Position numbers and translations under genes: made by a program. The notes below the pieces were generated by a model that had not been told where the DNA came from, searched no databases, and saw only the letters and a list, made by a program, of their open reading frames with translations. From assembly GCA_945861245.1 (NCBI GenBank), contig CAMAUE010000004.1:20294-84293 (forward strand): a DNA stretch of 64,000 nt, written 5' to 3'. This document shows, piece after piece, positions 1 to 64,000 of this stretch. The DNA is from Singulisphaera sp. GP187 (lineage in GTDB: Bacteria > Planctomycetota > Planctomycetia > Gemmatales > Gemmataceae). The first letter of the stretch is position 1; each line of letters begins with the position of its first letter.

Positions 1-3000
1 TCCGTTTGGCCGTCGCCCTTGGCATCGCTTTCACGTCGGGCGAGGTAGGCGTTGCCGTTCTGCTGGCGCAACTGGTTCTCGCCGCGCCCGCCGCCCATTC
101 CGCCGGGTGCCGCGGCACCCAGCATGGCGCGATTTTCCGAGCCGTCTTGCAGGCCAAGTTGCTTTTTCTCCTTGTCTTTTGCACCGAATTCTTCGACCAC
201 AGTCGCGCCGAAGACGCCGAGGTTGGACATGCCGACCTCGTTCTTCTTCATCAAGCCGCCCGAGTAGTAGAGCAGGCTCGATTCGGTCTGGGGTTGATGA
301 TGGCGGCGCCATTTCCAGAAGAATTCCTTGATCTCAGGCACGTTCGAGCCGCCGGAGATGTACTCGACGCTCTTGTCATACACGCTGACAACGGCGGAAC
401 CTTCAAACGGCTTGCCCTGGTTGTCCGTCAGTTTGACGTTGACGATGGCCTTTTGGCCTGGCTTATACTCTTGCTGATTCGGCACGACCTCAACGTTGAC
501 AACGCGCTTTTCGGGCGGCACGATCAGTTCGCGCGTTTCCGTATGCACTCGGCCATCGGCGATGGTCATCGCTTCGAGGAAGAAGTTCGGCATGTCACGC
601 TGAACGACCTCGATTTCCTCTTCGATGCTCTTGCCCTTGAGCCGAATGATTTTTGGAGCGAGGTAAACGCCATTGGTCGGGCGAGCGAACAACAGCACCG
701 TGCCGTTGTTCTTGTTGACGTTGATGTTCAGTTTGACCTTGTCGCCGGGGTTGTATTCCTTGCGGTCGGCGACGAGTTCGATGTCGTTGAAGCGGAAGCC
801 GGTGGAGTCAAAGCCATCGCCCCGCACGAGGAAGACCTGCCCGCCTTCGATGGTGTTCTTTTTGGCGTCGGTCAACTTATAGGCCAGGCGGAACTGCCCG
901 GGCTTGGCGGCCTTGATCTGCTGAATCGCGCTGCCTTCGACATTCGTATCGAGTTTCCAGGTTTGGACGGCCTTCTCGACCGGCTCCTGTTTGTCGTTGT
1001 AGGTGATCTGGAACAGCGTCAATTCGCCCTTGCCCTCGACCGCTTTCTGGTCGAGCGTCTGGGCGCGGAAGGTGGCCTTGACGGTGTCATCGGTGCGATA
1101 ATGGCCCTTGTCGAGCCAGGTGTAGACTTTGAAGGCTTTGCGCGAGACGAGCACGTTGCCCTGGCCGACGATCGTGCGGCGCGATTGATCGGTCACTTCC
1201 GCAGTGATCGTGTACTTGTGGTCCTGGTTGCCGTGGAGCGCCTTGGCGGTTGCCGTGTCGATCAGAACTTCGATTTTACCATCGGGCCCGACGGGCATTT
1301 CGCTTTCGGAGACGATTTCGGGTTGTTCAAAGTTACGCCCCCCCCACCAGCTTGGTATCGGGCGTCGGCAGCCCCATTCTTCAAAGCCAGGGTACCATTC
1401 GTAGTCGTTCGCAAACCACCAGTAGCCGTTGCCGTACATCCAATCCCAGCGGGCGGTCGGGAACCATCGGCTGGAGTGGCTGACGCGAGTGACTTTGTAT
1501 TTGACGATGGCGTTGGTGACGGGAGCGCCGAAGTAGTAGCGTGTGTCGATGTTGGCGGTGATCTTATCGCCGAGCTTGATCGGTTCGGTCGGGGCGATGA
1601 CCTTCACTTCGAATTCGGGCTTCTTGTATTCTTCGACGCGGAAGCTGCTGCCGCCGCGCTGGGCGCCGAGCGGGCCGGCATCCTTGATTTGGATGCCGTA
1701 AACGCCAAGCGTGGCGGAACGGGGTAGGGGATACTCGCCGGAGATGCCGCCGAACTCGTCAGCGGTGTAGTTCTGCTCGAAAATCTTCTCGCCTTTGGGA
1801 TCGTGCAGGCGGACTGTGAAATTGCGGCCCGCGAACGACGAGACATCGGGCTGATCGTACTTGGAGTGTTGCACCCACATCTTCCACTGGACGACATTTT
1901 CTGGACGATAGACCGGGCGGTCGGTGATGACGAAGGTGCGATCCTGGTTGTACTCGGGATCGTGCCGACGGTTGTACCAGACGTTGGTGAAGCCGAGGTA
2001 AGCGTGGCGCATTAACCCCGCAGGCTTGCGTTGCTCGTCTGCGGGCTTGGCCGTGGCGACGATGAGCCATTGGTTGTTCGGCGGCAGATTGTCCTGGCCG
2101 AGGATGAGTTTGCCCTCGGCGTCGGCCTTACCGGTGAACGTCGTCGTGATAACGTTGAACTGATTGACGTTCGGTTTCACTTGCTCGGTGCGCCAGCCGA
2201 AGAATTCGACATTGGCGTTCGGCAGCGGTTCGCCCGTGCTGGCGTCGGCGATGAAGTAGAGCGACTGGTTGTCGAGCATCTTCTTGACGATGACCGTGTC
2301 GTTGACCCACAGCAGGATTCGCGCGGTGTTACCGCCGGCGATTTGACCGGTGACGAGATAGGCGCCAGGCTGCAGCTTCGGCGTCTTGACGGTGACGCGT
2401 TCATCGACGTGCTGCGGCTTTGGCTTTAGATCGAGCTTCCAGTCGGCGACTTTGCCCATGACGTATTGCGTTTGATTGTCATAGACGAGCCGATGGCCGA
2501 GGTTCTGGATGTTGGTCTGATTCCAATCGATGCGGTTGCCTGGATTGGTTTTGAGGTAAGCTTTGACATCGGCGAGCAGCTTGGGGATATTGACGGCATG
2601 GGCTTCAAAGGCGACTTTGGTGCCGTTGCGGAAGCGGTAATCGAGGATCGATTCCTTGCCGGCAGTCTGGACCTGGACGTTGTCAAATCGGCCCCAGTTG
2701 CCGACGATCTGGTCGAGCCGTTGCTGGCGCCAGGCGTTTTGGCCGGCGCCGTATTCTTTGATGGCCCGCTTCCAGATATCGGCGGCGCGGGGATACATCC
2801 GGCGATCTTCAAACTCCTGCGCGAGGTTGCCAAGGGCCTGCTCGCCCCACACGGTGCGAGCGCGATCGGCGACGCGGTTGTAAATCTTGATCCAGTTGTA
2901 TTCGTCGGGAATGGTGAAGCGCTTCAGGCCGATGGCGAGCCGGGCGATCGATTCGCTGTCTTTGAGCGTGTGCAGGGCGAACGTGCCGGTCTTCTTTTCG

Positions 3001-3890
3001 TCGGTATCGTCGGTGTCGTCGATTCCGCCGAAGCGCCAGCCGTAGTGGGCCATGGTCTGCACACCGAGTTGGCCACGCATGAAGTTGGCGAAGATCATAT
3101 CGACTTCGTTGGTTCGACCCGCATCGAGTTCGATTGTCTGCAGGAGCAGCCAGCGCCAGCGTTCGCCATCGGATTTGGCGTCGGCGTAGCTCTTGGGCGT
3201 CTTGTGCAGAACGGGGCTGCCCTTGTCGTCCACGGGAGCGCCGTTGTGATTGCGATTGCGATGGAAGTAGTAGCCTTCCTCGTAGTCGGGGAGTTTGCTC
3301 AGATCGGTGAGGTACTGCAACCGCCAGGCGTCGGCGTACCCGGCCCCGGTGAGGATCATGTTGGCGAAATCGAGGTGCAGCGTCGCCGCTGCGGGACGGT
3401 CCGGCTCGGCCTGGGAGTTGTCCATCGCCTGCTGCATGAGCTGCAAGGCGCGAGCGCGATCGCGTTGCAGGCTATTCATGATCTGCCCGCCGCCACGATG
3501 TCCGCCGCGTTTGAATTCGCCAGCGATCAGAAAGCCGTAGTGATCGCCATAGGCGTAGGTGCGGGCGGCAGTGGCCAGGAGACGCCAGTTCTTTTCGTGA
3601 ACCTTGATGACGGCTTCGCGAAACGCATCGACTTCCTCGACGCGCCCGAGCCGATTGAGAGCGTTGATGGCGAGATCGAGATCGGGGCCAACGAGCCGAA
3701 CGTTGGCGTTGGGATCGAGTGCGAGCCGGCGCAGGCCTTCGTAGGCGACTTTGAAGTTGCCGTCGTTGTAGGCTTTGGTCAGTTTGCCTCGCTGTTCCTC
3801 GGGCGTTCCGGTGCCCGCGAGCACACGGAAGACGAGGAGCAAACAGGCCAACAGGCCGACGAATCCGCCGATATTTTTCAGATGTCGCAT
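1..3890 (-). CDS. alpha-2-macroglobulin family protein (MG2-type, bacterial), 3' end truncated by window edge
   Basis: My minus-strand translation from ATG at 3890 (MRHLKNIGGFVGLLACLLLVFRVLAGTGTPEEQRGKLTKAYNDGNF...) stays open to position 1. It contains macroglobulin-like phrases (RPVYRPENVVQWKMWVQ, FEVKVIAPTEPIKLGDKITANIDTRYYFGAPV, YKPGQKAIVNVKLTDNQGKPFEGSAVVSVYDKSVEYI). The ORF track lists only antisense ORFs here because the real ORF has no stop inside the window. Confidence 0.85.
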   Translation of the reverse strand, partial: MRHLKNIGGFVGLLACLLLVFRVLAGTGTPEEQRGKLTKAYNDGNFKVAYEGLRRLALDPNANVRLVGPDLDLAINALNRLGRVEEVDAFREAVIKVHEKNWRLLATAARTYAYGDHYGFLIAGEFKRGGHRGGGQIMNSLQRDRARALQLMQQAMDNSQAEPDRPAAATLHLDFANMILTGAGYADAWRLQYLTDLSKLPDYEEGYYFHRNRNHNGAPVDDKGSPVLHKTPKSYADAKSDGERWRWLLLQTIELDAGRTNEVDMIFANFMRGQLGVQTMAHYGWRFGGIDDTDDTDEKKTGTFALHTLKDSESIARLAIGLKRFTIPDEYNWIKIYNRVADRARTVWGEQALGNLAQEFEDRRMYPRAADIWKRAIKEYGAGQNAWRQQRLDQIVGNWGRFDNVQVQTAGKESILDYRFRNGTKVAFEAHAVNIPKLLADVKAYLKTNPGNRIDWNQTNIQNLGHRLVYDNQTQYVMGKVADWKLDLKPKPQHVDERVTVKTPKLQPGAYLVTGQIAGGNTARILLWVNDTVIVKKMLDNQSLYFIADASTGEPLPNANVEFFGWRTEQVKPNVNQFNVITTTFTGKADAEGKLILGQDNLPPNNQWLIVATAKPADEQRKPAGLMRHAYLGFTNVWYNRRHDPEYNQDRTFVITDRPVYRPENVVQWKMWVQHSKYDQPDVSSFAGRNFTVRLHDPKGEKIFEQNYTADEFGGISGEYPLPRSATLGVYGIQIKDAGPLGAQRGGSSFRVEEYKKPEFEVKVIAPTEPIKLGDKITANIDTRYYFGAPVTNAIVKYKVTRVSHSSRWFPTARWDWMYGNGYWWFANDYEWYPGFEEWGCRRPIPSWWGGRNFEQPEIVSESEMPVGPDGKIEVLIDTATAKALHGNQDHKYTITAEVTDQSRRTIVGQGNVLVSRKAFKVYTWLDKGHYRTDDTVKATFRAQTLDQKAVEGKGELTLFQITYNDKQEPVEKAVQTWKLDTNVEGSAIQQIKAAKPGQFRLAYKLTDAKKNTIEGGQVFLVRGDGFDSTGFRFNDIELVADRKEYNPGDKVKLNINVNKNNGTVLLFARPTNGVYLAPKIIRLKGKSIEEEIEVVQRDMPNFFLEAMTIADGRVHTETRELIVPPEKRVVNVEVVPNQQEYKPGQKAIVNVKLTDNQGKPFEGSAVVSVYDKSVEYISGGSNVPEIKEFFWKWRRHHQPQTESSLLYYSGGLMKKNEVGMSNLGVFGATVVEEFGAKDKEKKQLGLQDGSENRAMLGAAAPGGMGGGRGENQLRQQNGNAYLARRESDAKGDGQT

Positions 3891-4002
3891 GATATTTCCT
3901 CGCCAGAACTAGGTGTTTCGCGATAGTATGATCGAAAGTAAGACGACAAACCAGAGCAGTTCGCTTGGATATTTCGGTTCTCTGTCAGAATAGGGAAAGA
4001 AG

Positions 4003-4095
4003 CTCACGCAAAGGCGCGAAGTCGCAATGAGGGAGTCGCGGCAGGTTCATATGTCTCAACCTTTTTGTTTCCTTTACTTTGCGTCTTTGCGTGAG
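4003..4095. repeat. imperfect inverted repeat (CTCACGCAAAGGCGCGAAG ... CTTTGCGTCTTTGCGTGAG)
   Basis: Arms readable at 4003-4027 and 4076-4095. Confidence 0.7.
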
Positions 4096-4133
4096 GTCGA
4101 TTTTCCACTACTCTCGGAGAACCGTTATTTTAT

Positions 4134-4508
4134 ATGAGTGAAGGAAATTGGCCTATGTTGCAGCGCACTGCGGATGAATTGACAACGCAAGAATTCGACT
4201 GGGGCACGCTGCGCTGGCTGTGCAACGCTGAGCTGCTTCCGGGCACGACGCAGACCGTCGGCGTCTGCCAGATGTTCGCACGCCAATCGAACCCGACGCA
4301 TTACCACCCCAATTGCGACGAGATTCTCTACGTCCAGCAAGGTCACGGCAAGCACCGCCTCGGCGACGACTGGATTTCAGTCTCGCCGGGCAGCGTCATT
4401 CGGATTCCGCGAGGCATGGTGCATCAACTCGTCAACGAAAGTGACGAGACGATGGTGACGATAATATGTTTCGATTCCGCTGATCGACAGACCGTGTTTT
4501 TGCCTTAG
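4134..4508 (+). CDS. cupin domain-containing protein
   Basis: Cupin motif-like NPTHYHPNCDEILYVQQGHGKHRLGDDWISVSPGSVIRIPRGMVHQLVNES. Confidence 0.8.
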   Translation: MSEGNWPMLQRTADELTTQEFDWGTLRWLCNAELLPGTTQTVGVCQMFARQSNPTHYHPNCDEILYVQQGHGKHRLGDDWISVSPGSVIRIPRGMVHQLVNESDETMVTIICFDSADRQTVFLP

Positions 4509-4547
4509 AAAAAGGGCTCTGTGCCATTTGTTGTGGGAAAAAAGAGT

Positions 4548-4640
4548 CTCACGCAAAGACGCAAAGAAAGAAATCCAATCGGTTGAGACGGGTTTGCAGC
4601 CACTTCTTTGCGCCTTCGCGCCTTCGCGCCTTTGCGTGAG
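4548..4640. repeat. imperfect inverted repeat of the same family (CTCACGCAAAGACGCAAAG ... CTTTGCGCCTTCGCGCCTTCGCGCCTTTGCGTGAG)
   Basis: Same arm sequence as 4003-4095; the right arm contains a tandemly repeated CGCCTTCG unit. A single arm (CTCACGCAAAGGCGCAAAG) also occurs at 8950-8968. Confidence 0.7.
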
Positions 4641-4896
4641 GTTTTTTTGAGAATTTGGCGAAGACCCGATTTCTTTTGCGAAACGGCCCCGACCGAGGAG
4701 CTGGGCCTCGATTGCCCAGGAAGGGCAGTGTATTCAATGGGTGTCTTTTCCCGTGTTCATTCCGTGTGCGTCCGTGGCTGAATTCTTCGCAGGCTACGCA
4801 GAATTAGCTCGAATAGTAGTACAAAGGCACGGAGAAAAACATCAGGAAAATGCGTGTCTGCTCTCTACGAATGGATTACTGTGGTGAATGGTCTGG

Positions 4897-6303
4897 TTAG
4901 CCCGGCCAATGTTGGATCGTCGCGATGGCGATGGCCATGACGAGCGCCATGATGAAACCACCGGCGTGGACAAACAGCAACGCGGTCGAAGCCAGTGCAC
5001 CCGGCGGTTCCGCGTTGAACGACTCGAAGACGGTAGCAATGTGTTGGGCCATCGCCTTGGCCGGCGTTTGCGGCGGAAAAATGGTATGCAGTTCCGCCAG
5101 GATTTGCAATGCGGCCTCGCGCGGAATTGAATCGCCGTCGTCCGAGCGAGTTACCAATCCCTCTTGGCCGAGCCGCTGGGCGATGCTCGCCATGCGATAG
5201 GCGAACGGCGCAGCGAGCAACATCAGGACACCGACTGCGACGATACACCAGGCGTCCGCGAAGTACGCCACGCCAATCAGGCATAGGCCGGCGATGACGC
5301 GGGAAACGATATCGAGAACCGGATGCCGTGCAAACAAGACCGCATGAAGGACCCAGCCGCCGTCCAACGGCACGAACGGCAGGAGGTTAAAGCCATTGAG
5401 TATGACCATGAGCATCGCCACGTTGATGACCGTCGGCTCGTTTGCGATCAGCCCGACCACGCCGAGGATGGATCCCGCCACGATTCCTGGTATCGGTCCC
5501 GCCAGCGCGACGACGGCTTTTTTCCAACCCGCGACGTTGTAATGCTTCCCCGATACCGCTGCCCCGAAGAACGGAATGAAAAAGATGCGCAAATTGCGGT
5601 ACCCGAAACAGCGCATCGCCAGATAATGGCCGGCCTCGTGAAAGGCGAGCACTGGAATGATGATGAGGAGCTGATCCCAGATATCCTGTATCCGGGCTGC
5701 CGCCATGTATAACAGGAGCGAGACCACCAACCAAGCAATCGACGCTCCCCACCCGGCCTTCTGTGTATCGAGTCGTTCGAGTTCGTCGAGCACGGCCTGG
5801 TCGTGCGGTGCGATGCCTCCCTCTTCAACCACCAGCTCGACGGGCTTGGTCCCGTCCCTCGTTGTGGGCCAATCGTTTGCTTCCTCGGCATCGACACTTC
5901 GCACCCTCGGCGGCAGAGAGTATTTTCCCCACATTCTGCTAAACTCGAATTCCATCTCGCAATAGTCGTCCCTCGGCACGTCCACCTCGTGCGAGGCCGG
6001 CCCAATTGCCACCGTGTGTTTGCCGGCCGGCATTCGGACGACAACGTCGAACCCCTTCTTCACCGAGCCTTCGCCGACCTGAAGCCCGTCCACGAGAATC
6101 GGCAGTGTAATCATGTCAACCAGAATCAAGCGGCCCTGTCCTGTCAATCGCACGACGATGTCGCTTCGTCGCGGCGTTTGCCACGGAAAACTCGGCACGC
6201 GGAGTTTGGCATCGCAATCCGGACAGGTCAACAGACGGCCTGCCCAGTCGTCGTCAACAATGAGCTGGGACCGACACGTCGAGCACTTGATTTCGATCAT
6301 CAA
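4897..6303 (-). CDS. site-2-protease (M50) family zinc metalloprotease with N-terminal zinc-ribbon
   Basis: HEAGH in VLAFHEAGHYLAMRCFGYRNLRIFFIPFFGAAVSG, multiple TM segments, NLLPFVPLDGGWVLHAV (NPDG-like), N-terminal CSTC...CPDC. Confidence 0.85.
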   Translation of the reverse strand: MMIEIKCSTCRSQLIVDDDWAGRLLTCPDCDAKLRVPSFPWQTPRRSDIVVRLTGQGRLILVDMITLPILVDGLQVGEGSVKKGFDVVVRMPAGKHTVAIGPASHEVDVPRDDYCEMEFEFSRMWGKYSLPPRVRSVDAEEANDWPTTRDGTKPVELVVEEGGIAPHDQAVLDELERLDTQKAGWGASIAWLVVSLLLYMAAARIQDIWDQLLIIIPVLAFHEAGHYLAMRCFGYRNLRIFFIPFFGAAVSGKHYNVAGWKKAVVALAGPIPGIVAGSILGVVGLIANEPTVINVAMLMVILNGFNLLPFVPLDGGWVLHAVLFARHPVLDIVSRVIAGLCLIGVAYFADAWCIVAVGVLMLLAAPFAYRMASIAQRLGQEGLVTRSDDGDSIPREAALQILAELHTIFPPQTPAKAMAQHIATVFESFNAEPPGALASTALLFVHAGGFIMALVMAIAIATIQHWPG

Positions 6304-6666
6304 TAAAACTCGTGAACCATTAAATCTGAATTGGGATGTGGGAAATGGTATCGCATTCTGACGATGCGATCAAGCAAATCTCCCCCGCATCCTGGAATCA
6401 AGAAATGCTAGCGACGGACGACACACGTAAGGCGCCAAAAGTGACGGGCCCGCCAAACGTACGACCAGTCGATATCTCGGGAGGTTGGGTATGAACGAAA
6501 CTCTTCAACCAAAATGAAGGCTTTTGGTTGGTGATAGGCAAGTGACGGACGCGAACTTGGCCGAATCGCACGCGCCCAAAATAGCCATCGAAAAAAACTT
6601 CGCCCAATCCGTACGACCTCGTAAGAATTTGCGAACACCAACACCGATTGCGAATAGCCTATCTTC

Positions 6667-7488
6667 ATGGAACACCTTGCAACGACGCTCGCGCGTTACG
6701 CTCGCCTGTGGCTGTCGCTGGCCAAGTTCAGCCTCCTCGGCGAACTCGCGTTTCGCACTAACTTCCTCGTCAAAGTCTTCGTCGAATTGCTTTGGCTGGC
6801 GATCTTGCTCGTGTTCAACTTCACGATCTTTCGGCAAACGACGACCATCGCCGACTGGAGTGAATTCGACTACCTCTTTTTCATCGGCTGTTACTTCGCG
6901 ATGGGCGGGTTGATCGAGACGCTGTTCCTGGAAAATTGCAACGAGTTCGCCGACTTGGTGCGCTCGGGCGACCTCGACTTCTTTCTGCTCAAGCCGATCG
7001 ACGAACAGTTCCTGATCAGTTGCCGAAAGATCGACTGGGCTTGTGCGCCGAATGTCGTGCTTGGGTTTATCGTCATGGCCGGCGCGCTATGGCTCGGCGA
7101 ACGCCCGGTCACGTTACCAGCGGTGGCGTTGTTCCTGCTGATGTTCGCCTGCGGCGCCGCTTTGGCGTATGGCATGCTCGTGGCCTTGATGTCGGCATCG
7201 ATTTGGACGATGCGCAACCAAAGTTTGTTTGAAATGTGGTGGCTGTTCACGACGCTGATGCGGCATCCGCGCAGCATCTTTGAGGGGCGCTTGGCGTCGC
7301 CCGCGGGACTTTTCTTTTCGTTCGTTGTGCCGATCATGCTGGTGACGAATGTGCCAGCGGAAGTGATGGTTCGGGGAATCGACTGGCGGATCGTGTGCTT
7401 CACGTTGTCGGCAAGCGTGATCGCGGTGACGGTGAGCCGATGGATATTCCGATCGGCGATGAAGCGCTACCGCAGCGCGAGCAGCTGA
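6667..7488 (+). CDS. ABC-2 type transporter permease (DUF990-like)
   Basis: 273 aa, about 6 TM segments, starts MEHLATTLARYARLWLSLAKFSLLGELAFRTNF; GDLDFFLLKPIDEQFLIS motif typical of the family. Confidence 0.7.
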   Translation: MEHLATTLARYARLWLSLAKFSLLGELAFRTNFLVKVFVELLWLAILLVFNFTIFRQTTTIADWSEFDYLFFIGCYFAMGGLIETLFLENCNEFADLVRSGDLDFFLLKPIDEQFLISCRKIDWACAPNVVLGFIVMAGALWLGERPVTLPAVALFLLMFACGAALAYGMLVALMSASIWTMRNQSLFEMWWLFTTLMRHPRSIFEGRLASPAGLFFSFVVPIMLVTNVPAEVMVRGIDWRIVCFTLSASVIAVTVSRWIFRSAMKRYRSASS

Positions 7489-7503
7489 GGCGATTCCGCT
7501 TGC

Positions 7504-7541
7504 CGTTTAGCGCTCGCGCGACGTGCAGCGAGCGCTAAACG
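7504..7541. repeat. palindrome CGTTTAGCGCTCGC/GCGAGCGCTAAACG between convergent genes
   Basis: Perfect 14 bp arms at 7504-7517 and 7528-7541. Confidence 0.85.
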
Positions 7542-7551
7542 AGAGAAATGA

Positions 7552-8862
7552 TTACTTCGTCGCGAATCCATAGAGATTCGATTTCGTGCGAATGTACAGT
7601 GTGCCATTCGCGACGGCGGGCGTCGTCATGATCTGTTCGCCGAGGATGTTTCGCGCCAATAGCTTGTATGCGGTCGGCTCGGCAGCGATGACGTAGATGT
7701 CGCCTTGGTCACTGGCGGCGTAGATGTTGCCGTTAATGAGCAGCGGCGAGGCGTAGAACTTGGCGTCGGGAATGCGTTCCTGCCAGACCTTCTTGCCGGT
7801 CTTCAGCACATAGCATCCCGCGTAGCCGCCGTCGTTGACGAAATAGACATGCTCACCGCGCGTCAACGGGCAGGTGACGTAGGGAAAGTCTTTTTCATTT
7901 TTCCAGAGCTGGTCGGGCCGAGCTTCCTTGCCGAAACCATTGAGAGCGACGGCGGCCATATGGCGATCGCCAGAGCCGTCACCGCTGCATGCGATGAGGA
8001 TGCCGTTGGCGAACGTCGAGGACGCCACGGTGCGGAGCGGCATCTTGGGGAACGACCACTTCCAGGTCCAGTTGACGCCGCCGTTGTCGGGGTCGTAGCT
8101 GGTGATGGCGGTCGTGCTGGTGACGATCATTTCGGTCGCCTTGCCTTTGCCTTCGAGGAAGAACGGCGCGGAGTAGCAAGCGCGAAATGGTTCGCGTTTA
8201 ATTTCCCAGGCGGTTTGCCCGGTCTTCTTGTCGAACGCGTACAGCGTCGAGGGATTCGCAACGGGCCTTTGCAGCGTCTTGATGTCGTAATGCGAATCCT
8301 TGTCGTTGGCGACAATCAGCTTGTCCTTGTAGATGACGGGCGATGCCCCGGCACCGTGTTGGCTGATGAATTCACCAAGATTTCGGCTCCAAAGCTCTTC
8401 GCCCTTCTTGAAGCCATAAGCGGTGACGATGTTGTCTTTACCGTTCCAATAGGAGACGTAAACCGCTTCGCCATCGGTGGTCGGCGTGGAAGAGGCGTGC
8501 GAGCTGTCGAAGCGAAATTTGACGCTCTTACCGGGGATGGTCTTCTTCCAGACCTCTTTGCCGTTCGTGGTGTCGTAGCAGGTCAACCAGCGGAGCATGG
8601 CGTCGTCGGAGGCACCATGAAGGAACAGGCGATCGCCCCAGACGATTGGCCCGGAGTTGCCCGTACCGGTGAGCGGGATACTGAGGCGCACATTCTCTTT
8701 TGTGCTGAACTTGGTCGGGATGTTCTTGTCGTCGGATACGCCGCTGCCGTTCGGGCCGCGAAAGCGCTCCCAGTTGTCCGCGCGCGCGTTATTTTGAGGG
8801 GGAATCAGGGCGATGCCAAACAGCATGGCCAGAGCGAAGCGAAAAGTGGAGACGGCCGGCAT
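7552..8862 (-). CDS. PQQ-binding-like beta-propeller repeat protein
   Basis: Signal peptide MPAVSTFRFALAMLFGIALIPPQNNARA, then DNWERFRGPNGSGVSDD and repeated WD/PQQ-like blades (LTCYDTTNGKEVWKKTIPG, YAFDKKTGQTAWEIKRE). Confidence 0.85.
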   Translation of the reverse strand: MPAVSTFRFALAMLFGIALIPPQNNARADNWERFRGPNGSGVSDDKNIPTKFSTKENVRLSIPLTGTGNSGPIVWGDRLFLHGASDDAMLRWLTCYDTTNGKEVWKKTIPGKSVKFRFDSSHASSTPTTDGEAVYVSYWNGKDNIVTAYGFKKGEELWSRNLGEFISQHGAGASPVIYKDKLIVANDKDSHYDIKTLQRPVANPSTLYAFDKKTGQTAWEIKREPFRACYSAPFFLEGKGKATEMIVTSTTAITSYDPDNGGVNWTWKWSFPKMPLRTVASSTFANGILIACSGDGSGDRHMAAVALNGFGKEARPDQLWKNEKDFPYVTCPLTRGEHVYFVNDGGYAGCYVLKTGKKVWQERIPDAKFYASPLLINGNIYAASDQGDIYVIAAEPTAYKLLARNILGEQIMTTPAVANGTLYIRTKSNLYGFATK

Positions 8863-9050
8863 GTCAAATCCTCGGGAAAGGCAAGATGGTAGGGGTGATG
8901 GAGAAATTATCGCGGTTCCCGGCCCACGGTCAAGCGATTTTAAGAAAAGCTCACGCAAAGGCGCAAAGGGGAGAAGTCAGCGAGGCCGACGCCTGTAGCC
9001 GAATTCGTGAGAATTCGGATTCGTCGCGCAATCGTGAGGTTGCGTAGTTC

Positions 9051-9488
9051 TCAATAGGCAACGCCGGGGATGCGCCAGCCCAGGCCATCGCAGAGCGGAC
9101 AGACGAACCACTGATTGGGAATCCCCACCAAAGCCGTCCCCTGGCAGAAGATACAAGTGACTGCCGTCGGTGGCCGCTTTGGCAAGAGCGATCTGAGTAA
9201 GGGGCAATCGAAACCATTCGCTCCAATTGCGATCATATACCAAGCCTTCTTCGCGTCGGCGACCTCATAGTTTGGGTCGCCGGACCAGTCCGTTTCATCA
9301 CAAATCACCCGCCCATCGAACGCAAGATGATACGCCGGTCCCATGCCATAATAAAGATCGACAACATCCTCGCCCTCGATACCGGGTTCCCGCAAGCGTT
9401 GCTTCGCTTGCAGTTCACGAAGGATCGGGATCACTTCGGGCGGGATCAACAGTCGGATCGCATTTCGATCTCGGCGAATAGGAGTCAT
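9051..9488 (-). CDS. hypothetical protein with C-terminal CxxC...CxxC zinc-ribbon-like motif
   Basis: Likely start at MTPIRRDRNAIRLLIPPEV; CIFCQGTALVGIPNQWFVCPLCDGLGW at C-terminus. Confidence 0.6.
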   Translation of the reverse strand: MTPIRRDRNAIRLLIPPEVIPILRELQAKQRLREPGIEGEDVVDLYYGMGPAYHLAFDGRVICDETDWSGDPNYEVADAKKAWYMIAIGANGFDCPLLRSLLPKRPPTAVTCIFCQGTALVGIPNQWFVCPLCDGLGWRIPGVAY

Positions 9489-9528
9489 GTGCGTGTCTCC
9501 CGTGCTGACGGTAGACTTCGTAGAATAT

Positions 9529-9643
9529 CCAGGGCAGTTTGATTGTTCAGCCTTGCCGCCGCCATACGAAGGATGGGAAATTGCCTTTCCCAAGCCCTGA
9601 ACCTTCTCGGCGTGCCGCAGGCTGAATAATCAAACTGCCCTGG
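9529..9643. repeat. 115 bp inverted-repeat element
   Basis: Left arm CCAGGGCAGTTTGATTGTTCAGCCT (9529-9553), right arm AGGCTGAATAATCAAACTGCCCTGG (9619-9643), 24/25 complementary; inner GGGAAA...TTTCCC hairpin. Confidence 0.85.
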
Positions 9644-9754
9644 GACACTTGGTTGCATTCCATCCTCGGCCTTGACCTGCCGGCGTTTATTCGTTATCAA
9701 CCGCCACCTCCGCGCTTGGAATTGTTGCGCGGATTCGGGCTGGCCGAGGATACG

Positions 9755-10879
9755 ATGACCCGGACGATTGCAGGCGTTATTCTGTTCACTGTCGCGCAAC
9801 TGGCTATCTTGCCGGGGTGTAGGCATTTTCCGCATTCGCAGCAACCCGCCAGCAATCCGAAGAAGATTTACGATGCCGCCAGCGAAATCCAAGGCCCAGC
9901 AGAGCGCATGCCACGGGCGAAAGCCCTAGAGATCACGCCGCCCAGCATCAGCTCCGATAACTCACGTGAGATCAAGATCGAAACCAAACTGCCGCTCGGC
10001 CCGCGGTTGCCAGACTCCGTGATCGGTAGGCCGACGGCCCTGTTCAAGCTGGAGAACAAGGGCAAGCCCGATGAACCAGCGAAACCGGTGATCATCGGCG
10101 CTACGGCTCTCACTTCTATCGAACACGAACCACCCGTAAAGCAGGCCAGCGAACCGCAATCACCTATCATGCCCGTGCAGGCGACCGATGGCAAGCGCGA
10201 TCACGTTGCCCTGCTGCGCGCACTCGAATTGATGATCACCGATCGGCCTCGCGAAGCCATTAAGTACCTGCAGATCTACGACAAGGACACCCAGGAGATT
10301 TTCTTGCGATTGCTGCCGCCGTTGACGTTATTCGTCAAGAAATCGCTCGACGAAATGTCGCCGCAGGAAATCGCCATCATCGATCAGCAATTGCAAGGTT
10401 TCTTGCAAAAGATCAGGCCGCGCAGTGAGCTGCAAATAGCGCGGATGTGCTATTGCAAGCGCATCCGCGCGTTCGGTGCATACGATGCATTGCCGAATAA
10501 TCATACGTTCCTCACGGGCGTGGAAAATCGTCCGGGGGAGCTGGTGCAGCTTTACGTCGAGTTGAAGAACTTCGTCAGCGAACCGACGAAGGACGACGAC
10601 TATGTGACGAAGCTTTCCTGCACCATCGAGCTGCACGACAACAACAACCGCAAAGTCTGGTCGCACAGCTTTGATCGCCAGGAAACGACCCATCGTCGAG
10701 CGACTCGGCTCACTGATTTTTACAGCAATTACAGTTTCTACGTACCGAATCTTCCGGCGGGCACTTATCAACTGACGGTGCAGATTGTGGACGAGACGTT
10801 GCCGGAGTTTCGTCGCATCGCACGTCGATCGCTCGATTTCCGCGCATCGCCGATTGCCGGGCAACCGGGCCTGCGGTAG
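9755..10879 (+). CDS. hypothetical lipoprotein
   Basis: MTRTIAGVILFTVAQLAILPGCRHF with lipobox-like LPGC; no domain recognised. Confidence 0.65.
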   Translation: MTRTIAGVILFTVAQLAILPGCRHFPHSQQPASNPKKIYDAASEIQGPAERMPRAKALEITPPSISSDNSREIKIETKLPLGPRLPDSVIGRPTALFKLENKGKPDEPAKPVIIGATALTSIEHEPPVKQASEPQSPIMPVQATDGKRDHVALLRALELMITDRPREAIKYLQIYDKDTQEIFLRLLPPLTLFVKKSLDEMSPQEIAIIDQQLQGFLQKIRPRSELQIARMCYCKRIRAFGAYDALPNNHTFLTGVENRPGELVQLYVELKNFVSEPTKDDDYVTKLSCTIELHDNNNRKVWSHSFDRQETTHRRATRLTDFYSNYSFYVPNLPAGTYQLTVQIVDETLPEFRRIARRSLDFRASPIAGQPGLR

Positions 10880-10926
10880 TCATCCGACATTTCGCATGTC
10901 ATTCGTAGCGACCGTTCGGCTCTCGT

Positions 10927-10994
10927 AAGCCCAGAGGTGAGGTACTCCGAACCTCTGGGATCCCAACGGTTCGGGGTACTTCACCCTTGGGCTT
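10927..10994. repeat. intergenic palindrome (AAGCCCAGAGGTGAGGTACTCCGAACC family)
   Basis: Arms AAGCCCAGAGGTGAGGTACTCCGAACC and GGTTCGGGGTACTTCACCCTTGGGCTT. Confidence 0.85.
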
Positions 10995-11096
10995 TCATTT
11001 TCATTTCCAAAACCTTGTAGGCGAGCCTCGATCTGGTTTACAATTACATTGGGGCTGATCCGCTCGCCTGGAGAACCGATTGGGGGGACCAATGTC

Positions 11097-11993
11097 ATGA
11101 AGGAAGCAGCCACACTCGTCGAATACGGCGTGGAAATTGACGCACGGACGATGATTGAGCCGCCGGACCCGACGAAATTGGAGTTGGAACCGGGCCATCC
11201 GGGCGAGCTTGACGTCGCGTATGTTCAGCGGCGCAAGGCGTTGTTCGAGCAATGTCGGCAGCAGCGGTTGGCCGGGCATGAACCGCCGTTGCTCGCCTAC
11301 AACGCCGAGGAGACGCGCATCTGGCAGGATGTTAGCAGCAAGCTCCATGCGCTGCACGATCTGCATGCCTGCGCGATCTATCTGCAGGGCAAGGGGGCAC
11401 TCGGCATCAGCGAGAACGAGATTCCGCAATTGCAAACGATCAGCAGACAACTCAAAACCGCCAACAACATGCACCTGGTTCCCGCCGAAGGGCCGATCGC
11501 GTATCGCACTTTTTACTCGTACATTGCCAAGCGAGGCTTCCCGGTAACGCAGTTCATTCGGCACGGTTCGCACCCTGAGTTCACGCCGGAACCGGACATG
11601 ATCCACGATTGTCTCGGCCACGTGCCGGCGCTCATGAATCCGGACTACGCGGAGGTGCTGACATTGATCGCCCGCGCGGCCAATGCCACGCCCGACCCTC
11701 GCCAGGTGCTGGCGCTGAAGCGGTTCAGTTGGTTCAGCATCGAGTTCGGCCTGATCGAAGAAGCGGATAGCGTCAAGGTTTTCGGGGCCGGTATTCTCTC
11801 GTCCACGGGCGAGATTCCCTTCGCACTCTATTCGAGCAAAGTTATCCGCAGGCCGTTCGTGACCGATGAAGTGATCGCGACCGACTACGACCCCTCGCGC
11901 ATGCAAGACCACCTGTTCGTGATCCCGTCGCTGCCATTTTTACGTAGCGAGATCGAGAGCCTGGTGCGGCGATTTGGGATAAGTATGGTATAA
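11097..11993 (+). CDS. phhA: aromatic amino acid hydroxylase (phenylalanine 4-monooxygenase, biopterin-dependent)
   Basis: Conserved FIRHGSHPEFTPEPDMIHDCLGHVPALMNPDYAE (iron-binding His pair) and FSWFSIEFGLIEE...KVFGAGILSSTGEIPFAL. Confidence 0.85.
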   Translation: MKEAATLVEYGVEIDARTMIEPPDPTKLELEPGHPGELDVAYVQRRKALFEQCRQQRLAGHEPPLLAYNAEETRIWQDVSSKLHALHDLHACAIYLQGKGALGISENEIPQLQTISRQLKTANNMHLVPAEGPIAYRTFYSYIAKRGFPVTQFIRHGSHPEFTPEPDMIHDCLGHVPALMNPDYAEVLTLIARAANATPDPRQVLALKRFSWFSIEFGLIEEADSVKVFGAGILSSTGEIPFALYSSKVIRRPFVTDEVIATDYDPSRMQDHLFVIPSLPFLRSEIESLVRRFGISMV

Positions 11994-12014
11994 TCCGATC
12001 AAAGGAGAAATCAT

Positions 12015-12197
12015 ATGGCGATGATGTATAGCGCCGTAGTCCAGCAGCACGGCGAATGGTGGATTGGCTGGATTGAGGAAGTTCCTGGCGTCAACTCTCA
12101 GGGGCATACTCGTGACGAGTTGCTCGAAAATCTGCGCGATGCCCTGGAGGAAGCGCTGGAAATGAATCGCGACACCTTCGGGTATGTCATGATATAA
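12015..12197 (+). CDS. HicB-like antitoxin domain protein
   Basis: MMYSAVVQQHGEWWIGWIEEVPGVNSQGHTRDELLENLRDALEEALEMNRD matches the HicB N-terminal pattern. Confidence 0.75.
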   Translation: MAMMYSAVVQQHGEWWIGWIEEVPGVNSQGHTRDELLENLRDALEEALEMNRDTFGYVMI

Positions 12198-12232
12198 TAT
12201 CTATCGTCACGCAATCGGTGGAGTACGCATCC

Positions 12233-12460
12233 ATGCAAATGATAAAAATCCAAATCCCGGACAAGCAAGAAAGCGCGAAGGCACTCATGAAGATGAGCGG
12301 TCGCGGACGAATTCTGTGTTTCGCGGACGAAGTCTATATCGTTCCCGAACCAGCATTGGCACTCTTGAATGATATGGGCATCACCTACCTGGAACTCGGT
12401 CGCGGAGGTCTCGGTTATGCAGAGAAGGCGTTACGAGATGCTACTGCCGCTAAAGTATAA
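12233..12460 (+). CDS. hypothetical small protein
   Basis: ORF MQMIKIQIPDKQESAKALMKMSGRGRILCFADEVYIVPEPALALLNDMGITYLELGRGGLGYAEKALRDATAAKV; in a tight small-ORF string with upstream hicB-like gene. Confidence 0.55.
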   Translation: MQMIKIQIPDKQESAKALMKMSGRGRILCFADEVYIVPEPALALLNDMGITYLELGRGGLGYAEKALRDATAAKV

Positions 12461-12731
12461 CGACGGTCGCTTCATCGAAGACGAAAAGTTCCATCAAACG
12501 CGCGAAGAACTGATCGAACGGTTCGATGCCGTTTCGATTGCCTCGGGTGCCGTTCATGGAATTTGGATCCACGATGGAACGCGATATGAGGACGAAACGC
12601 GTCGGATCGTGGTTGATGTTGAGGACACGCCCGAAAATCGTGAGTTCTTTCTGATTTTCAAATCGTCGTTGTGTGAACGATTTGACCAAATCGAAATCTA
12701 CGTCGCATCATTTCCGCTGGACATTCTGTAA
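12417..12731 (+). CDS. hypothetical protein
   Basis: ORF MQRRRYEMLLPLKYNDGRFIEDEKFHQTREELIERFDAVSIASGAVHGIWIHDGTRYEDETRRIVVDVEDTPENREFF..., overlaps the end of the preceding ORF. Confidence 0.6.
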   Translation: MQRRRYEMLLPLKYNDGRFIEDEKFHQTREELIERFDAVSIASGAVHGIWIHDGTRYEDETRRIVVDVEDTPENREFFLIFKSSLCERFDQIEIYVASFPLDIL

Positions 12732-12777
12732 TCCCCAAGAATCGCTCCGCTCATCTTGGGGCTTGAGATGATACAAC

Positions 12778-13887
12778 ATGACCACCAAAGACACCCTCCC
12801 GCTTCGCCGAATCGACCACGTTCGCCTCTTCGTGGGTAACGCTCGGCAGTCGGCGTATTTCTATCGCAACGCCTTCGGGTTCGACGTCGTCGCCTATGCC
12901 GGCCTGGAGACGCGGCAGAAGCACGAATCGGGCTACGTCCTTCGCCAGGGGCATATCACCTTCGTACTCGTCTCCGCACTTTCCTGGCGGCATCCCGATT
13001 CGCAACGCCTCATCCAGCACGGCGACGGCGTGCAAGACATCGCGCTCGATGTCGAAGATGTCGCCTACTCCTTCAACGAAGCCGTTCGTCGTGGCGCCGA
13101 GGCCGTCTCGCCGCCGCAGGCGCTCGAAGACGAGTTCGGCGTCTACGAGTACGCCACCATCCGCACCTATGGCGATACGACGCACACCTTCGTCAATCGC
13201 GATCGCTACAAGGGCGTCTTCTCGCCGGGCTTCAAACCGATCGACCCGGAACGCTATCAGTCATCCACTTTTCATCCAGTCGGCTTGAAGGCGATCGATC
13301 ATATCGTCGGCAATGTCGAAGAAGGCAAGATGAACGACTGGGTCAAGTTCTACCAGGACGTGCTCGGCTTCCATCAGCTTGTTCATTTCGATGACAAGGA
13401 CATCGCCACCGAATACTCCGCTCTGATGTCGAAGGTCGTCGAGAACGGCACGGGGCGCATCAAGTTCCCGATCAACGAACCCGCGAAGGCCAAACGCCGA
13501 TCGCAGATTGACGAGTTTCTCCAGTTCTACGGCGGCCCGGGCGTGCAACATATCGCGATGGCGACCGACAACATCATCGACACCGTTGTCGCCATGCGAA
13601 AGAACGACGTATCGTTTCTGCGTGTTCCAAAGAGCTATTATGACATGCTGCCATCGCGGGTCGGAGCGATCAAGGAGGATATGAACACGCTGGCGGAACT
13701 CGGCATCCTGGTGGACCGCGATGACGAAGGGTACATGCTGCAAATCTTCACGAAGCCCGTCGCCGATCGCCCGACCCTGTTCTTCGAGGTGATCCAACGC
13801 CGTGGTGCGCGAAGCTTCGGTAAAGGAAACTTCAAGGCGCTCTTCGAGGCCATCGAACGCGAGCAAGAAGCACGCGGCACACTGTAG
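12778..13887 (+). CDS. hppD: 4-hydroxyphenylpyruvate dioxygenase
   Basis: Two vicinal-oxygen-chelate halves (LPLRRIDHVRLFVGNARQSAYFYRNAFGFDVVAYAG; GLKAIDHIVGNVEEGKMNDWVKFYQDVLGF) and the C-terminal GYMLQIFTKPVADRPTLFFEVIQRRGARSFGKGNFKALFEAIEREQ. Confidence 0.95.
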   Translation: MTTKDTLPLRRIDHVRLFVGNARQSAYFYRNAFGFDVVAYAGLETRQKHESGYVLRQGHITFVLVSALSWRHPDSQRLIQHGDGVQDIALDVEDVAYSFNEAVRRGAEAVSPPQALEDEFGVYEYATIRTYGDTTHTFVNRDRYKGVFSPGFKPIDPERYQSSTFHPVGLKAIDHIVGNVEEGKMNDWVKFYQDVLGFHQLVHFDDKDIATEYSALMSKVVENGTGRIKFPINEPAKAKRRSQIDEFLQFYGGPGVQHIAMATDNIIDTVVAMRKNDVSFLRVPKSYYDMLPSRVGAIKEDMNTLAELGILVDRDDEGYMLQIFTKPVADRPTLFFEVIQRRGARSFGKGNFKALFEAIEREQEARGTL

Positions 13888-13971
13888 GCTATTTGCTGGA
13901 CCTCATAAACTAACGGCAGTCGTTGCTTCCGAATCCCTTATTCCTAAATTTTTGTGAAAGGTTAGTGAATC

Positions 13972-14550
13972 GTGCAAAATAAACTGATGTTCGCCCTCGC
14001 GCTTACCCTCGGTATCCCGGTCATGACGCAAGCACAAACCGCAAAATCGACCGAAAAGCCTAACGTTTACCAGTTCAAGGTCAGCAACATCGACGGGAAG
14101 ACACTGGACCTTGCCAAGTACAAGGGCAAGGTTCTGTTGCTCGTCAATGTCGCCAGCGAGTGCGGTTACACAGGGCAGTATCGGCCGCTACAGGACTTGT
14201 ACAAGAAACATGGCAAAGACGGGCTGGCAATTCTTGCGTTTCCGTGCAACGATTTCGGCGCTCAAGAACCCGCCAACGAGGCCGCCATCAAGAAATTCGC
14301 CCAGAAACAATATGGCGTTGAGTTCGACTTATTCGCCAAGGTGAAGATCGACGGCAAGAACGCAGCTCCGCTGTTTCAGTTCTTGACGTCGAAGGAGACC
14401 AACCCGAAACACGCCGGTCCGATCCGCTGGAATTTCGAGAAGTTCCTGATCGGCCGCAACGGTGAAATTCTCGCCCGTTTCGCCGCCGACGTGGAACCGG
14501 ACAGTGCTGATTTTCAGGACGCCATCCGCAAGGCGCTTGAGGCGAAGTGA
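13972..14550 (+). CDS. glutathione peroxidase-family protein (secreted), GTG start
   Basis: GKVLLLVNVASECGYTGQYRPLQDLYKKHGKDGLAILAFPCNDFGAQEP and IRWNFEKFLIGRNGEILARF; N-terminal signal peptide. Confidence 0.85.
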   Translation: MQNKLMFALALTLGIPVMTQAQTAKSTEKPNVYQFKVSNIDGKTLDLAKYKGKVLLLVNVASECGYTGQYRPLQDLYKKHGKDGLAILAFPCNDFGAQEPANEAAIKKFAQKQYGVEFDLFAKVKIDGKNAAPLFQFLTSKETNPKHAGPIRWNFEKFLIGRNGEILARFAADVEPDSADFQDAIRKALEAK

Positions 14551-14716
14551 ACAGGCGTGTTGCGTGACTAGTCATATAGCCCGCCATTAACGGCGGGCTA
14601 TATGCAAAAAAGAAAAACGAAGCCTCAAGCGGAAAACGCAGATATTTCCATCTCCTGGCATTTTGCGAGCTACACTTGCGGTAGAGAATAATCCACATGC
14701 GCCTGCAAGGTGGACC

Positions 14717-15504
14717 ATGAAGATTCAACCACGCTCGCCTGGGACGACGCTTTTCCGCTTCACACTCGTTGCGATTCTCGCGATCGTCGTCCTCATCGGT
14801 ACTACGCTCGTCATCGCCAGTCTCGTCGCCTGGATGCACGACGCTCGATGGGATGGGCCTGGTTACCTCTCGATCGGCTTGGTGTGTGGGTTGATCGTTT
14901 GGCTTTTCGTCGCCGTCTTCCATCTTCGCCAGGAAACGCAATCGGTGGTTTTTTCGCAACGTGAACAGTTTGTCATCAAAGCCAAGACCGCGCTCGTAGA
15001 AATGGGCTACGCCTTGACCGGGCAACAAATGAATACCTTCTCATTCCGGCCGCGCTTTCATTCGTACCTCTTTGGGGCGGTATCACGCTGGTGATCGACC
15101 AGCAGGAAGCGACTATCACGGGGCTGAAGGTGTCGCTCGAAATTTTCCGCCGCTGTTTCCGCCTGATGAATCACGTGCATCGCGTGCAGCAGTACTTGAA
15201 GGAACATCGAAAAATCACCAACAACCTGGTCAAGCGAGCCGAATTGCAGCTGAGACTCAAACCCGAGCAATTTGACGCCGTGCGGAGGAATGTTATTGAC
15301 GTTCTCGCGAACGACGGCGACGTTGTCTGCGAGCTTAGAATCCTCGTACAGAGCGAACAGGGAATCCGTGAGGAGACGCTCGAATTCCAAATCCGCAAAT
15401 GGCTCGAGGAGCAACGCATCGAATGCGACATCCACAAGGACCACGTCCAGTTCGTCGAAACCGCCCATCACGAAGTCGAGGACGACTCCGCCGTTGCGGT
15501 GTAG
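14717..15504 (+). pseudogene. membrane protein of unknown function split by an apparent frameshift near 15073
   Basis: Frame 1 reads ...FSFRPRFHSYLFGAVSRW*; shifting one base at TTTGGGGCGG gives ...RFHSYLFG-GGITLVIDQQEATITGLKVSLEIFRR..., which runs on to 15504. Confidence 0.55.
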
Positions 15505-15518
15505 TGAATTCCAGAGAT

Positions 15519-15582
15519 GATCCGAGCCTGAGCGCCAGCGAAGGGCGCCGCTTGGCCCTTCGCTGGCGCTCAGGCTCGGATC
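15519..15582. repeat. 28 bp perfect-arm palindrome (GATCCGAGCCTGAGCGCCAGCGAAGGGC)
   Basis: Arms 15519-15546 and 15555-15582 exactly complementary. Confidence 0.95.
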
Positions 15583-15646
15583 AGGCAAACTCGACCGCGT
15601 GCAGAATAGCTCGATTTTCTAAGTCGCCAACGACTATAATCGCCTC

Positions 15647-16810
15647 ATGTCGATTCACACCCAACAACGTCCGCCGTGGCTTGAGCCTCGGGCGGCGTAT
15701 ATCCACGTTCCGTTTTGCGCCCATCATTGCGGCTATTGCGATTTCGCCGTCGCGGTTGGCAAAGACGACCGGATGGATGCGTACCTCGATGCCCTCAAGA
15801 GCGAACTCCAATCGCTGGGCACGCCACGCCCCGTGGACACACTGTTCTTCGGCGGCGGGACACCGACCTATCTGCCGATCCGTATTCTCGAACGCTTGTT
15901 GCAATTAGTGCGAACCTGGCTGCCGTTGAACGCCGGCCATGAGTTTGCGGTCGAGGCGAATCCGAGTAGACTGGACCGCGCGAAGGTCCAGCTGCTCGCT
16001 GATTTCGGCGTCAATCGGCTCAGTCTCGGTGCCCAATCGTTCCAACCGGGGCTGTTGCGCATTCTCGAACGCGATCACGCTCCGGACGATGTCGCCCGAG
16101 TCGTGGAGTTTGTGCAGCCGATCATTCCCAACTACTCGATCGACCTGATCTTCGGCGTGCCAACGCAGACGCTCGACCAATGGCAGGACGACATGCGTCA
16201 AGCGATCGCCCTGGCGCCAATGCACTTCGCGACCTACGGCCTGACCTACGAAAAAGGCACGCGGCTCTGGAAGCAACGCGAGAAAGGCGATGTCCGTGCG
16301 CTTGATGAAGAGACCGAATATTACTTCTATACGGCAGCGATGGACACGCTCGCAGCGAATGGGTTCGAGCACTACGAAATCTCGAATTTCGCTCGGTTCG
16401 GTTTCCAATGCCGACATAATCACACCTACTGGGCGAATCATGCTCATTACGGTTTCGGCGTCGGGGCGGCGCGATATGTCGATGGCGTGCGTGAGTTGAA
16501 CACGCGCGATTTTCATGCGTACATCCAACGCTTGCAAGCCGGGGAGTCGCCGACGTTTCAATCCGAACGCCTGGAACCACGCGATCGGGCGTTTGAGACA
16601 ATTGCCGTGCAACTTCGCCGTGCGATCGGCATCGAGCGACAGCAGTATTTCGAGCAGACCGGATTCGCGCTGGATAGTTTGGTCGGCGGCACGATCCACG
16701 ATTTATGCGGTCACAATCTGTTGGCGGATGACGGGCAAAACGTGCACCTGACGCGCTCAGGCAAATGCGTCGCCGATGCAGTGATGGAGCGGTTGCTGCG
16801 CGCGAATTGA
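15647..16810 (+). CDS. hemW: radical SAM family heme chaperone HemW-like (coproporphyrinogen III oxidase-like)
   Basis: AAYIHVPFCAHHCGYCDFAVAVG (CX3CX2C), DTLFFGGGTPTYL, NRLSLGAQSFQPGLLRILERDH, FEHYEISNFARFGFQCRHNHTYW. Confidence 0.9.
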   Translation: MSIHTQQRPPWLEPRAAYIHVPFCAHHCGYCDFAVAVGKDDRMDAYLDALKSELQSLGTPRPVDTLFFGGGTPTYLPIRILERLLQLVRTWLPLNAGHEFAVEANPSRLDRAKVQLLADFGVNRLSLGAQSFQPGLLRILERDHAPDDVARVVEFVQPIIPNYSIDLIFGVPTQTLDQWQDDMRQAIALAPMHFATYGLTYEKGTRLWKQREKGDVRALDEETEYYFYTAAMDTLAANGFEHYEISNFARFGFQCRHNHTYWANHAHYGFGVGAARYVDGVRELNTRDFHAYIQRLQAGESPTFQSERLEPRDRAFETIAVQLRRAIGIERQQYFEQTGFALDSLVGGTIHDLCGHNLLADDGQNVHLTRSGKCVADAVMERLLRAN

Positions 16811-16816
16811 GGACAT

Positions 16817-16896
16817 AAGCCCAAGGGTGAGGTACTCCGAACCTCTGGGATCACCCGGCGTATCCCAAGGGTTCGGAGTACCTCACCCTTGAGCTT
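16817..16896. repeat. palindrome (AAGCCCAAGGGTGAGGTACTCCGAACC family) between convergent genes
   Basis: Arms AAGCCCAAGGGTGAGGTACTCCGAACC / GGTTCGGAGTACCTCACCCTTGAGCTT. Confidence 0.9.
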
Positions 16897-16906
16897 GCAT
16901 CCATGC

Positions 16907-17572
16907 TCACACGCACAGCGGGCGACGGATGTTCAGCGAGCGCATTGCGTGCATTTTCTTCTCGTGGGTTTTCTGCATCCAATTCGCTTGCTGCTCCGGC
17001 GATTCGGGCAGTGCGGACAACTCGTCGTCGTACATCTCCTCGCCGAAGGGCGGCCAAAACCGCTGCTCGAATTCGTGCGGGCTGTGATTCGCGAGGAATT
17101 CGTCCTCCTGCGGCGCGAGAAAAAACGCCTGGAAGACGCGAGCGCCGGCTTCGTCGCCTTCGACTTTATCAAATTGCGAATCGAGCTTGAGCGTGCGCGT
17201 CACGAACAGTGCCGTGCGATTGTGCCGACGTGCGAAGGCGGGACTCATGCCGGCGAAGCCGATCGCGAAACGGGAATCGAGCAGAACATTGTGTTGCAGA
17301 ATCGTGAACAACGCATGCACAAAAATCCGCTGAACTTCGGCATCGGCCAGGTCCACGCAGAGGATGATTTCGCCGATCACGTCGCTGTCATGACGCGCCA
17401 ACAAATCCGCAAGCCCGAGTGACGCATAGACCCGAAAGCCAGGCAGGCCCCAGTCGTACGTCGCAACCTTCAACGCATAATTGTCCGTCGAGTGGAAGGT
17501 CTGTACGTCGAATGGCTTCTGAAAAAAGCGTTGGAAATGGTTCTGAAAGGTCGGCGTCCAATAAGCAGACAT
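16907..17572 (-). CDS. possible suppressor-of-fused (SUFU) domain protein
   Basis: Likely start MSAYWTPTFQNHFQRFFQ; FRVYASLGLADLL...IGEIILCVD pattern resembles SUFU-domain proteins; family call tentative. Confidence 0.5.
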   Translation of the reverse strand: MSAYWTPTFQNHFQRFFQKPFDVQTFHSTDNYALKVATYDWGLPGFRVYASLGLADLLARHDSDVIGEIILCVDLADAEVQRIFVHALFTILQHNVLLDSRFAIGFAGMSPAFARRHNRTALFVTRTLKLDSQFDKVEGDEAGARVFQAFFLAPQEDEFLANHSPHEFEQRFWPPFGEEMYDDELSALPESPEQQANWMQKTHEKKMHAMRSLNIRRPLCV

Positions 17573-17601
17573 CGTTGGATTCTCCCGGCGTTCGATCCTA
17601 T

Positions 17602-17791
17602 CGTGGACATCACGCTCCCAGGGCGTGATGTCCACGGCAAACGCGGACTTTTGTCGGTCGCGTCATGGGTGACGCCACCGACAAAAATACAAGCCGGAAG
17701 CGTAAGCGACGGATTTCTCCAGTCCGTCGCTTACGCTTCCGGCTCGTAAAGCGACTTTTGTCGGCGGCGTCAATACTGATGCTACCGACAA
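17602..17791. repeat. cluster of four adjacent palindromes
   Basis: CGTGGACATCACGC/GCGTGATGTCCACG (17602-17636); TTTTGTCGGT/ACCGACAAAA (17649-17686); AGCCGGAAGCGTAAGCGACGGA/TCCGTCGCTTACGCTTCCGGCT (17692-17744); TTGTCGG/CCGACAA (17758-17791). Confidence 0.9.
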
Positions 17792-17826
17792 GAGCACATT
17801 TCGGAAGGGGAACGGACGATTATTCG

Positions 17827-19524
17827 CTATGGGGCGTGGATGCGAATCTCTTCCTCGACGGTGATCGTGTCGCGGAATTTGGGGTCGGGGATTAGGCAGG
17901 GGTGTTTGTACTGCTCGGCGGCGCCGCCGTTTCTGGCGAGGCGCTGGCGGTCCCATTGCTGCCAGGCGTGGGTCGGGATGACGAAGAGCCGCATCGGGCC
18001 AAGGCGTTGGCTATCACGTTTGCTGGCGTACTCGATGTTGACACGCGCGAGGGCATGCTCGAGAGCTTGCGTGAGCTTGGCGCCGTCGTCGCGCGAGGCG
18101 ATGTCGCCGCGTTCGACGAATAGGCCGTAGTAGGGCATCTCATCGTCCCAGCACGGGGCGACGCTGTAGGAGGTGAGGTTCAAGTTGAGGTTGCGCAGCA
18201 CTTCGGTCATCGCGCCGGTGATCTGGTATTCCGAAACCTTCTCGCCGGTGATGTTCGCGAAATGGGCGCCTTTGCTCAGAAACTCAAGAAGCGGCGTCTT
18301 GTTGAAGAAGCCGGTGCAGCGGACGACGTCGAAAATGTTGTAACGGTAGAGGCCGTAGTCGGTCGTGAGCAGGATGTAATAGGTTCGGCCTTCTTGCAGT
18401 TCGTGGGCGGCGAGGACGGTCGGGTTGGGGCTTGAGCCTTCTTCTTCGGGGATGAACTCGAAGACGTGCGAAGTGATGTCGAGAACGCCGCTGGGCGTGC
18501 CATCGCCGACGGGGATGGTCATGCGACCTTCGCTGGCGATGAGGCCGACGTCGCGGACGGGCGTGGAGCCGTAGTATTTGGGATAATGGCGGAGGTAAGC
18601 GCCGACGCTGCCGCCCATCCAGTTGCCGATCAAACAGTCCGTCGGCCAATAGTCTTTTGGATAAAGCGTGCCGGTTTGGCGCACGATCTCTTCGAGTTGG
18701 CGGGCGCGGTCAGGGTTGGCCTTGGCGATCCGACTCTGGACGGCGGCGCGGATTTCGGGTGCGATGTCGAACTTTGTCGAGAGCGTACCGTCGTGGATGT
18801 CGCGGATCAGCGTTTCCTTTTCCTGATCGCCGCCGCGGGCCATGTTGACGAGTGTGCTCGGGTTGGCGGCGATAATCATGCCGACTTTTCGTGGCACGCT
18901 CAGGCGCAGTGCGAGGTAGTTCTTCGCCGCTGCGTCTTTGATCGTGCCGACGATCGCGGGAACGCAATAGATTCGGCGGATGATCCACATTTGCATCTGG
19001 GCAGTGAGCCCAGTGACGGCGCCGCACGGGACGCCGGCATCGGTGTGAAATTCCTGCCAATCGCCGGAGAGTTGCACGATCGGCCTCAGGCGGACTTCGG
19101 GGTGATCGCGATAGACCTTGAGGCCCCAGATGTTCCAACCACGCTTGTAGTCGGCGAGGTACTGGTCGGTGACGGGGATGAACTTGCGTGTCGCCGTCGT
19201 GCCGCTGGTCATGGCGAACATGTGGATTTTCGCGTCGGCGAGGAGGGCGTTGGTCTCGCCCTGGATGACGCGTTTCATGTACGGTTCGACATAGTCATAC
19301 CCGCGCACGGGGATGGTATTGCGAAAATCGTCGAGAGTGAGCATCGAGGAGAAGCGATGGTCCTTGCCGAAGGCTGTACCAGCGTGATGGCGAAGGATGC
19401 GTTGGAGCAGGGCTGCCTGCGTAGCGACGGGATCATGCGTGGCGGCCTCGAAGGCGGCGAGGCGGCGGCGGATGGGTATCGCAGCGATTTTGACAATCAG
19501 ATTTCGAAGGAGCCAATTGAGCAT
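17827..19524 (-). CDS. GH3 (auxin-responsive promoter) family acyl-adenylating enzyme
   Basis: MLNWLLRNLIVKIAAIPIRRRLAAFE..., KIHMFAMTSGTTATRKFIPVT, GRTYYILLTTDYGLYRYNIFDVVRCTGF, GEKVSEYQITGAM. Confidence 0.85.
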   Translation of the reverse strand: MLNWLLRNLIVKIAAIPIRRRLAAFEAATHDPVATQAALLQRILRHHAGTAFGKDHRFSSMLTLDDFRNTIPVRGYDYVEPYMKRVIQGETNALLADAKIHMFAMTSGTTATRKFIPVTDQYLADYKRGWNIWGLKVYRDHPEVRLRPIVQLSGDWQEFHTDAGVPCGAVTGLTAQMQMWIIRRIYCVPAIVGTIKDAAAKNYLALRLSVPRKVGMIIAANPSTLVNMARGGDQEKETLIRDIHDGTLSTKFDIAPEIRAAVQSRIAKANPDRARQLEEIVRQTGTLYPKDYWPTDCLIGNWMGGSVGAYLRHYPKYYGSTPVRDVGLIASEGRMTIPVGDGTPSGVLDITSHVFEFIPEEEGSSPNPTVLAAHELQEGRTYYILLTTDYGLYRYNIFDVVRCTGFFNKTPLLEFLSKGAHFANITGEKVSEYQITGAMTEVLRNLNLNLTSYSVAPCWDDEMPYYGLFVERGDIASRDDGAKLTQALEHALARVNIEYASKRDSQRLGPMRLFVIPTHAWQQWDRQRLARNGGAAEQYKHPCLIPDPKFRDTITVEEEIRIHAP

Positions 19525-19542
19525 GAATGGTGATCCTGCAAC

Positions 19543-19814
19543 CAAGCCCAGGGGTGAGGTACTCCAAACCCCATAGGCACCAACTTAAGGAATCAGTGTC
19601 AGAAAAACGCAGACTAACCACAGAGGCACAGAGGACACAGAGAAAATGCGCGGAATAATGACTTGGAATTCTTACGATTCTGCGTGCCTTCTTCTTCTCC
19701 CATTCTTCGTATTTTCTAAGTGTCCTCTGTGCCTCTGTGGTTCAAATTTGATTGCCTGGCCTGAGTTCCCTAAGTTGATGCCTATGGGGTTTGGAGTACC
19801 TCATCCCTGGGCTT
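19543..19814. repeat. nested long inverted repeat, 272 bp
   Basis: Outer arms AAGCCCAGGGGTGAGGTACTCCAAACCCCATAGGCACCAACTTAAGGAA (19543-19592) and TTCCCTAAGTTGATGCCTATGGGGTTTGGAGTACCTCATCCCTGGGCTT (19766-19814); inner arms AACCACAGAGGCACAGAGGACAC / GTGTCCTCTGTGCCTCTGTGGTT. Confidence 0.9.
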
Positions 19815-19851
19815 GCCGAACCCATTCCACAATAGTACGGAGCCGGTGATC

Positions 19852-20814
19852 CTAAACGGCGCCTGTCAGATGTTTATCAAAAAACTCAAGCACCCGGCGT
19901 TTGTATTCATCGGCGGCGAGATGAATCGCCTGGTTGTGTTTGGCCTTTTCGACGAGCCAAAATTCCTTTGGGTCTTTCGCCAAGGCAAAGAGCTTTTTGG
20001 CCATATCGGGTTTGATATAGTTGTCGCCGCCGCCGTGAATCATTAACAGCGGCCTTGGGCAAAGCTTCCGCATAAACGGTTCCAGGTTTACGTACTTACA
20101 CCCGCGTTCGCGTTCGACTCGCCGAATTACCAGCCGCAGCACGTGTCGAAGGTACCAGGTTGGAATATATCGGATGGCAAACGGAATCTTGGTGTAGATC
20201 ATCACGAACTGATACATGTAGGGCACGACGGTAGTGTCGACAGCGAAGACGCCATCGACGACACAGCAGCGAATGAACTCATCGCCCGCCGCAGCTATGA
20301 GTCCGGCGCTGCCGCCTTTGCTCAGGCCGAACAGCCCTACACCAGGCTCGCCTTTATCCGGCCTCGTTTTTAGATACGCCAAAGCGGTCTGATAGTCGGT
20401 GATTTCAAACTCAGTGACCCATTGCAACGGTTGGTAGCCGTCCTTGGCGACACTTGAACCTTGGCCACGCGGCTCGAAGGTGAAGATGTCATAGCCCGCC
20501 TCGAGCAGAAACTCCGTGTACGGCCCACACGACCATTTCGTTGAGCCGAACTCTAGCCCGAACATTATCACACCCTTGCGTGGTTGCTTGGTGTGCAGGT
20601 AACAGGCGTTGAGTTTCAAACCATCTGGCGTGGTCAGCGTGATCTCCTCGGCGTCCGGAATCGGCTTGCCGAATGGGACCATGAAGAGAGGCTTCTCCTG
20701 AAAGATACGCATCACGACGCTGAGGTAATTTCGCCGCACGTGCATGTGGAAAGTTAGCAGCGCAATTACAGGAATCGCTGATAGGACGGCCAAACTGATC
20801 CAAAGCCATTCCAC
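19852..20814 (-). CDS. alpha/beta hydrolase
   Basis: GxSxG-like nucleophile elbow VGLFGLSKGGSAGL, RPLLMIHGGGDNYIKPDMAKKLF, FTFEPRGQGSS. Confidence 0.85.
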   Translation of the reverse strand: MEWLWISLAVLSAIPVIALLTFHMHVRRNYLSVVMRIFQEKPLFMVPFGKPIPDAEEITLTTPDGLKLNACYLHTKQPRKGVIMFGLEFGSTKWSCGPYTEFLLEAGYDIFTFEPRGQGSSVAKDGYQPLQWVTEFEITDYQTALAYLKTRPDKGEPGVGLFGLSKGGSAGLIAAAGDEFIRCCVVDGVFAVDTTVVPYMYQFVMIYTKIPFAIRYIPTWYLRHVLRLVIRRVERERGCKYVNLEPFMRKLCPRPLLMIHGGGDNYIKPDMAKKLFALAKDPKEFWLVEKAKHNQAIHLAADEYKRRVLEFFDKHLTGAV

Positions 20815-20907
20815 GCGTTATTCCCTGGACTTCGCCGTCCGTATCGATATCTCACGGCGTAAGATTTCAATCTTGATGCCTTCGATAATGACCGTTTGTA
20901 GTGATGT

Positions 20908-22200
20908 CTATTCGATGAATCGACTGACCACGAGCGAAACGTTCTGGCCACCGAACCCGAAGCTATTGCTGAGCACGTGATCGACTTTTTTCTCGCGGGC
21001 CACGTTGGGCACATAATCGAGATCGCATTCGGGATCGGGCGTTTCGTAGTTGATCGTCGGCACTAACACGCCGCGCAATATCGTCATTACCGACGTAATT
21101 AACTCGACCGCGCCAGCCGCGGCGATCAGGTGGCCAAGCATGCTCTTGCTGCTGCTTACGGGAACCTTGTACGCCTGTGGTCCGAATACCGTCTTGATGC
21201 CGAGAGTTTCGACGCGATCATTGACCTGCGTACTCGTGCCATGCGCGTTGATGTAGCCGATGGCTTCCGGCGTCAGTCGCGCGTCATCCAGCGATCCTTG
21301 AATGCAGGCGATGGCGCCGCGTCCGTTGGGATGGCTGTCAGTCAAACGGAAGGCGTCGCAGGTTGAACCGTAACCCGACATCTCGGCGTAGATACGCGCA
21401 CCGCGTTTTTTGGCGTGTTCGAGTTCTTCGAGGATAACTATGCCGGCGCCTTCGCCGATGACGAAACCGGATCGATTCAAATCGAACGGTTTCGACGCTT
21501 TCCGCGGATGTCGGTTTTCCGTGCAAAGCGCAGTAAGCAGGTTGAATCCGGTGATACCGAAAGGATGGATCATGCTATGCGATCCGCCCGAAACCATGAT
21601 GTCGGCCTCGCCGTGACGGATCATCTCGGTCGCTTCGCCGATCGCCTGACTGCTGGCGGCGCAGGCGGTGAGGCAGTTGTAGTTCGGCCCTTCGAGATCG
21701 AAATAATCGGCCAAATGGCCGGGCGTCGTGTGCATCTCTTGTTCGTATTCGTGGGCGGCGGTGAAACGGTTGATGCCGCGGCGGATGAACTCGCTCGGAT
21801 CGACCGTCATCGTTTCAGGGACATAGGCAGCGGACATCAACTCGGTCATGATCGACCAATCCTGGATGCCTTCGCCGGAACCGAGATATACGCCGAAACG
21901 CGTGCGATCGACTTTCATGTTGTCGAGTAAGCCAGCGTCCGAAATCGCTTGTTGAGTGGCCGCAGCTGCGAAGCGTGCATTTGGTCCAGCGTTCTGCCAG
22001 CGACTGGGATCCTTCACAAACGCTCCCAGGTCGAATCCTTTCAACTCCGAGGCAAACTTCGTCGGAAACGTGCCGGCGTCGAAGTGTTTGATGAAATCCA
22101 CTCCGCTCTGGCCCGCGACCTGGTTCTCGTAGAGTTCCTTGACGCTATAGCCCAACGGCGTCACAGCACCCATTCCAGTTATCACGACGCGTTTTCTCAT
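20908..22200 (-). CDS. beta-ketoacyl-ACP synthase (KS-alpha type, complete C-H-H triad)
   Basis: MRKRVVITGMGAVTPLG; CLTACAASSQAIGEA (Cys), INAHGTSTQVND (His), SSKSMLGHLIAAAG (His), SNSFGFGGQN. Confidence 0.93.
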   Translation of the reverse strand: MRKRVVITGMGAVTPLGYSVKELYENQVAGQSGVDFIKHFDAGTFPTKFASELKGFDLGAFVKDPSRWQNAGPNARFAAAATQQAISDAGLLDNMKVDRTRFGVYLGSGEGIQDWSIMTELMSAAYVPETMTVDPSEFIRRGINRFTAAHEYEQEMHTTPGHLADYFDLEGPNYNCLTACAASSQAIGEATEMIRHGEADIMVSGGSHSMIHPFGITGFNLLTALCTENRHPRKASKPFDLNRSGFVIGEGAGIVILEELEHAKKRGARIYAEMSGYGSTCDAFRLTDSHPNGRGAIACIQGSLDDARLTPEAIGYINAHGTSTQVNDRVETLGIKTVFGPQAYKVPVSSSKSMLGHLIAAAGAVELITSVMTILRGVLVPTINYETPDPECDLDYVPNVAREKKVDHVLSNSFGFGGQNVSLVVSRFIE

Positions 22201-22264
22201 GATCTCATGCACCTCGACCGTTTAGATCGCGCTCGCCAAAGGCGATCGGCTAAACAAATTAGGA

Positions 22265-23536
22265 TCACCACTTTCGGCAAACGACGGCGGCGCATTGGCC
22301 CATGTCGGTGAAGCCGATCTTGATGAAATACGGTTTCGCAATTGGCCTCGCCTCGGACGTAACATTCACCGGGCAGGCGGGGTCGGGCTCAGCGAAGTTG
22401 AGCGTGCCGGGCAGCACCCCATGTTTCATCGCGAGCAGGCTGCCTGCCAACTCGGCGACGCCGGAACCGGCGCTGAGATGACCGAAGTTCGGTTTGATCG
22501 ACCAGACGGTCGTGCCCATGCCGAAGATTTCGTTGATGGCGAGGGCCTCGAAAGCGTCAAGTTTGATCGAGCCAAGGCCATGGGCATTGACATGATCGAT
22601 GTCCGCCGGCGAGACCTTCGCCTGGGCCAGGGCGATGCGCATTGCGCGAGCCAGTCCCTTGCCGGTCAGCCCGCGATCGAATGCCGAGCCAAACCCCATG
22701 ACTTCGGCGTAAATATGGGCGCCGCGGCGTTGGGCGTGTTCGAGTTCCTCGACGACGACGACACCGCTGCCTTCGGCGAGGGCCAGACCATTGCGTCGGC
22801 GATCAAACGGTTTCACTGCCGTGCCGGGAGAGTCATTGTCGCGTGACAGCTGTCCGAACAGGGTCTGACGAACCATGCTCATAGGCGTGATCTTGCTATC
22901 GGCGCCGCCGGCGAGCATGAAGTCGGCCTGGTTGCGTTCGATAATGCGCACCGATTCGCCCAGCGCGAGCAGACTGGCGACTTCGCTTTCGGTGATTGAA
23001 TTGTTCGGGCCTTGCGCGTTGTGCAGAATCGCGACATGGCACGCCAACATGTTCGGCAAATACTTGAGCATCCAGAGCGGGGGAATGCTGCCGATGCCTT
23101 TTTCGCCCCAGACGCGCGGGTCGGTCGGGTGGGCGTTCGCCTCGGTGCTGATGTGCGACGCCGGGCCGAGTTCGTCGAGTTCCGACGGGATAAGCCCAGC
23201 GCCATACTCGACGCCGAACCGCGTGGGATCCAGTTTTTGCTTGTCGACTTTAGATTCGGCGATTGCGATATTAGCTGCGGCGACAGCGAACTGAATCGTG
23301 CGTGACATGACACGAATCTGTTTGCGCTCTTCCTTACCGACGAGGTATTTTTTGACGTCGAAATTGAGAACTTCGCCGGCAAAATGCGTAGACAGGGGTG
23401 ATGGGTCAAATGCCTGAATTCGTCGGATCCCGGTCTGCCCTTCGGACAAGGCGGTCCAGAACGAAGCGGCGTCGAGTCCAATTGGAGACACGACGCCAAT
23501 ACCGGTCAGCACAACGCGACGGTTCGCAACAGACAT
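22265..23536 (-). CDS. beta-ketoacyl synthase homologue lacking the catalytic Cys (chain-length-factor / KS-beta-like)
   Basis: MSVANRRVVLTGIGVVSPIGLDAASFW; active-site stretch reads GPNNSITESEVASLLALGES in place of TACAASSQA; the two His are kept (VNAHGLGS, KPNFGHLSAG). Confidence 0.88.
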   Translation of the reverse strand: MSVANRRVVLTGIGVVSPIGLDAASFWTALSEGQTGIRRIQAFDPSPLSTHFAGEVLNFDVKKYLVGKEERKQIRVMSRTIQFAVAAANIAIAESKVDKQKLDPTRFGVEYGAGLIPSELDELGPASHISTEANAHPTDPRVWGEKGIGSIPPLWMLKYLPNMLACHVAILHNAQGPNNSITESEVASLLALGESVRIIERNQADFMLAGGADSKITPMSMVRQTLFGQLSRDNDSPGTAVKPFDRRRNGLALAEGSGVVVVEELEHAQRRGAHIYAEVMGFGSAFDRGLTGKGLARAMRIALAQAKVSPADIDHVNAHGLGSIKLDAFEALAINEIFGMGTTVWSIKPNFGHLSAGSGVAELAGSLLAMKHGVLPGTLNFAEPDPACPVNVTSEARPIAKPYFIKIGFTDMGQCAAVVCRKW

Positions 23537-23600
23537 GGCACACCCAAACAACAGATTCCGAGCCGTCGGCTCTTCGGTGAGGATCGATCGCTCGATCCAT

Positions 23601-24122
23601 TTAGGTTGCGCTGTCCGTGCGCTGGGCCGCTACCTTGGCCAGGCCCAACAGATGTTTCAGTTCGCCACTGAACACGAAGTTGAGGTCGCCGAACAACTGC
23701 TGGGATCGCGACTTATCCAGATGAGCGAAAAATATCTCTGCTTCCGCCATTGGCGGATTCGCCGGCTCGCCGATACTTTGGCCCGGCGCCAGCGTGTACA
23801 CTTTACCGACGATCGATGCGCCTTCAGGCCGAAGCGTCACGATCTCGGTGTCGTAGAGCAGCGTCTCGCCGGCCAACGCCTCGCGATGAAACTTCGCGGA
23901 GGTGATCTTGGCGAGGACGACTTTTTCCTTGAAGTCGTTAGCCTCACCGACGAGAATTCCGCCGGTTTGGGCGAGCCCTTCAAGGATAAAGCAGGCCGGC
24001 ATGATCGGATAGCCGGGCAGGTGCTGCTGAAAGTAATCCTCAGCCAGGCTTAGTTTCTTGACTGCGCGTGCCGATTTGCCTCGCTCGAACTTGACAAATC
24101 GGTCGATCCAAATCCAACGCAT
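23601..24122 (-). CDS. FabZ-like 3-hydroxyacyl-ACP dehydratase
   Basis: Hot-dog motif QHLPGYPIMPACFILEGLAQTGG with His and Glu catalytic positions present. Confidence 0.85.
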   Translation of the reverse strand: MRWIWIDRFVKFERGKSARAVKKLSLAEDYFQQHLPGYPIMPACFILEGLAQTGGILVGEANDFKEKVVLAKITSAKFHREALAGETLLYDTEIVTLRPEGASIVGKVYTLAPGQSIGEPANPPMAEAEIFFAHLDKSRSQQLFGDLNFVFSGELKHLLGLAKVAAQRTDSAT

Positions 24123-24137
24123 GACAGCCTCTTCCCG

Positions 24138-24218
24138 GTTTAGCCGCTCGCCTTTGGCGAGCGCGGGCAGGTCGTGAATGACACCCAGATCGCGCTCGCC
24201 AAAGGCGAGCGGCTAAAC
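24138..24218. repeat. palindrome GTTTAGCCGCTCGCCTTTGGCGAGCGCG / CGCGCTCGCCAAAGGCGAGCGGCTAAAC
   Basis: 28 bp perfect arms at 24138-24165 and 24191-24218. Confidence 0.95.
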
Positions 24219-24225
24219 AGGACGA

Positions 24226-24621
24226 TTACGCCTTCGAGCCAAGTTTGCCTTCGATGTACTTCGCAATCATATCGACCGTGAAGAGGTCGCTAATCGCCGT
24301 CATATCGGGGTTCCGCTCGAACTTGCCGATGTCGGCGAACGGCATTTTTTCACGCAGCTCTTTCAAGCCCTTCTCCGTCACTTTGCCATTCAGGACGAAC
24401 TCCGGGTCGCCCTGGAAGATCGATTCGGGGAACAGCTCGTTGCGGGGAATCTTGATGCCGAATTCGCGCTCGAGGCGGAAGACGATGTCGAGGAAATCGA
24501 TCGATTCCGCGCCGAGGTCGCCCTGCAACGTCGAGGTGGGTTGAATTTCATCATGATCCACGTTCAATGCTTCAACGAGCGTGGCAGATACTTTCTTGAA
24601 AATCTCGGCTTGAGTCGGCAT
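24226..24621 (-). CDS. acyl carrier protein (long, 131 aa)
   Basis: EIFKKVSATLVEALNVDHDEIQPTSTLQGDLGAESIDFLDIVFRLEREFGIKI with phosphopantetheine Ser in GAES-I. Confidence 0.9.
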   Translation of the reverse strand: MPTQAEIFKKVSATLVEALNVDHDEIQPTSTLQGDLGAESIDFLDIVFRLEREFGIKIPRNELFPESIFQGDPEFVLNGKVTEKGLKELREKMPFADIGKFERNPDMTAISDLFTVDMIAKYIEGKLGSKA

Positions 24622-24703
24622 GATTAAAACCTCCTAAAATAGAAAGACAGCACCTACGTTATTGTTTCGCACCCGCCTACCAAGACGAGCGCGTTTCTTA
24701 CCT

Positions 24704-25462
24704 TTACATCGCCACGGCACCGAGGCTCAGCCCGCCATCGACTTTGATGATCTGGCCGGTAATATATCCCGAATCCGCGCTGGCGAGAAAGACGGCGACT
24801 TTTGCAATGTCCTCGGCCTGACCGAGCCGTTTCATCGGGATCATTTTCTTGATCAGGTCGCCCGCTTTATTGCGAATATTTTCCGTCATGTCGGTTTCAA
24901 TGAATCCCGGCGCAATTGCGTTGACGGTCACGCCGCGACCAGCCAACTCAACCGCCAAGGCACGCGTGAACGAATTCACGGCTCCCTTGCTGGCTGCGTA
25001 GTTCGTTTGACCCGGATTCGAGTTATCGGCGGCGACGCTCGAAATATTGATGATCCGGCCCTTGCGTTGCCTGGCCAACTTCATCGCCACGGCGTGACAG
25101 AAGTTGAACACGCCGCCCAAATTCGTTTGGATGACGGTGTTCCATTCTTCCAGCTTCATGCCAACGAACAGCCCGTCGCGGATCACGCCGGCATTATTCA
25201 GCAGGATGTTGACCAGCCCGAGATCCTTTTCAATCGCTTCGACGACTTTTTCCGCATCGTCGAAATTCGTGACATCACACTGAAACGCTTTGGCGATTCC
25301 GCCCGCCTGCGCAACCTCCGCAACCAGGCTGTCCGCAGCGGCCTGATTGCCTTTGTAAATGAACGCAACTTTAGCGCCCTCAGCTGCGAAGGCTTTGACG
25401 ATGCCCCGCCCGATGCCTCGGCTCCCGCCGGTCACGATTGCAACTTGATCCTTCAATCGCAT
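24704..25462 (-). CDS. 3-oxoacyl-ACP reductase (FabG-like SDR)
   Basis: MRLKDQVAIVTGGSRGIGRGIV, NNAG, NISSVAADNSNPGQTNYAASKGAV, NAIAPGFIETDM. Confidence 0.92.
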   Translation of the reverse strand: MRLKDQVAIVTGGSRGIGRGIVKAFAAEGAKVAFIYKGNQAAADSLVAEVAQAGGIAKAFQCDVTNFDDAEKVVEAIEKDLGLVNILLNNAGVIRDGLFVGMKLEEWNTVIQTNLGGVFNFCHAVAMKLARQRKGRIINISSVAADNSNPGQTNYAASKGAVNSFTRALAVELAGRGVTVNAIAPGFIETDMTENIRNKAGDLIKKMIPMKRLGQAEDIAKVAVFLASADSGYITGQIIKVDGGLSLGAVAM

Positions 25463-25484
25463 GTTCGTTCGTCCCTTATGAGTT

Positions 25485-25979
25485 TCACGATTGTCCGAAA
25501 TCCAATTCGCCTCGCAACACACGATAGTGGCTGCGCAGATCGGCGATTATCTTGTCATCCACACTTTGCAGCGTGGGATTGCGATCTCTGAGGTTGTAGC
25601 GCCCTACCGTGAACTTTGCCGACACGGTGGAACTCCCGTCCATCTCGGCTTTGCCTTTGAAGACGGCGAGCGGGTTTTCCGGGCTATAGTCAGCGACCTC
25701 GACAGTGATCGTCATGCTGTTGCCCGGCTGCATGAAGTTGCCATACTTCACGTTGCGAGCGTCACGTAACACGATCACGCTGTACTTGAAGTCTTCCAAC
25801 GCCCGAAGCAACCAGGCGGAACCTTCGACCAGCGTTTGCAACATCAACACGCCCGGCATCACCGGGAAAGTTGGAAAGTGGTCCGCGAGGTACTCTTCCG
25901 CCAGGGTGAGGTTCTTCACCATGCGAATCCGTTTGCCTGGCTCCAAGTCCAGGATGCGATCAATAAGATGGAAACGCAT
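25485..25979 (-). CDS. FabZ/hot-dog dehydratase-like protein with Gln at the usual catalytic Glu position
   Basis: MRFHLIDRILDLEPGKRIRMVKNLTLAEEYLADHFPTFPVMPGVLMLQTLVEGSAW; His kept, Glu of LxxE replaced by Gln. Confidence 0.85.
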   Translation of the reverse strand: MRFHLIDRILDLEPGKRIRMVKNLTLAEEYLADHFPTFPVMPGVLMLQTLVEGSAWLLRALEDFKYSVIVLRDARNVKYGNFMQPGNSMTITVEVADYSPENPLAVFKGKAEMDGSSTVSAKFTVGRYNLRDRNPTLQSVDDKIIADLRSHYRVLRGELDFGQS

Positions 25980-26425
25980 AGCACCCGAATCCGAACCCTA
26001 AAGCATGAATGTCCAACGACTTTCGCTGAAACTTCGACAGAAGGAAAAGTATAGCGGGCCGACAACCCGTCGGCAACCCCGAAACGCTCTTCACCACAGT
26101 CCCGCGTCGAAACGCACCATCGTTTATTCTTCGTTGATCGGTTGAATCGGTGCGACACATCAATATTTCCCGATTAGCTACCTTTTCGCAAATCGGAATA
26201 GGCGAAAAAACGAGAATAGCTGTCAGAATCATTACAATTTTCCACGATGTGCCAATTGTTCGGGGGATTCCCTCAAGTTCATGCGAAAGGCGTCATGGAT
26301 TACCCAATATCGCCAAGATGCTCTTGACGGATTGAACGCGACCGACAAAAGTCGCCATCAATTACCGTAGGCGCCACGCCCCCCAGGCTGTGATTTTTGA
26401 CTTTCGGAAAAAGCTGGAAAGGATA

Positions 26426-26536
26426 CTTCGGGCGATTGAGATTGTCGCATTTTCGGAGCCCGAGCGCCAGCGAAGGGCACGCAACGGCCATTCGCTGGCG
26501 CTCGGGCTCTGACCGGACAAATTCATCCGCTCGAAG
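26426..26536. mobile_element. MITE-like palindromic element copy 1 (~111 bp)
   Basis: CTTCGGGCGATTGAGATTGTC ... GAGCCCGAGCGCCAGCGAAGGGC ... GCTCGGGCTC ... GGACAAATTCATCCGCTCGAAG; matches the element at 54013-54122. Confidence 0.7.
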
Positions 26537-26965
26537 GACAACTACCCTTCCTCAGTTCGACAAAATCGACCCTGAGCGAGCCTGTCCGGATATTTTTCGA
26601 CGCCGTCGCTCAGATTTCCCAAACGGTCAATTAGGATCTATTGATTTTCCCAAAGCGCAAGTGTTTCACGTTCCCAAACTCCTGCCTGGGAACGTGCATT
26701 ACAGAAAGCTCTGTTTCGCCTCTCGAATCTCGTATACTTGCAGACTTCGCGAAACAGAGATTCGGAGAAGTGGGTTCCCAAAACAGAGCTTGGGAACCAG
26801 ATGGCGGGCTGAGAAATCCTGCGGAGCATGATGGGCACGGCAACAATTTACTCTTTTCTCGCCAAAGCCCGTATTGACTGCGTTGGCCCAGATTGTATCA
26901 TGAAAGCTTATCGAATTCGCACACCCAAACGAACGACTGTTCGATTCTAGCTGAGAGAAATATCT

Positions 26966-27052
26966 ATGGGAAGCAGACGTCGTGGCGCCGGGCGCCGGAA
27001 GGTTGGACGCAAGAAACGCCGTATGCGGGCGAAAATCCGCCATCGCAAGTAG
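26966..27052 (+). CDS. very short, highly basic protein (28 aa), possibly ribosome-associated
   Basis: ATGGGAAGCAGACGTCGTGGC... = MGSRRRGAGRRKVGRKKRRMRAKIRHRK*, preceded by purine-rich GAGAGAAA; below the ORF-track size cutoff. Confidence 0.5.
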   Translation: MGSRRRGAGRRKVGRKKRRMRAKIRHRK

Positions 27053-27110
27053 AATCGGCCGTCGGTGGCGTTCGCGTGACAGTGCGCGAACGCTCAACGC
27101 AACCGTTGGT

Positions 27111-27851
27111 TCACATCGTCCGCCCGCCATCCACTACCATGATCTGCCCCGTCATCAAATTCGTTCCCAGCGCCAAATAGATCACCGCATCCGCGATATC
27201 CTCGGGTACAGCTGCACGGCCCATCGGCGTGATCGACAGCGATCTCGCCACCTGGTCCATGTGGTCCGCCAGCCAACGCGTTAACACCGGACCCGGGGCA
27301 ACGGCATTCACCCGCACACTCGGTCCAAAGGCCCGCGCCAGCGACTTCGTCATGCAGTTCACCGCCGCCTTGCTTGCCGCGTACGGGATCGAACTGCCAT
27401 GACCCTGCAAGCCCGCAACCGATGTCACATTGACAATCGATCCACCTGTCTTTTGAAGATGTGGCAGCGCCGCTCGGCAGCAGTAGAATGTACCTTTGAG
27501 ATTTACGCCCAGAATGTCGTCCCAAACCTTGTCCGTGACGCCGTCAAGATTGGCATGATCGATGAAATGCGTCGTCCCCGCGTTGTTCACGAGCACGTCC
27601 AGCTGGCCTAGTTCGCCCACGCACCGTTCGATCATCGGTTTCACGGCCGACTCATCTGCGACGTCCGCTTTGCACAATATCCCCGGTACGCCGAACTTTC
27701 GCACCTCGGCTAGCGTTTCCTCGGCTTCCTTCTCCGATCGCGAATAATTGACCGCGACGGCCAGCCCGGCTTTCGCAAACCGCACCGCCACCGCGCGCCC
27801 GATGCCCGTCGCGGACCCGGTGACCAGGGCGACTTTTCGTGGATTGCTCAT
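27111..27851 (-). CDS. SDR family oxidoreductase
   Basis: MSNPRKVALVTGSATGIGRAVAVRFAKAG, NNAGTTHF, SSIPYAASKAAVNCMTKSLAR. Confidence 0.9.
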   Translation of the reverse strand: MSNPRKVALVTGSATGIGRAVAVRFAKAGLAVAVNYSRSEKEAEETLAEVRKFGVPGILCKADVADESAVKPMIERCVGELGQLDVLVNNAGTTHFIDHANLDGVTDKVWDDILGVNLKGTFYCCRAALPHLQKTGGSIVNVTSVAGLQGHGSSIPYAASKAAVNCMTKSLARAFGPSVRVNAVAPGPVLTRWLADHMDQVARSLSITPMGRAAVPEDIADAVIYLALGTNLMTGQIMVVDGGRTM

Positions 27852-28135
27852 ACGTGTTGCTCCAAAGATTACATGCAGTTGTACGCTTTTCCGAGCCACC
27901 ACCGTCACAGGATCGCCTTGATCCGTTCGGAGATGCGACATCGCCCACCGTGCGAAGTATATCGGCGGACTATCGTACCGACCAACCACGCCGAGTATTC
28001 CGCGCGAAACCAGCATCTCGACCTTTCAAATTTCGTTTTGCGCAATTTCTTCATTGCCGAAGCTCTACAATGGAGGTACGCGGCTACATTTCCGATAACG
28101 AGATTACGGCTCGTCATTCTCACGGTGGGATTGCC

Positions 28136-28888
28136 ATGAAGATTCCGATGGTAACGGTTGGCACAATGTTGCTTCTCCTGCCAGCATCGGTTGTCGCACA
28201 GACGACGACGCAGGCCGACCTCGACCAAATTGCCGGCATCCTCAAGCCGCTTGTCGTCAAAGCAGTGCCTAATGTCTTGCATGAAAAAAAGGACAACTGG
28301 GACCACCAGGCAATGGTCCCCGTCGGCCTAAAATGGCGCGGCATCCGAGCGGAGGTGCAAAAGTCGCCCCGGAACCACGGCGATTGGTCGAAACTGCTCA
28401 TCACGGCTCAGGACATTGACCGTACGCTTGATCTGCGCATCAGCAACCTGAAAAACATCGACGCCGATCGGCAATCGTTCAGGACGTTTTTGACTTTTCA
28501 AATGGGCGTGCAATACGAACATCAAACATGGCAGAACGGCGTGCGCGTGTGGAACGGCTACGTACGGGCCCGTGCCCAGGTCAAATGTGAAATGAACTGC
28601 GAAAGCACCATCAAGGCAGACTTCTCAAACGAACTGCTGCCCGATTTCACAGTCCGCATTCGCGTGACTGATGCCAGGGTCGGGTACGACAAGCTCGTCC
28701 TCGAGAACATCAACGGCATCGGCGGATCGGCCGCGAAAGTGACTGGCGACGCCGCCCACAAAGCGATGAAACAATGGCAGCCCTCCATCGAGCGTGATCT
28801 CCTGGCCACGGCCGCCAACGCCATCGTCAAAACCGCTGACACTCGCGAAATGCGTTTGAGCCTTAGCACGCTGCTGAAGGTAAAATGA
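28136..28888 (+). CDS. hypothetical secreted protein
   Basis: MKIPMVTVGTMLLLLPASVVAQTTTQADLDQIAGILKPLVVKAVPNV; signal peptide, no domain recognised. Confidence 0.65.
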   Translation: MKIPMVTVGTMLLLLPASVVAQTTTQADLDQIAGILKPLVVKAVPNVLHEKKDNWDHQAMVPVGLKWRGIRAEVQKSPRNHGDWSKLLITAQDIDRTLDLRISNLKNIDADRQSFRTFLTFQMGVQYEHQTWQNGVRVWNGYVRARAQVKCEMNCESTIKADFSNELLPDFTVRIRVTDARVGYDKLVLENINGIGGSAAKVTGDAAHKAMKQWQPSIERDLLATAANAIVKTADTREMRLSLSTLLKVK

Positions 28889-28903
28889 GGATTCCATATA
28901 GCC

Positions 28904-30295
28904 GTGCCTCTCACGACCGCCAAACTACCGAATCTGGGCGATACGATCATCGCGCTCTCCAGCACACCAGGGCCGGGCGGGCGGGCGATCGTGCGTCTAA
29001 GCGGCCGACAAGCGCGGGCGATCGTAGCAGCACTATGCTCCGACCCGGAGTTTGAGCGTACACCCGATCGCGCGTTCGTTACAACGTCGCTGCAGCTTCC
29101 CGGTTTGCATACGGCGATGCCGGCCGACGCCTACATGTTCCGCGGGCCTCGATCCTATACGGGCCAGGACGTCGTCGAAGTGCATCTGCTGTCGACGCCG
29201 CCGATCGTCGAAGCGCTGATCGCACAATGCCTGAATGCCGGGGCGAGGTCGGCGGAACCGGGCGAGTTCACGCTGCGTGCATTCTTGGCCGGCAAACTCG
29301 ACCTCACACGCGCCGAGGCGGTGCTCGGCGTCATCGATGCCGGCTCGCGCGATGAACTTCAGCATGCACTCAAGCAACTTGCCGGCGGCGTCGCCCAACC
29401 TCTGCATCTCGTGCGTGATGACCTCCTCAACCTGCTTGCCGATGTCGAAGCCGGCCTGGATTTCACCGAGGAAGACATTCATTTCATCTCCGAAACGGAA
29501 CTGCTCAAACGCATTGGCCACGCATTGGCGCATCTGTTGACGCTGGGAAAACAGCTCGATGGTCGCGCCCTCAGCCAAGGCCCGTTGCGCGTCGTCTTGG
29601 CAGGCAAACCCAACGCCGGCAAGAGCAGCCTGTTCAACGCCCTCGTCGGCAAACAAGCCGCACTCGTCAGCCCCGAACCCGGCACGACGCGCGACTATCT
29701 CGAAGCAATCGTGGCCATCGGCGACATGCGCATCCGCCTCATCGATACGGCAGGTTTGCGAGATACAACGAGCGAAATGGAGTCCGCGTCGCAATTGTTG
29801 GGCAAGGAACAAGCAATCGATGCCGACCTGATTCTGTGGTGTCAGGCGTGCGACGATCCCGCTTCCTTGGCGATCCCCGCGACGGCGATCCGTGTCTGGA
29901 CGAAGGCGGACATCGTGTCTGCGCCCGGCAATGGCAGGGGTCAGGAATCAGGGGGCGCGGTTGCTGCTGATGCCCGACTCCTGACTCGCCATGGATTTGC
30001 AACCAGCGTCCAAACCGGCGCAGGCTTGGCCGAGCTACGCGATCGGATTGCTGAGCGAGCACGCCAAAAACGCCACACCGGGCTAGCACCGAGTCTGAGC
30101 CGATGTCGGCATCACGTCGATGCGTGCGTGGCCTTTCTGCGCGCCGCCCATGCTCACGTAATCGAGAAGGATATGCCAGAGTTCTTGGCGATGGAGTTGC
30201 GACTCGCGCTTGACGAGTTGGGCGCAATGGTCGGCGCGGTTTACACGGATGACCTGCTAGGGCGTATTTTTAGCCGCTTCTGTATCGGGAAGTGA
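28904..30295 (+). CDS. mnmE: tRNA uridine-5-carboxymethylaminomethyl modification GTPase MnmE, GTG start
   Basis: DTIIALSSTPGPGGRAIVRLSG, GEFTLRAFLAGKLDLTRAEAV, GKPNAGKSSLFNALVG, PGTTRDYLEA, DTAGLRDT, C-terminal IFSRFCIGK. Confidence 0.95.
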   Translation: MPLTTAKLPNLGDTIIALSSTPGPGGRAIVRLSGRQARAIVAALCSDPEFERTPDRAFVTTSLQLPGLHTAMPADAYMFRGPRSYTGQDVVEVHLLSTPPIVEALIAQCLNAGARSAEPGEFTLRAFLAGKLDLTRAEAVLGVIDAGSRDELQHALKQLAGGVAQPLHLVRDDLLNLLADVEAGLDFTEEDIHFISETELLKRIGHALAHLLTLGKQLDGRALSQGPLRVVLAGKPNAGKSSLFNALVGKQAALVSPEPGTTRDYLEAIVAIGDMRIRLIDTAGLRDTTSEMESASQLLGKEQAIDADLILWCQACDDPASLAIPATAIRVWTKADIVSAPGNGRGQESGGAVAADARLLTRHGFATSVQTGAGLAELRDRIAERARQKRHTGLAPSLSRCRHHVDACVAFLRAAHAHVIEKDMPEFLAMELRLALDELGAMVGAVYTDDLLGRIFSRFCIGK

Positions 30296-30309
30296 CGCAC
30301 CGCATTTGC

Positions 30310-30390
30310 GTCAGAGCCGCGCACGCAGTAAGCAGTTTGAATCTGCCAGAATGAAAAATTCAAACCGCTTATTGCGTGCGCGGCTCTGAC
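30310..30390. repeat. palindrome between convergent genes (GTCAGAGCCGCGCACGCA...)
   Basis: GTCAGAGCCGCGCACGCAGTAAGCAGTTTGAAT / ATTCAAACCGCTTATTGCGTGCGCGGCTCTGAC with few mismatches. Confidence 0.9.
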
Positions 30391-30398
30391 ACGCCGCC

Positions 30399-31511
30399 CT
30401 ATTTCTTCCCCGCCGCGGCGATCGCAAGCGAATGATGCTGCGTGCCGATGTATTGGGCACCGTTCACCAGCAACTCGCGGCACTCCTGGGCACGCTCAGC
30501 GTTATTGGTCTGTTCGAAAGTCTTCCACAGGAAGTACAGAGCCTTGGCCCGTTGATTCTTGTCGTCGTTGAACACCGCATCCACCCACAGGAACTCCCAC
30601 AGGGCTTCGTTGTATTGGCCCGCGTTGAACAGACATTCGCCCAGCGTGTTGTGGGCCATCGCCTTGATCGTGCGATCGGTATTTTCCTGGACGACTTTGC
30701 GCAGCAGCGGGACGGCTTGATCCATCTTCTTCTGCCCGACGAGGATTTCCGCGCGGGTCATCTTGACGCGCGAGAGAAAGGCCGGGTTGTTCTTCGCCTT
30801 CTCTTCCAAAGCATCGAGCTTCTTGGAGGCGACGTCCGCCTTGCCCGCTTTCAGGTTCACCTGGATGACTTGCAGCTCAGCTTCGCGACGCACCTCGATC
30901 GGCAGCGACTCCAGATCGGCGATCTCGCGGAACGTCTCCTCGGCGCTCTTGAAGTCTTTGGCCAACATCTGCAGCTCGGCGATTTTCGGCATGACATGAT
31001 TCATCTGCCAGCTGGTCGGGAATCGTTTCTTGTAGCTTTGCAAGCTGTCCAAGGCCTTGTCGCTGGACGTGCCGTCGGCAGCGGCCTGATGCAGTTGAAG
31101 GTAGGCGATTCGGTACTCGATCATGCGCGTCGCGTATTTGTGAGCGTTCATCTTTTTCAGCGTGTTGTTGTAACTGAAAATCGCATTCGTCGTCGCCGTT
31201 CGGCGTTTCACCGGATCGTTCGATTCCATGGCGAGCTTATCCTGGTCCTTGGCAATTCGATAGGACCCGCCGGCCAAACGCACCTCCGGCGGCGCCAGGT
31301 CGTCGTAATGGATGTCAAGAATATCCTCGGCGGCGATCACCTCGTCGGTTTTCTTTTTGCCCGATGGCGTAATCGTGACGCCTTTGCCGTCTTCGGTCTT
31401 GACGGTGCCGAGAATCGGTTTCTCGCGCCCTTTGACGAAAACCGAATCGGCCCGGGCGGGCAGTGAAACCAACGTGACGGCAAAAAACGCGAACAAGATA
31501 CGATGGAGCAT
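30399..31511 (-). CDS. secreted tetratricopeptide-like protein of unknown function
   Basis: Signal peptide MLHRILFAFFAVTLVSLPARA; helical repeats EETFREIADLESLPIEVRREAELQ..., HNTLGECLFNAGQYNEALWEFLWV. Confidence 0.7.
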   Translation of the reverse strand: MLHRILFAFFAVTLVSLPARADSVFVKGREKPILGTVKTEDGKGVTITPSGKKKTDEVIAAEDILDIHYDDLAPPEVRLAGGSYRIAKDQDKLAMESNDPVKRRTATTNAIFSYNNTLKKMNAHKYATRMIEYRIAYLQLHQAAADGTSSDKALDSLQSYKKRFPTSWQMNHVMPKIAELQMLAKDFKSAEETFREIADLESLPIEVRREAELQVIQVNLKAGKADVASKKLDALEEKAKNNPAFLSRVKMTRAEILVGQKKMDQAVPLLRKVVQENTDRTIKAMAHNTLGECLFNAGQYNEALWEFLWVDAVFNDDKNQRAKALYFLWKTFEQTNNAERAQECRELLVNGAQYIGTQHHSLAIAAAGKK

Positions 31512-31617
31512 GGACAAACCTTTCGATATGGGCAACGTCATGTCGTGTGGATTCGGACTAGTTCTGTTTACGTTTAGCGATCGCCTGATCATGCGGTAGC
31601 GCGGCATCCCGCCAGCG

Positions 31618-34600
31618 CTAAACGTAAACAAGGGGATATTGTCGGGCGCAATAATATTCACGCACTACCCGCGACCTCGGCAACGCTGCGGGTGCGATCC
31701 TCGCGCCGCCGGCGATACGGATGTCGGTGCGCGGCATCAGCGAACTGGCCTTTTTCTGTTTGAGCAGTTCATACGCTTTTTTCAGCTTGCCCGAATCGGG
31801 TTCCTTTAACAAATCCTGGAACATCGGTTCAACGATCTTCCAGCCGTCCTTGGAGCCTGTTTCAAGTTTAATAAACTGCAGCGCGGCAGCCTCAATGAGC
31901 TTATCGGGGGCTTTGATTGCCGCGTCGTAGAGAGCGATCTTATAGAGCGTTTTGGCCGAATGGAAATAGGCGCGGAAGAAAATCTTCTGCACTTCGGGAT
32001 CGTTGAGGCGATTCGTGATTGACGGGTTCTTCAATATTTTGCCCCACTCGCCATAGGCTTCGCGGTATTTCTGTTGCTCTTCAAACATGAAGTTGCGTTC
32101 CATCGACGCTTGGAGTTGGAACTTGCCGTTGGGATGCGTCAATACCTTGGCCATGACGGCCTCGGCGGTTTTGTTGGATTCCTTATCTTTGCAAGCGCGC
32201 AGCGCCCGAATGTATTCGATCTGCAGACCCCAGTAGCGGGTGATTTCCTCTTCCCATTCTTGGCGTTTTTTTTGTTCCTCTTCGGTTTCCTTCGGCTTTT
32301 TCTTGATGCCTTTGTCGAGGTCCGCCGGCGGTTTGATTTTCGCGAACAGGCCGGCCGCCTTGCAGGGAAATTCCAAGCTGAGGAAGGCATGCCCGAGCAT
32401 GTTGGCCGAGGCGTTGTCGTAGCCGCGGGCGTCGTATTCCTTGGCGATTTCGTCGAGGAAGCCGGAGTAGTGCTTCTTGGTTTGCTGAAGTTGCGTGTCC
32501 TGTTTGTTTTGTTTCATGGTGCGAATCTGAGCGGCAATGTCATTGAGCAAGGTCGTGACGATCTTGTTGCCCTGGCTATTGCCTTCGGGATCGGTGAGCC
32601 GTTTGAGCACTTCGAGAATCGCCTTGCCCTGGTTGACGTCGCCCTTTTGCACGTTCGCGCGTAGGGCCAGGCCAAGGATGTCGGCGATGACGCGGTAATC
32701 CTTCTTCTTCAACGGCTCATCGGCCTTCTTGGCCTTGGCCTCAGCAAGGATCTGATCGACAACGTTCTTCGTGGACGCAATGACTTTGTCGAACCGTTCG
32801 AGGGAGATGCCGTTCATGTTGATGTTGGCGATGCCGAGGTCGGAATACCGCAACATAACCTGGATGGAAAACTGAATCTGCTCATGCGTGTCATCGGTAA
32901 CGCGGCCGTTGGGCACAGGCTCTTCCTTGGCACGTTCCTTGGGAAACGGTAGCACCGATTCAAATTCCGTTTGCAAGTCGCGGGCAGCTTTCGCCATCTC
33001 GGTGCACTTCTGGATGGCCTTCAGGTCTTGGCTGGCGTTCATCATTTCCATCGCCTCGGCGTAGAGGAACTTAGGCATCTCCAGCTTGGCGAAAAAGTAC
33101 ATCGCAATGACGTGCGACGATTCGTTTTTCGGATTGAGTTTCGGCATTCGGCCAACCGCTTTTTTGGCGACATCGATGTAGATATGCTGTTTCTTTTTGT
33201 CCTCGCCGACACGTTCACGGGCGCTCTGGGCCAGGAATACGACTTGGCCTTGGGTGTAGATGTAGTCGGTGAAATCCGGCGCGAGTTTTTCGAGATAGGC
33301 AATCGCTTCATCGATCTTGTTGTCGCGTTTGGCGGCCATGGCGAGGTGATAATTCGCGACCGAAGCGACCGATTCGTTGGCCCAGGCCTTGTTCTCCGGT
33401 GAGAGCACGAACTGAGCCATGTCTTGCAGGCGCTTGCGTATCACGAGGTCGTCAGGTTGTTGATTTTGCAGTGCGGCATAGGTTGCCAGAGCCGTGGCGG
33501 CGCCTTCGGAGGAACGCCGCGTCGGCGGACGTACGCGGCCTAGCGACTCCGCGACAATCGCTGCCCGGTAGGGATCTCCGTAGGCAATGTATGCGCCGCA
33601 CAGGTAGAATCGCGCGTCATCGACCTTTTGCACGGGCGTCTTCGATGTCGCCAAAGCCAGCGCTTTGTTGATCGAATTGATGACGTCCTTCAGGTGCTTC
33701 TTTCGCTCGTCCTTGAGCTTGCCGACATCGGCCTGTTTCGCGCTGTCGATTTTTTGTGCTGTGTCGATGACTGCTTTGCGATCGAGCATCGCCTTCATCA
33801 TGTATTCGTCGAACGATTTCAGCTCGACCGTCGTGTCGAGCCGTTTGAATTTGATCGACATCGCAATCTGCCGGGCGCGCTCGGCGAGATCGCTGTCCAT
33901 ATCGGCGAGTTGATCGAAGTATTTGACGGCTTTGTCAAAGAGCGGTCCGGTGATTTTTGGATCTTTCTCGCTAAATGCGTGACTCGTGTAGGCGTAGGCG
34001 AGTTCAAAGAGTACGCCCTGGCCTTCGTAGGAATTGAGATGCCCTGGGTAGGCCTTGATCCAGGCTTCGCCTTCGATTTCGACGGCTTTGAGCCGCTCGA
34101 CTGGTTTGAATTTCGCGTACTTGGGATTGCGTCCGATCGCCTCGGTGTCCTCGCGAGAGGGCGTCAGGTCTTGCATGCCGAAATAGCGCACGAGCCGGAC
34201 GGCGGGCAGAATCGCGGGTAGGTTTGCCTTATCTTCCTTGCGTTTGAGGATGTAGTTGTGGTACTTGTTGACGTCATCGGGAGAATCGATTTCCATGTAG
34301 CATTTCATTAGCCAGGCGTTCGCCAGCCAACCGACATCGTCCGATTCGTCCTTGGTAAGCTCGGCGAACGCGTCCTTGGCCCTGGCGATGGCGGCGGATC
34401 GCTGCGCGTTGACGGCGTCTTTGCTCTTATCGAGGTAGGTCTTGGCCTGCTCGAAAATATTGATGGCCATGTCGAATCGCGTTTGCTTCTGATCGCGTAT
34501 CAGCTCGGCTTTGAGCTTCGCATCGGTCTCGATGGCGACGGCGGCGTCGAGCAGCTTCAGGGCGGCCTCGAGATCGGTCCCAGCCTGCTGGAACATCGTC

Positions 34601-35040
34601 TCGGCAGGGCGGGCGCGTTCGTGGCGGGCCCGGGCGTCGTCCTCGCGCATCGCCTTGGAAAGGATCGCCTGGGCGTGATAAGTTGACAGCCGGGCGAGTT
34701 CGACCGCCGCTTGCGCCGCCTCGGGTTTGCCTTTATTCTTGTTGACAAAATCCTGAAGCTGCGTGCGTGCCAATGTAAAGAGCGCAAAGCGTTGCTCCGG
34801 ATCTTTTTGCCGGGCGATACTGATATTGATCTTGGCGAGTTCCAACGGCAAAGCTGCCGTGTAGAGCGGAATGTTCTGCTTGAGGAGTTCGTCGATCTTT
34901 GTCTTGGCAAGGTCATGCCAGCCCTTGGCACGCAGCTTGCGCACGAGCTCCAGCTCCAATTCCGGCGATTCCTGCGCGAGGACTTTGTTCGCGTTGCATG
35001 CCAGGAGAAAAATCGACGCGAAGACAAGTTGTCGTTTCAT
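31618..35040 (-). CDS. large secreted helical-repeat (TPR-like) protein of unknown function, 1140 aa
   Basis: Signal peptide MKRQLVFASIFLLACNANKVLAQ; long helix-rich sequence; adjacent to a second TPR-like secreted protein on the same strand. Confidence 0.7.
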   Translation of the reverse strand: MKRQLVFASIFLLACNANKVLAQESPELELELVRKLRAKGWHDLAKTKIDELLKQNIPLYTAALPLELAKINISIARQKDPEQRFALFTLARTQLQDFVNKNKGKPEAAQAAVELARLSTYHAQAILSKAMREDDARARHERARPAETMFQQAGTDLEAALKLLDAAVAIETDAKLKAELIRDQKQTRFDMAINIFEQAKTYLDKSKDAVNAQRSAAIARAKDAFAELTKDESDDVGWLANAWLMKCYMEIDSPDDVNKYHNYILKRKEDKANLPAILPAVRLVRYFGMQDLTPSREDTEAIGRNPKYAKFKPVERLKAVEIEGEAWIKAYPGHLNSYEGQGVLFELAYAYTSHAFSEKDPKITGPLFDKAVKYFDQLADMDSDLAERARQIAMSIKFKRLDTTVELKSFDEYMMKAMLDRKAVIDTAQKIDSAKQADVGKLKDERKKHLKDVINSINKALALATSKTPVQKVDDARFYLCGAYIAYGDPYRAAIVAESLGRVRPPTRRSSEGAATALATYAALQNQQPDDLVIRKRLQDMAQFVLSPENKAWANESVASVANYHLAMAAKRDNKIDEAIAYLEKLAPDFTDYIYTQGQVVFLAQSARERVGEDKKKQHIYIDVAKKAVGRMPKLNPKNESSHVIAMYFFAKLEMPKFLYAEAMEMMNASQDLKAIQKCTEMAKAARDLQTEFESVLPFPKERAKEEPVPNGRVTDDTHEQIQFSIQVMLRYSDLGIANINMNGISLERFDKVIASTKNVVDQILAEAKAKKADEPLKKKDYRVIADILGLALRANVQKGDVNQGKAILEVLKRLTDPEGNSQGNKIVTTLLNDIAAQIRTMKQNKQDTQLQQTKKHYSGFLDEIAKEYDARGYDNASANMLGHAFLSLEFPCKAAGLFAKIKPPADLDKGIKKKPKETEEEQKKRQEWEEEITRYWGLQIEYIRALRACKDKESNKTAEAVMAKVLTHPNGKFQLQASMERNFMFEEQQKYREAYGEWGKILKNPSITNRLNDPEVQKIFFRAYFHSAKTLYKIALYDAAIKAPDKLIEAAALQFIKLETGSKDGWKIVEPMFQDLLKEPDSGKLKKAYELLKQKKASSLMPRTDIRIAGGARIAPAALPRSRVVREYYCARQYPLVYV

Positions 35041-35283
35041 AGGGTTGGAAATCCTGCGACTCGATGATGCACCAAGTGCGAGATGCGAAAGGTCACGCGA
35101 AAGCGTTTATCTAATAAACAGTATAAAAAGGGCGCGCGGGTCTGGTCAAGCAATTTTGCGAAAAGACGTTTGACGTAACGCATATTTCCATTGGCGAAAT
35201 TATTTGGGCGCGATGCTGCGAGCGCTCAGCCGCAAGCGAAGAATAGTGCGAGCCTTTGAGCTTTCCGAGGTGATTGCTATGAT

Positions 35284-35803
<520 letters not shown>

Positions 35804-35932
35804 GATCCCTGCCCTATTTTCCGCTCGCATCGTCGCGCTCGCATCGTCGCGCCCGAACGCACCGCCACATACTACGGAAACGTACCGGTAAAGATTTCTT
35901 TGAAATTCCGCCCGGATATCCAGCTTTTTTTC

Positions 35933-35961
35933 TTGACATTACTCCATGCCTTCATTACACT
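35933..35961 (+). promoter_or_regulatory. sigma70-type promoter (TTGACA-17-TACACT)
   Basis: TTGACA 35933-35938 and TACACT 35956-35961, 17 bp spacer, upstream of the HU/IHF-like gene. Confidence 0.6.
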
Positions 35962-36074
35962 TAAAAAACCCAACCCATGAGTCAATCTGCTTGCCGATTT
36001 CGTGTATCGGCATCATCATGCTGATCGCATCGGGGACTTTGTTGGTGTTGTTCTACTTCAAGGGAGTTCGGATC

Positions 36075-36440
36075 GTGACCAAAAAAGAAATCGTAAAGCA
36101 AATATCGGACGAAACGGGCCTGACGCAACTCAAGACCAAGGACATCGTGCAGAAAACCTTCGACGCCATTGTTGAGACCTTATTGTCCGAAGGCCGAATT
36201 GAGTTGCGTAACTTTGGTGTCTTTGAAGTCAAACGACGCAAGCCACGCAAAGCGCGTAACCCCCGAACCGGTGATCGAGTCGATGTGCCCCCGAAGAGCG
36301 TCGTCACGTTCAAGCCTGGCAAAGAGATGGAAGAAAAGATTCGCGACCTTGACCACAGCGTGCCGATGTTCGCGACATCAGGGAACGGCAAACCGACCAA
36401 ACGCGAATCGAAACTCGACCCAGTGGCATCGGCGAATTAA
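36075..36440 (+). CDS. HU/IHF family DNA-binding protein, probable GTG start
   Basis: [92 protein letters not shown] Shine-Dalgarno at about 36060. Confidence 0.92.
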
Positions 36441-36677
36441 CCTTCCCAGCCAGCTGCGCCTAACGTCATCAGTCCCGTCAGCCGTGTGCCAGCGGGATTT
36501 TTCGTTCCCACTCCATGCGAAAGGCGAAGTGATCGCCTCACGGCACGGGCATGCCGCGAAAGAAATGGCGCAATCCTTGGTTTTTTTTGTGTATCGCACT
36601 TGCCGGTTGCGTTCGCTGCATTAGAATGAAGGGTTCCTGACTAGGTTCAGGGTTATTCCAAGCCGTTGAGGTTTGAC

Positions 36678-36791
36678 ATGAAAGTTCGATCGAGCGTAAA
36701 GCGGATTTGCGAAAATTGTAAGCTTGTGAAGCGACAGGGGCGGGTGTTCGTGATCTGCACCAATCCGCGCCATAAGCAGCGCCAGGGTTAA
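36678..36791 (+). CDS. rpmJ: 50S ribosomal protein L36
   Basis: [37 protein letters not shown]; below ORF-track cutoff. Confidence 0.97.
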
Positions 36792-36802
36792 GGAGACTCG
36801 CC

Positions 36803-37186
36803 ATGCCGCGTATTTTGGGTGTTGACCTTCCAAACGATAAGCCAACGCATATTTCATTGCGTTATATTAAAGGCATTGGCCCGACGACCTCGCTGGAGGT
36901 CTGCGAAAAAGCGCGCGTGAATCCGCAGCGCAAGGCCAGGGAGCTTAACGAGGAAGAGGTCGCTCGCATTGCGACGATTCTCGACCGCGAATATGTCGTG
37001 GAAGGCCAACTGCGCCGGCAAGAGCAGCAAAACATCGCGAGGCTGCGCGAAATTGGCTGCTATCGCGGATTTCGGCATCGCCGAAGTCTGCCCGCTCGCG
37101 GCCAGCGAACTCGCACGAACGCCCGTACCCGTAAGGGGCCTCGCAAGACGGTTGCCGGCAAGAAGGGCGTGAAGGATCAGAAGTAG
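36803..37186 (+). CDS. rpsM: 30S ribosomal protein S13
   Basis: [34 protein letters not shown]...[34 protein letters not shown]. Confidence 0.98.
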
Positions 37187-37367
37187 TAATACGGCCTCGC
37201 AGAGGCGAAAGCGAAAGTGTCGGTTTGCATCTACCGTCACTGAAAATCGCCTTGCCAATTCGCCTGCGTTCACTATCGTAAAACGGGTACCACCACGAAG
37301 GGTGAAACTGGCAGGCCCGGCCTCATGCGAGGTTGGGCGATGTCGTTTTCCTTGAGGGTTATTGGAC

Positions 37368-37748
37368 GTGGCGAAGAGCAAAAAAAAGAAATCCCGACGT
37401 AATGTGAGCCGCGGAATCGCACACATTAAATCGACGTTCAATAACACGATCGTCACCATCACCGACACCAACGGTGATGCGTTGTGCGCGGCCTCGGCTG
37501 GAACCGTAGGCTTCAAGGGTAGCCGCAAGAGTACGCCGTTCGCGGCTCAGCGTGCTGCCGAAGTGGCCGCAGAACGCGCGACAAAATTCGGCCTTAAGGA
37601 AGTGGACGTCCGCGTCAAAGGTCCAGGTTCGGGTCGCGAGTCGGCCATTACCGCATTGCAGGCAGCTGGCCTGACGATCAAAGTAATCGAAGACGTAACG
37701 CCGCTTCCGCACAACGGTTGCCGCGCGCCAAAGAAACGCCGCGTCTAG
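37368..37748 (+). CDS. rpsK: 30S ribosomal protein S11
   Basis: [45 protein letters not shown]...[20 protein letters not shown]...[18 protein letters not shown]. Confidence 0.98.
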
Positions 37749-37911
37749 TCGAGCGTGCCGGATGGTTGGCTCTTCGTCGATAGTGATGTGGGATTCTTGT
37801 TTAGGGCAAAACGGCTTGCTGTCCTCGCTGGACGCGGTGGAGCGTTCGGGGCTGCCTGTCGTGAAGAAACACGTGGTTTTGTCCTGGCACCAGAAGGGTT
37901 CGTAAAGAACG

Positions 37912-38553
37912 ATGGCTCGTCATATTGATTCTGTTTGTCGATTGTGTCGCCGTGAAGGCGTTAAGCTTTATCTCAAAGGCAGTCGCTGCGAGAGCCCCAA
38001 GTGCGCAATCGAACGTCGCAACCAGCCGCCCGGCATGCACGTTCGCCGCGGCAAGCTTACGGAGTACGGCGAGCGGCTTCGTGAAAAACAGAAGCTCAAG
38101 AGGTTTTACGGGCTTCTTGACCGCCAATTCAGCCGCTATTTCCAGCAGGCAGCTCGTTCTAAGGATAACACTGGTGAAGCGCTGCTAAGCCTGCTCGAGC
38201 GCCGACTCGACAACGTCGTGCATCGGCTCGGCTTCGCCCCGTCCCGCGCTGGCGCACGCCAGTTGGTCGCCCACGGGCATATCCAGCTCAATGGCAAGAA
38301 CTGCGACATCCCCAGCCTTAACGTCAAAGCCGGTGATGTCGTCACTGTCAACAGTCGGCCACGCAGCACGGCACAGGTTAAGCTAAACCAGCAGGCCCAT
38401 ATCGAGCCGATCCCCGATTTCCTTGAGATCACCGGTTCAGAACCGCCGCAAGGCCGAATGACACGCCTGCCCGGTCGTGGCGATGTCGATCCACGCCTGA
38501 ATAAAGAAAAAGTACTCAACGAGCAACTCATCATCGAATTCTGCTCGCGATAA
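37912..38553 (+). CDS. rpsD: 30S ribosomal protein S4
   Basis: CRLCRREGVKLYLKGSRCESPKCAIERR...PPGMHVRRGKLTEYGERLREKQKLKRFYGLLDRQF; S4 domain RRLDNVVHRLGFAPSRAGARQLVAHGHIQLNG. Confidence 0.97.
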   Translation: MARHIDSVCRLCRREGVKLYLKGSRCESPKCAIERRNQPPGMHVRRGKLTEYGERLREKQKLKRFYGLLDRQFSRYFQQAARSKDNTGEALLSLLERRLDNVVHRLGFAPSRAGARQLVAHGHIQLNGKNCDIPSLNVKAGDVVTVNSRPRSTAQVKLNQQAHIEPIPDFLEITGSEPPQGRMTRLPGRGDVDPRLNKEKVLNEQLIIEFCSR

Positions 38554-38654
38554 CCATTCAACCCAACGAAGCCCTGGGGGCACCGAAGCGTTCCCCAGGG
38601 ATGGAATGATTCGCTTCATTGGCCCTTCGGCACTATGCCACTGGAGGCTCCCTT

Positions 38655-39650
38655 ATGCGTATTAAATGGCGCGGCTTGGAGTTGCCGAACCGATTGACGT
38701 CCGAACGTGAGACACTCACCGATACGTACGGAAAATTCTATGCTGAGCCGTTTGAGCGAGGCTTCGGCGTAACGATTGGCAATAGTCTGCGTCGCGTGCT
38801 GCTGTCCAGCCTCGAAGGCAGCGCGATTACCCGTATCAAGATCCAAGGCGTGCAGCACGAGATCACCACGATACCCGGTATCGCGGATGACGTGACCGAC
38901 ATCGTCCTGAACATTAAGAGTTTGGTCGTCAAGAACCTGACCGATCAGACCAAGACGATTCGTATCGAGCGACGTCAAGGTGGCATCGTGCGTGGGTCCG
39001 ACATCATCGCCGATGAGACAGTTCAAATCATCAACCCGGAACACGTCATTGCGACGATGACCGACGATGTTCCTTTCATCGTTGAGTTGACCGTAGAGAA
39101 TGGTCGTGGCTATCGCACCGCGGAGGAAAACGCGGGCAAGGAACGCGAAATCGGCGTGATCCCGGTCGATTCGAGTTTCTCGCCGGTCGTTCGTGTGAAG
39201 TACGAAATTGAAGAAACACGCGTTGGGCAAAAGACGAACTTCGACAAGCTCATAATGGAAATCTGGACAAACGGCACCATCACGCCGCATATGTCGCTGG
39301 TCGAAGGCTCAAAGATTCTGCGCAAGCACCTGAATCCGTTCATCCAATATATTGAGCCAGGCCCGGAAATGGCGCTCGACGATCGCGCCGACACGGTGAA
39401 TTCGGCGGATTCGGTCGATCACGAACTGGAACGCAAACTTAACATGAGCTTGGCAGAGTTGGAACTTTCTGTCCGTGCAACGAACTGCCTTGAATCGGAA
39501 GGCATCACGACGGTGCGCGATCTGGTTATTCGCTCGGATGAAGAACTGCTCGAAGTCCGCAACTTCGGTGAAACGACATTGCGGGAAGTAAAGCAGAAAC
39601 TAACTGAGCGGGGCCTGGCCTTGGGCATGCGCATGCCCGCCCGCCGATAA
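38655..39650 (+). CDS. rpoA: DNA-directed RNA polymerase subunit alpha
   Basis: [46 protein letters not shown]-terminal [49 protein letters not shown]. Confidence 0.98.
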
Positions 39651-39696
39651 TTGTAGTCGAAATTGATTCCTCGCCCTACTGATACGGACGATTCCC

Positions 39697-40227
39697 ATGA
39701 GACACCGTAAAGCTGGCCGAAAATTAGGCCGAAATCAAACTCATCGTATCGCGCTTTTCCGCAACTTGACGGCGGCGCTGATACAGCACGAGCGCATTAT
39801 CACCACGCTTCCCAAAGCGAAGGCTGTGCGTCCGTTCATCGAAAAACTGATCACGCTGGCACGTGAGAACACGCTACACGCCCGACGATTGGTAATATCC
39901 CGGCTTGGTCCGGCAAGCAACACCCTCGTAAAACCGCACGAGGATGACGACGGCCCGGCGGACACTCGAACGGTCGTCCAAAAGCTATTCAGCGATCTCG
40001 CGCCGCGATTTGCCGATCGGCCAGGTGGTTATACACGGATCATGAAGCGTCATCAGGTACGCGTGGGTGATGCCGGCGCTACGGCATTCCTGGAACTGCT
40101 GAAGGCGGGTGAAGTTCGTTCACGGTCGCGTACGCCATATGTTCCGGCACCGGCACCTGTCGTGGCGCCCCAACCGGCACCTGAGGTGTCCGCTGCGGAA
40201 CCCGTCGCCGCTCCTTCGGCACAATAG
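39697..40227 (+). CDS. rplQ: 50S ribosomal protein L17 with Pro/Ala-rich C-terminal tail
   Basis: MRHRKAGRKLGRNQTHRIALFRNLTAALIQHERIITTLPKAKAVRPFIEKLITLAREN; tail PAPAPVVAPQPAPEVSAAEPVAAPSAQ. Confidence 0.97.
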   Translation: MRHRKAGRKLGRNQTHRIALFRNLTAALIQHERIITTLPKAKAVRPFIEKLITLARENTLHARRLVISRLGPASNTLVKPHEDDDGPADTRTVVQKLFSDLAPRFADRPGGYTRIMKRHQVRVGDAGATAFLELLKAGEVRSRSRTPYVPAPAPVVAPQPAPEVSAAEPVAAPSAQ

Positions 40228-40251
40228 CCTAGCCAATGGACGCAAGCATAC

Positions 40252-40285
40252 AAAAAAAGCCGATCCTTTCCGGATCGGCTTTTTT
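40252..40285. terminator. bidirectional rho-independent terminator
   Basis: AAAAAAAGCCGATCC TTTCC GGATCGGCTTTTTTT: 9 bp stem with A and T tracts on both sides, between convergent rplQ and the 40312 gene. Confidence 0.95.
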
Positions 40286-40311
40286 CGTGCGAATCGACGC
40301 AAGCAATTTAT

Positions 40312-40701
40312 TTACTTAGCGTCTTTCTTTTTCTTGCCGCCGACTACGACGAGAATCTGAGTCGCAGCCTTGCTGGTGTCGTCGGTGGTGATGAGGACGC
40401 CTACGCCCTTTTCGCCAATCTTGGTGAAGATTTCATTCTTCAAGCCGTCGGCGAGCGCCTCGCCGGCTTCGAGCTTCTTGTCGGCGAGCTTGGCTTTGGC
40501 AATTTTCGCATCCTTGGCGACGGTGATGACGATGGGATCGCCATCCTTCTCGCCCTTCTTGCCTTTCTCGCCCTTCTTGAATTTCTGTACGGTTACCTTG
40601 TCGCCGTCAACTTTCGTAACTACGCCACGAATCTCTTCGGCGGCGAGAAGGCCGAGGCTGACAGTCATCACGAACACGGCGCAAACGAGCTTACGAAACA
40701 T
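40312..40701 (-). CDS. hypothetical secreted Lys-rich protein
   Basis: MFRKLVCAVFVMTVSLGLLAAEEIRGVVTKVDGDKVTVQKFKKGEKGKKGEKDGDPIVITV. Confidence 0.7.
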   Translation of the reverse strand: MFRKLVCAVFVMTVSLGLLAAEEIRGVVTKVDGDKVTVQKFKKGEKGKKGEKDGDPIVITVAKDAKIAKAKLADKKLEAGEALADGLKNEIFTKIGEKGVGVLITTDDTSKAATQILVVVGGKKKKDAK

Positions 40702-40926
40702 TGCACATACTCCAAACAAATGTATTATTCGCGTTCGCCCAATGCGACCGCGCTTACACGATGGTATAGGCGTTATAGGTCAGACATCAAGTTAATTGTT
40801 TATGAGAGAGGCACCAATATCGAGCCGCGTTGAATCGGCGTGCCATGGTGCGGTGTGGATGGAGGCCACTGAGCGACCCGGCGGGACAACCGTCGCTGAC
40901 GCTCTAACTCGAAGGGATTGTCACGA

Positions 40927-41250
40927 TCATGGTGTTGGTGCCGGTGGCGGCAGCGGTGGCGGAAAGGGAACCGGGCCGGGGCCGACGGGAGGCGAAAGTT
41001 GAAACACACCCGGTTGTTGCCGGCTGCCGGGCAGAGGCAGCGGCGGAGGCACAGCGCCAGGCCCCATCGGCGTGCCCAATCCCACCATCGGCGGCGGGCT
41101 CAGTTGGCCTTGCATTGTCACGCCGCCGTAGGGCTGAACCGTCGTCGGGCCGAGCTTGCCCGGACGGATCGCATCGGAAAGATCCGCACACAGATGCGTG
41201 CTGCACCCGGCGAGAACCGACAACAACAAGCTGACCACAGGTTTGTTCAT
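40927..41250 (-). CDS. small proline-rich putative lipoprotein
   Basis: MNKPVVSLLLSVLAGCSTHLC with lipobox-like LAGC; PPLPLPGSRQQPGVFQLSPPVGPGPVPFPPPLPPPAPTP. Confidence 0.5.
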   Translation of the reverse strand: MNKPVVSLLLSVLAGCSTHLCADLSDAIRPGKLGPTTVQPYGGVTMQGQLSPPPMVGLGTPMGPGAVPPPLPLPGSRQQPGVFQLSPPVGPGPVPFPPPLPPPAPTP

Positions 41251-41421
41251 GAGTGAGCAAATTCAAAAATGCGAATCACGAATGCACGACAGTACGAAAA
41301 GCACGAAGGAGTAACACAAATAGTTGTTTCGTACTTTCGTACTTTCGTACTTTCGTACTTTCGTGATTATGGTTTTGTTGGCGATCGACTGCACCGTGTT
41401 CTCTGTAGTGAAATCTTCGGG

Positions 41422-42486
41422 TTAAACGGAAAAGCCCTCATAACGCAACGGCACTGCTGTTTTCGGATCGAGCAACGGCACGAAGGCGTCCGCGAGGCCT
41501 TCGAGAACGAGGCTTATTTGAACATATCGGCCTAGATGCCACTCGGTCTCCAAACAGCGTTCGAGCATTGCCAAGATTTTGTCCGGCTGAACGCGTTGTG
41601 CCAGTGATGCCAATAAGGGCAGTTCGGCCGCTTCCGCCGACCGCGCGGAACCTCCCGATTGCAACCGCAGCGCATCCGACAGCGACGCGATCAACAGCGT
41701 CAACGTCTGGTTGGCCCGGCGGCGCTGTGTCACCGACTCTTTGCCAGCGTCTTCAACAAACGCCACCAGCGATTTGCCCAATGCCACGCTATCGAAACGC
41801 GGCTGCGTCATCATCTGGATCATATCGCGGCGGAACTTCCACAGCGATTCGTCGGCCAGGTCGAGAGCCGTACCGGGACTGCCAGCTGCCAAGCGAGTGA
41901 GGCGGTCGAGCATTACCGGGTCGGATACGTCTTGCTGTTGCAGCAGCGTGCGAACATGTTCATCGGCAAGCGGTGCGAAGCGTACGATTTGGCAGCGCGA
42001 CTTGATCGTCTCCATCTGCAGATCGAGGCTCGTGCCGATGAGGATCAGAAGTGACCCGGGCGGCGGTTCTTCGAGTGTTTTGAGGAAGCAGTTGGCGGAT
42101 TCCTCGTTGAAGTCGTCGGCGTCGTCGATGATGCCGACCTTGCCATGCCCGCGTGCGCTTTTGAAGCCGAAGTTTCGGCATAAGTCACGCATGACTTCGA
42201 TCGGGAACTCGTTCTTCTCTTCCGGCATCGCCGCGAAAAAGAGATCGGGATGCGTGGCGGCGTCGACAAGCTTGCAGCCATCGCACTTGTCGCAAGCGGC
42301 AAGCGGCCGATCGCCAGGCGTGCCGGTCTCACAGAGCAGCGCTTTGGCCAACTCACAAGCGAACCGCCGTTTGCCAACGCCCGGCGGCCCAATGAACAAA
42401 TACGCATGCGCAAGCCGGCCCCGCGCGACGATATCGCGAAAGGAGTCAATCTGGCGTTCATGGCCGAGGATTTTGGACCAGGACAT
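41422..42486 (-). CDS. holB: DNA polymerase III subunit delta' (AAA+)
   Basis: MSWSKILGHERQIDSFRDIVARGRLAHAYLFIGPPGVGKRRFACELAKALLC...CDKCDGCKLVDAATHPDL...ANCFLKTLEEPPPGSLLILIGTS. Confidence 0.9.
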   Translation of the reverse strand: MSWSKILGHERQIDSFRDIVARGRLAHAYLFIGPPGVGKRRFACELAKALLCETGTPGDRPLAACDKCDGCKLVDAATHPDLFFAAMPEEKNEFPIEVMRDLCRNFGFKSARGHGKVGIIDDADDFNEESANCFLKTLEEPPPGSLLILIGTSLDLQMETIKSRCQIVRFAPLADEHVRTLLQQQDVSDPVMLDRLTRLAAGSPGTALDLADESLWKFRRDMIQMMTQPRFDSVALGKSLVAFVEDAGKESVTQRRRANQTLTLLIASLSDALRLQSGGSARSAEAAELPLLASLAQRVQPDKILAMLERCLETEWHLGRYVQISLVLEGLADAFVPLLDPKTAVPLRYEGFSV

Positions 42487-42599
42487 TGGCAGCCAATTCA
42501 CCTCAATGAAAACGCAATCCCAAGGGTGAGATCTTCCGAACTCTTGGGATTGATGCGGCGGATCTCAGAGGTTCGGAGTATCTCACCTCTGGGCTTACT

Positions 42600-43211
42600 T
42601 CAAACTAAATGCAGGATCGCCTCACACAATTTCTTCTGCACGCTCTCCGCATCGCCGCTGGCGTCGATGACTCGACAACGGTCGGGTCGCCGGGCCGCCT
42701 CTGCCAAGAAACCCGCGCGGACCTTGGCGAAGTAGGCATCGCTGCGGCTTTCCATGCGATCAGCTGCTGGCTTGCGGCGGGTCGCGGCGATGTCGAGCGG
42801 CAGGTCGAAAATCAGCGTTAGGTCTGGCTCCAGGCCGCCCGTGCAAAAGTTGCCGACCTGCCACAAGTCGCTCGGATTCAGTCCGCCGGCGTGACCTTGA
42901 TACACGACATTGGCGAGCAGGAACCGATCAGCCAGCACGATCTGGCCGCGCTCCAGAGCCGGGCGGATGACCTCGCACACGAGCTGGGCCCGGCTCGCCA
43001 TGAACAGCAGCGCCTCGCATTCGAGCGCGATCTCGCCGCGATGATGCAGGACGATCTCGCGCAGACTCTGTCCTACCTCCGTGCCGCCGGGATCATGGCA
43101 AAGCACGACGTCACGGCCTTGAGCTCGCAGCCAATCGGCAAGTTGCACGCACTGCGTCGATTTGCCTGCGCCATCCATGCCGTCCAGCGATAGAAAGAAA
43201 CCGCGTTGCAT
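42600..43211 (-). CDS. tmk: thymidylate kinase
   Basis: MQRGFFLSLDGMDGAGKSTQCVQLADWLRAQGRDVVLCHDPGGTEVGQSLREIVL...LADRFLLANVVYQGHAGGL. Confidence 0.95.
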   Translation of the reverse strand: MQRGFFLSLDGMDGAGKSTQCVQLADWLRAQGRDVVLCHDPGGTEVGQSLREIVLHHRGEIALECEALLFMASRAQLVCEVIRPALERGQIVLADRFLLANVVYQGHAGGLNPSDLWQVGNFCTGGLEPDLTLIFDLPLDIAATRRKPAADRMESRSDAYFAKVRAGFLAEAARRPDRCRVIDASGDAESVQKKLCEAILHLV

Positions 43212-43386
43212 GAAGTGATTGTATGGACCCGCGTTTTCGTTTAACTGGCGACGTTTGGCAAGCACGCGGGATATTCACCACACCTGGTAGGAATCCACCA
43301 CGGATAGCCCTGCCCAAGTTGGATGTCGCTCATGTTGCTCATGCCAAAAGGGGTGAGCGAGATGAGCGACATCCAACTTTGATCAC

Positions 43387-43452
43387 GAGCCGGAAGCGTA
43401 AGCGACGGATTGAGAAAACAAATCCAATCCGTCGCTTACGCTTCTGGCTCGT
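43387..43452. repeat. palindrome of GAGCCGGAAGCGTAAGCGACGGA family
   Basis: GAGCCGGAAGCGTAAGCGACGGATTG / CAATCCGTCGCTTACGCTTCTGGCTC; a second palindrome (AAGTTGGATGTCGCTCAT...ATGAGCGACATCCAACTT) sits just upstream at 43317-43379. Confidence 0.9.
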
Positions 43453-43601
43453 AAGACGATCTTGGCCACCTTGCATTGCCTTCCCAATCGTTTTGAACGC
43501 TGGACTTTTTTCGTTTCAGCCGTTTTCCCTTGCCTCTTTTTTCATTTTGCGCGACAATACCTCTACTCCCGTGCGAATCCTGACCCACCGAGGCGAACCT
43601 C

Positions 43602-44963
43602 ATGCACCTTACTCGTCGCGCATTGCTGGAAATCGGCGGCCTCGGTTTGCTCGGCTCCCAGCTGGCCCCGTTCGCGGATGCGCAGCCCACTCCCCAGGGC
43701 CGACGCCGGGCACGTGCGAAATCGGTCATCTTTCTCCACCAGTACGGCGGGCCTAGCCATCTCGATACCTTCGACATGAAGCCCGGCACGCCACCCGAGT
43801 TTCGCGGCATCTATCGGCCGATCCAGACCTCGGCGCCGGGCATCCAGATTTGCGAGAAGCTGCCGCGCATGGCGCCGCATATGGACAAGGTTACGCTGAT
43901 TCGCACGGTTCGCCATGAGATGCGCAATCACAACTCGGCCGGCTACTACAGCCTGACCGGTTTCGCTCCGCCGACGGACGATCAACGCCTGCGAGATTCG
44001 CGCGAGCTGCTGCCTGCTTATGGCTCGGTCGTCGATCGCTTCGCGCCGTCCGAACCGGGCACGCCAAGCTTTGTGTCGTACCCCTATAACATCGCTGACG
44101 GTTCGATCACGCCGGGCCAGCATGCGAGTTTCCTTGGACAAACGTACGATCCGTTCTTCATCCAACAGGATCCCAATAGCGACGATTTCCGCCTGCCCGA
44201 ACTGAGCCTGCCCGCGGGATTGACGGCGCAGCGTCTGCAGAATCGCCGGGAGATGATGAACCTGATCGACCGCTCGACAGAGATACTCGACATCTCTGCG
44301 CGAGCGCGTGGCATCGACGCCTTGAATCAACGCGCGATGACGATGCTGACCAGCCCGCGCTTTCGCCGAGCGTTCGATTTGTCGAGCGAGCCGATCAACG
44401 TGCGCGAGCGCTATGGCCGCACGCCGTATGGGCAGAGCTGCTTGCTCGCTCGGCGATTGGTCGAAGTCGGCGTCAAGTTCATAACGGTCTACTTCGCGGC
44501 ATCGATCGGCGGTCAGTCCACGGTGTCCGGCGGCTGGGACACGCACGGGTTCAACAACGTGCCGATGTATCCGATCCTCGACAATTATCTGCTGCCGATC
44601 ACCGACTGGACGCTGCCGACGCTGATCGAAGACCTGCATTCGCGTGGCCTGCTGGACGACACGCTGGTGGTATGGGCGGGCGAGTTCGGACGCGGACCGC
44701 GGATCAACAACATCGCTGGGCGCGACCATTGGCCACAATGCTACACGGTGTTGATGGCCGGCGGCGGCGTTCGCGGCGGGCATGTCCACGGCGTCAGCGA
44801 TCGCATCGGCGCCTACCCGTCGCGCGATGCCGTCAGGCCCGAGGACCTGTCGGCGACGATGTATCACCTCCTGGGCATCGACCCGCATACGGAGATTCGC
44901 GACCCGCTCAATCGCCCCTGGCCGCTCAGCACCGGCAGCGTGATTGATGGGATATTGCAATAA
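43602..44963 (+). CDS. DUF1501 domain-containing protein
   Basis: MHLTRRALLEIGGLGLLGSQL, KSVIFLHQYGGPSHLDTFDMKPGTPPEFRGIYRPIQTSAPGIQICEKLPRMAPHMDKVTLIRTVRHEMRNHNSAGYY, VVWAGEFGRGPRIN...GRDHWPQCYTVLMAGGGVRGGHVHG. Confidence 0.93.
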   Translation: MHLTRRALLEIGGLGLLGSQLAPFADAQPTPQGRRRARAKSVIFLHQYGGPSHLDTFDMKPGTPPEFRGIYRPIQTSAPGIQICEKLPRMAPHMDKVTLIRTVRHEMRNHNSAGYYSLTGFAPPTDDQRLRDSRELLPAYGSVVDRFAPSEPGTPSFVSYPYNIADGSITPGQHASFLGQTYDPFFIQQDPNSDDFRLPELSLPAGLTAQRLQNRREMMNLIDRSTEILDISARARGIDALNQRAMTMLTSPRFRRAFDLSSEPINVRERYGRTPYGQSCLLARRLVEVGVKFITVYFAASIGGQSTVSGGWDTHGFNNVPMYPILDNYLLPITDWTLPTLIEDLHSRGLLDDTLVVWAGEFGRGPRINNIAGRDHWPQCYTVLMAGGGVRGGHVHGVSDRIGAYPSRDAVRPEDLSATMYHLLGIDPHTEIRDPLNRPWPLSTGSVIDGILQ

Positions 44964-44993
44964 AATGATGCCCCCTTGAGGAAGAACCAATTC

Positions 44994-45056
44994 CGTCGCT
45001 TGCGGCTTAGCGCTCACGCCGGGTGTGTGTAACCGTGCGCTAAGCCGCAAGCGACG
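44994..45056. repeat. palindrome CGTCGCTTGCGGCTTAGCGC / GCGCTAAGCCGCAAGCGACG
   Basis: 20 bp perfect arms. Confidence 0.95.
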
Positions 45057-45176
45057 CACGGCCCCAAGTTCACCTCTTTTTTGCTTGACTTTGGCAAAAT
45101 GTAACCGCTACACCAAGAGAAACGCCCGAAATCGCCTTTATTATTACGATCCCGTGACAATTAGGTGAAGTTCGTA

Positions 45177-45206
45177 TTGACGCACTAGCCGGAAAAAATG
45201 TACTAT
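45177..45206 (+). promoter_or_regulatory. possible sigma70-like promoter (TTGACG-18-TACTAT)
   Basis: Hexamers at 45177-45182 and 45201-45206, about 280 nt upstream of the DUF4912 gene. Confidence 0.3.
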
Positions 45207-45487
45207 CAATCTCGATAAAATATTCCGCGCAACCCCTGTAAACGGCACTCAACCTCCACACCGTCGCTTTCCGCAAAATCACTCCTTCCCTGTTGGCTCC
45301 TTTTGCGAACGACGGTGAACGACGACAAAGAAGAGAAAAGCACTCCCGATCGATTGCCGATCCCTCGGCTCGATCGACCCGGATAACGGCGGGGCTCTCC
45401 CTCCCAAAGGATATTCGGGTCCAGCACCAAGGACGGCTGACCACGCGACCGGTTCCGCATCGGTCCTCAACCCTCCGGTGGTGCTAC

Positions 45488-46576
45488 ATGTCCATCGCAA
45501 AATGGCACTCCTTCAACCGCATCGAACTGCAAGAACTCGCCCAAGAAAAAGGCATCCCCGGCGTCGGCCGACTGTCAAAGGATGCACTCATCTCGGCATT
45601 GGATAAACACGCCAAAACGAAAGCGAAACCGAAAACAAAACCAAAGCCGACGAACGGAAAACGCAAGGCCGGCGCCACGCAACCACATCATCTGACCAAT
45701 GGCGCTGCGCATCACGACGAGTCGTCCGCCTATGGCAAAAGTAACGGCACGCCATCCAAAGATATCGCAGCGAAAGTCGGTAAGGATCGCATTGTTTGCA
45801 TGGTGCGCGATCCGTACTGGCTACACGCCTACTGGGAGTTGACGCGCCAGGTGGTCCAGCGTGCGGAGGCCGCCCTGGGGCAATATTGGCATGGTTCGAA
45901 ACCGATCCTACGCCTCGTCGATGTCACGCCGTGCGAGCATCGCAGCACCGTTGAAGACGCCGTCCGCGACATCGAGATTCACGGCGGCTGCAACAACTGG
46001 TACATCGAAGCCCCGAATCCGCCACGCTCCTATCGCGTGGACATCGGTTACCTCGCCAGCAACGGCCAATTATTCACGCTTGGACGCTCCAACATCGTCA
46101 CAACGCCACGCCCAGGCATGAGCGACGCCATCGACGCGAATTGGGCCGACCTCAACGTTGAAAAAGCGAGCAAAATATACGCCATGTCCGGTGGCTTCGA
46201 CCCCGGTTCGTGCAGCCTTGAGCTTAAACAGCTATTCGAGGAACGCCTGCGTCGCCCGATCGGGTCGGCAGTGGAAACCGGCCTCGGCCCCAGTGCATGC
46301 ATGTTCGGCGAAGAGCGTCATTTCTCGCTTGAGCTGAACGCCGAGCTGATCGTTTTCGGCTCAACCGATCCCAAGGCGATAGTTACGCTAGAAAACGAAC
46401 CGATCAAACTTCGCAAGGACGGCACGTTCACTGTCCGTCTCGGCCTGCCCGAAGGCCGACAGGTCTTTACCGCGCTTTCCGTCAGCGCCGACGGCGTCGA
46501 TGAACGCAAGGTCGTCCTTGCCGTCGAACGCAACACCCGGCAGCTGGAGCCGAAAATGCACGAGCTTGACGAGTAG
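45488..46576 (+). CDS. DUF4912 domain-containing protein with N-terminal SAP/Rho-N-like motif
   Basis: SFNRIELQELAQEKGIPGVGRLSKDALISAL; KDRIVCMVRDPYWLHAYWELTRQVVQRAEAALG...NNWYIEAPNPPRSYRVDIGYLASNGQLFTLGRSNIVTTPR. Confidence 0.8.
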   Translation: MSIAKWHSFNRIELQELAQEKGIPGVGRLSKDALISALDKHAKTKAKPKTKPKPTNGKRKAGATQPHHLTNGAAHHDESSAYGKSNGTPSKDIAAKVGKDRIVCMVRDPYWLHAYWELTRQVVQRAEAALGQYWHGSKPILRLVDVTPCEHRSTVEDAVRDIEIHGGCNNWYIEAPNPPRSYRVDIGYLASNGQLFTLGRSNIVTTPRPGMSDAIDANWADLNVEKASKIYAMSGGFDPGSCSLELKQLFEERLRRPIGSAVETGLGPSACMFGEERHFSLELNAELIVFGSTDPKAIVTLENEPIKLRKDGTFTVRLGLPEGRQVFTALSVSADGVDERKVVLAVERNTRQLEPKMHELDE

Positions 46577-46585
46577 GCGAAATAC

Positions 46586-46649
46586 GAGCCAGAAGCGTGA
46601 GCGACGGATTGGATTTGTTTTCTCAATCCGTCGCTTACGCTCCCGGCTC
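46586..46649. repeat. palindrome of GAGCCGGAAGCG family between convergent genes
   Basis: GAGCCAGAAGCGTGAGCGACGGATTG / CAATCCGTCGCTTACGCTCCCGGCTC. Confidence 0.9.
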
Positions 46650-48821
46650 TGATGGACGTCGATAAAATCGATTCGCCAGCAGGTTTTCTAACGCCAGCGC
46701 AAAGAGCAGCGTGATCATAAGCCAGGGAAATAGCTCGATTGGCTCGTCCCAGCGATCGTTCAATGTTTCCAGAATCGGCGTGTGGCGTTCTTGCGCGATC
46801 ACGGCATCCTTCCCAAGCAGGCGTTCGATCTCCTCGATTGGTACACGTGTCAGGTCGCTTTCGCTCGCGGCGATGTTCATGCTGAAGCGGACAACCTCGC
46901 GCGAAGTCTGCTTCTCGGCATCTGACGCGGTCACGGCATATTGGCCGACCCTAGTAAGCCGATCACCAATCCAGCGGTCGTTCTCGTCAAAGCGGATTTC
47001 CTCGGACCCGCCAGTCCAACTACGTGTGAACTTGGTGAAACCGGGCACGCGCGCCACCATCGGCGGCGTGTTGCCGAGAACGTAACCGGCGGGAGCATCG
47101 GGCTCCGCTTTTTGGGCGATCAGGTAGCGAGCGCACAGTGACGTCAGCGCAATGTAGAACGAGGTCACGCTCTCGCCGTAGTCGTTCCAGGCGTCGGCAC
47201 CGACCCGATGGAAAGCGAGATCGTCCATCGGCGTAGTCAGGAGCAGCACTCTACCGCCAGCCTTGTTCGTTTTACCGAGGACGGCGGGTTGACCGAGCGC
47301 GTCGTCGTAGCGAACGATGACCTGATCGGGATCGGTCGGCAGGACGGTCCAATAGCGCCAGGCCCCGCGCGGGCTGAGCAGGTAATCCACATTGTCGCCC
47401 GCCATCCAAGCGACATATGGCCGTAAGAACGGATGGCGCAAGTCACTGCGACCGAGATTCCACCCCGCCTTTCGCGTCGGCGAGACGACGCTCTCGCCAA
47501 ATCGTCCCGGCAGAAACGCTCGCGCCGGCTCCGACCAATAGGCTCGGGTATCGAGCTTATCTCCCGGCACGACGCATACCGCACCGCCGCCGACCACATA
47601 GTCACTCAAACTCCGCATCAGCTTCTCGCTCGGCGCCGCCACGCTGACGAGAAATACGCCGCGATAGGACGTCAGATCAACAGCATCGTCTGTCTTTTTC
47701 CGCGTGACATGATACAGCAACGACTCCAGCGCCTTTGCCATCGGCTCGGTGCGCTTCGGGTCGTCGCTTAGGACCAACACGCTCGGTCTGGCATCGAGCC
47801 GAAATGTCGCGAACCGCACATCGTTGTGAGCCAAGGTATCACGTGCTCTCGGGAATTTCACTTCGATCGAATGCCAACCCGGCGTCAGTTTCCACTCGAG
47901 CGTGTCGATTGAGAACGCCAGGGTTCGCCGTTCTCCTGCCTTCAACGCGAACGCCTGCTCCAACGTCTTCTCGCCCACTCGGCACTGGAGTGTATCGCTC
48001 ACGTCGCTGCCTGTCGCCTGCACCGTCGCCCGTAACTCGATGCACGCACCCTCGACAAACGTCGCACGCCCGGCAGCGAAGGCGACATCAACAATCGCGA
48101 CATCGCTCGGCTGGGCGACGCCAACGTCAAACAACAGCGTCTGTACCTTCGGCGCGTCGTCCAGGCGCTGGAGACTTGCGAGTGCAGCGCGGCCCCATGC
48201 TCCTGTCGTGCGATCGGTGAACGTGCAGACGAATCGCGGCATCGTTTGGCCCACGGGATCGTTCCAGGCGTCGAAGCGGCGTATCGCGTCGGCGATCAAC
48301 GGCGACACGGGCGATCCGGTTGGCTGAAGCTCGAGGTTCCCGATGCGCTGCCGGGCCTTGTCCAGCGTGGGCAGAAAATCCTCGCGCGATGCTCGACTTG
48401 GGTTGCCGGTGTCGAGAATAAGATATCGGCCATCGGGTGGAAGGTGATCCAACAGTTCGAGCGCCCGTTTCTTGGCGAGATCGAGCAGCGTTTGATCGCC
48501 GATCTTGTATCCCATGCTCGGGCTGGTGTCGAAGATTAGTATCATCGCGACGGGACGTTCTCGACTCAAGCCCAGCGATTCGTGAAACAGCCGAGGCCGA
48601 GCGAGGGCGACGCAGATCAGCACGATCAACGCCATACGCAACGACATCAACAGCAGATGGCGCAGCCGCAGCCGGCGCGTGTTCGTTTGGCGCTTCTGCA
48701 TGAGAAAGCAAAACGCCGGGAACGGCAGTGTCTTCGGCTTCTGCCCGGCCAGGAAATGCACTAGCACGGGCAGCCCGGCGAGCAGCAATCCGCCCAGTAA
48801 GATGGGATATGCGAATGTCAT
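46635..48821 (-). CDS. BatA/VWA domain membrane protein
   Basis: N-terminal MTFAYPILLGGLLLAGLPVLVHFLAGQKPKTLPFPAFCFL...LRMALIVLICVALARPRL; VWA MILIFDTSPSMGYKIGDQTLLDLAKKRALELLDHLP. Confidence 0.88.
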   Translation of the reverse strand: MTFAYPILLGGLLLAGLPVLVHFLAGQKPKTLPFPAFCFLMQKRQTNTRRLRLRHLLLMSLRMALIVLICVALARPRLFHESLGLSRERPVAMILIFDTSPSMGYKIGDQTLLDLAKKRALELLDHLPPDGRYLILDTGNPSRASREDFLPTLDKARQRIGNLELQPTGSPVSPLIADAIRRFDAWNDPVGQTMPRFVCTFTDRTTGAWGRAALASLQRLDDAPKVQTLLFDVGVAQPSDVAIVDVAFAAGRATFVEGACIELRATVQATGSDVSDTLQCRVGEKTLEQAFALKAGERRTLAFSIDTLEWKLTPGWHSIEVKFPRARDTLAHNDVRFATFRLDARPSVLVLSDDPKRTEPMAKALESLLYHVTRKKTDDAVDLTSYRGVFLVSVAAPSEKLMRSLSDYVVGGGAVCVVPGDKLDTRAYWSEPARAFLPGRFGESVVSPTRKAGWNLGRSDLRHPFLRPYVAWMAGDNVDYLLSPRGAWRYWTVLPTDPDQVIVRYDDALGQPAVLGKTNKAGGRVLLLTTPMDDLAFHRVGADAWNDYGESVTSFYIALTSLCARYLIAQKAEPDAPAGYVLGNTPPMVARVPGFTKFTRSWTGGSEEIRFDENDRWIGDRLTRVGQYAVTASDAEKQTSREVVRFSMNIAASESDLTRVPIEEIERLLGKDAVIAQERHTPILETLNDRWDEPIELFPWLMITLLFALALENLLANRFYRRPSEPGA

Positions 48822-48826
48822 AAGTA

Positions 48827-48889
48827 TTTCCGCTTGCGGCTTAGCGCTCGCTTCACGACACGCAAGCGCTAAGCCGCAAGCCGCGGAAA
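48827..48889. repeat. palindrome TTTCCGCTTGCGGCTTAGCGCT / AGCGCTAAGCCGCAAGCCGCGGAAA
   Basis: Near-perfect arms; same family as 44994-45056. Confidence 0.9.
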
Positions 48890-48914
48890 AAAGAGACGCT
48901 CGAAATCGCGGGCG

Positions 48915-49652
48915 TCACCGTGGGGCCAATACGATGTCGAATGCGCCGACTTTGTAGGCACCCTGCCCGACTCGCACTTCGCGCAGATCGATGATGAGCG
49001 ATGGCCGAATGAACTGATCCTCGCGCTGGTGTAGATCGCCGCGGAAATAGAGCTGGGTGATGAGCGGGCGGTAGTTAGTATGCCGCACCCAGTAATGGAT
49101 GTGCGCCGGCCGCCAGGCACGTGGGCCGATCTGATACGGGCCGGGGTGGATCGTCTCATACTCGTAGTACCCGGCCTCGTCGGTCATCAGGCGAGCGCGA
49201 TGGACAAACAGATTGGCGGCGGGCGGCGCTTGTGGATCGTCGTTGTCATAACGGCCCTGGGCGTTCGCCTGCCAAATATCGAGCACGACGTTCGGCAACG
49301 TTCGCCGAGTGTCCTGCGCCCACACTCGGCCACGGATCAGGAGCACGTTGCCCGGTTCGAGCGGCGGCGTGATCTTGCCACGAAACGGCGCGTTTTGGCG
49401 ATGGTACGGCCCGAGGATGTTGGTCTCAGTGAGGACAAAGTTCGCCGGTGCTTGCGCGGCAGGAATGGCGATGTCGCGCAGGCGATTCGCGGCGGGATTC
49501 GGCACGGGCGGTGTCGATTGAGCCACGAAGTGGCCGTACGCGCCGAGATCGCCGCTGGCTTCCGTCGGCATCGCCAGCGCCGGCAGCAACAAGCCGCCTG
49601 CAGTGACGCCGAGGCCAGTTTCGAGAAAGCTGCGACGGTTGATTGTGTCCAT
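48915..49652 (-). CDS. intradiol ring-cleavage dioxygenase-like protein with Tat-type signal
   Basis: MDTINRRSFLETGLGVTAGGLLLPALAM; LIRGRVWAQDTRRTLPNVVLDIWQANAQGRYDND, YEYETIHPGPYQIGPRAWRPAHIHYWVRH. Confidence 0.85.
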   Translation of the reverse strand: MDTINRRSFLETGLGVTAGGLLLPALAMPTEASGDLGAYGHFVAQSTPPVPNPAANRLRDIAIPAAQAPANFVLTETNILGPYHRQNAPFRGKITPPLEPGNVLLIRGRVWAQDTRRTLPNVVLDIWQANAQGRYDNDDPQAPPAANLFVHRARLMTDEAGYYEYETIHPGPYQIGPRAWRPAHIHYWVRHTNYRPLITQLYFRGDLHQREDQFIRPSLIIDLREVRVGQGAYKVGAFDIVLAPR

Positions 49653-49729
49653 ACGGCGGTCCTTTCCATTTTGGCTATTTAGTATTTCAAATTGTTTGGG
49701 TTTTGGTGCTTCAGTATTAATGGTTATTG

Positions 49730-50497
49730 TTAGTATCCCATATCTGCCAGCCGACGCAAGATCGAACCGTAGCGTTCGGCCGGATCGCGCCAGGTGCCTC
49801 GGTAGCGATGCACGAAGTTCGGCCAATTGACGAGAGCGAGGTGGTCGCTGTCCCAGGTCTCGTGGAATTCGCCATACTTGGCGGAGGCGACGGAGACGAT
49901 GCCGTCGTTGTCGCCCTCTTCCTTTTGCACGATGCCGAACGAGAGCAGCCATTCGGGATGCAGTACATGCCCGTCGTGCTTGCCTGCTACAGAAAAATAC
50001 TTAACCGTGGCAACATCGGGCGTAGCCTCGTTGAAGGTTTTGCAGTTAGCTCGCGTCAGATCATAGAACGCCTGATACGGCAGCCCGATCACGTCGAGGA
50101 TCGGCTTGATGACACGAGCAAGTCGGCCCACGCCCCAGTCGGCGAAGCTCGTGCCTCGGTGCGGCGTGCCGATCGTCGTCAGTGTCAGCACCATCGCGGC
50201 CATGTCGAGCTGCGAAATCATGTAGCGCGCATCGAGTCCGCCCATGCTGTGGGCGAGGAGATGGACCGGTTCGCCCGGCGAATTGGCGAGGATGAACGCC
50301 TTGAGCTGCTTAGCCCGTTCGACGACACCGCCCGTCGGTGACAGCGCCGGCACGAGCACGCGATTGCCCGCAGCCGTCAGTAGCTCCGGGATGTTCGAGA
50401 AGTAGCTCACCAACGTCGTGCCGCCGACTTCAATGCGATTGAAGCCGAACAGACCATGCACGAGCACGATCGGCGAACGTAGTTTGGGGATGATCAT
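49730..50497 (-). CDS. triacylglycerol lipase-like alpha/beta hydrolase
   Basis: SPIVLVHGLFGFNRIEVGG...YFSNIPELLTAAGNRVLVPALSPTGGVVERAKQLKAFI...VHLLAHSMGGLDARYMIS...TTIGTPHRGTSFADWG. Confidence 0.85.
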   Translation of the reverse strand: MIIPKLRSPIVLVHGLFGFNRIEVGGTTLVSYFSNIPELLTAAGNRVLVPALSPTGGVVERAKQLKAFILANSPGEPVHLLAHSMGGLDARYMISQLDMAAMVLTLTTIGTPHRGTSFADWGVGRLARVIKPILDVIGLPYQAFYDLTRANCKTFNEATPDVATVKYFSVAGKHDGHVLHPEWLLSFGIVQKEEGDNDGIVSVASAKYGEFHETWDSDHLALVNWPNFVHRYRGTWRDPAERYGSILRRLADMGY

Positions 50498-50514
50498 GAT
50501 GCACCGAAGAATAT

Positions 50515-50582
50515 GTTTAGCCGCGACGCGCCAGCGGAGCGCGGTTTGAATCCCGCGTTCCGCTGGCGCGTCGCGGCTAAAC
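50515..50582. repeat. palindrome GTTTAGCCGCGACGCGCCAGCGGA / TCCGCTGGCGCGTCGCGGCTAAAC
   Basis: Long near-perfect arms between two minus-strand genes. Confidence 0.9.
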
Positions 50583-51764
50583 GACTTTCAACTCGCGCCC
50601 AACTTCTGTGAACGCATCGATCGCGCGGTTCAGTTGCTCCGCCGTGTGCGCCGCCGACAGCTGGATGCGAATCCGCGCTTGGCCCTGCGGCACGACGGGG
50701 AAGCTAAATCCGATAACGTAGATGCCCTTCTCCAGCAACTTATCCGCCATTTTCGACGCCAACGCCGCATCGCCGAGCATCACGGGCAGGATCGGATGGT
50801 TGCCCTTCTTGATGGTGAAGCCCGCTTGCTCCAGTCCCGCACGAAGCGTTCTCGCATTGGCGTGTAGCCGGTCGCGCAGGTCGCTGCTCGTCGATACCAA
50901 CTCCAGCGCTTTCATCGCGGCTTTGATAATCGGCGGCGGCACGGCGTTCGAGAACAGGTACGGCCGCGAGCGTTGCCTCAAGTAATCGACGACCTCCCGG
51001 CATCCCGCCGTGAAACCGCCCGCTGCCCCACCGAGCGTCTTGCCGAGCGTGCTAGTGATGATGTCGATGCGGTCGAGACACCCGTGCGCTTCCGCCGACC
51101 CGCGCCCGCCGGAACCGAGGATGCCGGTGGCGTGGCTGTCATCGACCATGACGATGGCGTCATGTTTGTCGGCAAGAGCGCAGATGTCGGGCAACGGGGC
51201 AAGCGAGCCGTCCATTGAGAACACGCCATCGGTGGCGATCATGCGCAGGCGAGCATCCTTCGCTTCGATGAGACAGCGTTCGAGATCGGCGTTGTCGCAA
51301 TTCTTGTAGCGCAGGCGTTTCGCTTTGCACAGACGAACGCCGTCGATGATGCTGGCGTGATTGAGTTCATCGCTAATGATCGCGTCGTCCTCGCCGAGGA
51401 TGGTCTCGAAAAGTCCGCCGTTGGCATCCCAGCAGGAACTGTAGAGGATGGCGTCGTCCTTGCCGAGAAAGCGGGCGACGCCTTGCTCGAACTGGCGATG
51501 AATCTCCTGCGTGCCACAGATGAACCGCACCGATGCCATGCCGTAGCCGTACTGCTTTAGACCCTCCGCCGCGGCAGCGATGATGTCGGGATGATTCGCC
51601 AAGCCGAGGTAGTTGTTCGCGCAAAAGTTGACGACCTCGCGCCCGCCGACGCGAATCGCCGAGCCTTGTGGCCCTTGCAATTGGCGTTCGCGCTTGAACA
51701 GGCCTTTGGCTTGCAAGTCGTCGAGTTGCGTTTGCAGGACTTCGCGCAAGCGCTGTTGTGGCAT
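50577..51764 (-). CDS. kbl: glycine C-acetyltransferase (2-amino-3-ketobutyrate CoA ligase)
   Basis: [77 protein letters not shown]...[27 protein letters not shown]...[24 protein letters not shown]. Confidence 0.95.
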
Positions 51765-51925
51765 GGGTGGGATCCTTAAAAGCTGTCAGCTATCAGCTTT
51801 CAGTATTGCACGGAACGGCTCACTACTATGATATTCCACCAGGGCGGTTTGAAGTTTGATCTTGGCGAATGAAGCACGAGCTGGTAAGCAGGTGACGGTC
51901 AAACCGAGGCACGGAGGTCTTTCCA

Positions 51926-52150
51926 ATGTCTGCCCCGCTATCCTTGTTTGACGTTCTTTCCCAAGTTAAAGATCCTCGTTCGCGTCATGGTCGACGCCAC
52001 CCTTTGTCGGCGATCCTCGCGCTGGCGGTGGTTGCCATGCTCTCAGGTTCCAAAGGCTATCAGGGCATCGCTCAGTTCGGACGCGATCATGGCATCCCGC
52101 TGGCACATCTGCTTGGCTTCCGCCGTGGCCAAGTGCCGTCGTCCACCCAC
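51926..52150 (+). pseudogene. 5' remnant of an ISAs1-family (H-repeat-like) transposase
   Basis: MSAPLSLFDVLSQVKDPRSRHGRRHPLSAILALAVVAMLSGSKGYQGIAQFGRDHGIPLAHLLGFRRGQVPSSTH is the N-terminal DDE_Tnp_1-associated region; similarity ends there and no DDE domain follows. Confidence 0.75.
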
Positions 52151-52242
52151 ATCAGCCCTCAGGCCGGGTTTAACGTCGCCTTCGCTTCGCTCAGACGTAC
52201 AATTCAACTGTCACCCCTGAATTCACGAGAGAAAATTCCGAC

Positions 52243-53916
52243 ATGAGCGACCATTACATTTTCACCATCGAGAGCCTCAGCAAAGCCTATGGCAAACGCG
52301 AGGTGCTCAAGAACATTTGGCTAGCGTTCTACCCCGGCGCCAAAATCGGCGTCATCGGGTCCAACGGGTCGGGCAAGTCGTCCCTCCTTCGCATCATGGC
52401 CCTGCAGGACAAGGACTTCCTCGGCACCGCACGCCTTACCTCCGGCTACACAATCGGCTTCGTGGCACAGGAGCCGAGGTTGACCGAGAACAAGGACGTG
52501 AAGGGCAACGTCGAGGAGGCCGTCGTCGCTACGCGCGGGATGCTGACGCGGTTTGAAGAGATCAGCAACAAGCTCGGCGAGCCGCTCGAACAGGATATGA
52601 TGGACAAGCTGCTCAACGAAATGGGCACGCTGCAAGAGAAGATCGATGCCTGCAATGCGTGGGAACTCGACCGCCAACTCGAAATCGCCATGGACGCGAT
52701 GCGGCTGCCTCCGCCCGATGCGCTGGCGAGTACGCTGTCCGGCGGCGAACGGCGGCGCGTCGCGCTGTGCAAGGTGCTGCTGCAAAAACCCGACCTGCTG
52801 CTGCTCGACGAACCGACCAACCATCTCGATGCCGACTCCGTCGCCTGGCTCGAACGGCATCTCAAGGACTATGCCGGCACGGTCGTATCGGTGACGCACG
52901 ATCGTTACTTCCTCGACAATGTCGCTGAGTGGATTCTCGAACTCGATCGCGGCGAAGGCTTCCCATGCAAGGGCAACTACACCTCCTGGATGGAACAGAA
53001 GAAGATCAAGCTCGAGAAGGAAGAGCGAACCGAAAACGCGCGACGGAAAGCCCTCGAACGCGAACTCGAGTGGGCACGCATGGCTCCGCGCGCCCGCATC
53101 GCCAAGAGCAAGGCGCGTCTCCAGGCGTACGAAAAGCTCGCCGCGCAGGAAGTCGTCGAGGATTCGGGCGAGTTGCGCATGCAAATTCCGCCGGGACCAC
53201 GCCTTGGCGATCTCGTCGTTCGCGCCGAGAACGTTAAGAAAGGCTACGGCGACAATCTTCTCATGGAAGATATGAACTTCGATCTGCCCAAAGGCGGTAT
53301 CGTCGGCGTCATCGGCCCCAACGGCGCGGGCAAAACCACGCTCTTCCGCATGATCATGGGCACGGAACATCCCGACGAAGGCAAGCTCCGCGTCGGCGAT
53401 ACCGTCATGCCATCCTATGTCGATCAGAGCCGCGATTCGCTCGATGGCACGAAGAGCGTCTATGAAGAAATCTCCGGCGGAGCGGAGTTCCAGATGCTCG
53501 GCAAAACCAAAGTCAACTCGCGCGGCTACGTCTCTTGGTTCAACTTCAAAGGCCCGGATCAGCAACGCAAAGTCTCCGAATGCTCCGGCGGCGAACGCAA
53601 TCGCGTCCATCTGGCGAAAACCTTGCGCAAAGGCGGCAACCTGTTGCTGCTCGATGAACCGACCAACGATCTTGATGTCGAAACCTTGCGAGCGCTCGAA
53701 GACGCCCTGCTCAACTTCGGCGGTTGTGCGGTTGTCATCAGCCACGATCGCTGGTTCCTCGATCGCATTGCGACGCACATCCTCGCCTTTGAAGGCGACA
53801 GCAGAACCATTTGGCACGAAGGCAACTATCAATCCTACGAAGAGCAACGCAAGAAACGCCTCGGTGCGGACGCCGACCAACCGCATCGCATCCGCTATAA
53901 GAAGCTGACACATTGA
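52243..53916 (+). CDS. ettA: ABC-F ATPase, EttA type (energy-dependent translational throttle)
   Basis: Two ABC domains ([98 protein letters not shown]) plus EttA-like linker and C-terminus. Confidence 0.93.
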
Positions 53917-54012
53917 CGAGCATGAAGAACCCGCGTGCCCGCCAAGTGCTGAACGCGCGAGGCGTCGAGAGCTACCGCACGCCGCCGAGCAGTGGGGAAA
54001 TCGTGATGTATA

Positions 54013-54122
54013 CTTCGGGCGGTTGAGATTGTCGCATTTTCAGAGCCTGAGCGCCAGCGACGGGCACACAGCGGCCCTTCGCTGGCGCTCAGGCTCTGAT
54101 CGGACAATCTCAACCGCTCGAA
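54013..54122. mobile_element. MITE-like palindromic element copy 2 (110 bp)
   Basis: Outer arms CTTCGGGCGGTTGAGATTGTC / GACAATCTCAACCGCTCGAAG (20/21 complementary) and inner arms AGAGCCTGAGCGCCAGCGAcGGGC / GCCCTTCGCTGGCGCTCAGGCTCT. Confidence 0.75.
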
Positions 54123-54198
54123 GAATAGTGACTAACAAACATTTCCGCGTGGATTTTCCCAGGGCACGGCGAGCTGTATTTAAAACATGGGCTACGGA

Positions 54199-55548
54199 CT
54201 ACTTCATCAAGCCGCTCGCTCGGACGGCGAAGGATCCGCTACCGGAGAATTCTTCCCATTCCGAAGTAGAACCTTGCTTTTGAATGCGTAGAACCTCGAT
54301 GAGATTGCCATCGCTCCGACCGACCTGAACTGCCCGGCGCGTGGCTTTGCCTTCTTCATCGATCTGGTAGCAATTCATCGCATCGCCTTGTTTAATCACA
54401 GATGTCGCCGGCAGGGTCCAGGCTTCTGGACGCGGGCTGAAGAGCTTGGCAACCACATAGGTTCCAGGTCGCAGTCGGCCGTCCTTGTTCGGGAGATCGA
54501 TTTCCGCACGCAAGGTGCGTGTGCCCGGTTCCAGTGCCCATGAGGTACGGGTGATTTTGATCGTCGCGGGTAAACCAGGATCCGTGAGGGCCGGAATGCT
54601 GAGCTTCACCTCGGCCTGATCGATTTGAATGAGACCGGCGTCGACTTCAGGAATGGTGATAACAACACGCACGGGATCCAGCCGCGCGACGGTGAAGAGC
54701 CATTCTCCCTTACCGCCATTAGGTTGGACGAAGTCGCCGGTGTTCGCGCGACGTGCGATGACGATGCCATCGTACGGCGCGCGGATTTTGGCATAGCCGA
54801 GCATGGTCTCGGCGCGGCCGGCTTCGGCTTTCGTGACGTCCACCTTGGCTTCTGCGGCTTTGACGTCTGCCATTCCTTTGTCGCGGTCAGCTTTCGCCTT
54901 GCGAACGGCGGCCTCGGCGGAGCTGACGCGAGCGCCTGCGGCTTTGAGTTGGTGCTCCGTCTCATCGCGTGCTTGAATAGCGACGACATCGTCCTTGACC
55001 AGTTTCGCGATCCGCTTGAATTCGGATTCCCAGCGTTCTTGTAGGGCCTTGGCTTCTACGACGACGGCCGTCATCGCCGCGATGTTCGCTTCGAGCGCTG
55101 CAACCGCTTTTTGCGACTGATCGACCTCGGCTTCCGCCTGGCGAGTTAAGGCCTTCTTCTGATTCACTTCTTGTTCCAGCTCCGGCACGGCAAGCTCCGC
55201 GAGCACCTCGCCTGGTTCGATCTCCATGCCGGCCTTGTCGAGTTTCGCGCCGCGGATCTTTCGGCCGATGTCCGAGAGGATTCGTCCTTCCGCATCGCGC
55301 GGCAGTTTCACATAGCCGGATACACGGGCGTAGAGGTGAGTCTCTTCGTATGCCTGAATCGTGCCCGGCTGTTCGACGATGCGCGGCAGCGACGCCCGCT
55401 TGGGCTTGACCGTCTCCATCGCCGCCGGCTCGGATGGAGGCACCCGTTCTGTCGGCTGACGACACCCGACGAGGCCGATTGACGTGGCGAGCGCAATCGC
55501 CGCGAAACCAGGAATTATGCGAAGGAAACGTGCGTGCGTGCTATTCAT
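54199..55548 (-). CDS. RND efflux periplasmic adaptor (membrane fusion lipoprotein)
   Basis: Lipobox GLVGC; ...VEQPGTIQAYEETHLYARVSGYVKLP...GMEIEPGEVLAELAVPELEQEVNQKKA...YAKIRAPYDGIVIARRANTGDFVQP. Confidence 0.92.
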   Translation of the reverse strand: MNSTHARFLRIIPGFAAIALATSIGLVGCRQPTERVPPSEPAAMETVKPKRASLPRIVEQPGTIQAYEETHLYARVSGYVKLPRDAEGRILSDIGRKIRGAKLDKAGMEIEPGEVLAELAVPELEQEVNQKKALTRQAEAEVDQSQKAVAALEANIAAMTAVVVEAKALQERWESEFKRIAKLVKDDVVAIQARDETEHQLKAAGARVSSAEAAVRKAKADRDKGMADVKAAEAKVDVTKAEAGRAETMLGYAKIRAPYDGIVIARRANTGDFVQPNGGKGEWLFTVARLDPVRVVITIPEVDAGLIQIDQAEVKLSIPALTDPGLPATIKITRTSWALEPGTRTLRAEIDLPNKDGRLRPGTYVVAKLFSPRPEAWTLPATSVIKQGDAMNCYQIDEEGKATRRAVQVGRSDGNLIEVLRIQKQGSTSEWEEFSGSGSFAVRASGLMK

Positions 55549-55571
55549 GGTTGTCCCTCTCGATGTCATTG

Positions 55572-55649
55572 CATCGGCGAGCCTAGCCGCGTGAGCGGCA
55601 GGTTGGCGGACGAGTCAACGTGCCGCTCACGCGGCTAGGCTCGCCGATG
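55572..55649. repeat. 29 bp perfect-arm palindrome within RND operon
   Basis: CATCGGCGAGCCTAGCCGCGTGAGCGGCA (55572-55600) / TGCCGCTCACGCGGCTAGGCTCGCCGATG (55621-55649). Confidence 0.95.
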
Positions 55650-55652
55650 GTT

Positions 55653-58600
55653 TCAAATCCGTTCGTCCGAAGTATAGTGACGACTTTCGGGATCGGTCGG
55701 GGAAAGCGACACCGACGCCGTGGACGCTCCGTTCATGGCAAGCGAGAAGACGGCGGGCAGCAATGTCAACGTCGCTATGGTCGAAGCGATCAAGCCGCCG
55801 ATGACGGCTCGGCCCAGCGGCGCCGTCTGATCCCCGCCTTCGCCAAGCCCAACCGCCAGCGGGATCATGCCGGCGATCATGGCAAGGCTCGTCATCGCGA
55901 TCGGCCGAACGCGCGTTCGCGCTCCTTCGATGGCGGCGGCGCTCGCCGACAGGCCTTCCATGCGATAGCGCTCGGCAAACGTGACGAGTAGAATTGCATT
56001 GGCAACCGCAACGCCGATCGCCATGATCGCACCCATGAACGATTGGATATTCAGCGTCGTCCCAGTCGCGAGCAAGGTTAGCACGACGCCGACCAATACC
56101 GCGGGCACGGCGGCGACGGCGGTCAATGCCAAACGCACGGATTGAAAGTAGGCCGTCAGCAGAAAAAAGATTACGATCACGGCCAGAATCAAACCAAAAG
56201 CAAGCCCCTGTCCCTTGAGGATGCGGGCCGACTCCAACCCGAACATCTCACGCATCGGCGTCACCTGCCCGCGCACGTCCACTTCGATTCCCGCGGGCGG
56301 CTTGCCAGTTTCCTTGATCGCATCGGCGATGCGTTCGGCAACGCGACCCAGATCTTCGCCCTCGATATTGGCAGTCATGCTGACGAGTCGGCGCATGTTG
56401 TAGCGATCAATCGCGCCGGGCATCGTGCCTTCGGTGACCTTGGCGACATCGCGCAAGAGTATCGGCGTGTTACCGTTCTTCTTGATCGGCACCGTCTCCA
56501 CATCCGTAGCTGAGCGCATGAGCGCCTGCGGGACTTCAACCTGCACCTGATAACCGATACCCGAGGCGGGATCACGCCAGTAATTCGGGACGACGAAACG
56601 GCTGGACGACGTTTGCACGACCAGCGCGCGTGCCAACTCCTCCACCGTGACCCCGGTCAGCGCGGCCTTCTCGCGATCGATCCAGACCTCGACTGTGGGA
56701 TAATCGAGCGATTGGCCATACTGCAGATCACGCAAGGACGGTACTGCGTCTAGTTTGGCGAAGAGCCTGGCGGCATAGGCTCGATTCTCCGCCATCTTGC
56801 TGCCGCTGACGACGACCTCAATCGGCGTTGGCGATCCAAAACTCATCACCTCGTTTACGATGTCGGCCGGCTCGAACGATAGTCGAAGGTTCTTGACGGC
56901 GTACTCGACCTTCTCCGATGGTTCGCCCTCGGCTCGCCATTTCTTCGCTAGCCATTCACGCAGGTGAGGCGCCATTTTCTTGCGTAGCCTGGCCTTCAAC
57001 TCTTCCACGCGAACGGCCCCACGCTTGAGGGACACGCGCATGACGGCTTCTTCAGGGCCGCCCGTCCACAGAAAGACGCTGTTAATTGGATAACTCGACG
57101 GCACCGTGCCGACGTACCCCAACGAAATCTCGACGTTTTCCGGACGGACCTCCTTGGCAATGAAGTCGAGAGCCTCACGCGTAATCGCCTCGGTCTGCTC
57201 GATGCGCGTTCCATCGGGGCCGCGCAGGCGAAATTGGAACTGCCCGGCATCGACCTGCGGGAAGATTTCCGTGCCGAGCAACGGGCTTAACACATAGACC
57301 CCAACCGAGGCCATGATGATGTAGGTAGGGACGACGACCCAGCGCGCCATCGTCGTCAACCTCAGTACGGAGGCATAACCGGCCGCGAGCACGCTTTTCC
57401 GGGCAGGCTCGGCACTCGCTGCCTGTGATGCATGCTTGCGGAGCAGCCACACCGACAACACGGGAACGAACGTACTCGACAAGAGATAGGACGTGATCAT
57501 CGCGAAGCCGACGGCCAGCGACAACGGCACAAACAGGCCTTGGGCTGCTCCTTGCAGGAAGAACGACGGAATGAACACTGCGAGAATGCTGAGCATCGCC
57601 AGCAAGCGTGGCACTGCCGTTTCCGCGTTCCCACGCCGTACCGCGAGAGCGATTGACGCCGTCTTGTCCATCTGCGTGTGGATGTTTTCAACCTCGACCG
57701 TGGCCTCATCGACGAGAATGCCGACCGCGAGCGACAGGCCACCGAGCGTCATGAGGTTGATCGTCTGCCCCGACAACGCCAGAGCGACAATCGCGCCGAG
57801 CAGCGCGAGCGGGATATTAAGCACGACGACCAACACGGTGCGCCAATCACGTAGGAATAGGAAGACCATCAAGCCGACGAGCACGGCGGCCAGGACGCTC
57901 TCGAACACCACGGTTTTGATGGAATTGCTCACGTAGGGCGATTGGTCGAATTCAAAGCTCACGTCGATGTCATCGGGTAGGAAACTCTTCATCTTTGGCA
58001 ACTCGGCGCGAATGTTGTTGACGACGGAAAGCGTCGAGGCGTCCGCTCGCTTTGTCACAAGGATGTACACGGCGCGGCGTCCATTCACGAGGGCGTAACC
58101 GGACGGGATATCGGTCGCATCCTCGATGAGCGGCTTGTCGCTCACGGGATCGCGCCGGACAACATCTTTGATGAACACGCCGGGCCGAATCGCAATGTTT
58201 CCCAGTTCGTGCGGTTTGACGACCATGGCGTTGGTAGGCACGAGCGGCATCGACGTCGTCGTGCGGATGTTGCCCGAGGGGCTGATGATATTGCCGGCAG
58301 TGAGTGCTCGGACGACGTCATCGGCGGAAAGATTGAAGCCGCGCATGAGATCGGGATTCGCCCGTATGACGATGGTTCGCTGGTTGCCTCCGAACGGCGG
58401 CGGCGCCGACACGCCGGGGATGGCGGCGAACATCGGGCGAACTTTGAAGAGCGCCTGATCCTGGATTTCGCCGACAGTCTTGGTATCGCTGCGCAGCACG
58501 AGATACCCGACCGGGACGCTGCCGGTATCGAAGCGCATGATGAAGGGTGGCACGGTCCCGGGCGGCATGAATGCTCGTGAGCGATTGACGTAACCCACGG

Positions 58601-58922
58601 TTTCCGCCATAGCCTGGGCCATGTCGGTGCCGGGGTGAAAGAATAGCTTCATCAGCGAGACACCCTGCACATTTTTGCTCTCAACGTGATGAATGCCGTT
58701 GATGTACAGGAAGTGATATTCGTAGAAGTTGGCGATCATCCCTTCCATCTGCTGCGGGTCCATGCCTCCGTACGGTTGGCAGACATAGACGACTGGAAGA
58801 TTCAAGGCGGGGAAGATGTCCACTTTCATTCGGCTCGCAGCCAGCCCACCGCCGGCCAATAAAGCGACCATCGCGACCATCACCGTGATGGGGCGGCGCA
58901 GAGCAAATTCAATCGGATTCAT
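55653..58922 (-). CDS. RND efflux inner-membrane transporter (AcrB/ACR_tran family)
   Basis: MNPIEFALRRPITVMVAMVALLAGGGLAASRMKVDIFPALNLPVVYV; VFLFLRDWRTVLVVVLNIPLALLGAIVALALSGQTINLMTLGGLSLAVGILVDEATVEVENI. Confidence 0.95.
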   Translation of the reverse strand: MNPIEFALRRPITVMVAMVALLAGGGLAASRMKVDIFPALNLPVVYVCQPYGGMDPQQMEGMIANFYEYHFLYINGIHHVESKNVQGVSLMKLFFHPGTDMAQAMAETVGYVNRSRAFMPPGTVPPFIMRFDTGSVPVGYLVLRSDTKTVGEIQDQALFKVRPMFAAIPGVSAPPPFGGNQRTIVIRANPDLMRGFNLSADDVVRALTAGNIISPSGNIRTTTSMPLVPTNAMVVKPHELGNIAIRPGVFIKDVVRRDPVSDKPLIEDATDIPSGYALVNGRRAVYILVTKRADASTLSVVNNIRAELPKMKSFLPDDIDVSFEFDQSPYVSNSIKTVVFESVLAAVLVGLMVFLFLRDWRTVLVVVLNIPLALLGAIVALALSGQTINLMTLGGLSLAVGILVDEATVEVENIHTQMDKTASIALAVRRGNAETAVPRLLAMLSILAVFIPSFFLQGAAQGLFVPLSLAVGFAMITSYLLSSTFVPVLSVWLLRKHASQAASAEPARKSVLAAGYASVLRLTTMARWVVVPTYIIMASVGVYVLSPLLGTEIFPQVDAGQFQFRLRGPDGTRIEQTEAITREALDFIAKEVRPENVEISLGYVGTVPSSYPINSVFLWTGGPEEAVMRVSLKRGAVRVEELKARLRKKMAPHLREWLAKKWRAEGEPSEKVEYAVKNLRLSFEPADIVNEVMSFGSPTPIEVVVSGSKMAENRAYAARLFAKLDAVPSLRDLQYGQSLDYPTVEVWIDREKAALTGVTVEELARALVVQTSSSRFVVPNYWRDPASGIGYQVQVEVPQALMRSATDVETVPIKKNGNTPILLRDVAKVTEGTMPGAIDRYNMRRLVSMTANIEGEDLGRVAERIADAIKETGKPPAGIEVDVRGQVTPMREMFGLESARILKGQGLAFGLILAVIVIFFLLTAYFQSVRLALTAVAAVPAVLVGVVLTLLATGTTLNIQSFMGAIMAIGVAVANAILLVTFAERYRMEGLSASAAAIEGARTRVRPIAMTSLAMIAGMIPLAVGLGEGGDQTAPLGRAVIGGLIASTIATLTLLPAVFSLAMNGASTASVSLSPTDPESRHYTSDERI

Positions 58923-59034
58923 GTTGCGGTCCGTCGAAGCAATTTTCGGCAATAAGTAGCTGGGAGGCTTTTGTAATGATAACGCCAAAACGTGTGGACA
59001 GCTAGTGCTTTGTCAACGCTAAGATATCGGGTAC

Positions 59035-59092
59035 GAGCCGGAAGCGTAAGCGACGGATGGTTTTGCCAGACCGTCGCTTACGCTTCCGGCTC
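59035..59092. repeat. palindrome of GAGCCGGAAGCGTAAGCGACGG family
   Basis: GAGCCGGAAGCGTAAGCGACGG / CCGTCGCTTACGCTTCCGGCTC; a half-palindrome GGTTCGGGGTACCTCATCCTTGGGCTT follows at about 59115-59141. Confidence 0.92.
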
Positions 59093-59148
59093 AAGCATGC
59101 CGCAACAGCCCAAAGGTTCGGGGTACCTCATCCTTGGGCTTGGTTTTA

Positions 59149-60699
59149 CTATGGTTTCTTCTGTTCCTGGATTAGACTTTGAGCGGGTTGGCCCATGGCG
59201 CGATAGAGACGGAACTGCGCACGATTGGAATCAGCGACGGCTGTGTAGTAACTGCGATAGGCTTGGTCAAGCGACTGGATTGCAGCCACAACCTCAAATG
59301 GGCGGTAGATCAGGACCACCGCGCCGCCGATGTTGCGCGTTTGCTGAAGGCCCTCGAGGTTTTTCTCGACCGTTATCTGGGCGTGCTTCACGCCGTCCTC
59401 AGCTTGGTGCACGCGATTTCGGGATCGCGTGGCTTGAGCGTGGGCCTGGACGACTTCAGCGGCCACTAGGTCCTGCGAGCGAAAGAGCGACAACGTCGCG
59501 TGCTGGTTCTCCGCTTCGCGTTGTTTGACGATCGCGCGGTTGCCGAGGCCGAGGTTCTGGAGCTCCCAAAGAAGCTGGACATCGAAGCTGTAGCGTCCGC
59601 CGAAACTGGAGAGGTTGTCGCCGATGCCGCCGCCGAAATAGCCACCAGCCAGCGTGCCCGCCGGATTGGTGGCGGTGCCTCGAATCACTAGGCTTGGGAC
59701 CAAGGGACGGATCTTCTCTTGGCGCAAACGAGCGAGCGTGGCCTGCACGAGCGCTTGATGAGAGGCCAACTCCGGGCGGTTGGTCAGCCCCACCGTGATC
59801 AGGTCATCGACCGATTGCTGAAGATCGACAATATTCATCTTGAGGTCGGGAGATTCGATCGGCTCCACGAGCGCGGACGGGTCCAGTCGCAGCCAGCGAT
59901 TGAGTTCCGCGCTGGCGGTCTGCCAGCGCTCGTAGGCTGTCTCCACGGCCTGACGCCGATTTGCGAGTTCGGTCAAGGCGCGATTGTTTTCAACGGCGGG
60001 TGTAAGCCCCTCTGCAAGCTTCCCGATCTTTTTGACCATTTCTTCCGTACGGCGAAGTGAATCGACGGTGCCGGCGGTCTCGCCACGCGCTTGTTGCACG
60101 TTGAAGTAAGCCTCGGCAACCGCCAGCAAACTGTCGTTGCGAGAAGCCTGCACATCCGCATGCCGCGCGCGAACCATTTGCCTGGCGGACAGCGGCGCAT
60201 AAATGGCATCGGTAACCGCGAAGACGACGTTCGGCGCGGCCCCGACCATGAACGTCGATTTGTTCGTGTCGATGATTGCGCCCGCCACATCTTGCAGTCG
60301 GCCGTCATGGCGGAAATAGTCGACGCCGATCGAGATCGTCGGCAGCCAGAGTACGTTGGCCCGTTGCAATTCGGCATGGGCCGCGTGGAGCCGTTGCGAC
60401 GCCAGTGCGATATCGAGCGGATTGGCGCCGGCAAGCTGCAGCGCCGTGGGGAGATTGATGGGCAGCGGACGAATCCCAGCCTGAGCGGTCGGCGTACTAG
60501 GCATTCGAATCGGAGTGGGAGTCGCCTGCACCGCGGATTGCTCTTTCTGCCCAGAAACTTGCTGGATCGCTGTCGGCACTCCATTATTGGCGAAGGGAGA
60601 TCGAATCTCCTCAGAGCAAGCGTCGGCGACAAGCAACCATGCCACAACACAACTGGCAATTGTCCCCATGGCACAACTTTGCGGGCAGAGCCGTTTCAT
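59149..60699 (-). CDS. TolC family outer membrane efflux protein
   Basis: ANPLDIALASQRLHAAHAELQRANVLWLPTISIGVDYFRHDG...NRPELASHQALVQATLARLRQEKIRPLVPSLVIRG. Confidence 0.9.
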   Translation of the reverse strand: MKRLCPQSCAMGTIASCVVAWLLVADACSEEIRSPFANNGVPTAIQQVSGQKEQSAVQATPTPIRMPSTPTAQAGIRPLPINLPTALQLAGANPLDIALASQRLHAAHAELQRANVLWLPTISIGVDYFRHDGRLQDVAGAIIDTNKSTFMVGAAPNVVFAVTDAIYAPLSARQMVRARHADVQASRNDSLLAVAEAYFNVQQARGETAGTVDSLRRTEEMVKKIGKLAEGLTPAVENNRALTELANRRQAVETAYERWQTASAELNRWLRLDPSALVEPIESPDLKMNIVDLQQSVDDLITVGLTNRPELASHQALVQATLARLRQEKIRPLVPSLVIRGTATNPAGTLAGGYFGGGIGDNLSSFGGRYSFDVQLLWELQNLGLGNRAIVKQREAENQHATLSLFRSQDLVAAEVVQAHAQATRSRNRVHQAEDGVKHAQITVEKNLEGLQQTRNIGGAVVLIYRPFEVVAAIQSLDQAYRSYYTAVADSNRAQFRLYRAMGQPAQSLIQEQKKP

Positions 60700-61266
60700 A
60701 CTGCTTCCTTTGACAACAAATCAGATTGAGTTTGTTGGATGGGATCGGTGGGCGACAGGGCGGATTGGAGAAACATCGCACACAACGCATGTTTTATCGG
60801 CCAAGGCGGACGTTAATGATTAGTCGATTGTGCGGATTGGCCAAGATTTCGTAGGCCTCAGTCTTCCCGCCGTCGACCGTAGGGTTTCATCACTTTAGCG
60901 ATCTTCGTTCCGTCTATCGATATTTCAGGAAAAATGCTGAATAGATAGGCAGGTTACAAGCAGGATTCATCTGAATCTGATTTTATTGCCTGTATTGAAT
61001 GAACTTGGTTGCTTCGCGACGGGCGTTGTTTTTCTTCATGATACCAATCTCCGTAATAAGCCGAGCTTATCATAAAGGACACGACGACGAGCGTAGTGAA
61101 TTAGAAAAAGTAATAGCCAATGTGGGGAGGATACGGGATTCTAACAGGCCAATCAGGGGGCGTTTCCCTGCTGTTTTATCCCACTCGTGAAAAGTAGCGC
61201 CTTAGAACGAAACGCGACAGGATACGAAGGTTTCGCGGGAACGAGGCAACGAAAAGGATTTCATTT

Positions 61267-62994
61267 ATGTTGCAAACGCTTTGGAGATCTCTGAGCCGGC
61301 ATGCACTGTGCGGAACGGCGCTGCTTGCTGCAGTGAGTCTGGCTCAGGCCCAAGAACCTGGGCTCATTCCACTATCCGTTCCGGGCATTGGGCTGCCGAT
61401 GACGGTTCCCGTCACCACCGTCACGGCAACGGCGGCGCCCCCAACTAATACGAATGTGGAGGAAATGAAAGCTCGCCTGGATCGGCTTGAAAAGCAGAAC
61501 GAAGAACTGCTGAAAGCGCTACAGGCTCAGCCTGTCAGCCGACCTTCGACGGTCGTCACCGAGCAGGCGGGCGGGCTGAACAAGGATGAAGTGCAAAAGA
61601 TCGTCGGCGATTACCTTGGCCAGCGCGACGCCGCCGCCAAGGCAGCCGATGTCGCCAAAAAAGCCGATGCGGATGCCAAAGGCTTCACGGTCGGAAGCAA
61701 TCTCGGCATGACCGCGAAATGGAACAACGGCCTGTGGTTCGAGTCGGTTGACAAGGCCTTCAGGTTCCACGTCGGCGGGCGCACGCAATTCGACATCGTC
61801 GGCACGAACGTGGGCGATGATGTGCAGTTCGGCAAAGGCGGTATCGGCGCCTACCAGGACGGAGTCAGCTTCCGCCGCGGTCGCTTTGCTATGGAAGGCT
61901 CCGTGTGGGAAGTCATCGGTTTCAACATGGAGTGGGACTTCATCAACACCACCCAGGCTAGTGGAACCAGCGCCGGCACTACCGCGACCTTCAACACGCC
62001 CGTACCCACGGACCTGTGGATGTCGATCATGAACATCCCGTTCATCGGCACGGTACGCATCGGCAACCACAAACCTTGGATCGGCTTCGAGCACTTGACC
62101 AGCAGCCGATTCCTCAACTTCATGGAACGCTCGGCCCAATTCGACGCTTTCATCGAAAATGGTAACAACGGCTTTGCGCCCGGCGTCTCAATGACCAACA
62201 CCTGGGGATCCGATGAAAACGGCATGTGGGGCGTAGGCATCTGGAAAACCACTCGCGCCATCTTCGGCTGGAACACCGGCGAAGGTGAGTGGTCAGGCGT
62301 CGGCCGGGCAACCTGGCTGCCAATCTATCGTGACAATGGCCGTCATTTGCTGCACCTCGGTATGGGTGCGCAGTTTGCCGATCTCGACGATGCCCAGGTC
62401 CGCTTCCGCGCTCGTACGTCGACACGCCAAGCACCGGCCGCGTTGCACAATATCAGCGCTATTGCTCAGACCAACGGCAACAGCCAATTGCTGCTCAACC
62501 CGGAACTCGTCGCCAACGTTGGCCCGTTTACCTTCCAGGCGGAGTACACTTACAGCCAAGTCTATGGCGTTGACAAAATCATTCGCACCCCGACGCAAAC
62601 CAATGCGGCCATCGCCAAGCAGAATTTCGTCGCCCAGGGTGCCTATGCGGAAGTGTTGTACTTCCTGACGGGCGAGCACCGCCTTTACAACAAGAAGAAC
62701 GGCGCCTTTGATCGCATTGTCCCGAATCGGAACTACTACCTCGTCAACGGTGAAAACGACTCTCGTATCTTCCAGAGCGGAGCCTGGCAGGTTGCCGCTC
62801 GCTACAGCTATCTCGACCTCAACGACGGACCGATTCGCGGCGGGCAACTCAACGATGTTACGCTCGGCCTGAACTGGTTCTTGAACCCGAACGCCAAGGT
62901 CCAGTGGAACTACAGCTATGGCCACCGCTCGGTCGACGCCGCCAGCGATGGTGGTTACCACGGCTTCGGAATGCGGTTCGCGTTCGATTGGTAA
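61267..62994 (+). CDS. outer-membrane porin (OprO/OprP-like)
   Basis: Signal peptide, coiled-coil EEMKARLDRLEKQNEELLKALQ, then beta-strand-rich FRFHVGGRTQFDIVGTN...SFRRGRFAMEGSVWEVIGFNMEWDF ... C-terminal GLNWFLNPNAKVQWNYSYG...GFGMRFAFDW. Confidence 0.85.
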   Translation: MLQTLWRSLSRHALCGTALLAAVSLAQAQEPGLIPLSVPGIGLPMTVPVTTVTATAAPPTNTNVEEMKARLDRLEKQNEELLKALQAQPVSRPSTVVTEQAGGLNKDEVQKIVGDYLGQRDAAAKAADVAKKADADAKGFTVGSNLGMTAKWNNGLWFESVDKAFRFHVGGRTQFDIVGTNVGDDVQFGKGGIGAYQDGVSFRRGRFAMEGSVWEVIGFNMEWDFINTTQASGTSAGTTATFNTPVPTDLWMSIMNIPFIGTVRIGNHKPWIGFEHLTSSRFLNFMERSAQFDAFIENGNNGFAPGVSMTNTWGSDENGMWGVGIWKTTRAIFGWNTGEGEWSGVGRATWLPIYRDNGRHLLHLGMGAQFADLDDAQVRFRARTSTRQAPAALHNISAIAQTNGNSQLLLNPELVANVGPFTFQAEYTYSQVYGVDKIIRTPTQTNAAIAKQNFVAQGAYAEVLYFLTGEHRLYNKKNGAFDRIVPNRNYYLVNGENDSRIFQSGAWQVAARYSYLDLNDGPIRGGQLNDVTLGLNWFLNPNAKVQWNYSYGHRSVDAASDGGYHGFGMRFAFDW

Positions 62995-63013
62995 CGAACA
63001 AACTCCCAATGTT

Positions 63014-63094
63014 GTTTAGCCGCTCGCTTCTGGCGAGCGCGACCGGGCAGGGCACGCCATGCCGGTCGCGCTCGCCAGAAGCGAGCGGCTAAAC
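63014..63094. repeat. 31 bp perfect-arm palindrome (GTTTAGCCGCTCGCTTCTGGCGAGCGCGACC)
   Basis: Arms 63014-63044 and 63064-63094 exactly complementary; same family as 24138-24218. Confidence 0.95.
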
Positions 63095-63125
63095 GGGATA
63101 AATTTTATCGAGAAAGGAAAGTCAA

Positions 63126-63608
63126 ATGATGAAGCGTCTCCTGTTCGCTGTCGCCGTCTTTGCGCTTGGCGTCGGCTTTCTTCTGCAACCGGCTGGGGCG
63201 AATCCGCGCCTGAAACTGCACCACCACCGGACGCCGGTCGAATGTGAACCCGGTTTCAAACTCATTCAAGAAACCGTCATCGAAGATGTCGAACGCGTCG
63301 TTTGTAAGATGGTCCCGGAGTTCAAGAAGAAGTGGGTCTACTCGTGGGTGACGGACCCTTTCTGCATCCCCAATAGCAAACATGGCGAATGCCCGAACTG
63401 TGCCGGTCCGTATTGCCGAAAGCAACTCGTAAAACGCGAGGTGCTGGATCCATGCCCGCACATGAAATGCGTCACGGAAAGGATCGTGGAAAAGGTTGCG
63501 GTGAAAGTAACCCGCAAAGTCCCGTGCACGGACATGCCGCCGGTCACGTCGACGCCAAAGATCGAGACGATCCCCACCCGTCCGTTGCCCGTCGGCGGCC
63601 CGAAGTAG
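63126..63608 (+). CDS. hypothetical secreted Cys-rich protein
   Basis: Signal peptide MMKRLLFAVAVFALGVGFLLQPAGA; CEPGFKLIQETVIEDVERVVCKMVPEFKKKWVYSWVTDPFCIPNSKHGECPNCAGPYCRKQ. Confidence 0.65.
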   Translation: MMKRLLFAVAVFALGVGFLLQPAGANPRLKLHHHRTPVECEPGFKLIQETVIEDVERVVCKMVPEFKKKWVYSWVTDPFCIPNSKHGECPNCAGPYCRKQLVKREVLDPCPHMKCVTERIVEKVAVKVTRKVPCTDMPPVTSTPKIETIPTRPLPVGGPK

Positions 63609-63816
63609 TCTATGTCGAGCGATAACCCCGAATCGTCAAGTCGCCGAGAAACCCTTGGCGGCTTGTTTCGTTTTTCGATTAGGCCCCTCTCGAATTGCCT
63701 TCGGCTGAGCCGACAACGCTGCCTCGCTCGGCACCCCTCAAATTTCCGTCACCACAAGGTAAAGCCGAGTGCAAGGCGAACAGCGTACGCCCTCGCACAT
63801 TGCGAACTGCTACGAT

Positions 63817-63907
63817 TAGCCGCGGCCGGATTCGAACCGGCACGGGGGTTACCCCCACGGCCAGCGCGCATAACTGGGCAGTTTGAGGGGCTTGCGCTAT
63901 AGCGGCC
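63817..63907 (-). other. tRNA-like 3' half (T-arm, variable arm and 3' acceptor), no recognisable D-arm or anticodon arm
   Basis: Minus strand ...GTGGGGGTAACCCCCGTGCCGGTTCGAATCCGGCCGCGGCTA; perfect T-arm GCCGG TTCGAAT CCGGC, class-II-like GGGGG TAA CCCCC arm; weak 5' acceptor GGCCGC. Confidence 0.4.
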
Positions 63908-64000
63908 TTCTCCATATCTGTGAGTCATGGCCATCGACTTGCTGTACGTCGCTTTCTGACATGCAGAGGTCGGTTGCTGATCTCACGGATGTCTCTCATG

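Follow-up and report, generated by a model that had tools for sequence, protein, structure and literature searches.

We propose that KS2, a FabF-like ketosynthase (KS) homologue without the catalytic Cys, forms a heterodimer with its neighbour KS1 in a dedicated type II system and serves there as the non-condensing subunit, comparable to a chain-length factor (CLF). From the sequence evidence, we assign this reading a probability of roughly 0.68. The gene is located on the reverse strand at 22265..23551 of the window, i.e. the whole 64,000-nucleotide stretch of Singulisphaera sp. GP187 DNA analysed here. It lies directly upstream of KS1 (20908..22212, reverse strand), which was assigned by its open reading frame, NCBIfam and alignment as a ketosynthase with an intact Cys184-His324-His361 triad. 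A preliminary description of the region had regarded KS2 as a CLF-like subunit. The non-condensing partner remains the best reading, given the absence of Cys, the loss in most family members of the gating loop and the second His, and the 43 loci in which KS2 adjoins KS1, but membership in the CLF clade does not hold.

KS2 was assigned from its open reading frame and from domain and structure matches. The frame is intact and encodes 428 residues from a TTG start. The span 22265-23536 given earlier is correct for the version that starts at the alternative ATG at 23536 (423 residues), and the TTG start extends it to 23551. Both the N- and C-terminal ketoacyl-synt domains of Pfam are matched, and the NCBIfam fabF model gives 311 bits, under its cut-off of 493.75. 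The closest solved structures are FabF enzymes (T. thermophilus 1J3N, E 2e-65), and the predicted KS2 model (mean pLDDT 86) yields TM-scores of ~0.86-0.89 against FabF structures. Confidence is low only at residues 115-158, a stretch that includes the partner-facing motif described below. In this model, the acidic residue that replaces Cys is placed at the start of the helix 184-200 (423-residue numbering), which is the nucleophile site of FabF.

In the gap-free BLASTP alignment of the two proteins (32% identity), Cys184 of KS1 (codon TGC, 21661-21663) faces Glu190 of KS2 (codon GAA, 22982..22984, reverse strand). The assignment of Glu to this position is therefore retained, while the Ser with a one-residue gap, initially considered in its place, is ruled out. 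We compiled 55 KS2 orthologues from planctomycete genomes, comprising 59 relatives and other classes of the phylum, with partial sampling outside the class. The Cys column is occupied by Asp in 32 of them, Glu in 22 and Asn in one, while all 49 KS1 proteins carry Cys. Thus the proposed loss of the nucleophile is confirmed for the family as a whole, no orthologue having Cys at this site, and a local mutation of a normal Cys-bearing gene in this genome is ruled out by the acid in 54/55 orthologues. Glu had been thought an unusual variant; an acidic residue is in fact the rule. An alternative Cys nucleophile elsewhere in KS2 is also ruled out, since no Cys is invariant among the 55 orthologues, the best being C171 (49/55).

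The remainder of the active site is less well preserved. The KS2 of this window does hold both His residues (His324 and His358), as was noted at the outset, but this is not a property of the family: the first His is found in 44/55 orthologues, with replacements including Thr, Val and Phe in the other 11, and the second in 11/55 only, Asn being present in 29/55. The catalytic Lys is present in 50/55. In the GFGG gating loop, most KS2 proteins no longer have the Phe, which KS1 retains, and the combination of a Cys-His-His triad with a GFGG loop that characterizes FabF is not found in the KS2 family. To count the changes, we used a KS2 tree built with the site columns left out. The acid column has changed at least 12 times, with just one change leaving Asp/Glu, whereas the second-His column has changed at least 18 times and shows nine different residues. 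Since the former stays acidic while the latter drifts, the negative charge itself, and not the mere absence of Cys, appears to be under selection.

Such conservation could also mean that KS2 is catalytic, in which case the carboxylate, together with His324 and the Asn or His in the second position, would either decarboxylate malonyl-ACP in a KSQ-like manner to prime the chain or provide acid-base catalysis for an intermediate. The near-invariance of the acid despite repeated switching between Asp and Glu, the retention of the first His and Lys in most orthologues, and the prevalent Asn, which gives a Cys-His-Asn-like set with an acid for Cys, are all in accord with this possibility, as is the absence of a FabH-like starter enzyme from the operon in domain-model searches. 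However, known decarboxylating KSQ domains have Gln at the Cys position and require both His residues, while KS2 has Asp or Glu and the second His is mostly gone. The variability at that second position, the loss of the first His in a fifth of the orthologues and the loss of the gating loop further weaken the proposal, and we consider it unlikely, though the best of the alternatives. A structural or electrostatic role of the acid is favoured over a catalytic one because the remaining catalytic set drifts. In the proposed heterodimer, the Asp/Glu would occupy the dead pocket of KS2 itself and place a permanent negative charge where the nucleophile helix begins, with His324/Lys353 as its probable partners. 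Nevertheless, the first His and the Lys are retained more often than a purely structural subunit would need, which counts against the KS1:KS2 reading.

Evidence for the pairing comes from the gene arrangement and from the putative interface. In 43 loci, drawn from several planctomycete families and classes, KS2 immediately precedes KS1 in the same orientation, and the two genes stay together in two genomes (G112 and G136) where the ACP-DH section of the operon has been relocated. KS2 also contains the motif PLWMLKYLPNM (23048..23080, reverse strand), with the family form PLW[ML]L[KR]YLPNM, which aligns with residues 131-141 of E. coli FabF near the dimer interface; W160 and K/R163 are each conserved in 54/55 orthologues. 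In the alignment, W160 takes the position of FabF Phe133, a residue that extends toward the acyl pocket of the partner subunit. KS1 has the motif EYEQE (21736..21750, reverse strand), in which E155, E157 and E159 are conserved in 49/49, 45/49 and 48/49 proteins, respectively, and which is aligned with MLKYL of KS2. The two motifs, EYEQE and MLK[YH]L, share the columns corresponding to FabF 134-138 and are of opposite charge, with E157 against K/R163. Opposite charges in one column of adjacent paralogues would suit a heterodimer, in which the dimer face of KS2, including Trp160, might shape the acyl pocket of KS1. In the FabF dimer, α4 and α5 of one subunit pack against α8 of its partner, which is also contacted by residues from ~140 onward (PMC5206705).

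It is also conceivable, though less probable than a catalytic KS2, that the protein is a scaffolding or regulatory pseudoenzyme that forms homodimers or associates with other proteins, such as the Cys-bearing KS on contig C93 of the same genome, and is not an obligate partner of KS1. In three families (f4, f6 and f8), KS2 is located elsewhere in the genome, away from KS1, with the acid still kept, and this arrangement counts against the KS1:KS2 reading as well. The separate loci are L049, L052, L054, L059, L061, L062, L087, L088 and L090, and one genome, G052, holds three KS2 copies. Moreover, the PLW...LPNM motif is shared with the C93 KS, which belongs to the same lineage, so that the motif alone is not specific for a heterodimer. 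The adjacency to KS1 in 43 loci, which survives the displacement of the ACP-DH part, and the complementary charged motif of KS1 argue against this explanation. As for a decaying duplicate retained by linkage alone, the faster evolution of KS2 (mean column entropy of 1.73 vs 1.21 bits for KS1) is outweighed by pairwise dN/dS values of 0.04-0.16, which place KS2 under purifying selection, by open frames in 59/59 relatives searched, by the conserved acid, and by the reported essentiality of the entire group of five KS paralogues in Planctopirus limnophila (PMC10632474), a group-level result that is not tied to the KS2 locus, so this reading is strongly disfavoured.

The phylogenetic tree was constructed from 78 KSs by a quick method with SH-aLRT as the sole support measure and actinobacterial CLFs as the outgroup. 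KS2 forms one clade (support 99) inside a group (97) whose other members include the C93 KS, which has Cys, and the KS encoded first in the operon of family f19. KS1 forms another clade (96), sister (96) to the KS encoded second in f19. The actinobacterial CLFs make up their own clade (100) far from KS2, ruling out KS2 as a member of that clade. Because KS2 groups with Cys-bearing planctomycete KSs, its resemblance to CLFs is convergent, and the CLF-like state evolved independently, probably after duplication of a Cys-bearing ancestor. The f19 genomes (L073-L076) have the same operon with Cys in both KSs and a DH1 without its whole His loop; they provide a naturally occurring intermediate on the way to a Cys-less KS2 and allow a before-and-after comparison of how an enzyme turns into a non-catalytic partner. 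A scan of genome contigs outside the phylum with a few peptide patterns yielded no hits other than KSs with Cys or unrelated proteins of CLF-like type. The C93 KS itself (L067, G000:C93, 8679-9986) is a standalone gene, with no other fatty acid genes recognized nearby.

Comparison with known systems places KS2 close to, but apart from, the described KS-CLF pairs. As in the actinorhodin-type KS-CLF of actinobacteria (1TQY), the two KSs are adjacent, one member is devoid of Cys, and a dedicated ACP is present. KS2 thus shares with CLFs a KS fold without the nucleophile and a gene position beside an intact KS and near an ACP; it has neither Gln at the Cys position nor a place in the CLF clade. 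The four actinobacterial CLFs sampled have Gln (three) or His (one) at this position, in comparison with Asp/Glu in the KS2 family, and the present operon differs further in having a ketoreductase (KR) and two dehydratases and in placing KS2 before KS1. In the aryl polyene ApeO-ApeC and ishigamide Iga11-Iga12 systems, a KS and a non-catalytic homologue are likewise accompanied by a KR, paired dehydratases and their own ACP. However, ApeC is devoid of most of the second thiolase domain (PMC8358021) while KS2 is full length, and unlike highly reducing type II PKSs, the operon has a single ACP where those have two, carries GH3 and hydrolase genes downstream, and has no known polyene product. An aryl polyene cluster is ruled out by the single ACP, the full-length KS2 and the absence of a starter-acid ligase among the operon genes. 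The cispentacin pair AmcF-AmcG, a proven heterodimer, also combines a KS with a divergent homologue without functional motifs and has FabZ-like and ACP neighbours, but AmcG is a shortened cyclisation factor for a single C2 extension (PMC10698177), from which KS2 differs. A 2023 catalogue records numerous cases outside actinobacteria in which two FAS-like KSs are paired, and suggests that the CLF definition may need widening (PMC10132072).

The replacement of Cys by Asp or Glu is itself already known. Rattray et al. reported in 2009 that two FabF paralogues of Rhodopirellula baltica, RB3714 (Asp163) and RB4527 (Glu163), have no Cys163, and His298, Leu300, Lys328 and Asn333 of RB4527 resemble many of the KS2 proteins described here (PMC2649909). 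Those paralogues surfaced in a study of ladderane lipids, and the part of that study concerned with them mentions neither a partner KS nor an operon, and neither conservation across the phylum nor a CLF-like role (PMC2649909). The divergent FabFs of Kuenenia have Val, Phe or Ser at the Cys position (PMC2649909), and we found no positive link to anammox ladderanes. New in the present analysis are the retention of the acid across the phylum, the operon, the dehydratase pairing and the interface motifs of KS1 and KS2.

The operon is read on the reverse strand from 25979 down to 17827 in the order DH2-KR-ACP-DH1-KS2-KS1-alpha/beta hydrolase-GH3. This order is conserved across Planctomycetia, with KR absent in some members, and the core is also found in other planctomycete classes. 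The ACP (24226..24621, reverse strand) is a dedicated carrier protein of 131 residues with a conserved LGAESIDFLDIVFRLE around Ser, and the KR (24704..25522, reverse strand) is a FabG-like 3-oxoacyl-ACP reductase by Pfam, NCBIfam and operon context. A housekeeping set is encoded separately on contig C192, where an ACP above the curated cut-off stands beside an ordinary Cys-bearing FabF. In the proposed system, all condensations would be carried out by KS1 on the operon's own ACP, and the β-carbon would be processed by the KR and a heterodimeric DH1:DH2 dehydratase. In family f9, two loci (L097 and L098) have a DH2-ACP-DH1 module with no recognizable KS1 or KS2 nearby.

Two FabZ-like proteins lie on either side of the ACP and KR (DEHYDRATASES). 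These FabA/FabZ-like dehydratases, DH1 (23601..24122, reverse strand) and DH2 (25485..25979, reverse strand), have decayed in a complementary manner. Across 32 pairs, DH1 keeps the Glu in 32/32 genomes and the His in 23/32, nine having lost it, while DH2 keeps the His in 32/32 and the Glu in 27/32, five having lost it, with Gln in the window. The FabZ active site is shared between subunits, one supplying His and the other Glu. Such a pattern is what would be expected of a heterodimer with one working site, and it predicts that DH1:DH2 is an obligate heterodimer with a single active site, in parallel to KS1:KS2. This prediction is clean and cheaply testable.

The last two genes are presumably concerned with the fate of the acyl chain. 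The alpha/beta hydrolase (19852..20814, reverse strand; Pfam) is an operon member across the class, and the gene at 17827..19545 (reverse strand; Pfam, NCBIfam, operon) encodes a GH3-family adenylating amide synthetase, a distant paralogue of OlsH and the sole GH3 found in this genome. In Singulisphaera acidiphila, OlsH (GH3) and OlsI (alpha/beta hydrolase) make an ornithine lipid, again with a GH3-family ligase and an alpha/beta hydrolase in one planctomycete operon, although that operon is described with OlsG and without KS, DH or ACP genes (PMC12493201). Because of this pathway and the paralogy of the GH3 proteins, we regard an aminolipid of the N-acyl amino acid type as the most likely product: the hydrolase and GH3 would release the acyl chain and then couple it to an amine, yielding a membrane lipid. 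The analogy is weakened by the 21-25% identity between the GH3 and OlsH, and by the hydrolase, considered as a possible OlsI, which gave no convincing match to the open reading frames in OlsH neighbourhoods. The GH3 is not OlsH, as it scores 106.4 bits on the OlsH model NF052613 against a cut-off of 620; OlsH itself exceeds the cut-off in 23/59 relatives and is absent from this genome.

These results indicate at least one further origin of the KS-CLF arrangement, from FabF-like stock outside Actinobacteria, and place it here in a planctomycete core gene set rather than a sporadic antibiotic cluster. As all five KS paralogues of P. limnophila are reported to be essential, the operon product may be needed for life. 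We tentatively suggest, as a possibility well below even odds, that the operon encodes a core and probably essential planctomycete type II lipid synthase, in which KS1:KS2 and DH1:DH2 are pseudo-symmetric with one active site each, the carboxylate has a positive role, either catalytic or electrostatic, and the product is a novel membrane aminolipid.

Two observations on other genes were also made. In several relatives, a DUF1571 gene is located directly downstream of GH3 (L064:3309-4736 and L060:3581-5101, both on the reverse strand), and its product is possibly a lipid carrier or an envelope protein. Elsewhere in the window, a biopterin-dependent aromatic amino acid hydroxylase and a glyoxalase/HPPD-like protein are encoded side by side on the forward strand (11049-11993 and 12778-13887), a pair that suggests tyrosine/homogentisate metabolism.
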